Shown one piece after another: positions 1 through 40,180 of a stretch of 40,180 nt of DNA. Position 1 is the first letter of the stretch, and each line of letters starts with the position of its first letter. Position numbers and translations under genes: made by a program. The notes under the pieces were generated by a model. The model saw only the letters and a list, made by a program, of their open reading frames with translations. It made no database searches and had not been told where the DNA came from. The DNA is from Pirellulales bacterium (GTDB lineage: Bacteria; Planctomycetota; Planctomycetia; Pirellulales; UBA7805): positions 1 through 40,180 of the forward strand of contig JASMGX010000006.1 of assembly GCA_030751095.1 (NCBI GenBank). Reading direction: 5' to 3'.

Positions 1-308
1 CTAATGCGATAAGCATTTCCACACATGGGACAATCGACATCTTGATGTCTTCCTTGGAGTGTGGGCGCCATCGACCCGGTGGGGATCACAAACGCTTCGG
101 CTTCAAAGGTTCGAAACAGAAAGGCGAGGGCAAAGGCGATCACGACCGATTCCACGGTTTCCCGCACGCTTTTAGACGTAAGAAAATGGAGCACAATACC
201 ATGCTGTGTCGGCTCAGCCGGACCATGATGTGTCGACTCAGCCGATTGCTTGGCGGACTGGTCCACTTTGCGGTGTTTTGCGGGCCGTCGGGAGCGGTGT
301 TTGATCAT
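1..308 (-). CDS. lepB: Signal peptidase I, N-terminal part (truncated by window edge)
   Basis: Reverse-strand reading from ATG at 308 gives MIKHRSRRPAKHRKVDQSAKQSAESTHHGPAEPTQHGIVLHFLTSKSVRETVESVVIAFALAFLFRTFEAEAFVIPTGSMAPTLQGRHQDVDCPMCGNAYRI. It has a TM helix, the catalytic GSMAPTL motif, and the start of a CxxC zinc-ribbon insert. It is open to the window edge, so it is missing from the ORF track. Confidence 0.9.
   Translation of the reverse strand, partial: MIKHRSRRPAKHRKVDQSAKQSAESTHHGPAEPTQHGIVLHFLTSKSVRETVESVVIAFALAFLFRTFEAEAFVIPTGSMAPTLQGRHQDVDCPMCGNAYRI
198..245 (-). repeat. 24-bp in-frame tandem duplication inside the left-edge lepB
   Basis: accatgctgtgtcggctcagccgg / accatgatgtgtcgactcagccga, 21/24 identical; encodes SAESTHHG-PAEPTQHG on the minus strand. 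Confidence 0.93.
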
Positions 309-420
309 GAACAGTTTTTTAGAAGGGAATGAATTTTTGAATGGACTGGGAACCGGTTAATATACAGAATTCCGGCACCAGGGTGAACTTGAATCTCCGT
401 TTTCGATTCCTTGTCGCAAA

Positions 421-1782
421 TCACCGCCACCGCCACGGCTTTCCGAGAAGATCGGCCTCTTTGACGACTCCGTCCGGTCGCCCTTGCCTGCTATCGAGTG
501 ATACCGGGCTGTTATCTCCCAAAACAAAAAACTCATCGGCGCCCAATCGATACATTTTCATCTCTGTATCGGCAGCCACTGGCGGTCCCTGCGTGTAATA
601 GACATCGCGCAGGAGTCGCACATCTTTCAACTCGACCTCCAGCCCGCAGGCGCCGATTGCCAAGAGATCATCATCGGTCCTCTGCGGGCTACCCGGATCC
701 TTCGTCCTCTCCCCATCTGCCTGCCGCAGGGGCTGTTCGTAGTCGAACGACAAACAGGAAACGCCATCCATCGCCACTAGAAACTGCTTGTCGAGTGTTG
801 CCACTTCAAGAGTCGTTGGTGAATCCAGTTGGCCGGCCTGCCAAACAAACGCGCCAACTGATTTGTTGCCACAGAACAGCGTTCCGCGGCGGGAAGTTGT
901 ATCCATCCTCAGTAAAAACATCTTTCCACCTGCCGGCACTCGCACCGCCAGAACACCATCACCCCTCGCCTCTACGGTGGCTATGAGATACATATCTTCA
1001 ATATCATTGAGTTGCCGAGAGAGCGTCTGGTTGTACCCATAATTGTCAGAGAGTGCTCCCTCCTTGAAGTGCGACCCGACCCGTAACTGGCAGTGGTGGT
1101 ATCGCAACCAATCCAACTTCGAACACGACTCCTGCTCTGACAGCCCGGCAACCGCATGTGAGAGACGCTGATCTGGCCTATAGGCAAATCCTTCCGCTAC
1201 GGATTGCCAACCATTGGTCGGTTTTGCCGATCGCCAACGACGTGGCAGGGCAACATCACGAGATCTGTGGCGGGCATCGTGAATGACCAGAGCCATTGGT
1301 CGAAGGTCATTCCAGGTTTTTTTTTCGCGGACTCGGTCCACAAAAACATCGCCATCGCGAATCTCTACGATTTCACCCGGGAAACCAACTACACGTTTAA
1401 TGCACACTCCCCGCTGGAGCGCCGAATTGCGAAAAAGAATTGCCTCCCAACGGTTTGGCCGTCGCAATTGATAGGTCATTTTATCGATCAGTAAGCGGTC
1501 GCCACCACACAATGGCTCTGCTTTTGTCTCGTTTTCCCGATATCCACAATTTGGACAAATTGCAGTCTGGGGTAAAGGCGGAGTCGTAGCATCAAACGCA
1601 AACGGAAACCCACAGTCTTCACAAGTCAACTCGAAATGCGGACCGTAAAATGTTTCGGCCATCGAGGGACCAATAATATGGACCGGCATGATGAGCCCTT
1701 CCAGAACCCAGGCCCGCACCACCACACCTGCAAGCACGACACAGAACAGAACCAGTAGTATCCGTTGCCACATTTCGAGCAT
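421..1782 (-). CDS. lepB: Signal peptidase I with zinc-ribbon insert and long internal insertion
   Basis: GPSMAET (Ser), CEDCGF...CPNCGY, GDRLLIDK, IKRVVGFPGE (Lys region), GDNSPVSLDSR motifs; N-terminal TM helix. Confidence 0.88.
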   Translation of the reverse strand: MLEMWQRILLVLFCVVLAGVVVRAWVLEGLIMPVHIIGPSMAETFYGPHFELTCEDCGFPFAFDATTPPLPQTAICPNCGYRENETKAEPLCGGDRLLIDKMTYQLRRPNRWEAILFRNSALQRGVCIKRVVGFPGEIVEIRDGDVFVDRVREKKTWNDLRPMALVIHDARHRSRDVALPRRWRSAKPTNGWQSVAEGFAYRPDQRLSHAVAGLSEQESCSKLDWLRYHHCQLRVGSHFKEGALSDNYGYNQTLSRQLNDIEDMYLIATVEARGDGVLAVRVPAGGKMFLLRMDTTSRRGTLFCGNKSVGAFVWQAGQLDSPTTLEVATLDKQFLVAMDGVSCLSFDYEQPLRQADGERTKDPGSPQRTDDDLLAIGACGLEVELKDVRLLRDVYYTQGPPVAADTEMKMYRLGADEFFVLGDNSPVSLDSRQGRPDGVVKEADLLGKPWRWR

Positions 1783-1835
1783 CCATCATTGCGTGAAGAG
1801 AATGGACCGGGATCGTACCCAGCGTACTGCATTCA

Positions 1836-3266
1836 TCATCCAATTGGCAAATCCGCCCACGGAGAATGCCAGAGCGGGACTGCGGGAAAGAGAACTTCCG
1901 CATAGCGTCGTGCACTGGATGTCGACGCCGTGAGTTTTTCCGCAAGCAGGGCAGAAGAGGCATCGACAGATCCCAACAAGAGCCGCACCCACGTCTTTCG
2001 AGAGCAAACGAGGTTGTTTTCGCCTATTTTGCCAGACGTTAATTTTGCCCTGCGGCCGTAGAGAGAGAGTTGATAGTGACAATCGTCAATGGCCAATCCT
2101 ATTTCGATCGGCATTGCAATCTCGGCAGCGGCTGCTCGCTGACATAATTCCGGCCCCAGATAGTGGACCAAAACATCATGACGCGGAACACAGACCATAA
2201 CTCTCTTACGAATGAGCGCACGATTGCTTGGCGATGGTCCGTTAGCGGCTGTGATGATCGCATGCATTGGCTCGTCAAAAGAAGCATGCAGGCTGACACT
2301 ATTCCGGTCGCGTTCTATCGCATCGGAACAAATTCTGCTCACCAACCGTCTGCTAGCCGTCGGATGCCCGGGCTGCACCAACATTTCCAGTATCTGGTGG
2401 GCATGAACAACTGCGTAGCCAACAATACAATAATCTCGGCCTTCCTGACCCAATCGATCGTGACCCTCAATGACAACCATAATCTGATCAAAGGCGTGCC
2501 GGTTGACCAACCATCTCCAGTACGCCTCGCTCCGCTCCAAGTAGCCAAAACCAGATTGCGCATTGCTTTGGTAGATACGCATCAGCGCGGGCAATTCTAC
2601 TTGCCTCCAATGTCGAACACTAATTTCCTCGTGTCTTTGCCTGGAATCGGGCAACAGCGCTCGATGCTGCACGGATTCATCGCGAACACGAAACTCGGCC
2701 AAGATATCGCGTGGATCGGCTTCGGACATAACATGCTCTCCACACGGCATCCACAATCCATCAGAAAAGGTTTCCAAGTCTTCCAGATCACCAACACCAA
2801 AAAGTGCATGTTGCTGCGACATCACCTGCTCGGCAGACCGAAGTAATTCCTCAGCCAAACCGTAGCTATAAAATTCCGGCAAAAGGCTCAGACGACCAAC
2901 CCGACAAATCGTCCATTGAGATCTTCCAAAGAACATGGTTCGCCAATGAAGACCGATATGTCCAATAATCTGTTTGTGTTTCTTCAGCAGAAGTCGATCA
3001 CCGGGAACGTACCATGGTTCTTCGAGTTGGTGGCAAAATTCCCGCGAGGAAACTTGGCGCAGGCGCGCGCAGAGAAACTGCTCAATCGCTGCATGATCGC
3101 AGGCCTTTGCGGCCACAATCTGTAACGACCCGGGGACCGCACTACAAATGATCGACCGAGACGCTGCCGCGGATGCCGTCTCCATCGGCTGGAATCCTTT
3201 TGACGCGGCCTCAACGAGGCCCACCGTACCCCTACCCCCTTCCCCCTGCCCCCTTCCCTGACTCAT
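1836..3266 (-). CDS. GNAT-like N-acetyltransferase family protein (start uncertain)
   Basis: 476-aa ORF. The N-terminal half resembles a GNAT fold (IIGHIGLHWRTMFFG...VGRLSLLPEFYSYGLAEELLRSAEQ). The first ~27 residues are low complexity, so a downstream start is possible. Confidence 0.6.
   Translation of the reverse strand: MSQGRGQGEGGRGTVGLVEAASKGFQPMETASAAASRSIICSAVPGSLQIVAAKACDHAAIEQFLCARLRQVSSREFCHQLEEPWYVPGDRLLLKKHKQIIGHIGLHWRTMFFGRSQWTICRVGRLSLLPEFYSYGLAEELLRSAEQVMSQQHALFGVGDLEDLETFSDGLWMPCGEHVMSEADPRDILAEFRVRDESVQHRALLPDSRQRHEEISVRHWRQVELPALMRIYQSNAQSGFGYLERSEAYWRWLVNRHAFDQIMVVIEGHDRLGQEGRDYCIVGYAVVHAHQILEMLVQPGHPTASRRLVSRICSDAIERDRNSVSLHASFDEPMHAIITAANGPSPSNRALIRKRVMVCVPRHDVLVHYLGPELCQRAAAAEIAMPIEIGLAIDDCHYQLSLYGRRAKLTSGKIGENNLVCSRKTWVRLLLGSVDASSALLAEKLTASTSSARRYAEVLFPAVPLWHSPWADLPIG
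3229..3258 (-). other. Putative G-quadruplex-forming sequence
   Basis: Minus strand GGGAAGGGGGCAGGGGGAAGGGGGTAGGGG: five G-runs separated by 2-nt loops. Confidence 0.8.
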
Positions 3267-3384
3267 GCACTACCCGGCCAGAAGTGCAAACCGCAATACA
3301 AAGCAACCGATCAAGCGTGCCTAGGCAACGATTGCGACTCCATCCGATCGACACCGACCACCAGATCAGGCTACCTCATTCAAT

Positions 3385-5043
3385 CTACAGCGCTTTCGGC
3401 AAGATGTCCAGCATATAGTGCATCAACTGCGACTGCGGAAAAAGACAGAAGGCATAATCACGGGCAGACAAAATGGTATCGGCACGAAGCTGGGCCATTA
3501 TTTTTTCCTGCTGCGAATATAATTGCTGAGATCGTTCCGCCACAAACGACTGCAACTCTTCGTTGCTCCTGCTAATCTCTCGATGACGCGTATGTGCATT
3601 CTCAATATTTTTCGGAGTGTGAATCCAGCGGCGTTTGTTTTCAATCCAATCCCACCAACTCTGGAATTCGGCATCTGCAAACGCATGTCTCAAAAATCGG
3701 TCTGGATTGAACTTCAAGTCGCGCAAGAGCCTCTTGATCGATCGCAATTTCGATGCCAGAGACCCGGATTGGGAAAGCGGTAATTTTAAGGTTCCGGACA
3801 ACACCACATATTCTGGTGGGTTGATTCCAAAAAAGTGGTGCATGATGGAATCGGTAACCCGATCGTATTTACCACCACCAACACCATGAATGAACACATC
3901 ACTGCACAGAAGCCGTGCAAACATTGTCGTCATCAGGGCCCGTGGACGGATTCGGATTCCACGCCTTGATATATCGGCTAGCTGGCCCACCGCTGTTCCG
4001 GCATCGGCATCCGGTGTGATTGCTAGAGGAATTTCCAGACCCGCTCCATCGGCCAGTACTAACTCATCACCGCAAAGCCGACAAATGAGGCGGCGACGAC
4101 GAGGATTTTCTGCATCCCATATCCAATACGGTGCTTCAAGCCAACCGTTTTCCTCAACAAGGTTTGGCACAGGATGCTTCGCGCTCCGCAAATGGTGATC
4201 TTGCCGGTATTGGGTGACAGAGGCATTGTAGATTTCATGCAGGCGCGGAAGTTGAGCAAGCATGTGGGCAGTAAACCAGCGAAATGCCTCCGTCTCACAA
4301 CAATGACTCTGAGGAAGTTCTAGTGTCCGAAGTCCCCACTCGCCTTCCAGTTGATGACGCGCCTGAGAAAGACATAAACCGACATGCCTCTCTGAGCGGG
4401 ATCGCTCAAGGACCTTTTGCCAATACATACCGATACTAGGATCCGCAACTAGCGGTTTGATGGCTGCTGCAACGCGTGAACCAAAGCTGCGAAAAAGATT
4501 CTCATCCATGATCTCCCAGTCCTCATAGGGAACTGCAATGGGAACATCATCCAACGCAATCCTTTCAAGAATCGGAGCTTCTGGAGAACCTGTGGGAACT
4601 TTTAGCGATGTCGATTTGGGTACATCTGCATCAATTAAAAGATTGATCGCAACACCTCCCCGAGATGCTGCAAAAGCGCCCATGGCAAAGTTTTTTGCCC
4701 AGACACCGGGATGAAACAAATCTGGTTGATGGCCGGCAAAGATCAGTGGAGAAGAAGACCGCCAATGGGCATGATCGCCTGAAAGATTCCGGTAGGAGGA
4801 TGTATATGCAATCGCTGCGCGCAACATCTCTTCGCGACTCTGATCTGCCAAAGTGCGGAAGCGACAACCTTGAAAATCGTAGTCCTCCAATTGCCCATCA
4901 AACAAATAGGACTCTTCTCGTTGCCGGATGTTACCGGCCAGAACATCGCCAAATCGCTCTGCTGGCGGGCAGACTAATACCCCCTCATTGTGTGTGGGAA
5001 CCTGCAGCTTCCCACTGTAACATTTGCTGCTGGCAATCTTCAT
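3385..5043 (-). CDS. Conserved hypothetical protein, possible distant BshC-like protein
   Basis: Long ORF, 4-nt ATGA overlap with the upstream GT2 gene. FAGHQPDLFHPGVWAKNFA followed by NLLIDADVPKS is reminiscent of the BshC GQQxGLF...K...DHD layout; C-terminal coiled-coil-like segment. Confidence 0.55.
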   Translation of the reverse strand: MKIASSKCYSGKLQVPTHNEGVLVCPPAERFGDVLAGNIRQREESYLFDGQLEDYDFQGCRFRTLADQSREEMLRAAIAYTSSYRNLSGDHAHWRSSSPLIFAGHQPDLFHPGVWAKNFAMGAFAASRGGVAINLLIDADVPKSTSLKVPTGSPEAPILERIALDDVPIAVPYEDWEIMDENLFRSFGSRVAAAIKPLVADPSIGMYWQKVLERSRSERHVGLCLSQARHQLEGEWGLRTLELPQSHCCETEAFRWFTAHMLAQLPRLHEIYNASVTQYRQDHHLRSAKHPVPNLVEENGWLEAPYWIWDAENPRRRRLICRLCGDELVLADGAGLEIPLAITPDADAGTAVGQLADISRRGIRIRPRALMTTMFARLLCSDVFIHGVGGGKYDRVTDSIMHHFFGINPPEYVVLSGTLKLPLSQSGSLASKLRSIKRLLRDLKFNPDRFLRHAFADAEFQSWWDWIENKRRWIHTPKNIENAHTRHREISRSNEELQSFVAERSQQLYSQQEKIMAQLRADTILSARDYAFCLFPQSQLMHYMLDILPKAL

Positions 5044-5825
5044 CGTTGAGACTCTCCACATAACTGGGCCGTTTGATCAGGATCGGTCTGATCGGGCCCA
5101 CCGTCACGCACAACAGCATGCAGAGCCTCGTCCAACACCCGATGGTAATAATTCAGTCGGGTCCGACCATCATCCAGAGCGCCACCAAAAGAGCGTTCTT
5201 CTTCCAGGTAGACCAGGGGGATAGCCAGTTCCACAATGTTCATCTTGGCACATGCTGCGCGTACCCAAAGTTCCAAAGGCATGGCATAACCATTTTCGGT
5301 AGTCTTTAATTGTGGAAGACAAGCCACGCGATAAGATTTAAAGCCGCAAAAGACATCGGTTAAATCCAATTTCAGTTTGCGGTTAATTTTCTCCGTCAAT
5401 TGCCGATTGATGCTCTGTCGCTCTTTGGGAGCCGCAACATCCCCTGAAAAATTCTTTAAATAGCGGCTTCCGGAAACAATATCCGGCGGGATCGCGACCG
5501 AAGAGTCACGACAAACAGCAACAAACTCGGGTATCCTTTGTGGCTCATGCTGCCCATCGCAATCAATCGTGACCAGAACATCATAGTTGCCTTCGATACC
5601 AAACTGAAATGCACTCCGTAGAGCCGCACCATACCCCTGGTTTGTGGTATGCGTTACAACATGCACGCGTTTATTAAACGCTCTTAAACGGTGAGCGGTT
5701 GCATCGGTCGATCCATCATCAACGACCAATATGTCTTCGGCGTAGCGAGATACGCTCTGGAGAACCGACTGCACATATTTTTCTTCGTTGTATACGGGCA
5801 GAACTGTTAAAAAACGTAGAGGCAT
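5040..5825 (-). CDS. Glycosyltransferase family 2 (dolichol/polyprenol-phosphate mannosyltransferase-like)
   Basis: LTVLPVYNEEKYVQSVL...DILVVDDGSTDAT...VTIDCDGQHEP...GSRYLKN; start chosen at MPLRFL with an AGGA upstream. Confidence 0.88.
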   Translation of the reverse strand: MPLRFLTVLPVYNEEKYVQSVLQSVSRYAEDILVVDDGSTDATAHRLRAFNKRVHVVTHTTNQGYGAALRSAFQFGIEGNYDVLVTIDCDGQHEPQRIPEFVAVCRDSSVAIPPDIVSGSRYLKNFSGDVAAPKERQSINRQLTEKINRKLKLDLTDVFCGFKSYRVACLPQLKTTENGYAMPLELWVRAACAKMNIVELAIPLVYLEEERSFGGALDDGRTRLNYYHRVLDEALHAVVRDGGPDQTDPDQTAQLCGESQR

Positions 5826-6100
5826 CTCGATTCCTATCGGGCTGAAAAGCTTAGATACCATTCTAAGCTGGAAATAATTGAGCGAAAATAGGTTGCCCCG
5901 AATGAGCTAAAAATAATACCGACTGTAACGATTTTTCCGTCCAGAGATGCTCTATGTGCCATGCGACATCGGGAAAATGATGGTCCATCTATTCAGCAGC
6001 AGGCACTATTAAACCGCTCGGCACACATCCGGAGCAAAGAGCAATACGAAAGCATCCTGAGTGTCCGGCCGGAACAATGGCAACCCCCATCATCCACCGA

Positions 6101-6919
6101 TTAGGCTTGGTGCCCATCGAGTAGTCGACCCGGAGAGCCCATAATGTTGTAACCCGCATCGACATGCATTATTTCGCCGGTAATGCCACCGGCTGCATCG
6201 GACAACAAAAAAGCTCCCGAGTGACCCACCTCTTCGTGCGAAATATTGCGACCGAGCGGTGCCATCTTTTCATAGAGCAGCAACATGTCCTCTACCCCCG
6301 CTCCACGGCCTGCCAATGTACGGACGGGACCTGCACTGACCGCATTCACACGGACACCCTGCGCTCCAAGATCGTAGGCTAGATAGCGAACGGAAGCATC
6401 GAGCGCCGCCTTACAGATGCCCATCACATTGTAACCCGGTACTGCTTTTTCACCACCAAAATACGTCATCGTAAGAACGGCGGCATTTTCGGAAAGAATA
6501 CTCTTCGCCGCGTTGCAGACAGCAATCAAGCTGTACGCACTGATTTCCATGGCCATTTTAAAACCGTCTCTACTCGTTTCCACCGTATCCCGCTTGAGAT
6601 CGTCCAGGTTCGCAAAGGCAATCGAGTGCAACAAAAAATCGATTTTGCCAAATTCCTCTTTCGCGCGCTCCATGACCGCCTGGATATCTTCGTCCTTGCA
6701 AACATTCATCGGCACAAGAAATTTGGCCGCCTCACATTTGTCTGTCAACAAAGCTACACGACGACGATTGCGTTGTCGCTCATCGTCCGGTCGATCGGGA
6801 AGGTGGGAAAAACCACACTCGCCTCCCGCATCCATGATCTTCTCGGCAATGGCCCAGGCGATCGAATGATCGTTCGCCACGCCCAATATCAGACCCTTCT
6901 TACCGTCAAACAGGCCCAT
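6101..6919 (-). CDS. fabI: Enoyl-[acyl-carrier-protein] reductase (NADH)
   Basis: GLFDGKKGLILGVANDHSIAWAIA N-terminus, LLHSIAFA, TMTYFGGEKAVPGYNVMGICKAAL, HVDAGYNIMG. Confidence 0.93.
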   Translation of the reverse strand: MGLFDGKKGLILGVANDHSIAWAIAEKIMDAGGECGFSHLPDRPDDERQRNRRRVALLTDKCEAAKFLVPMNVCKDEDIQAVMERAKEEFGKIDFLLHSIAFANLDDLKRDTVETSRDGFKMAMEISAYSLIAVCNAAKSILSENAAVLTMTYFGGEKAVPGYNVMGICKAALDASVRYLAYDLGAQGVRVNAVSAGPVRTLAGRGAGVEDMLLLYEKMAPLGRNISHEEVGHSGAFLLSDAAGGITGEIMHVDAGYNIMGSPGRLLDGHQA

Positions 6920-7511
6920 CAGTTGTTCTCCTCTCCATTGACAAATATTTGCGCAATTCCGCTGACTGCAAGGAATCCCCTATCGGCCAGCGACCACAAT
7001 AACCGCTCCGGGCCGATCACTCAACGGACCCCGCCAGTGTTTGGCCCGCGCCACAGGTCCGCTCCAATCCCACGTTTGCAACATCCACGACATCCGAAGT
7101 TGGGCTCGAGTCGAAAAAATCGACACAAATCCAATTCAATCACACAACAAATGGTCCGTCAGTTTTTGATAGCGGTTGTATTTCTTTGAACCTCCTTCAG
7201 AAAAAACGCATTGGTAACAATGTGACGCCAATGCCGGAGAACACCAATGTCTTGCCCATCGCCCGGCCCAGTTTTTTGCAAACACGATACAAAATCCAAA
7301 ATCATCGGTAGTCCGAGACGGCGCTAAAGGCTTGACCAAAAATAATCGGCAAAAATGAATGCTTTCGATGCATCTGTTGCTAGCAAGCAAAGAGTGTCGG
7401 TTTCCGATGAGCGGCTATCCTTGCGTTGCTCCATATCGGGCACGGGGCTACAATCCTCAGGCTAGAGATTATGCCATCCTCTCTTGACGTCAAGGACGAC
7501 GAACGATCAGC

Positions 7512-8696
7512 ATGGAAGTCCCGATCATACCTACTGACGGGGACGAGAACTCCCCACTGACATCATTGCAACAACTCGAGTATGCCCGCGAGATTATTCG
7601 GCTCGAGGCTGGGGCACTCCTGCAGTTGGCGGACCGCATTGATGCCCAGTTTGTCCTGGCCATCTCACAAATCTACAACTGCCAAACTAATGTTATTGTC
7701 ACCGGTATGGGCAAGGCCGGGCTGGTTGGACAAAAGATTGCGGCTACCCTTGCATCGACCGGGACCCGCAGCCACTTTCTTAATCCCGCAGAAGCGTTCC
7801 ATGGTGATCTGGGGCGGATCCATCACGGCGACGTCGTGTTGGTATTGTCACAAAGTGGCCATACCGAGGAAATCGTGCGGCTACTCCCGTCTCTTGAAGA
7901 TCTGCGTGCTGCCGTGGTGGCCATTACAACCGATCGCAACAGTCCGCTAGGCCAAGCGGCAAACGTCGTACTGGAACTTGGGCCATTGCAGGAAGCGTGT
8001 TCCCTCGGTTTGGCACCTAGTACGAGCACAACAGCAATGTTGGCCCTTGGAGATGCCCTGGCGCTCGTAACGAGCAAGATGCGAGCCTTTAGGGCTGAAG
8101 ATTTTGCCCGTTTCCATCCGGGTGGCAGCTTGGGACGAAAACTGACCAAAGTCGAACAACTCATGCGGCCGGTTCGCGAATGTCGCTGGGCGGACCAAAC
8201 GGAGACTTTGAGAAGTGTTCTGAGCAAGTGCTGCATCGAGGGACGTCGCAGCGGTGCTGTAATGATTGTCGATTCTAAAAATCAGCTTAGTGGGGTCTTT
8301 ACCGATAGTGACCTCGCGAGACTCTTTGAGCGCCATCAGGAAAGCGCACTCGATCAACCCATTCATAACGTGATGAGCCGCCATCCAGTGACCGTTCCTT
8401 CTGGCTCCATGGTCAGTGATGCCGTAGCCATCATGGCCGAACGGAAATTGAGCGAACTGCCTGTTATTGATGATAGCGGAACACCGCTTGGTCTTCTCGA
8501 CATCACGGATCTGGTCAACCGCAACTTCGTAGACAAAGAATCCGCACAAACTCAGGACCATGTTGACCAGGCCGACACCACCAACCCAGGCTGCGTACCT
8601 TATCCCAAGCTATGCGCAGAATCGAAGGTCGAACGTGCGAGAGACACAGCGGATATTCCAGATTTTACAAAACGTAAAAAAAGGCGCTCTGGCTAA
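7512..8696 (+). CDS. kdsD: Arabinose-5-phosphate isomerase (KpsF/GutQ family; SIS plus two CBS domains)
   Basis: SIS domain VTGMGKAGLVGQKIAATLASTGT...HGDLGRIHHGDVVLVLSQSGHTEE, then two CBS repeats (MRPV.. and VMSRHPVTV..). Confidence 0.92.
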   Translation: MEVPIIPTDGDENSPLTSLQQLEYAREIIRLEAGALLQLADRIDAQFVLAISQIYNCQTNVIVTGMGKAGLVGQKIAATLASTGTRSHFLNPAEAFHGDLGRIHHGDVVLVLSQSGHTEEIVRLLPSLEDLRAAVVAITTDRNSPLGQAANVVLELGPLQEACSLGLAPSTSTTAMLALGDALALVTSKMRAFRAEDFARFHPGGSLGRKLTKVEQLMRPVRECRWADQTETLRSVLSKCCIEGRRSGAVMIVDSKNQLSGVFTDSDLARLFERHQESALDQPIHNVMSRHPVTVPSGSMVSDAVAIMAERKLSELPVIDDSGTPLGLLDITDLVNRNFVDKESAQTQDHVDQADTTNPGCVPYPKLCAESKVERARDTADIPDFTKRKKRRSG

Positions 8697-8725
8697 TCCT
8701 ACGCCACGTATCGCGATAGACAATC

Positions 8726-9256
8726 ATGCAAATTGAAGACCACTTTAAAAATATTTCACTCATCCTAAGCGACGTGGACGGTGTTCTTACCGACGGCGGA
8801 ATCCTTTTCGACAATGAAGGCATTGAAACAAAACAGTTTCACATTCAGGACGGCTTGGGGATCCAGCTTTGGCAAAGGGCCGGTCACCGCTTTGGCCTGG
8901 TCACTAGCCGCTCATCGCATGTCGTGCAACTTCGTGCTAATGAGTTGGGCATCGATATTGTGCGACAGGGATTTCAAGAAAAGCTTCCGGTCGTCCAAGA
9001 CATTATCGCCAAAGAAAATCTGACGGCGGAGCAGGTCTGCTATATCGGAGATGACCTGCCCGATTTAGCCGTTTTTAATTGCGTTGGATTAACAGCTACG
9101 GTGGCCGATGCGGCGCGCGATGTTCAACATGCCGCAATGGTTGTTTTAGATCGCTGTGGAGGTAAGGGTGCTATTCGTGAACTTCTCGAACGCATCTTGC
9201 GATCACAGGGCCGCTGGGAGGAATTGCTCCTTCGTTACACCAGAAAGGATGCCTGA
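8726..9256 (+). CDS. kdsC: 3-deoxy-D-manno-octulosonate 8-phosphate phosphatase (HAD, KdsC type)
   Basis: LILSDVDGVLTDGGI, GIQLWQRAGHRFGLVTSR, YIGDDLPDLAVFNCVGLTATVADA; directly downstream of kdsD. Confidence 0.92.
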   Translation: MQIEDHFKNISLILSDVDGVLTDGGILFDNEGIETKQFHIQDGLGIQLWQRAGHRFGLVTSRSSHVVQLRANELGIDIVRQGFQEKLPVVQDIIAKENLTAEQVCYIGDDLPDLAVFNCVGLTATVADAARDVQHAAMVVLDRCGGKGAIRELLERILRSQGRWEELLLRYTRKDA

Positions 9257-9334
9257 CCAAATCTTCTTTTACCATGATCCTGGCCATCTCATTAGCGCTT
9301 TCTACATTGCGTCCTGTCTAACTTTTGATCTCTT

Positions 9335-12313
9335 ATGCTTGCTCGACTTCCTCAAACCTTTTTCAGCCTGAGTGTGATAATAGGGATCTATGCGCTCTAC
9401 CGTTTTTCAGTCGTACCCTGGATCGTTCCCCCACCATTACCGGTCACTCAACTGGAGGAGGTGGTTGACGAGGACATACACAGCCCGGTTCAAATCGAAC
9501 GCCTGAAAAAATATTTCAGTAACGGCGACTGGGAGACTGAAGAACCGATTGTGATCGAAAAGCCGGAGTTCGCTTTACTGCTCCAACATTATGAAAATAC
9601 TGAAAATGACCAGCTCAAAATCAATCCCTGTACGTTTGTCTTTTTTCCCGATGGGCGACCCTCGGCAGGGGATGCTAAACGGGTCTTCATCATGCGAGCC
9701 CCTGAGGGGGCAGTCCTCGACTTTGAAGGGGGATGTGACCTGACCCGCGCGAAAGTCGGGCGCCTGCAAGGGGGCCGACTTTTGGGCAACGTATCGATCA
9801 CGGGCCACCTTTCTACAACATCTCCGGAAGCGGAGTTTTTTTTAACCACCCGCGATGTCGAATTACGGGAGGATCGTCTCTGGAGTCGTCAGGATGTGCA
9901 ATTCCGCATCGGAAACAATCATGGCCGTGGTCGCGAAATGCAGTTGCAGTTCAATTTGGAAGAGACGGAATCTCAGACAACTGAAAACCCGGCCATGCAG
10001 GCGATCGAAAAGTTTGAATTACTTCGCGATGTGAAACTGTTTGTTGAACTTGATTCGAAACAATTTTTGCCCGACAGCACGAGCGAAACACCCGATCACG
10101 TTGCCGACGAAGAATCGTCTCCTGTCGAGATTCAATGCAGCGGTGCCTTTAGGCTCAACATCAACGACATGTCGGCCACATTCAATGAGCAGGTAGAAGT
10201 CGTCCGACATCATCCTGCTGCACTTCCCGATCAATTAACTTGTGATCAGCTTACGCTCTATTTTTCGGATAAGTCTTCTGAGGAGACAATACCTGCATCC
10301 ACAACGCCCAACCGTGTCGAGGTCTCCAAACTCGTAGCGAAAGGCGATCCTGTATTTGTCCAAACACCATCTTCGGGAGCCGAAGCAAGTGGAAACTATT
10401 TGGAACTTGAGCCGAATCAACGGCACCTTATCTTGCGGGGAAGTCGGCCAGCAACGCTAACTCAAAAGACCAGCACACTGAGTGCGGTGGACATCGATTT
10501 TACTGCAGGAGCAGAGGGTGAACTCGGAACCCTCAAGGCAACTGGGCCGGGCCGTCTGGTAACAACGCTCTCAGGCACGAAAGAAGAATCGCTTGAGGCA
10601 ACATGGAAAAATAACCTCGAACTGCAGCCTCACGAAAGAGGCCACGTCCTGTCTTTATTGGGAGACGGCCGAATCCAATATGCGGACACGAGTGCCTTAC
10701 AGGCTGAAAAAATATGGTTATGGATAGATAAAGCGGACACAGCCAAAGCTCCCGACGAGAACGCAGCTGCGAAAACATCTGCATCGGCATGGAAACAGTT
10801 CTCGCCGCATTCCGCACTGGCACTAGACAACGTTCGACTCCACGGCAAAAAGATTTCCGCCGTCTCCGATCGCCTTGAGGTTTGGTTTGAAAACGCCCCG
10901 GACGGCGGCGAAAACGCGGACCACCCTGATACTGCCACAAATAACTCCTTATTGGGAATAGAAGATCCGTCTGCTAAGAATCGCACTGAGCCAGGCAGTG
11001 CGGCACAAAACAGACAACCTGAAAATCACTACCATATTCGAGGAGATCTGATCCAACTCACAATTGCGATTCCCGAAAATGGGCAACCGGCACCGACTGC
11101 TGCCAGTGTCTCTGGAAATGTGCAATTGATTGAGCGCTTTGCAGAGGCGGGAAACGAGAAGCCCCTGACAGTCTCCGGAGACCATCTTGATCTATTGGGT
11201 GCAAACACCCTCCAAACCGTTGTCTCCCTTACCGGTAAACCGGCCCGTGCAACCGCTCGTTCTGCGTCCATTACCGGTGCATCTCTGCAATTAGAGCGAG
11301 GGACCAACCGGATCTGGGTGAATGGCGCAGGAAGCATGCGACTGCCGATCGACCGCGACTTCCAAGGAGAGCCTCTAAAAACACCGGAACCCCTGGATAT
11401 CATCTGGCAGGGGAAAATGCTTTTCGATGGACAGATGATTTCGTTCGAACGTGATGTTCTCGCAAAAACGAAAAATCAGTCGCTTCACACAGCGCAACTT
11501 GCCGTCACTCTCAATCGCCAGCTAAATTTTGCCGAACGTGTTGAGGGAAACGCTGTAGAGATTGCAAAGATAGCCTGTCAGGGTGGCGTTCTTCTCGACG
11601 CCTATTCGCGAGAAGAAGGGCGCCAGATATCGCACGAACACCTTGAAACAAAGGACCTGATTATCGAGCAGCCATCTGGAAAACTCCGCGCGACCGGGCC
11701 GGGAATAGTCACTTCGGTGCGTCGAGGATCTGCAAACAGTGGGCTCCTATCACTGACCCCACAGGCGCCATCAAAAAAGCCTGCTGTTGCACCAACGGGC
11801 CAAACGCGAAACCGAGACGACCGTCTGTCTTATTTACGGATCGAGTTCTTCCAAGGACTCGTTGGCAATATTCAAGATCGCGAGCTTACATTTAATGAGC
11901 GAGTGCATTGCACGTACGGGCCGGTCAATCATTGGAACGATCAGGTGGTCATTGACCCTGACATCGGACCGCGCGGCAACGAAATACTGATGACTTGCAA
12001 TCAATTAACACTACGACAGATGAGTTCGTCAAACAATGAGCAGAGAACCGTGGAAATAGAGGCTATCGGAAATTCGCTTGTGGACGGCGAAACATTTTCT
12101 GCCAAAGGACATCGACTTACATATACCACGGGAAAAGAACTCTTGGTGCTATATGGGACCGGGCAGTCCTTCGCACAATTGTTGCGCCGCGGGGAGGACA
12201 ATGAACAACCTTCAAACCTCACCGCCCAAAAAATTTATTTTTGGCGAGCAGACAATCGGGTCCAACTTGAGGGTGTCCGACTCTTTAATGGAAGCGTACC
12301 CAATCGCAAATGA
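9335..12313 (+). CDS. Large LptC/OstA-like (LPS transport related) protein, 992 aa
   Basis: Single N-terminal TM helix followed by a long beta-rich region with OstA-like repeats (SVSGNVQLIERFAEAGNEKPLTVSGDHLDLLG; ...LTFNERVHCTYGP...). Position directly after kdsD-kdsC matches lptC-lptA in proteobacteria. Confidence 0.6.
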   Translation: MLARLPQTFFSLSVIIGIYALYRFSVVPWIVPPPLPVTQLEEVVDEDIHSPVQIERLKKYFSNGDWETEEPIVIEKPEFALLLQHYENTENDQLKINPCTFVFFPDGRPSAGDAKRVFIMRAPEGAVLDFEGGCDLTRAKVGRLQGGRLLGNVSITGHLSTTSPEAEFFLTTRDVELREDRLWSRQDVQFRIGNNHGRGREMQLQFNLEETESQTTENPAMQAIEKFELLRDVKLFVELDSKQFLPDSTSETPDHVADEESSPVEIQCSGAFRLNINDMSATFNEQVEVVRHHPAALPDQLTCDQLTLYFSDKSSEETIPASTTPNRVEVSKLVAKGDPVFVQTPSSGAEASGNYLELEPNQRHLILRGSRPATLTQKTSTLSAVDIDFTAGAEGELGTLKATGPGRLVTTLSGTKEESLEATWKNNLELQPHERGHVLSLLGDGRIQYADTSALQAEKIWLWIDKADTAKAPDENAAAKTSASAWKQFSPHSALALDNVRLHGKKISAVSDRLEVWFENAPDGGENADHPDTATNNSLLGIEDPSAKNRTEPGSAAQNRQPENHYHIRGDLIQLTIAIPENGQPAPTAASVSGNVQLIERFAEAGNEKPLTVSGDHLDLLGANTLQTVVSLTGKPARATARSASITGASLQLERGTNRIWVNGAGSMRLPIDRDFQGEPLKTPEPLDIIWQGKMLFDGQMISFERDVLAKTKNQSLHTAQLAVTLNRQLNFAERVEGNAVEIAKIACQGGVLLDAYSREEGRQISHEHLETKDLIIEQPSGKLRATGPGIVTSVRRGSANSGLLSLTPQAPSKKPAVAPTGQTRNRDDRLSYLRIEFFQGLVGNIQDRELTFNERVHCTYGPVNHWNDQVVIDPDIGPRGNEILMTCNQLTLRQMSSSNNEQRTVEIEAIGNSLVDGETFSAKGHRLTYTTGKELLVLYGTGQSFAQLLRRGEDNEQPSNLTAQKIYFWRADNRVQLEGVRLFNGSVPNRK

Positions 12314-12330
12314 GTGCGCCCGTGCATCGG

Positions 12331-13071
12331 TTAAAGAATACGTAATCGCTCTTGTTCCAAGTGCTTTGCAACATACTCAACGGCCACGTCCGCCATTGTG
12401 CTGTAATATCCGAAACCATGGCCACCCCCTTGTGTCTCCAAATCACATTGATGGGGGATTCCTAGGGCATTGAGTTTCATTTGCAGCCTATGGGAACTCT
12501 CTATCCATTTGTCATCGAACGGATCACAACAAAACCAGATATTTCTTGGCCAATGAAGCGGATGGAGATGAAGGGTGGCGGTATCCTGCCGAACCGATTC
12601 CATGTCAGGATACATTTGCGGAAGCGTCTCATCACCTTCATGCCAACGGGTCTGGTAATCAATTGCCGGAGACAGAGCAGCAACGACCGGAAAAGTGTCG
12701 GGGTATTTAAACGCAAATCGCAAGGCTCCCTGACCACCCATGCTGGTTCCCAAAAGTCCAATCTGAGGTGGAATCGCGGTCCACTTTGAGGCAATCCAGG
12801 GAAGAATGGTCTCCAACACATAACGCTCGGCTGTTATCTCCTGATCAAATTCGGGACAAATTTTGTCCGCCCACCAGCTCCTTTTTACCTGAGGTGCAAG
12901 AATCTTCACCCCGTGTACATCAAAGGCCTGTTCAAAACGTGGTTTGTCAACCAACCGGCCCAAATGGACACCGTGCAGGTAGAGAATCACATAGCCGAAA
13001 GGGCTGGCAGACGCAGGCTCAAAGACATCGCAAGGATGTCCTCCAATTCGAATCTCACTCCATTTTCCCAT
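12331..13071 (-). CDS. Alpha/beta hydrolase, esterase D-like
   Basis: GLLGTSMGGQGALRFAFKYPDTF nucleophile elbow, YLHGVHLG, C-terminal GGGHGFGYY. Confidence 0.85.
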   Translation of the reverse strand: MGKWSEIRIGGHPCDVFEPASASPFGYVILYLHGVHLGRLVDKPRFEQAFDVHGVKILAPQVKRSWWADKICPEFDQEITAERYVLETILPWIASKWTAIPPQIGLLGTSMGGQGALRFAFKYPDTFPVVAALSPAIDYQTRWHEGDETLPQMYPDMESVRQDTATLHLHPLHWPRNIWFCCDPFDDKWIESSHRLQMKLNALGIPHQCDLETQGGGHGFGYYSTMADVAVEYVAKHLEQERLRIL

Positions 13072-13384
13072 GAGGGTATCTGTCCGATTTCTCGCCCCAT
13101 CGAATGGGCACGAACTGGCAACCTTTTTCTAGACAATACTTTTGTTGCACAATACCAGAAAACCAATGCCTTTTGCATATTCCATTTTTCAAAATACATA
13201 TCAAAACAGTCAAAGGTAAAGACGGGTTTACAGAAACTGCGTGCATTGTACATTGGCCCCAACACAAAGGCTCTTTAGTCGACAGACGCTCGAGCAAGAA
13301 TGCTTCGATCTGTCGCTAGAATCCTAGTTTGGATGACAGCTCCGAAATCTTCTTAATGGGCCATACACTCTCATAAGCGTTGTG

Positions 13385-14488
13385 ATGTCTGCTAAGCGAA
13401 TCCTACAAATCATCCCATCACTCGACCGGGCTGGGGCCGAAAAACAACTGGCCCTACTTGTCCAAGGTTTACCACGGAATGAATTCGATGTTCATGTTTG
13501 CGCACTGACTTGTGGTGGTTCGCTTTGTGCGGAACTTGAGCAGGCCAATATCCCGGTTCATATTATTGGGAAGCGATGGAAGATCGATCCAATCACTGCA
13601 TGGAAATTACACCGCCTTCTACATCATCTTCGTCCAGACCTTGTTCATACCTGGATGTTTACCGCTAACAGTTATGGTCGCGCCCTGGCAGTTTTCTCGG
13701 GCGCAGAGAGAGTCGTTGCAAGTGAACAATGCGACGGCTACTGGAAGGGGAAATATGAATTAGCGGTGGATCGCTTTTTGACTCGCTGGACCGACAGAAT
13801 CATTGTCAACAGCAAGGGTGTCTATGATTTTTATGCGACCCGAGGAATTGATACCGCAAAAATAGAATTGATTGCTAACGGACTCCCAGAGTACGCACCG
13901 AGTCGCCTCACGCGGCGCGAACTTCTGTCCGATCTTTCACTGCCCCCGGATTCTAAAGTGGTGGCAGTCATCGGACGACTCTGCCCCAGAAAAAGAATCC
14001 GTGATGCAATTTGGGCAGGCGAGTTACTCAAGGTTGTCCGAGATGATGTCCATATCCTGATCATTGGCGATGGACCGCAAAGATATCAGTTGGAACGGTT
14101 TTGCGAGAACATCGAAATCCGAGATAGCGTCCATTTTCTAGGACACCGCAATGACGTTGACCAAATCATATCACATCTAGATGTAGTATGGCTCGCGAGC
14201 AGTCATGAGGGATTTTCCAATAGCATCATGGAATCGATGGCAGCAGGTGTGCCCGTTGTAGCCACCGACATACCGGGCAACCGAGATCTGGTAATACACA
14301 ACACGACCGGTTATCTGTTTCCAGTGGGTGACCGGGCTGCATTGGCATCTTGGACAAACCACCTACTTGACAATCCCGAAAAGTCGCGAGATATGGGCAA
14401 GGCGGGGTGTGCCGCTTTGAAAAATCAATATCCGGTAGACACGCTGGTGCACCGGCATGCAGCCGTCTACCGTCAACTGCTTCAATAA
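13385..14488 (+). CDS. Glycosyltransferase family 4
   Basis: IIPSLDRAGAEKQLALL, VAVIGRLCPRKRIRDAIWA, HEGFSNSIMESMAAGVPVVATDIPGNRDLV. Confidence 0.9.
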   Translation: MSAKRILQIIPSLDRAGAEKQLALLVQGLPRNEFDVHVCALTCGGSLCAELEQANIPVHIIGKRWKIDPITAWKLHRLLHHLRPDLVHTWMFTANSYGRALAVFSGAERVVASEQCDGYWKGKYELAVDRFLTRWTDRIIVNSKGVYDFYATRGIDTAKIELIANGLPEYAPSRLTRRELLSDLSLPPDSKVVAVIGRLCPRKRIRDAIWAGELLKVVRDDVHILIIGDGPQRYQLERFCENIEIRDSVHFLGHRNDVDQIISHLDVVWLASSHEGFSNSIMESMAAGVPVVATDIPGNRDLVIHNTTGYLFPVGDRAALASWTNHLLDNPEKSRDMGKAGCAALKNQYPVDTLVHRHAAVYRQLLQ

Positions 14489-14638
14489 TTGCACTCCCTA
14501 AAAACATCTGACAAAACTTCGATCCGCTTCAACACATCATCCCACTTTTGTGTCGGTACACATGTTGTGTGCATCTCCAACGGGGACAATCTGTGATTTC
14601 TTAGGAAGCTGTGTCGATGCTCTTCTGTGCCACACATT

Positions 14639-14670
14639 TCTATTGGCCATCGCGTCTATTGGCCATTGCG
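14639..14670 (+). repeat. 16-bp tandem duplication upstream of glgC
   Basis: tctattggccatcgcg / tctattggccattgcg, 15/16 identical. Confidence 0.95.
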
Positions 14671-14960
14671 CTCTGGGGAAATCTGGGTAGAAACGGCGAT
14701 TCTGTAACGAACGATATAACCGTTACAGTTACCGTTATTCATCGTTATTATCCTTTGCCCTATTATTGTTTGTCCTTGATGCTGGAATGATGGCCTTCGC
14801 CATGAATCTATATCCAACGGTCACCCAATGGCGGAGGAGAAACGGACAAACGGGCTACAAATTCGCCAGCCATAGGTTATAAAATAATGGGATCGCGGAA
14901 AGATACTCAACGGGCGCGTCAACATTGATTCGGTTGCTGACGCAATAACAAGGAATCGGC

Positions 14961-16217
14961 ATGAACAAGGCTCTTGCTGTCATTCTTGCGGGTGGTAAAG
15001 GCTCACGTCTTGATCCACTCACTCGCGATCGGGCCAAACCTGCCGTACCTTTTGGGGGCAGCTACCGAATCATTGATTTTTCGCTGTCCAACACCATCAA
15101 TAGTGGTATACGCAATATCCTGGTCTTGACCCAGTACAAGGCATTTAGTCTTGATCGCCATATCAGTCAGGGATGGCGAAACTTATTTGTCAACCCACTC
15201 GGTGAAGCGATCCACGTTGTTCCCCCACAGCAACGAATCGATGAACAGTGGTATCGCGGCACCGCAGACGCGGTTTACCAAAATATTTATGCCATCGAAA
15301 AATTTCGGCCCGAGTACATAGTGATCTTGGCAGGTGACCATATTTACAAGATGAACTATCGGGAAATGGTGGCCTATCATCAGAAGAATAATGCCGATCT
15401 CACAATTGGCGCTCTGCAGGTGAATCTGGAGCAAGCTAAACATTTTGGCATCATGGAAACCGACGCCAACAGCCAAGTCACTGGATTTGCCGAAAAGCCC
15501 GATCAGCCCCAACCGATTCCCGGCGAATCGGATCACGCACTGGCATCAATGGGAATTTATGTTTTTGATGCCCGCTTCTTATTTGAGAAACTCTGCCAGG
15601 ATGCTACCAAGAATGAAAGCGCTCATGATTTTGGACGAGATATTATTCCCTCCATCATCCATTCGCATCGCGTATTTGCTTTTCCATTTCGCGATGAAAA
15701 TAAAAAAGTTGGGGCCTACTGGCGCGATGTGGGAACACTTGATGCCTACTATGAAGCAAATATGGATTTGATTGCGGTAGATCCCCTGTTGAATATGTAC
15801 GACAACGATTGGCCAATACGCACATATCACCCTAACTTGCCACCTCCTAAGTTCATCTTTTCTGAAACTGGAGAAGAAGGCCGCTGCGGCCAAGCACTCG
15901 ACAGCATTGTCTGTCCGGGCACCATCCTTTCAGGAGGTCGCGCACAGCAATCGATCTTGGGCGCGAACACCAGAATCAACAGTTTTGCAGAAGTTCACGA
16001 CTCGATCCTTTTCGACGGAGTCGATATTGGGCGACATTCTAAAATCCGTCGGGCAATCATTGATAAAGGTGTAAAAATTCCTCCCGAAACCGTGATCGGC
16101 TACGACCAACAACATGATCGCAGCCGAGGATTTACGGTCACGGAAAGTGGAATCACCGTAATTGCTAAGGGCGAGGGGATTGAACACTTTGCCGATACCG
16201 CGCTCGCCGACTATTAG
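14961..16217 (+). CDS. glgC: Glucose-1-phosphate adenylyltransferase
   Basis: ALAVILAGGKGSRLDPLTRDRAKPAVPFGGSYRIIDFSLSN, QWYRGTADAVYQN, ILAGDHIYKMNY, GAYWRDVGTLDAYYEANMDL. Confidence 0.96.
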   Translation: MNKALAVILAGGKGSRLDPLTRDRAKPAVPFGGSYRIIDFSLSNTINSGIRNILVLTQYKAFSLDRHISQGWRNLFVNPLGEAIHVVPPQQRIDEQWYRGTADAVYQNIYAIEKFRPEYIVILAGDHIYKMNYREMVAYHQKNNADLTIGALQVNLEQAKHFGIMETDANSQVTGFAEKPDQPQPIPGESDHALASMGIYVFDARFLFEKLCQDATKNESAHDFGRDIIPSIIHSHRVFAFPFRDENKKVGAYWRDVGTLDAYYEANMDLIAVDPLLNMYDNDWPIRTYHPNLPPPKFIFSETGEEGRCGQALDSIVCPGTILSGGRAQQSILGANTRINSFAEVHDSILFDGVDIGRHSKIRRAIIDKGVKIPPETVIGYDQQHDRSRGFTVTESGITVIAKGEGIEHFADTALADY

Positions 16218-16286
16218 TAGTGGCGGGTTTGAGTATTTCTCCATTGCTGGGACCCAAAAGGGCTGACTCGGGCAATTTCTCACAAG

Positions 16287-16330
16287 CAAAAAAAAGCCCC
16301 CGGAATTGGCGTTCGGGTCCCAGGGGGGCT
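16287..16330 (-). terminator. Putative intrinsic terminator on the minus strand
   Basis: Minus strand reads AGCCCCC ... GGGGGCT followed by a T-run (plus strand aaaaaaaagccccc...gggggct). Orientation fits the ferritin/161-aa minus operon, although it is ~300 nt from its stop. Confidence 0.55.
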
Positions 16331-16637
16331 AAGGACTCATTTTCACCAATATCCGGGAGCGATTGGACGCTCAATGCCCAGCCGTTGAACACCGATTGGT
16401 ATGCAACCGACCAAGCGATCAATTTATTTCATTGGAATCGGATCTCGCGTTTTAGCTGAAACGATATGGTTTGCCAGATGATGCGTCAGACACGCCCATG
16501 CGTCAAACGCGGCGGGAGAATATGGCAATCACTGAGCAACGTCAAGGCTGATTTTTTTGGCAATGCCGAAAAAACTTTAGCAGGCTCTGACGCTCAAAAA
16601 GAATTACTTTTTCAGTAAGATGGCGATTGCAGCAACG

Positions 16638-17123
16638 CTAGCTTGCAGCGAATATTTCCGCATATTCGGAGATCCACAGATCCACAAATTCTTTGAAATC
16701 GGCCATCGCAACCTCCGTCAGCAGCCGGTAATGACCACGACTGTAGACTTCTTTGTTGCGGACCGTCCCTTTGGCCACCAGATCTAAAACGTGGTGCGAC
16801 CCAAAAGGTCGCACGACTACTTCCAAGCGACTAAAAAAGTTTGTGCGCGTTCCATCATTATCCAAACCAACATCATCACGGCTACAACTTGAACCCCAAC
16901 CTTGATCTCCCACAATGCTCTGGCATTTAAAACCGGGGAGGTATTGTGGCAAACGGGATATACATTGATCAATATATTCGGATAATTCGAGGCGATATTC
17001 GTTGTGTACTCGCCGCAGTTCCTCCTCACTCAAGGCTTTTTCAATCGCCTCTTGATTTTTATTTTGGCGCACCTGATGGCCACGCTCAACTGCCCTTTCT
17101 AGCCGTTTTTCAAAATCGTTCAT
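16638..17123 (-). CDS. Conserved hypothetical protein, 161 aa, downstream of ferritin
   Basis: Intact ORF 5 nt downstream of the ferritin gene; balanced globular composition. Confidence 0.7.
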   Translation of the reverse strand: MNDFEKRLERAVERGHQVRQNKNQEAIEKALSEEELRRVHNEYRLELSEYIDQCISRLPQYLPGFKCQSIVGDQGWGSSCSRDDVGLDNDGTRTNFFSRLEVVVRPFGSHHVLDLVAKGTVRNKEVYSRGHYRLLTEVAMADFKEFVDLWISEYAEIFAAS

Positions 17124-17128
17124 GCAGT

Positions 17129-17653
17129 CTATTTATCCGTAAAAGAAACTGCATCGATCCCCTCGGAGGATCGTTTGCCCATGTGTTCATCCAGTAGCAG
17201 CAAGGCCGTCCTATCATCTCCCGCTAGTTCCAATCGGCCTAGGATATCACAAATTGTTTTTTCCTCCTCAACCTGCTCGTCGAGAAACCATTGCAGGTGC
17301 GCTTGGGTCGCATAGTCTTTCAAATCTCTTGCTAAAGCGTAAAGCTCGTTGATCGAAGCTGTGTTGCTCTTTTCCTGCTCCAGCGATACCGAAAACACCT
17401 CATGAATACCCTCATAATCGACTCGAGGCTTGGGAATTGTCTCCAAAGTGACATAAGCATCCCGATATAACATATAACGCAGCAATCGCTGCGCGTGGCT
17501 TTGTTCCTCGTTGCTCTGTTGGACCATCCACGAAGCAAATCCACTTAAATGCCTAGCCTCCATATAGATGCCCATCGCTAAATAGGAGTAAGAGGCAGCA
17601 AATTCCAGGTTGATCTGCGAGCTGACAGCTTGTTGAATTTTAGCATCCATCAT
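17129..17653 (-). CDS. ftnA: Bacterial non-heme ferritin
   Basis: INLEFAASYSYLAMGIYMEARHLSGFASWMVQQSNEEQSHAQRLLRYM ... HLQWFLDEQVEEEKTICDILGRLELAGDD. Confidence 0.93.
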   Translation of the reverse strand: MMDAKIQQAVSSQINLEFAASYSYLAMGIYMEARHLSGFASWMVQQSNEEQSHAQRLLRYMLYRDAYVTLETIPKPRVDYEGIHEVFSVSLEQEKSNTASINELYALARDLKDYATQAHLQWFLDEQVEEEKTICDILGRLELAGDDRTALLLLDEHMGKRSSEGIDAVSFTDK

Positions 17654-18286
17654 GAGCAAATTTCTCCTCTGATACGTCATCGTCGCCAAAATGGCCGTCT
17701 CCATATCCCCAAGGGTCGTAGTTTAGCATACTACGTCTGCTGCTGGCCAGTCGTGGTGCGGCCTTTTGCCCTCCTTGTGCTCCGCCACCACTCCCGGGGA
17801 AACAAGGACGATCTTCACATCACAAAGTTGTTGGAGTCTGGGGCGATGATCCTATTTTCTTTGCCGGCTCATTCCATTGGTGTGGCTTGCGCGTTGCACC
17901 ACATTTTTGAGATTGAAATCGCCGGACAGGAACATTGCATACTCTTTATGCCTCCAAGGATGTCTGCTTTTTTGTTCTCGTAGGCCACGCGATGGTCCTT
18001 GGTAGTGTTTCTATTGCAACACATACTGCGTGATGATTCCACGTTTCCACTTTGAAATGAACAAGAAAGGAACTTAAAATTCCAAGAAGATAAGCAATGC
18101 GTATCAGTACTAGCACCGCTTATTGAATTTTTTCTGTACCTGTTTGCCAACACCTCATGCAGCGCTTGCACCGCTTGCAGAGAAAACTGAATATTCGGAC
18201 TATTTTAGCCGAACGTTACCAACCGCATCGGTCGATAAGTGAAACACTACAGCAGGGAGGCTGTTGCCCGAGCAAGGGAGTGTACG

Positions 18287-18523
18287 ATGCAGAGCAACCA
18301 TCTCAAAGTCTACCATGGGCCACAGGCCGATAATGGCGAGATTGATCGTCACACATCAAGTTCTATTTCTGTTTCTCTTGGTCAGATCTTCCCACTTCTA
18401 GCTGAAGCGATCCAAAGTAATCGGACTTGGCTTCAGGATTTTTCCAATGACGAAGTGACTATTTCCACTGATCTGTATGAAGTCATCCTAGCATATCAGC
18501 ATTTTCGACGCCCATCGGCCTGA
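18287..18523 (+). CDS. Small conserved-looking protein, 78 aa
   Basis: ATG at 18287 preceded by AAGGGAG at good spacing; MQSNHLKVYHGP...SVSLGQIFPLLAEAIQSNRTWLQDFSNDEVTISTDLYEVILAYQHFRRPSA; strong terminator downstream. Confidence 0.7.
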   Translation: MQSNHLKVYHGPQADNGEIDRHTSSSISVSLGQIFPLLAEAIQSNRTWLQDFSNDEVTISTDLYEVILAYQHFRRPSA

Positions 18524-18554
18524 TAACGCGTGCTAAGTATAATCTTCAATAATT

Positions 18555-18581
18555 CGGCGCTATTAGGCGCCGTTTTTTTTT
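18555..18581 (+). terminator. Intrinsic terminator
   Basis: CGGCGC-TATTAG-GCGCCG stem-loop followed by TTTTTTTTT, 31 nt after the 78-aa ORF stop. Confidence 0.85.
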
Positions 18582-18730
18582 GGCCGAAGCATACAATAGC
18601 AAGATGGATTCGAGGCTCTCTACCGCCTTCAATCCTAGGTTGCCTTGCAAAACGGGATCAGAATCTATCCACCGACAAGCAGCCAATCTGGTGGCGGTTT
18701 TTATTTCATTCTTACTGAGGAGTGCTTTTG

Positions 18731-19777
18731 GTGGCCGAAAAAGAGAGTCGTCCTGAGTTTCAGGACAAACAAAACCCCGACGCGCCCGGCAGTGGTGATC
18801 CCAAATCAGAAAAGCGGATTGGGGACCTGATTGAAAGAATTCAGGATTCGGCCGAGAAACTACGTGTCGACAATACCAGTCGCGGGGATTTGAAAATCCT
18901 CTCTCGGGCATTGCGTGAATTGAGATATGCCTTCAAGGTTTTTTCACCTTATCGAGGCCACAGGATCGTGACCGTATTCGGATCGGCACGAACACCACCG
19001 GATGATCCTGCCTATGTTCAAGCGATTGATTTCGGGCGGCGCATGGCTACCGAGGGATGGTTTGTCCTTACTGGGGCAGCAAGCGGCATTATGGAGGCTG
19101 GCCACCGAGGTGCCGGACGCGAACAGTCTATGGGGCTGAACATTATGCTGCCGTTTGAACAGGATTCTAACCCGATCATTCGCGGTGACCATAAATTGGT
19201 TCATATGAAATATTTTTTTACGCGAAAACTTATGTTTGTCAAAGAATGCGATGCAGTCTGTCTGCTACCCGGTGGCTTTGGAACCCTGGATGAGGGACTG
19301 GAAGTTCTCACTCTTCTGCAAACAGGAAAACGGGATCTCGTTCCGGTCGTTTTTCTAGATGCCCCCGGCGCCACGTTCTGGCAAGATTGGGATTTGTTTG
19401 TTCGTAAGCGACTTCTTGAGGAGGGTATGATTTCCCCGGATGATCTTTCGCTCTATACATTAACAGACAACACCGATGAAGCCATCAATGAAATACTCAA
19501 CTTCTACCGCATGTTTCACAGTATGCGGTATATTAAAAACAAGCTCGTCCTTCGCCTTCAATATCCTTTGACTGAGGAGGCCCTCGAGTTTCTCAACGTC
19601 CATTTCAAAGATATTCTTTCCCGTGGAACCTTCGTACAGTGCGGGCCTTTAGGGGAAGAGCAGGATGAACCCGAACTGTTGGACCGCACCCGTATCGCCT
19701 TTCATTTTAATCGGCGCAGTTTGGGTCGACTCAGACAACTGATTGATGTGTTGAATCAGTCCGAACCGGCACGATGA
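18731..19777 (+). CDS. LOG family (TIGR00730-type Rossmann fold) protein
   Basis: VTVFGSARTPPDDPAY, GAASGIMEAGHRGA, LLPGGFGTLDEGLEVLTLLQTGK (PGGxGTxxE). GTG at 18731 has GAGGAG 8 nt upstream. Confidence 0.88.
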   Translation: MAEKESRPEFQDKQNPDAPGSGDPKSEKRIGDLIERIQDSAEKLRVDNTSRGDLKILSRALRELRYAFKVFSPYRGHRIVTVFGSARTPPDDPAYVQAIDFGRRMATEGWFVLTGAASGIMEAGHRGAGREQSMGLNIMLPFEQDSNPIIRGDHKLVHMKYFFTRKLMFVKECDAVCLLPGGFGTLDEGLEVLTLLQTGKRDLVPVVFLDAPGATFWQDWDLFVRKRLLEEGMISPDDLSLYTLTDNTDEAINEILNFYRMFHSMRYIKNKLVLRLQYPLTEEALEFLNVHFKDILSRGTFVQCGPLGEEQDEPELLDRTRIAFHFNRRSLGRLRQLIDVLNQSEPAR

Positions 19778-19903
19778 GATGTCGGCCTGCTCTCGCGATC
19801 CTCAATTCGCTACCGCAAAAATATTTGAAGAAAATATGGTTCTTCCGACCGACCCCTCAGGCCCGATTCGATCATTCCATCAAAAGGCTCCAAGGCCCAA
19901 CCC

Positions 19904-21046
19904 GTGAAATACGTCTATCTTGATTACAACGCAACGACCCCCATCGATCCTACAGTCCGCGAGGCAATGGAACCGTTTTTGAAAGATCAATTTGGAAATC
20001 CTTCGAGCAATCATGCCTTGGGCCAGCAGGCCGCCGGTGCCGTCAAGCAGGCTCGCGGCCAACTGGCCGATCTACTCCGTTGTCAGGCTGAAGACTTAAT
20101 CTTCACGTCGGGCGGCACGGAAAGCAGCAATCTGGCGATCCAAGGCGTCCTGCCACCGAGCGGGAAGACCGATCCGATACATCTCATCATTTCGGCGATC
20201 GAACACCCGGCTACTGTCGAACCGGCTAAATCGATGCACCGGCGAGGACACGACTTGACGGTGGTCGGTTGCGACCGGGAGGCCGTCATTGATGTCCAAG
20301 AGGTGGCCGAAGCGATCAGGCCAAATACCTCTCTAGTGAGCATCATGCATGCCAATAATGAGGTAGGTACACTCCAGCCGATCCGTGCAATCGCGAACAT
20401 TTGTAAAAGCTCCGGGATTCTCTTGCACGTTGATGCCGCTCAAAGCGCGGGCAAAGTCCCCGTGGATGCCAAAGAACTAGGAGCAGATCTACTCACAATT
20501 GCCGGGCACAAACTATACGCTCCAAAAGGGATCGGCGCACTCTATATCAAAAAAGGCATCGAATTGCAGCCATTGTTTTTTGGAGCTACCCAAGAGCAGG
20601 GATTGAGCCCCGGAACAGAAAATGTTTCACAAATTGTAGCTCTCGGGGCAGCTGCGGAATTAGCCCAAAACCGATTAGAGGCCGATGCGGAAAGACTCGG
20701 GAAACTCCGTAATTTACTTGAGGGACAGCTCAAGCATGGAAGCGGTAACCGAATCACCATCAATGCCCAGGGAGCCGAGCGACTACCCAACACATCGAGT
20801 GCAAACTTTCCGGATGTTGTGGCCGTAGAATTACTCGCCACTGTGCCAGAACTATGTGCCTCTACCGGCGCAGCATGTCACAGTAATACGACGCACATTT
20901 CAGCGACACTCGCCGCTATGGGAATAAGTGAGGAGGTCGCACGAGGCACAATTCGCCTGAGCCTGGGACGGCATACCACCGAAAAACAGGTGGCCTACGC
21001 TGCGGAACAACTGCTGGAAGCTTGGCGAGGATTGTCCGGATGCTGA
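19904..21046 (+). CDS. Cysteine desulfurase family protein (NifS/IscS-like)
   Basis: YLDYNATTPIDPTVREAM, FTSGGTESSNLAIQG, AGHKLYAPKGIGALYIK, PGTENVSQIVALGAA, CASTGAACHSN. Confidence 0.92.
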   Translation: MKYVYLDYNATTPIDPTVREAMEPFLKDQFGNPSSNHALGQQAAGAVKQARGQLADLLRCQAEDLIFTSGGTESSNLAIQGVLPPSGKTDPIHLIISAIEHPATVEPAKSMHRRGHDLTVVGCDREAVIDVQEVAEAIRPNTSLVSIMHANNEVGTLQPIRAIANICKSSGILLHVDAAQSAGKVPVDAKELGADLLTIAGHKLYAPKGIGALYIKKGIELQPLFFGATQEQGLSPGTENVSQIVALGAAAELAQNRLEADAERLGKLRNLLEGQLKHGSGNRITINAQGAERLPNTSSANFPDVVAVELLATVPELCASTGAACHSNTTHISATLAAMGISEEVARGTIRLSLGRHTTEKQVAYAAEQLLEAWRGLSGC

Positions 21047-21077
21047 GTGTCACTCCATCTCCCGACAAAGCCGCAGA

Positions 21078-21416
21078 CTACATGTGCTCCTGCATCGTTC
21101 TGGAATATGCCATTGCCTGCTCGGCTTTCTGAATGTAGTCCTGATTATTTGTGCCTGCATACGCCCTCTGGCAGATGACACTTAATTGGGTATAGCTGAA
21201 TGGATCGTGTGGATCGAGTTGGCAAACGCGCTGGGCATGCTCAACGGCCTCTTCATGTTTGCCGAGACGCCCTTGCACAACCGCCAGGGCGGCATGCGCC
21301 AGGGCATAATTGGCATCCTCGATCAGAATGTCCTGATATTTGGCAACTGCTTCCTCCAACTTGCCTTTCCTCTTCAATTGATCCGCCTGATCATATAACT
21401 CGTGAATCTCTGACAT
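21078..21416 (-). CDS. Small TPR protein
   Basis: MSEIHELYDQADQLKRKGKLEEAVAKYQDILIEDANYALAHAALAVVQGRLGKHEEAVEHAQRVCQLDPHDP: TPR consensus. Confidence 0.8.
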   Translation of the reverse strand: MSEIHELYDQADQLKRKGKLEEAVAKYQDILIEDANYALAHAALAVVQGRLGKHEEAVEHAQRVCQLDPHDPFSYTQLSVICQRAYAGTNNQDYIQKAEQAMAYSRTMQEHM

Positions 21417-21672
21417 CCCGCACCCTATCAAAAAATGGTCACTGCAAATTGCGCAACTAATTGCACTCCTGAGAATGTCTATTTTTATCCACTTATCAGT
21501 CCTTAGCAAGAGTTGTCAAATCGAGAGTTTATGCATTTTTTTAGAAATCGATACATTCGTCTGAATTGTGATTTGCACACAAGTCGATACTCTTTCTGAT
21601 GACGCTGAGTGTGGGTTCTTGTAATCCAAAAATAGCAAAACGTCACATCGGAAACACCTTCGAGGTTGTACG

Positions 21673-22530
21673 TTGAACATCCATCCTACCGCCATCATTG
21701 ATAGCAGTGCCATACTCGGTGACGATGTGGAGATTGGCCCCTTTTGTATTGTTGAAAAGGATGTGCTTCTCGGTGACCGCTGCCAACTGGTCAGCCGTGC
21801 CACCATCAAAGAAGGAACCCGCATGGGCGAAAACAATTGCGTCCATGAAGGAGCCATTTTAGGCGGACTGCCCCAGCACATACAACTTCCGGAAACCACC
21901 GGTTCTCTACAAATTGGCAACGGCAACACCTTTCGTGAAAACACGACCGTCCATCGCGGATTGCACGAAAAAGATAAAACCATGATTGGCGATGGCAATC
22001 TGATTATGGTCGGAGCCCATGTTGGTCATGATTGTCATATTGGCCACCATGTGGTTTTAATCAATAACGTGATGATTGCTGGACATGTCACCATTGGAGA
22101 CCGGGCTTATGTCGCAGGTGGGGCAGCCGTTCAACAATTTCGTCGTGTCGGTCAACTTGCTGCGGTCGGTGGCTACGCACGGGCCGTCAAGGACGTGCCC
22201 CCCTTTGTAACACTCGACGGTTACACGAGTGGAGTAGTCGGCCTTAACCGGGTTGGATTGCAACGCGCCGGTTATAAGCCCAATGAGATCACAGCTCTCA
22301 AAAATGCCTATCGCCTCATCTATCGCAGTGGGCTTCCCTGGAAGGAAATCCTGGAGCGATTAAAAACCGATTTTCCATCCGGTCCGGCAGCTGATTTTTA
22401 TTCATTTCTTGCCGACGGAAAATATGGTTTTATGCCGGAACGACGCACCCCTGCATCTGCGACAATCAAGCTCTATCGTGAAGATGGTTTCGAAGCTGAA
22501 GGGCAGCAGTCGTTGACGAAAGTCGGCTAA
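21673..22530 (+). CDS. lpxA: Acyl-ACP--UDP-N-acetylglucosamine O-acyltransferase
   Basis: TTG start; left-handed beta-helix hexapeptide repeats (IHPTAIIDSSAILGDDVEIGPFCIVEKDV), HVGHDCHIGHHVVLINNVMIAGHVTIGDRAYVAGGAAVQQF, C-terminal LpxA-type helical region. Confidence 0.93.
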   Translation: MNIHPTAIIDSSAILGDDVEIGPFCIVEKDVLLGDRCQLVSRATIKEGTRMGENNCVHEGAILGGLPQHIQLPETTGSLQIGNGNTFRENTTVHRGLHEKDKTMIGDGNLIMVGAHVGHDCHIGHHVVLINNVMIAGHVTIGDRAYVAGGAAVQQFRRVGQLAAVGGYARAVKDVPPFVTLDGYTSGVVGLNRVGLQRAGYKPNEITALKNAYRLIYRSGLPWKEILERLKTDFPSGPAADFYSFLADGKYGFMPERRTPASATIKLYREDGFEAEGQQSLTKVG

Positions 22531-22563
22531 CACGGATCGGCTAACACGGGTCGGCTCCCGCGG
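22522..22563 (+). repeat. 14-bp tandem repeat, 3 units, overlapping the lpxA stop codon
   Basis: gtcggctaacacgg / atcggctaacacgg / gtcggctcccgcgg. Confidence 0.95.
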
Positions 22564-22602
22564 AGAGATTTCAACCGGCGGAGTTCTTCGTCGATCGTAT
22601 TA

Positions 22603-24540
22603 TCAGTCCACAATATCCCGCTCCCTGAGCAGTGCCATAATGGCCTCAACACAGGACTCGATCGGCACCGAGTGGGGCTCAAGAGTGAGATCGGCAGAGA
22701 CAGGCTCCTCATAGGCCGTAGTAATGCCTGGAAAGTTCATAATTTCTCCAGAATCTGCCATCGCATACATCCCGTTCGTATCTCTCTCCCGGCAGACCTC
22801 AACGGGAACATCCAGAAAGACCTCAAAAAACCTTTCCGAGCCAACAACTTCTCTGGCTCGATTCCGAACTTCTTTTCTTGGGGCAAGAAAACTGGCAATC
22901 GTGATCAGTCCGACATCATTTAAAATTCTCGCACATTCAGCAGCCCGCCTCATATTTTCGCTGCGCCCTTCTGGAGTAAATCCGAGATCCTTACTGACAC
23001 CAAGTCGCATCTTTGGCCCATCCAACACAGCACAGGCACGCCCCGCATCGAACAGATGTCGTTCGAGGGCCTGGGCAACATCTCGTTTTCCGGAACCGGT
23101 AAGCCCCGTAATCAGAATCGTCGCACCTCGCTGACCAAAGCGAGCTGCTCGCTCTTCATCCGTAACCTGACTCGATCTCTCCTGCATCTCGGCACTGACT
23201 GGTTCTGCATCCCAGTGATCCTGGGAGGGACCACCCTGCATTTCATCCAAAATCATCACCGCACCAACTGTCACATTGGTAATCCGGTCGATAATGATCA
23301 TGGACCCGGTACCTCGATTCCGTTTGTAGGAATCAAATTGTATGACATCATCAAGATCGATTTCGCAGCGGCCAATCTCATTCAGGGACAATGATGGTGC
23401 TGGCTGGCGGTGCAGAGTATTGATATCAATGCGATAGCGCAAGGACTGTACCGTTCCAGGTACAACCTTCGTCGTCTGCTTGAAGAGGTACTGCGTACCG
23501 GGCACCATCGGTTCCTCACCCATCCAGACAACCATGGCATCCATCCGCTGACTCACGCGCGGCTGATTTCCCACGCGTACAATCATGTCGCCACGACTGG
23601 CGTCAATTTCATCTTCGAGAGTTAGGGTAACCGATTGCGGCGTGAAAGCCTCTTCAATATCTCCATCAATCGTAGTAATCGACTTTACACGACTGGTTTT
23701 GCGCGAAGGCAACACCATGATCTCATCACCCTTTTGAATGGTTCCGGATGCAACCATTCCGCAAAAACCGCGGAAATCAAGGTGCGGTCGGTTCACATAC
23801 TGCACGGGAAAACGAAAATCCTGCAGATTGCTGTCCGAGGCAATGTAAACATTTTCGAGCATGTGCATCAGCGTATTACCGTCATACCACGGCATGTTTT
23901 TGCTGCGGACAACCACATTGTCACCATCGAGTGCCGAGATGGGAATAAAGTGAACGTCGTCCGAGGACATTCTGGCGGCAAACTGTATGTATTCATCTCT
24001 GATGTTCTGATACACCTCCTGCGAATATTCAACGAGATCCATCTTGTTGATTGCCACAACAACATGCTTTACCCCCAACAAGGATGTGATGAAGCTATGC
24101 CGCTTGGTTTGCGTCAATACTCCTTTGCGCGCATCGATGAGAATGATTGCCAAATCACAAGTGGAAGCACCCGTGGCCATATTCCGCGTGTACTGCTCGT
24201 GTCCCGGGGTGTCGGCAATGATGAATTTTCGCTTGGCGGTCGAAAAATAACGGTATGCTACATCGATCGTGATCCCTTGTTGCCTCTCATCATCGAGTCC
24301 GTCGGTGAGGAGAGCCGGGTCGAGTCGACTGCCAATGGTTCCATGGGTTTGCGAGTCTTTCTCCAGTGCTGCCAACTGGTCCTCATAGACCATCTTGGCC
24401 TCGATCAACATCCGACCGATGAGGGTGCTTTTACCGTCATCGACACTGCCACATGTCAAAAACCGCAGCAGCTCTTTCTGCTCGTGCTGTTTCAGATAAG
24501 CATCGATATCGGAGGAAATTAGTTCTGATTGGTGCGACAT
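22603..24540 (-). CDS. cysNC: Bifunctional sulfate adenylyltransferase subunit 1 / adenylylsulfate kinase
   Basis: FLTCGSVDDGKSTLIGRML, DTPGHEQYTRNMATGAS, NKMDLV (EF-Tu-like GTPase), then CysC domain TGLTGSGKRDVAQALERHLFDAGRACAVLDGPKMRLGVSKDLGF. Confidence 0.94.
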   Translation of the reverse strand: MSHQSELISSDIDAYLKQHEQKELLRFLTCGSVDDGKSTLIGRMLIEAKMVYEDQLAALEKDSQTHGTIGSRLDPALLTDGLDDERQQGITIDVAYRYFSTAKRKFIIADTPGHEQYTRNMATGASTCDLAIILIDARKGVLTQTKRHSFITSLLGVKHVVVAINKMDLVEYSQEVYQNIRDEYIQFAARMSSDDVHFIPISALDGDNVVVRSKNMPWYDGNTLMHMLENVYIASDSNLQDFRFPVQYVNRPHLDFRGFCGMVASGTIQKGDEIMVLPSRKTSRVKSITTIDGDIEEAFTPQSVTLTLEDEIDASRGDMIVRVGNQPRVSQRMDAMVVWMGEEPMVPGTQYLFKQTTKVVPGTVQSLRYRIDINTLHRQPAPSLSLNEIGRCEIDLDDVIQFDSYKRNRGTGSMIIIDRITNVTVGAVMILDEMQGGPSQDHWDAEPVSAEMQERSSQVTDEERAARFGQRGATILITGLTGSGKRDVAQALERHLFDAGRACAVLDGPKMRLGVSKDLGFTPEGRSENMRRAAECARILNDVGLITIASFLAPRKEVRNRAREVVGSERFFEVFLDVPVEVCRERDTNGMYAMADSGEIMNFPGITTAYEEPVSADLTLEPHSVPIESCVEAIMALLRERDIVD

Positions 24541-24548
24541 TATCTAAA

Positions 24549-25472
24549 TTAAAAATATCCTTCCTTCTTCTTCTTTTCCATCGATGCCTCCTTATCCCGA
24601 TCAATCATACGCCCCTGACGCTCGCTCGTTTTACAAAGAAGCATTTCCTGAATGATCTCCGGCAGCGTGGTGGCCGTCGATTCGACCGCTCCCGAAAGTG
24701 GATAACAGCCGAGCGTTCGAAAACGAACCATTTTTTGTTCTGGCGTTTCACCCGGCTCAAGTTGCATGCGATCATCATCAACCAACAAGGTGACCTCGTT
24801 GCCTTTTTCATCAAAGCGCCGCACGACTGGTCGGCGCTCTGCAAAGTACAACGGTACAATAGGAATTTGTTCTAGGTGGATGTATTGCCAGACATCCAAC
24901 TCGGTCCAATTCGACAGGGGAAAGACCCGTATACTTTCTCCGGGCCGCACCTTGGCATTGTAAAGGTTCCACAATTCCGGGCGTTGATTTTTCGGATCCC
25001 AACGATGGTTTTTGTCCCGGAAAGAAAAAATCCTCTCTTTGGCCCGCGACTTTTCCTCATCGCGCCGTGCCCCGCCAAACGCTGCATTAAAACGATATTT
25101 ATTTAACGCCTGCTTCAGCGCATCGGTCTTCATCAACTCGGTATGCTTGTCGCTATCTTCCAGTGGATGAATATTGTGTTTGCGGCCTTCTTCATTCGTG
25201 TACGTGATAACCTCCAGGCCGAGTTCTTTTTTTGCATAGCTCTCGCGGAACTCAATCATCTCCCGAAACTTCCAGGTCGTATCGACATGCAGCAGAGGAA
25301 ACGGGGGCTTGGCCGGGTAAAATGCCTTGAGGGCCAATTGGACCATGACAGACGAATCTTTACCGATCGAATAGAGCATGACCGGATTATCAAACTCCGC
25401 AACGACTTCGCGGATGATATGGATACTCTCAGCCTCTAGCTGCTTCAGATGCGTCAGGCTATAGGAACTCAT
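24549..25472 (-). CDS. cysD: Sulfate adenylyltransferase subunit 2
   Basis: [75 protein letters not shown]...SERQGRMID. Confidence 0.95.
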
Positions 25473-25563
25473 ATGCGGGCCACAAAGGTTGAAGAAAACA
25501 GAAAGGAGCAATATAGGCGAAATATGGAGACGTCTCAACGTCACCAAAAGAGAATGTAGCGGG

Positions 25564-26217
25564 CTAGTGCTTTGGGCGGATGCGCAAAAGAACACTCCGC
25601 GAATTGGTCCCCACTAGGGGATAGTCTGTCAGGACTCGAAGATCCAGGTGCTGCAAGAGTCCAGCCTGGCGTGCCTCTTTCCGTTCTTCGACCCAAGCGG
25701 GGCCTTTGATCACCAATACCTGTCCGATGGCGTCCCAATGAGGTTCAAACCACAAGAGGAGTTTACGTAGTCGCGCAACGGCCCGTATCGTCAGTGAATT
25801 AAACGACGCATCCGCCAATAACTCTTCAGCACGCCCGTGGACGACCTTCGCCTCAATACCAACTGCTTGCACAATGTCCGTTGCCGCCGCCGCGCGCTTG
25901 GCAACCGACTCTGAAAGCGTCATTGACAGATCCGGTCGTACAATTGCGAGCACCATCCCTGGCACGCCTCCGCCGGTCCCGACGTCTAAAACTCGTTCGC
26001 CCGGTTCTAGAAAAGGTTCGATTGTAAGTGAATCAATAATGTCCCGCTCCACAAATTTTTTTAGCGAGAGATGTCGTGTCAGATTCAGTTTTTCGTTCCA
26101 CTGCCATAAGGTGCGGCGATAGACTTCCAGCGTGGCAATCTGATCTTCCGGCAACTCGATTTGATGATGCTGCAAGATAGCTGCCAATTCAGACAAATGA
26201 TCGACCGACTTCGACAT
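25564..26217 (-). CDS. rsmG: 16S rRNA (guanine527-N7)-methyltransferase
   Basis: [55 protein letters not shown]. Confidence 0.92.
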
Positions 26218-26318
26218 GAAACAACTCTCGCAAGAAAACAATTTTGAGCTGGCAAAAGCCAAGAGAAAAACGAATGGTCATGCAGCTAGTGCAGATCCCG
26301 CCTCGAAAGAAATCTCGT

Positions 26319-26729
26319 TCACGCATCCGCTCCCGATCGGCTGGCTGGATAGATTCCAATTTCAATCATATTTCCATCAGGATCATGGAAAAAAATCTGT
26401 TCGAAACCAGCACTGTTGAATTTGCGTTTGTAGGCGATAGCATGCTCCTTCAGTCGTACTTCAACCACCTCTAGGTCCTCAACTTCCATTGCAAAATGTG
26501 GTGCCTGGGCGTCAATACTTTCGGGCAAGTCATTGACATCCTCACGTTCGATAAGATGAATCTGCCAATCTCCCTGCGGGTGGTAAAGCCAAGCCCCTCC
26601 AAAGGAAAATTCTGGACGAGAAATACGTTTCATACCTATAACGGTTTCGTAGAAACGAGCAGCGGTCTCCGCATCTTTCGTCGCTAAGGAAATATGATGG
26701 AGACTCTGAGGAGATATTGGCTCAGCCAT
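26319..26729 (-). CDS. VOC family (glyoxalase/dioxygenase superfamily) protein
   Basis: LHHISLATKDAETAARFYETVIGM ... IFFHDPDGNMIEIGI. Confidence 0.88.
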   Translation of the reverse strand: MAEPISPQSLHHISLATKDAETAARFYETVIGMKRISRPEFSFGGAWLYHPQGDWQIHLIEREDVNDLPESIDAQAPHFAMEVEDLEVVEVRLKEHAIAYKRKFNSAGFEQIFFHDPDGNMIEIGIYPASRSGADA

Positions 26730-27077
26730 GGCTGTGTAGTCTTATCCAATACGATCTGTCAGACACCAATCAACTGCCGATATTGCCACACTATACCATC
26801 TGCTAGCACCACAAACAGAGCTTCCCGTGGGGTACATTCACCCCGCTATCGCAGGCGCCTGTGGAAGACTTTACCGGATAGATACTTTTTGCACATTATA
26901 TGGATTTTCTCGATTTTTCTGATTCTAGGGCCGATATTGGAAAACAGGGTGGGCTAGACAGGACTCAGATTCTGCGCTGCACGTCTGCAGCTCCACCCCA
27001 GACTATATGGAACCAGATAAAGCTATGGGATTGCCCCGTTTGCAAGCACCCAGTTATTGGGGGGAAAGGTGTTGTCG

Positions 27078-27524
27078 ATGTCAAAGCGAATATTTTTTTC
27101 TCTTCTCGCCCTACTGGCAGTATCGATAAGCAGTAGTGGCTGTGGAAACAGTTGGCGGATTGGTGTCTATCAGGATCCCTCATATGATGAAACTGCTGTG
27201 GCAGCGCCCTACAATGATTTTGGTGATTGGTCTCCGGGCAGGCACCTCTACCGTGGCGTGCACCATTTGGCGGGCTTGTTTACTTGCTACGGATGTGGTG
27301 GGAATTACTGGGGCTGCGAAGATGGCTGCAACGGTGACCAGGACAGTCCCTGGACACCTCTCTCAGACTCGATGCCATACAATGGTAGCGTGGAACCCAT
27401 TCCGACGCCAACAGAGGCTCCAAAACCGGTGCCTAAAAAGACAGACTCCACAAAAACAATCCGGCAAACAAGCTATCGCGCAAATCAAAATACATCCCAA
27501 CCGGCGTGTAACTGTCAAGAGTAG
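27078..27524 (+). CDS. Putative lipoprotein, Cys/Gly/Trp-rich middle and Pro/Thr-rich tail
   Basis: ATG at 27078 with GGGGAAAGG upstream; MSKRIFFSLLALLAVSISSSGC signal peptide with lipobox; CYGCGGNYWGCEDGCNG. Confidence 0.72.
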   Translation: MSKRIFFSLLALLAVSISSSGCGNSWRIGVYQDPSYDETAVAAPYNDFGDWSPGRHLYRGVHHLAGLFTCYGCGGNYWGCEDGCNGDQDSPWTPLSDSMPYNGSVEPIPTPTEAPKPVPKKTDSTKTIRQTSYRANQNTSQPACNCQE

Positions 27525-27530
27525 CCCGGT

Positions 27531-28220
27531 TCATGATGGGCGCGGATCACCCAACTGGCAACTGCGAGTGGCGCCCGATTGATTTGCCTGCCAATACTTG
27601 CCGCTCGCAACGTCCAGGCAGGTGAGCCAACCACCCTCGAGATAGACACCGGTATCGAGGCAAACCGCGTGACCATAATTAGCGGGTATCCCTTCAACCT
27701 GTGGCGTATGGCCACAAACCATGATCTTTCCCGAATGGTGGGGAGGATGGAGGAGGCATCGGTCCCAGAACAAAACCTGCTCGTATTGCCTATCGAGCGG
27801 CAAACCTGGATGCAAACTTGCATGTACAAAAATATGTGTCTCTGTTTCGTGGGAGCGATGACAATCGTTTTCAATAAATTTCCAATGTTCCTCAGGAAAA
27901 TGGTCCAAGCACATTTGCTCATTTTCCGGCGTATAGGCACGTAATGTATCTTCGCCCCCGCAGGCAAGCCAGAATTGATACGATTGGGTATCCTCGCGAC
28001 TGGCTTGCATCATCAGTTCGTGATTGCCGAGCAGGGGAATAAGTTGGCCCGTTTGTTGCCAGTCCAGAAGCCATTCTAAAACCTGCCGCACTTCAGGTCC
28101 CCGGTCGATGTAATCACCCAAAGTGATCAAGCAATCCTCAGGCGTGATTTCCGCAGCATCGACCACAGCAAGCAATGCCGTGTAGCAGCCGTGGATATCG
28201 CCAATCACAAATTTTTTCAT
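27531..28220 (-). CDS. Metallophosphoesterase / PP1-type serine/threonine phosphatase
   Basis: FVIGDIHGCYTAL, LGDYIDRGPEV, LLGNHELMM, VCGHTPQ. Confidence 0.93.
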   Translation of the reverse strand: MKKFVIGDIHGCYTALLAVVDAAEITPEDCLITLGDYIDRGPEVRQVLEWLLDWQQTGQLIPLLGNHELMMQASREDTQSYQFWLACGGEDTLRAYTPENEQMCLDHFPEEHWKFIENDCHRSHETETHIFVHASLHPGLPLDRQYEQVLFWDRCLLHPPHHSGKIMVCGHTPQVEGIPANYGHAVCLDTGVYLEGGWLTCLDVASGKYWQANQSGATRSCQLGDPRPS

Positions 28221-28268
28221 CTGCGATTCTCTAGCATCACACGAAGTACCCAATCTGAAACAGTATTC

Positions 28269-31200
28269 TCAATGGCGAAGCCATCGTCGTAGCTTGTCAA
28301 GTTGCTCTCGCTCATTGGGTGCAACATCATCTCCAAGAAATTGCATATCTTTTGCCAGCCCCAACGCCTTCATCGCGGCAGGTCGATTGTCGGCCGCCTG
28401 GTAGGCAAGTGCAAGGTGGAAGAAGTAGACACCAGACTTCACTGGAAACATTGTCGCTTCTTTCAAATCTTCAATCGCCTTTTCATAATCGCCACGAGAA
28501 AGATGTATCATCGCCCGCGTATCGAGCACTTCGACCCTGGGACCCCAAAGGTCTATTGCGGTGTTGATCTCCTCAAGAGACTCTTCAGCTTTGCCCAGCC
28601 TCACATTCATATAGGCCCGGTTATTAGCAAGCAGACCCCGCAGGTTATCGTCCAGATTCGCCGTTGAAATGCTATTCAGGAGATCGAGTGCTTTTTGATA
28701 TTCACCTTGAGCTGAAAGCAACGACGCCTGTTGGGTCAACAGATTCACCGGATTTGCGACCTCCCGTTTGGCACGTTCGATCCACTGTTCAATTTGGCGG
28801 TTCTGAGCCGGCGTAAGATCATCGACATGCTGGACTGCTGCCGCGAGGCTATTCATACAGATTTCAACTGCAGTCTCTTTTGAAAAAAGCGTGTCGCAGA
28901 TTTTAAAAGACTCGTCAAGTTTTCCCCGACGGGCCAGATAACCTGCCAACGGCAAGCGATATTGAATATCACGATTGGCCAGTGCGCGGTAGGCATCTTC
29001 GGCAGCGGCATACATCTTGAGTTCTTCATAGATTCTAGCGGCCGTGAAAATCTTATCGAGGGCTGTTAACTGGCCCCCCTCCGGAACGAGACTTTTTACG
29101 ATTGCAACAGCATCCTGCGACTTGTTTCTGCCGTTGGCTGAAAGTGCAGCAAGGCGAATGGTATTGTTGTCTGCAGGGGCCCTCTCCTGAAGTTGTCGCA
29201 ACCAAATTTCAGCTTGTGCCCACTCTTCGCGTTCGATAAGCATTGCCACATACTGTCCAAGTAGCCTGATATCGGTTGGGTTATCCATCAGGAGGGCTTG
29301 CATGACTTCGCGACAATCACTCCAGCGATCGCCGACAAAATAGAGTTGGGCTAATGCAAGTCGAGCGTCCGTCTCAAGATCGTCTTGGGAAACACTTTCA
29401 AGAAGGGAAAGGCCGTTTGTGCGATAGATTGGCTCGGCACGCGAAGCCAACAGAAGGCCTTTGAGGCTTGTGTCGGGTGTCGCAAGTTTTTCGTCCCTGC
29501 GATTTGCCTCCAGTAGTGCCAGCGCTTCTCGGAAAGCACGGTGATTGGATAGCGATGCAAGTACCCTCGCCAGGGAGCGACGAGCCCAGACAGCCAGGGC
29601 ATCCATGGGAGCACCAGATGAAAGCTTATTTTCAAGAATCGAATTGAGATGGGGAATCGCCAAATTTGGCCGCTTATTGAGTATGTGGTATCTGGCCAAA
29701 GCCTGCTCACGGAACATATCCTTCGGGTCTTCCGCCACTGCGGCTGAGAGATAATGTTCTGCCATCATCCGATTGTTCAGGTTCGACTCCGGTCTCCCTC
29801 CGCCGTCCATCAGGGACAGGAAAGCGTATGATTGCCCCATCGCTCGCGTGGATACATCTGCAGAAAATCGATTTTCCATCATGCGAATTTCCTGTTCCGC
29901 CTCTGCGGTACGCTCCATCGTAAGCAAATACTCCACCAGCGTCAGAGAAGGGACAGGAATGTCGGGTGCCAAAGCCACAGCACGCCGGAAAGCCTTTTCC
30001 GCATCGACTGTTTTGTCGAGATGCAAAAGAATTCTTCCCCGACGCATCCAGTCTTTCGAATCTCTTGAGTCAATCGGTGCAGCGTGAGCGAGCGATGCCA
30101 GTGCTGCCTCTCTGTTGCCTGTCAATAGATCCAAAGCCACCTGTTCCTTTTTCAGTTCTTGCGAAAGATCCTTCAGTCGCAGGAGAATTTTTCTGGCTTC
30201 ATCAAACCGCTCCTCGCGAGCAAGCAATTCAATCAGGTGCCGAACGACAGTCACATTTGTCGGGCCTGCATCAAGAGAGTCCTCATACAATTCAATTGCG
30301 CGGCCAACATTACCTTGATACTCGTTGATCATACCCTTTAGCTGCAAAAGAGCTTGCCACCGGGGCCGCGTAAGCGCGATCTCATCGGCCAAGCGGTTTG
30401 CGGCTTCAAGCAGCGAGGTGGCCTCAGAATCCTTGTCATACTGCCAGAGAAGGTATCGAGCTTGTAGATACTTTGGGATGTCATTATCTTTCCCAAAATG
30501 TTCTATAGCGGCGGCAATTAGCGCCTGCATTTCCAACTCGTTGCCGACTTCCCTCTCCAATTCAAACAATCCAATGGTATAGACCTGATCCTGACCATCT
30601 TTAGCAGCCAGTTGCAAACAACGTTTGGCATCTCGGCGACGGGGAGGGGCGGTGTGGTAGTATATCTTCGCTAGTTTTTTCCAAAGCTCGGGTTGGACAG
30701 CCTCTTCGTATTTCTCAATTTTCGTTTCTAACTCTTTCATTTGTTCAGCCAGGCGGGGACCGCCAACTAAAGCAACGAGTTCCGCCCATCGCAAAAATAA
30801 TTGGGGAGAGTCGGTCCAGGGATTTTCAGTTCGAGTCGCGGCATTGACCAAGTACTTCAGGGCAACGGACGGGCCTTGCTCGCGGACCAGGACCGCTAAA
30901 TACAGCTTCTGGAGTCGAATCGCATCCGGATATTGGATGAGCGCCCCGGTCAATATCTTTACTGCCTCAGCAATTTTGCCGCTGTCCAGGAGTTTTTCTG
31001 CCCTAACCACCACCTTGTCTGAATCGGTAACCTCCTCGCTGGAAATATATTTCTGCTTGATGTTTTCGAACCGTTTTTTATGTTCTGGAGAATTCTTCGC
31101 AAGCACTGCAAGTGTTGCCAGATAAAAGGTTCTTAGTCTCTCATCGCTTTCAAACTCCCCGTCCCCCATTAGAGTCCGCAGTCGATCCAACGCCTCCATA

Positions 31201-32639
31201 GCCGCAGGCATTCGTTTCAGAGCAACCAGAGCCTCTGCCTGTCCAGCCAATGCGAGTTGGTTCTTGGGATCTGCGGCCAGCCTACGCTCACAAGCCGCGA
31301 GCTGACGGTCCGGCTTCCCCAGACGTTGGTAACACTGGGCCAGCAGGTGGTCTACTGAGACCGCAAAGCTGACAGGAAGCAGACTCATGTGAGGCTGCAT
31401 AGCTTCCAGCTTATCGCTCGCTGCTTTCCAGTCTTCCTCGCTACAGAGCAATTCGGCCTCCGATAATTCAATCAGTTCCTTACTAAAATTAAGTTCCCGC
31501 ATCCGCTCAATCGTGACACGGGCGTGGTCGGTTTTTTTTGCAAGAACCTGCGCGTCCAACAACATACTGAACAAGTGGTGGTTGTCCGGAAGTAACCAGA
31601 GCCCGGCCTGCAAACAGGCGATTTCACCTTCCGGATCCTTTTCGGCACGGGCAATCAGCGCCTGCTGGAGGTAGATGCGAACATTCTTGGGATCGACTTT
31701 ACTGGCTTTGGCTAAATACTCTTTAGCCAAGTCAAACTCTTTTGCTTCAAAGGCGACCTTTGCGTTTTCGAATAGCGCATCGAAATTCTTGCCATCTATT
31801 TTAAGAGCCTTTCGCAAACTCTCCCTCGCTGCAGCCAGCCGACGACGACGAATTGTCTCACCACCAACTTCGTTATTCGTCCGTAAATATTTCGCCCGTT
31901 TGACCAAGGCATCTGGCGAATCGGAGTTGACCACAGCCATTTGCTCAATCACCGCATCTGCCCGAAGCTCGTCCTCGCGCCCCCCCGTTCCACGTTTTCT
32001 GAGCAAAGCAGCCAGGAGCACATAGGCATCGAGCATGTGTGCCTCGCGAGCCGCAGCAGCATCGAAAGTGCCATTCTGGGTGTCGTAACCGACCAAAGAG
32101 GCCAACTGATTAATTGCCTTTGATTCCTCACCCACCTTTTCCAGACAGACGGCAATACTGTAGTCCAGTTCGGGATCATCTATCCCCCGCGACTTGAGCT
32201 TGACAGCCTCCGTTCTCGCTTGCGCATAAAAATCTCGTTCACTGTCAGAACCGGCTGCAATCTCACCGAGTTCGATGAATCCATCAACCAGATTGCGGCG
32301 GATATCATTACGCTCTGGTGCCGCGCGAAGCGCGCGCCCCATTATCCTGACCGCATTGGTTGCCTGTCTGGAACGTCCGGGGTCGGCCGTTATACATTTG
32401 GGGGCCATCATCGCGGCCTCACAGAGACTCTCGGTATCATTGGGATTGCGATTCAAATAGCGAGCGTAAAATCGCAGCGCCTCATCGAACTGGCCAGACT
32501 CTTGGGCGAGGCGGGCCTTTTCCAGCAGACGCTGCGAACCTTGACCCGCATTCACTGCCCAAAACACCCACCCTCCGATACCGATGATGGCTACGATAAC
32601 AAAAAGGACAATGATGAATTTGATGTTCAGTCGCCGCAT
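28269..32639 (-). CDS. Giant TPR-repeat membrane-anchored protein (copy A)
   Basis: MRRLNIKFIIVLFVIVAIIGIGGWVFWAV TM helix followed by TPR-type repeats to the C-terminus; GGGGA upstream of ATG 32639. Confidence 0.88.
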   Translation of the reverse strand: MRRLNIKFIIVLFVIVAIIGIGGWVFWAVNAGQGSQRLLEKARLAQESGQFDEALRFYARYLNRNPNDTESLCEAAMMAPKCITADPGRSRQATNAVRIMGRALRAAPERNDIRRNLVDGFIELGEIAAGSDSERDFYAQARTEAVKLKSRGIDDPELDYSIAVCLEKVGEESKAINQLASLVGYDTQNGTFDAAAAREAHMLDAYVLLAALLRKRGTGGREDELRADAVIEQMAVVNSDSPDALVKRAKYLRTNNEVGGETIRRRRLAAARESLRKALKIDGKNFDALFENAKVAFEAKEFDLAKEYLAKASKVDPKNVRIYLQQALIARAEKDPEGEIACLQAGLWLLPDNHHLFSMLLDAQVLAKKTDHARVTIERMRELNFSKELIELSEAELLCSEEDWKAASDKLEAMQPHMSLLPVSFAVSVDHLLAQCYQRLGKPDRQLAACERRLAADPKNQLALAGQAEALVALKRMPAAMEALDRLRTLMGDGEFESDERLRTFYLATLAVLAKNSPEHKKRFENIKQKYISSEEVTDSDKVVVRAEKLLDSGKIAEAVKILTGALIQYPDAIRLQKLYLAVLVREQGPSVALKYLVNAATRTENPWTDSPQLFLRWAELVALVGGPRLAEQMKELETKIEKYEEAVQPELWKKLAKIYYHTAPPRRRDAKRCLQLAAKDGQDQVYTIGLFELEREVGNELEMQALIAAAIEHFGKDNDIPKYLQARYLLWQYDKDSEATSLLEAANRLADEIALTRPRWQALLQLKGMINEYQGNVGRAIELYEDSLDAGPTNVTVVRHLIELLAREERFDEARKILLRLKDLSQELKKEQVALDLLTGNREAALASLAHAAPIDSRDSKDWMRRGRILLHLDKTVDAEKAFRRAVALAPDIPVPSLTLVEYLLTMERTAEAEQEIRMMENRFSADVSTRAMGQSYAFLSLMDGGGRPESNLNNRMMAEHYLSAAVAEDPKDMFREQALARYHILNKRPNLAIPHLNSILENKLSSGAPMDALAVWARRSLARVLASLSNHRAFREALALLEANRRDEKLATPDTSLKGLLLASRAEPIYRTNGLSLLESVSQDDLETDARLALAQLYFVGDRWSDCREVMQALLMDNPTDIRLLGQYVAMLIEREEWAQAEIWLRQLQERAPADNNTIRLAALSANGRNKSQDAVAIVKSLVPEGGQLTALDKIFTAARIYEELKMYAAAEDAYRALANRDIQYRLPLAGYLARRGKLDESFKICDTLFSKETAVEICMNSLAAAVQHVDDLTPAQNRQIEQWIERAKREVANPVNLLTQQASLLSAQGEYQKALDLLNSISTANLDDNLRGLLANNRAYMNVRLGKAEESLEEINTAIDLWGPRVEVLDTRAMIHLSRGDYEKAIEDLKEATMFPVKSGVYFFHLALAYQAADNRPAAMKALGLAKDMQFLGDDVAPNEREQLDKLRRWLRH

Positions 32640-32708
32640 GTTTTTCCCCGACACAAAACCTTGAGTTGTTTCGCCCGACAAGACCAACCTCTCTTAGGGG
32701 GCACTCAT

Positions 32709-35700
32709 TCAATACCCCAACCAGCTTCGCAATTCATGATATCTCGCCAATTCGCTTGGCTTTACGTTGCTTTCTTCAAATCCTAAGTCCTCAGCGGCCT
32801 CTAGGGCAGCCCGCGCAGCCTGCTTCTCGTTCTGGCATTGGTAGGCCAGGGCCAGATGAAAATGATAGATACCACGTTCCAATAGAACTCGATTCCCTAC
32901 ATTCCCGGGAGCATGCATCCCGGTTGCCCAGAAGGCATCCAGCCGACCGGAATCGGGATAAAAAAGCGTTGCTTCCTTCAGATCGCGAACCGCCGCGGAG
33001 CAATCTCCCTTTTGGAGTAATGCCATCGCCCGGGTATCTAGCAATTCAACCTGCGGACCAAGAATCTCAAAAGCTTTTTCCAGATCGGCAAAAAGCTGTT
33101 CCTCATTATCATCTAGTTTCAGACTCAGATCGGCACGGTTGTTGGCAATCATACCCTTTTCAAGTTCCGTACATTGATCCAAAGAAATGCGGTTGAGCAC
33201 CTCGATTCCCTCAGCATATTTGCCCACAAAATCTAAAAAGGATGCTTCGTAAATATAAAACTCTGGGGAGTCCGGATGCTCTTGCCGAGCGTAGTTTATC
33301 CATCCGATTATCTGCTCAGACTGTTCGGGCGTTAGTTGTCCGCCGTATTGCCGCCCTAAAGTAAAAGCAATCTTAGTAATTTTACGAACTGTCTCTTTAT
33401 TGAGCATCTCGCTGCAAATCTTTATTGATTCATCAATATTGCCACGACGTGCAAGATAGGAAGCCAACTCCAAACGTTTGCTACTATCCTGTGCCGATGC
33501 TCGCCGATGCTGCTCTTCCGCTTCCCGGTAGAGGCCCAACTCCTCATAGATATGCGCGATTGCAAGGATTCTCTCACTGGAAATGGGCTTGCCATTCTGG
33601 GAGTTCAAATCCTCAACCGTCGAAGCAGCAAGTCTCTTCTTGCCATTCAACTCGGCAACCAGGGCCTCAAGACGTGCAAAGGGAACGCTTTGATCATTCT
33701 CGGGAACAGACGTCTTTAACTTGCGGAGCCACCTCTGAGACTGCAAGAGCTCCCTTTTTTCCACAAGCATCTCTACATAGCTGGCCAACAAGCCCCCTTT
33801 CGTCGGGTTTTGCGCGATTAGCTTCTCCATCAATTCGCGACATTCTCTCCAACGACCGGAAGAAAAATATAAACGGGCTAGGCCCAACTGTTCCAAGCGT
33901 GTTAAGTTTTGTAATGGAATGTTCTCTAGAAAAGTTAAGCCTAACTGCCGATAGGCGGGCTCTTTACGGAGCGCGAGTTGCAAACCCTTGACTCGGATAT
34001 CCTCGTGAGACAACTCTCCATCGACCCGATTGGCTTCCAGGAGTCCGAGCGCGTGCTGGAAAGGCTGGTGACCTATCTGCTTCATTAATAATCGGGCCAA
34101 GCTCCTTCGTGCCCAGATTGTGAGTGGATCAAGCACTGCATCGTCCTCAAGCTTCTCTTCAAGAATCGCATTCAGATGCCCAATCGCCGCCCCGATCCGG
34201 TCATTCGTCACATAATGAGCGATCAACTGATTTTGCAGCGCTATGCTCTCCTGATCGGCGTCTATCACTGTTTTGATATAATGCTCCGCAATGAGAGGTA
34301 TCCGAGTGATCATCTGCCGTCTGGCGTAATAGGTCGCCAGCACCTGCATCCCGGGACCCTTTTCGGGCATGCGATTTTCAAAGTCGCGAAGTTCGTGATA
34401 GGCATCGGCAAGGCGATTGTTCTTTATCAGAAAATCGATCATGGAAGAGGCAGCGCCCGCCTTTTCCGGTGCCAACTCCATGGCCTTTCGAAACGACTTT
34501 TCTGCATCCTCTCGGTGATCCAGATAGTTCAACACCCGCCCCCGCCACATCCATTTCTCCGCATCTTCCGACTCTACCCACTCAGGCGTATCGAGTGCCT
34601 CACGAGCCTTCTGTTTGTCGCCGGAGACCGCTTCGGTAATAATTTGCATCCGCTGCATAATGCTGGAACTACCGACCGTCCGCCCAACAATCTCCTGCGC
34701 TTCGTCATAGCGTCCCTGGCGAAGCAAAAGATCCACCAACTGCTGTGCGACCTTATGGTCTCGCGGACCCAATTGAAGAGCCTCTTTGAAAAAATCGATT
34801 GCTTCTTTAATTTTTTCCTCACGCGCAGCAAGTGATCCCCGTAACTGCAAGAGCTTATGCCATTGCGGACGGATAGTGGCAAGCCGGGAGATCAACTCCT
34901 CCACACCGGCAAGCGAGACTTCACCCTCCGCCTGCTGGTCGTACTTCCACATCTGGTAACGCGCCTGCAGAAAAAGACTTAAATCGCTATTCTTCCCAAA
35001 ACCATCTGCCACTGCCGAAAGGGAATTGAGCATATCCCGTTCGCTGTTTTCCTCCATTGCCAATTCAAACAGTCGTTCCACAACCCAACGATCTTCCGGA
35101 TCTAAGTCGACAGCATGCTGTAAACATCGGCGGACTTTATCTATTGGCTGAGGAACCATACCGTAGTAGACCCTCGCCATCGATTGCCAGAGATAGGCCC
35201 AATCCGCTTTGTCATACTTTTCAATGTCCTCTTCGATTTTCATAAGTTTATTCAGTACATCCGGACCCCCTAACAAACGAGTCCACGCCGCGCGCCGAAA
35301 GAGAAATGCAGGCCGGTCTTTCCATGGATCGTCAGCCCGAGCGAGCGCTTCGCTAACGTAGTTGAGCCCTGCCGCGGGTCCCTTTTGTTTGACTAAAATA
35401 GTCAGAAAGAGATCCTGTAATTGCTCACTATCGGAGTGCTTGACGAGCTCTTCGCTTAGCGATTCGAGGGCCTCATCGTTACGATCATCCATCAGCAAGC
35501 TCCGGGCAATGATTAATGCCTTCGCAACTTCCTCAAAACCCTCAGCGGAGTAGATTCCCTGTCTCAGTTGCCGCAATTCCTCAAGATACCCAGGATCTGT
35601 TTTGCCACGCGCTATCAGAAGTCGCGTATAACCGTCTCGCGTTGAAGCATTCCTACCAAACTCCTTCTCACCGATTCGGCGACGCAACCGCTGATAGGCA

Positions 35701-37112
35701 TCGTAGGACTCGGACAGTCGTCCCAACTCCAACAACGCGGAGGCCCGGCCTAGCATGCCATCAGGCGAGCGCGGGTTCATCGACAATAAACGGCTACAGA
35801 CCAACAATTGGCGATCAAAATATTTCAGAACGCCAAAACATTTGGACAGCAGGCTATCGACTTCGGTCGTTCCCGTGGCTGAAACCAGAGACATAAATGG
35901 CCGCAAAGACTCTAACTTTTGAATTGCCAGCGGCCACTTTTTTTCGAGCATCAAAAGTTTGGCTTCTGCAAGACCAACACTCTCTTCCCTAAACCCTGCC
36001 TCCTGCATCTTCTTGATAACAGCTCGAGCCTGTTCGTTTTGTTTGGCGTCTAGGCGAGCTGCAAACAATTCGGAAAGGATTTCATGATTATTAGGCAACA
36101 CCTGCAGACCAACCTGAAGTTGTTCAATAACGCCCTCCTGGTCGTATTGTCGCCGACTGGCTCTTGCTCGGCTAATATAGATCCGAGAGTCCCCCGGCGC
36201 GATCTGCTGGGCTTTTCGGAGATATTCATCGGCCAACTCGTATTCATCCTCCGTGAGTGCTAAGTCAGCATTTGCCAGGAGAACATCAATATTGTTTTTG
36301 TCCAATGAAAGTGCGTTCCGCATGCTCTCCTGGGCCAGCTTAAATCGTTTTCTGCGTTCCGATACCGTGCCCGCCATATTATATTCTTGTAAATAATCAC
36401 CTCGAATCATAAATGCTTCTGCTGATTTTGGATTGGTCACCACCATCTGTTCGATCGTCGCGTCAGCCAGAATTTCATCACCGCGGCCTAGCGTTCCCCT
36501 CCGCCTGAGAACCTCCGCAAAAAGGACATAGGCCTTCAGCATTTGGGGGGCATTCGCGAGGTGTATATCAAATTCCGTGCGATCTCTATCGTATCCGATC
36601 AGAGAGGCGGTCCACTCCAGCGCCTGGTCGTACTCCCCCAAGGCCTCCGAACAAGTCGCATAGAGAAAATCGAGTTCGTCATTGGAAACATTTTGTTTTT
36701 CCAGTTCGATAATCTGTTTCTGAGCATCGGAAAACATGCGGCGGTCAACTAACACGTCAACAAATTTGCGCCGAAGGTCATTGCGGTCAGGCATGCTGCG
36801 AAGTGAGCGGCTCAGAAGCCGATATGCCTTTTTCTGATCGGCAGGAGTCGCTTCTGGATCGGCTGCAATGTCTGCCGCCATGATGGCAACTTTGCCGAGC
36901 TGTTCATTGTCACCAGCATTGTAATTCAGGTACTGCTGGTAGAGCCTGACTGCCGCTTTTAAATCGCCTTCCTCTTCTGCCGCGACCGCCTTTTGGCGGA
37001 TTACCGCGATCTTCTGTTTGACATTGTAGGCCCACACCGCATAGGCCCCGACACAGATCAAAACAGTCGCAAGGAAAAAACCGACGAGGAATTTGAGATT
37101 AAGTCGTTGCAT
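32709..37112 (-). CDS. Giant TPR-repeat membrane-anchored protein (copy B, paralogue of A)
   Basis: MQRLNLKFLVGFFLATVLICVGAYAVWAY TM helix followed by TPR-type repeats; colinear with copy A from N- to C-terminus. Confidence 0.88.
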   Translation of the reverse strand: MQRLNLKFLVGFFLATVLICVGAYAVWAYNVKQKIAVIRQKAVAAEEEGDLKAAVRLYQQYLNYNAGDNEQLGKVAIMAADIAADPEATPADQKKAYRLLSRSLRSMPDRNDLRRKFVDVLVDRRMFSDAQKQIIELEKQNVSNDELDFLYATCSEALGEYDQALEWTASLIGYDRDRTEFDIHLANAPQMLKAYVLFAEVLRRRGTLGRGDEILADATIEQMVVTNPKSAEAFMIRGDYLQEYNMAGTVSERRKRFKLAQESMRNALSLDKNNIDVLLANADLALTEDEYELADEYLRKAQQIAPGDSRIYISRARASRRQYDQEGVIEQLQVGLQVLPNNHEILSELFAARLDAKQNEQARAVIKKMQEAGFREESVGLAEAKLLMLEKKWPLAIQKLESLRPFMSLVSATGTTEVDSLLSKCFGVLKYFDRQLLVCSRLLSMNPRSPDGMLGRASALLELGRLSESYDAYQRLRRRIGEKEFGRNASTRDGYTRLLIARGKTDPGYLEELRQLRQGIYSAEGFEEVAKALIIARSLLMDDRNDEALESLSEELVKHSDSEQLQDLFLTILVKQKGPAAGLNYVSEALARADDPWKDRPAFLFRRAAWTRLLGGPDVLNKLMKIEEDIEKYDKADWAYLWQSMARVYYGMVPQPIDKVRRCLQHAVDLDPEDRWVVERLFELAMEENSERDMLNSLSAVADGFGKNSDLSLFLQARYQMWKYDQQAEGEVSLAGVEELISRLATIRPQWHKLLQLRGSLAAREEKIKEAIDFFKEALQLGPRDHKVAQQLVDLLLRQGRYDEAQEIVGRTVGSSSIMQRMQIITEAVSGDKQKAREALDTPEWVESEDAEKWMWRGRVLNYLDHREDAEKSFRKAMELAPEKAGAASSMIDFLIKNNRLADAYHELRDFENRMPEKGPGMQVLATYYARRQMITRIPLIAEHYIKTVIDADQESIALQNQLIAHYVTNDRIGAAIGHLNAILEEKLEDDAVLDPLTIWARRSLARLLMKQIGHQPFQHALGLLEANRVDGELSHEDIRVKGLQLALRKEPAYRQLGLTFLENIPLQNLTRLEQLGLARLYFSSGRWRECRELMEKLIAQNPTKGGLLASYVEMLVEKRELLQSQRWLRKLKTSVPENDQSVPFARLEALVAELNGKKRLAASTVEDLNSQNGKPISSERILAIAHIYEELGLYREAEEQHRRASAQDSSKRLELASYLARRGNIDESIKICSEMLNKETVRKITKIAFTLGRQYGGQLTPEQSEQIIGWINYARQEHPDSPEFYIYEASFLDFVGKYAEGIEVLNRISLDQCTELEKGMIANNRADLSLKLDDNEEQLFADLEKAFEILGPQVELLDTRAMALLQKGDCSAAVRDLKEATLFYPDSGRLDAFWATGMHAPGNVGNRVLLERGIYHFHLALAYQCQNEKQAARAALEAAEDLGFEESNVKPSELARYHELRSWLGY

Positions 37113-37551
37113 ATCGGCCCTGCAGAGGAGGATTTGACCGTTGCCTTTTGACAAATTGTGACCGCCAGATTTGTTGGGCCCGGTCGCTGGGAACGATACA
37201 TTTAGAATCTATAAAACCTATAAATAAAAAAAGGGCATCCGGCTGCGTGGCACAGCACTTCGAGAGCCCGGCGCATTGTGCAAGGAACCTCTTTCTGGAA
37301 CCAGACAGGAGGCGAGCACTAGCAGAGCAAGGTCTCGGGCCGGATACAAACAGTGCTAGCATCGCTATGAGTGCCTTTTTTTCTGTCATTTCAGGCCAAC
37401 CTGACGACGGCCCCGAAAAGACGCACCCAAAGTGCTGCTGGCACCGACACCGAATCGAGTTTTTTTGCTTCTGCATTCAATAATAACGGGAGCCTGTTCG
37501 CTGTCAATCAAAACGTCATCTGTCGCAACTCGTTAAATCATAGGTCACTAT

Positions 37552-37593
37552 GAACCCATATGTGCAAGCAAAGAACCCATATGTGCGAGCAGA
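37552..37593 (+). repeat. 21-bp tandem duplication
   Basis: gaacccatatgtgcaagcaaa / gaacccatatgtgcgagcaga, 19/21 identical, intergenic. Confidence 0.95.
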
Positions 37594-37981
37594 ACGTTGC
37601 CCTGCCGGGGCCATTTTCGAAGAGTCGGGAATGATATTCAAATACGAGAGGAGATCCTGGTAAGTTCTGCCGATAATACCAGTTGTAGGGATCGATTCGG
37701 GCACCACGAATCTCGGGGGGGTCGGGTGGCCAGTTGGGTCGTGTCTGTCGCACAACTTTTCTTAACCAAAACCCCCAATCCATGTGTAACTCTCAACCCA
37801 AAAACGAGTTACTTCGTTTTTTCTACTTCCCGGGCGCAGGTTCTCTGAGCGTATCGCCCGGACCGCTGGCAGTTAGCTGTCCGGACTCGCACGGATCAAC
37901 CGCTGCAGCGGCCTGGCGGAAAAAATCGACCGGCACAGACCCGCAGGAACCCCCAAACAAACGCGGAGGGCCGTTCGGGTG

Positions 37982-39424
37982 ATGTTTTTTCTCACAAAAT
38001 CGCTGCGACGGCCCCTGAGGTGCTTTCTGTTGCTGGCACTCCTTGCCGCTAGCTGCTTGCCTGTTGAGGCCGGTTCTCCGCTGCGTCGCATTAAACCGCC
38101 GCAGCGCGTAACGGGCCCGATCGTGCCAGCACCCAAAAACTGGGGATACCGGCCCACACGCTGGACCCGCTGGGAAAATGCCGCTGTCCACCCGCCACTC
38201 GGTCCGATACCACCCGAGAGCGACTCGGAACCTCCGAGCAAGGCGGACGACGATGCCGAACCGATCGAGACACCGCCACCGGTTGAACAAGAAGATGACG
38301 GCAACTCACCACATTCGCTTCCCGATCTTCCACCACTTCCACCACTGCCACTCGATGACGGACCGCCACAAATCCCTGACAACTTTGACGACGATCTGCC
38401 ACCGCTACCCGGACAGCTGCTGCTCAAAACAAAACCTCAAAAAACCGTACCCACCCCGGTAGAGCCGCAAGGCGGGCCGGCTCAAAAAGCGGTGCCAGAT
38501 GCGAGCGGACCCCAGTTTCGCGATCCCGATGCTATCTTTGATCAAAAGACGCCGACCGGCAAATCACCGAGTGGACCGCAAAAACCGGCCGCCCCACTGC
38601 CAGAGCTCGAGGGCCCACTGCCCACGCTACCGCAAGCAGAAAAACCGGAGGCCAAAAACATTCCGCCCACCCCGAAGCAGCCGGCAGCTCCGCCAACGCC
38701 TGGGGCACCAAAGCTGGATATCAAGCCCGAGGTGAAAACGGAGACCGGGCCCGCATCGCCGCCCCCGGAGCCCGATTGGGTCAAACGCTCCGACAAGAAA
38801 CAAGGCAAAGAGAAAACGAACGGGCAAAAAAAGCAGCCCTTCTACGACCCCGATTCGATCTTCGATCAAAAGCCGTCCAAGGAGAAGCCCGCCGAGGAAA
38901 AGGAACAAGAGAAGCCCGAGGGAGAGAAAAAAACAGATAGCCGCTGGCAACCTGCCGGCCGAAAAGGAACGCCCCAAATCTCCTCGCGCGCAGCAGAGCA
39001 AGCGCACCGGCTCCGAAAAACGTCGGGCGTAGAGACCACAGACTCGAGCAAACCAAAGACCGATGCGGGCGGCTGGCAGGCGGTCGGTCCCAAGCGGACC
39101 GAACCCTCCGCTTCGAAGAAGCAACCACCCAAGGCGATCCGGCGGGATTACCTGGTCCGCCCGGCGGGGCACGCATCGAACATGTCGGCCCCGGCATCCG
39201 CAGAGAAAACGACATCTGCAGAGAAACCGGCACCTGCACAAAAACAGACTCCAAAAGCGGGCGGCACCGACGTACCGGCCCGCCCGGAGCAAAATCCTCT
39301 ACGCAGCGCAACGGTGCCACAGCAACGCCGCATCGCCACAGAGCCACCGCCCGCCAGAGAGTCGCTCGTCAACCGGCTCCGCGAGCCGGTCTCGGGCACC
39401 AGCCCGGCCAACCCACTCCGCTAA
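37982..39424 (+). CDS. Secreted proline-rich low-complexity protein
   Basis: Signal peptide LTKSLRRPLRCFLLLALLAASCLPVEA; NWGYRPTRWTRW motif; P/E/K-rich; repeated DPD[AS]IFDQK and [RG]WQ[PA][AV]G motifs; GGAGGG upstream. Confidence 0.75.
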   Translation: MFFLTKSLRRPLRCFLLLALLAASCLPVEAGSPLRRIKPPQRVTGPIVPAPKNWGYRPTRWTRWENAAVHPPLGPIPPESDSEPPSKADDDAEPIETPPPVEQEDDGNSPHSLPDLPPLPPLPLDDGPPQIPDNFDDDLPPLPGQLLLKTKPQKTVPTPVEPQGGPAQKAVPDASGPQFRDPDAIFDQKTPTGKSPSGPQKPAAPLPELEGPLPTLPQAEKPEAKNIPPTPKQPAAPPTPGAPKLDIKPEVKTETGPASPPPEPDWVKRSDKKQGKEKTNGQKKQPFYDPDSIFDQKPSKEKPAEEKEQEKPEGEKKTDSRWQPAGRKGTPQISSRAAEQAHRLRKTSGVETTDSSKPKTDAGGWQAVGPKRTEPSASKKQPPKAIRRDYLVRPAGHASNMSAPASAEKTTSAEKPAPAQKQTPKAGGTDVPARPEQNPLRSATVPQQRRIATEPPPARESLVNRLREPVSGTSPANPLR

Positions 39425-39498
39425 GCGGGCGATAGTGGCTAAAGTGGTCTGCAACGAAGGGCTGCACAGCCGCCATTCTTTCCGAATACAAAAATCCC

Positions 39499-39990
39499 AT
39501 GATTGTTCCCCAGATGCCTGCCGATGCCCGCAAGCACGAGCACTACATGCAGCTGGCGATCGAACAGGCTCGCCAGGCGGAGGCCGCGGGCGATGTGCCG
39601 GTCGGGGCGGTGATCGTGCGCGATGGCCAGCTCGTGGCCGCCGCGCACAACCAGCGGGAACAGCTCGGAGACCCGACGGCCCATGCCGAGATGATCGCCA
39701 TCACGCAGGCGGCCGAGGCGGTCGGCAGCTGGCGGCTCACCGGCTGCACACTCTACGTGACGCTCGAACCGTGTCCGATGTGCGCGGGGGCCATTTTGCA
39801 GGCCCGTCTGCCACAGCTCATCTACGGGGCGGCCGATCCGAAGGCGGGGGCTGTAACCTCGCTTTATCAACTCTTAGAAGACCGGCGTCTGAATCACACC
39901 GTCAGCGTGACCGAGGGCGTACTCGGTGCCGAGTGCGGCAAGCTGCTGAGCGATTTCTTTGCCGAGCAGCGACGACTGGGGAAAAAGTAA
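39499..39990 (+). CDS. tadA: tRNA-specific adenosine deaminase
   Basis: HYMQLAIEQARQAEAAGDVPVGAVIV, HAEMIAI, LYVTLEPCPMCAGAILQAR. Confidence 0.94.
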   Translation: MIVPQMPADARKHEHYMQLAIEQARQAEAAGDVPVGAVIVRDGQLVAAAHNQREQLGDPTAHAEMIAITQAAEAVGSWRLTGCTLYVTLEPCPMCAGAILQARLPQLIYGAADPKAGAVTSLYQLLEDRRLNHTVSVTEGVLGAECGKLLSDFFAEQRRLGKK

Positions 39991-40018
39991 CGCCCGGCTC
40001 ACACTGGCAATACGAACT

Positions 40019-40088
40019 CACGGTGTCGACATCACAGTGTTGAAATTACGGTGTCGTCATCACAGTGTCGTCATCACGGTGTCGACCC
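40019..40088 (+). repeat. 14-bp tandem repeat, 5 units
   Basis: cacggtgtcgacat / cacagtgttgaaat / tacggtgtcgtcat / cacagtgtcgtcat / cacggtgtcgaccc. Confidence 0.95.
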
Positions 40089-40180
40089 TGGGTCAATTCC
40101 GTTGTAGGCCCCGGCCGGTGTCATCATGTTGTGATACTTCCGGCTAGTTTCATCCGCCAGATCGGGATCTTGGTCGACAA
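40074..40180 (-). CDS. C-terminal fragment of a minus-strand CDS running off the window
   Basis: Minus-strand reading VDQDPDLADETSRKYHNMMTPAGAYNGIDPGSTP* is open to the edge and protein-like; absent from the ORF track because it has no start in the window. Confidence 0.55.
   Translation of the reverse strand, partial: VDQDPDLADETSRKYHNMMTPAGAYNGIDPGSTP

Follow-up and report, generated by a model that had tools for sequence, protein, structure and literature searches.

The question raised by this locus is why a short tandem array carries a stop codon in each of its units, and whether those stops are its function or a by-product of its origin. The window, i.e. the whole stretch of DNA analysed, is an entire contig of 40180 bp from a metagenome-derived genome (469 contigs, 82% complete). 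The array is located near the contig end, where two genes converge:

39499..39990, + strand: tadA-like tRNA adenosine deaminase gene on the left of the convergent pair (with orthologues in the family; PF14437, PF00383)
39991..40073, no strand: convergent tadA/DUF1559 spacer of 83 bp, filled by the array (31 bp in G008 and G009)
40019..40088, no strand: five-unit 14-bp tandem array CACRGTGTCGWCAT (register and TRF)
40074..40180, - strand: DUF1559 / SBP_bac_10 pseudopilin-like CDS, truncated by the contig end, 3' part only (congener matches; PF07596 on the G009 orthologue)

The units follow each other in exact 14-bp register (40019-40032, 40033-40046, 40047-40060, 40061-40074 and 40075-40088), and TRF detected them with a score of 89 at period 14 (14 bp x 4.9) and of 106 at period 28, in agreement with the original prediction. 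The alternation of two unit types (A-B-A-B-A) that had also been proposed applies to unit position 4 alone, position 11 (A, A, T, T, A) departing from the pattern. Reading of the plus-strand triplets confirmed a minus-strand stop at every junction, at the positions predicted: TCA is present at 40074-40076, 40060-40062, 40032-40034 and 40018-40020, and TTA at 40046-40048. The first of these stops (TGA, 40076-40074) sits in the gene-proximal unit and, as was anticipated, terminates the edge CDS itself, whose translated C-terminus ends in ...NMMTPAGAYNGIDPGSTP followed by the stop. This C-terminus matches full-length DUF1559 / SBP_bac_10 genes at the equivalent place in the congeners G008 and G009. 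Since unit 5 lies almost wholly within the CDS, the extra copies are units 1 to 4 (56 bp). Without these four units, the spacer would measure 27 bp (83 - 4 x 14), which is close to the 31 bp of the congeners. Consecutive units do close all three reading frames, as had been pointed out, but this is automatic whenever a repeated unit contains a stop and its length is not divisible by three. Similarly, the C to T change within the array does keep the stop, but it represents one single event.

The array was then compared with known classes of elements. A genome search for its consensus, which had been suggested as a check for related sites, returned the window array as the only site in this assembly. 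With its unit at one site and no motif common to the arrays described below, it does not belong to a dispersed repeat family (REP/BIME or other). Its head-to-tail organization, with a unit within the range of about 10-60 bp, is that of a minisatellite or VNTR, and copy number varying among relatives, the other hallmark of that class, was observed for the arrays as a class (11/11 loci compared with the sister species G007). No Rfam match at E <= 1 was obtained within 39300-40180, which gives no indication of a structured RNA, and no site resembling an intrinsic terminator (hairpin plus T-tract) was found within 39400-40180. The RNA fold z values at the array locus were -0.3 and -1.9 for the two strands. 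The viral contigs searched contained no match to the locus. A general CAC-GTG element (CACNGTGNCG in tandem) was considered across 297 genomes of the order and was rejected, its matches being about as numerous as those of a backwards control. Near the opposite contig end, the window also bears a 24-bp direct duplication, ACCATGATGTGTCGACTCAGCCGG (198-244).

The stop-to-stop spacers between tadA and DUF1559 in G008 and G009 bear no array. No close tadA orthologue was found in G007, and the window array was therefore compared only with these congeners with a 31-bp spacer. In G004, which belongs to another genus, the orthologous tadA-DUF1559 spacer has a 15-bp array of its own, CACAGTGCCGATCGC (L093 2014-2050 / L131 3401-3437). 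Its unit is 4 edits away from that of the window, about 2% of random unit pairs being at least as close, and the resemblance may reflect either coincidence or a distant common origin. This G004 locus, like locus L123 mentioned below, came from searches aimed at this motif or gene.

In order to place the array in its genomic context, a census by gene orientation was made on 1.22 Mb, i.e. a third of this one incomplete genome, using a simple dicodon-model gene caller and TRF (period 10-30). Among the spacers of 30-299 bp, arrays were present in 25/86 convergent, 14/362 co-directional and 2/70 divergent ones, a convergent excess with an odds ratio of 10.7 (p = 1.6e-11). Label permutation (20,000 rounds) gave a mean of 6.8 array-bearing convergent spacers and a maximum of 16, against the 25 observed. 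The enrichment of arrays at gene ends that had been put forward as a test of the original prediction is therefore strong, but exists only at convergent ends. In spacers shorter than 300 bp, array density reached 3.4 per kb between convergent genes, compared to about 0.3 for co-directional and 0.16 for divergent pairs; the latter two values resemble those of the congeners and only the convergent one is raised. When gaps of at least 150 bp were considered, an array was found at most 60 bp from the stop for 18.8% of convergent stops vs 2.0% of co-directional ones, indicating that the effect is not due to available room. An autocorrelation test independent of TRF gave 18.1% vs 2.5%, and the excess held when only arrays of at least about three copies, or only high-scoring genes, were retained. 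Chance similarity is excluded as the origin of the arrays, because 400 kb of sequence drawn from a second-order Markov model of these convergent spacers contained no array with a period of 10-30. The genes flanking the arrays are ordinary ones, such as hisA-like/enoyl-CoA hydratase, aminotransferase/anthranilate synthase, rpsU, cvpA/accA and lpxA-like/cysN/C-like.

The last of these pairs is located in the window itself, where it provides a second array:

21673-22530, + strand: lpxA-like gene, left flank of the convergent pair
22523..22556, no strand: 14-bp array TCGGCTAACACGGA, 2.4 copies, across the TAA of the lpxA-like gene (TRF)
22531..22602, no strand: convergent spacer of 72 bp, lpxA-like / cysN/cysC-like
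22603-24540, - strand: cysN/cysC-like gene, right flank of the convergent pair

In G007 the same spacer measures 58 bp, 14 bp less than here.

The arrays have unrelated units, differing from locus to locus, and no motif family common to them was found. The units measure 12-19 bp or twice that, spacers shorter than 300 bp containing no unit below 10 bp or of 31-200 bp, and unit GC is 0.50. In 9/10 of the two-copy arrays the match run extends at most 2 bp beyond one unit, the lpxA array (6 bp) being the exception, which means that no pre-existing repeat is visible at most junctions. A flanking stop codon is included in 15/27 arrays, vs 9.3 +/- 2.3 expected from neutral placement at tolerated positions; this somewhat higher number counts against purely neutral placement. 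Many arrays exclude the stop of the flanking gene altogether. Where the stop is spanned in convergent pairs, the arrays extend no further than about one unit into the coding sequence, and in none of the 16 such gene ends does a copy of the stop precede the real one. In an array located elsewhere in the same genome (C3; L139 1787-1842), each 19-bp unit bears the stops of both convergent genes, TAG on the plus and TAA on the minus strand. Hairpin stability in array spacers showed no excess over shuffles, and T-tracts were present in 5/25 (20%) array-bearing convergent spacers vs 27/61 (44%) array-free ones (p = 0.049).

The age of the arrays can be appreciated from G007, a sister species with about 92% DNA identity at the hisA locus. 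None of 11 orthologous spacers in G007 contained a TRF-detectable array, while the flanks aligned cleanly and, at the best loci, the gaps were exact unit multiples. The hisA/enoyl-CoA hydratase spacer, for example, with 69 bp, exceeds its 13-bp counterpart in G007 by 56 bp (4 x 14), and the rpsU spacer has two degenerate copies in G007 and three here. Of 15 orthologous spacers that are array-free here, 11 differ by at most 6 bp, another lacks 14 bp in G007, and the remaining three carry large G007 insertions of 312 bp to 1.9 kb, these lengths being arithmetic from match coordinates. The convergent spacers of the other congeners were also without arrays (0/39); with G007 included, the congeners had 0/62, vs 25/110 in this genome (p = 6e-6). 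Likewise, no array was seen in 47 short convergent spacers from mixed planctomycete and other loci.

Outside the genus, a 16-bp x 5.6 array lies across a TGA in a convergent spacer of G231, from another family of the order (L123 1500-1589), and G004 has arrays in two convergent spacers. Such arrays are therefore not confined to one genome. Besides, the accA-cvpA spacer of the present genome contains ACGTCCGATAATGTATCTTATGTTCGTTT (C433; L165 about 9010-9043), which, compared by eye with E. coli dif, we take to be a dif-like XerCD site. A dif-like site also adjoins accA in G004 (L278) and partly in G006 (L272).

Within coding sequences, 45/47 tandem arrays are in frame. Their density is 45 per Mb here and 0-18 per Mb in congeners, and from this density and frame, duplication activity may be raised across the genome. 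In-frame coding arrays just before stops show only a non-significant trend towards convergent genes (6/247 vs 7/535), which counts against a hotspot at convergent ends.

Taken together, these features suggest, with a probability of about one half, that a recent wave of local tandem duplication, specific to this lineage and concentrated in convergent spacers, copied segments of 12-19 bp and produced the window array among others. The arrays are concentrated there, have unrelated units and, in most two-copy cases, little or no junction microhomology. They are absent from the orthologous spacers of the sister species and of other congeners, with exact-unit length differences at the cleanest loci. 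As to the mechanism, it is known from E. coli and yeast that positive supercoils build up in the region separating two convergent genes (PMC8360656). Here, the zone of the convergent 3' ends could promote breakage or re-synthesis, most likely through opposing RNA polymerases and trapped positive supercoils, and about 14 bp would thereby be duplicated; once two copies were present, slippage could add further ones. Purifying selection would set the upstream limit, as a duplication ending at or beyond the stop would spare the protein and one ending before it would not. This would explain why the arrays invade a gene by no more than about one unit. An array starting inside the gene would carry the stop codon into every copy, so that a stop in every unit is probably a by-product rather than a function and would need no selection. 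More tentatively, convergent gene ends might be hotspots of de novo 12-19-bp duplications, mostly without seed repeats, with head-on transcription or trapped positive supercoils as the driving force. In this lineage the process would have become fast enough to fill about a quarter of the short convergent spacers since the split from the sister species of ~92% identity. The link between arrays and colliding transcription is one that we infer.

The main rival is a role of the arrays as bidirectional terminators, roadblocks or insulators selected between convergent genes, where they would replace hairpin terminators. Their almost exclusive occurrence where two transcripts meet, the rarity of T-tracts in array-bearing convergent spacers and the mild excess of stop-spanning all point in this direction. 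We nevertheless regard this role as rather doubtful, as the units form no motif family, their hairpins are not more stable than those of shuffles, the sister species and congeners manage equivalent gene pairs without arrays, and most convergent spacers of this genome are array-free. A second possibility, which appears unlikely, is relaxed constraint alone: duplications would arise at a uniform rate and survive in convergent spacers, which are free of promoters. Selection evidently filters duplications, since the coding arrays are nearly all in frame, and the limit of about one unit at stop-spanning convergent ends fits the same idea. However, relaxed constraint predicts a similar density past co-directional stops, and this was not seen: long co-directional gaps are nearly as free close to the stop, yet have about tenfold fewer arrays in the equal-room test above, and co-directional and divergent densities remain at the level of the congeners. 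A higher duplication rate where transcripts meet is thus favoured.

The original prediction had offered two readings of the stops, a stop-dense cassette against translational read-through or chance slippage. The cassette, for which the stop in every unit of the 40019-40088 array and the 15 stop-spanning arrays would speak, now seems most improbable. Stop copies were kept in 25/29 full copies vs 22.1 expected (permutation p = 0.19, a test of low power), i.e. no better than other triplets; a less controlled count had given p = 0.03, and its significance disappeared on restriction to full copies. In addition, neutral placement already accounts for 9.3 +/- 2.3 stop-spanning arrays, many arrays do without the stop of the gene, and the strong predictor of an array is the presence of convergent neighbours, not a stop. 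Chance slippage is also insufficient by itself, given that convergent spacers have roughly tenfold more duplications than the others and that most junctions offer no repeat to slip on. An artefact of assembly or gene calling, to be feared with a fragmented, incomplete metagenome-assembled genome and a home-made gene caller, can be given almost no weight. The copies show point differences, coding arrays obey the reading frame, array neighbours are clear Pfam genes, the effect persists with high-scoring genes only and in the TRF-independent test, and the flanking sequences can be aligned cleanly with those of G007, the gaps at the best loci being exact multiples of the unit.

Two candidates for the machinery behind the duplication wave were considered. 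Ku-dependent end-joining is unlikely, Ku being missing throughout the genus sample. Loss of MutS appears doubtful as the cause: the MutS_V domain was not found in this genome or in G007, but neither was it found in G006, which is 99% complete and array-free. Since the domain is present in G008, G009 and other genera, mismatch repair was possibly lost in part of the genus.

The closest known counterparts are the tandem repeats of Borgs (PMC9879509), which also have locus-unrelated units of recent, independent origin, mostly missing at the corresponding places of relatives. Borg arrays may likewise be intergenic with the first unit in a gene end, and their coding units are divisible by 3. In contrast, Borgs are linear elements of archaea, and because nearly all of their genes lie on one strand, convergent pairs cannot drive their repeats. 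Furthermore, Borg repeats are perfect, without SNPs, and A-rich, whereas the 12-19-bp units described here have diverged, show no enrichment in A and are tied to convergent pairs. Bacterial minisatellites or VNTRs (PMC6749651, PMC2884548) are similar as short head-to-tail arrays with copy numbers varying between relatives. No mention of convergent genes and no tie to gene orientation was found in these two surveys, whereas the present arrays are tied to gene orientation; in PMC6749651 most long-repeat satellites were multiples of 3 and likely coding. REP and BIME elements (PMC3733652) are also intergenic repeats, for which functions in termination and supercoiling have been proposed, but REPs are dispersed palindromic families, while here each array has its own sequence and no hairpin excess. 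No earlier report of arrays tied to convergent genes was found in the open-licence literature.

Little is known of how minisatellites are born, since such events are seldom observed. In this genome the sister species allows many of them to be dated, and most point to the place where two transcripts meet. An array can also acquire a stop in each of its units without selection acting on stops. These observations suggest that the collision zones of head-on genes generate new repeats, and they turn head-on transcription, or trapped positive supercoiling, as a source of tandem duplications into a directly testable question.
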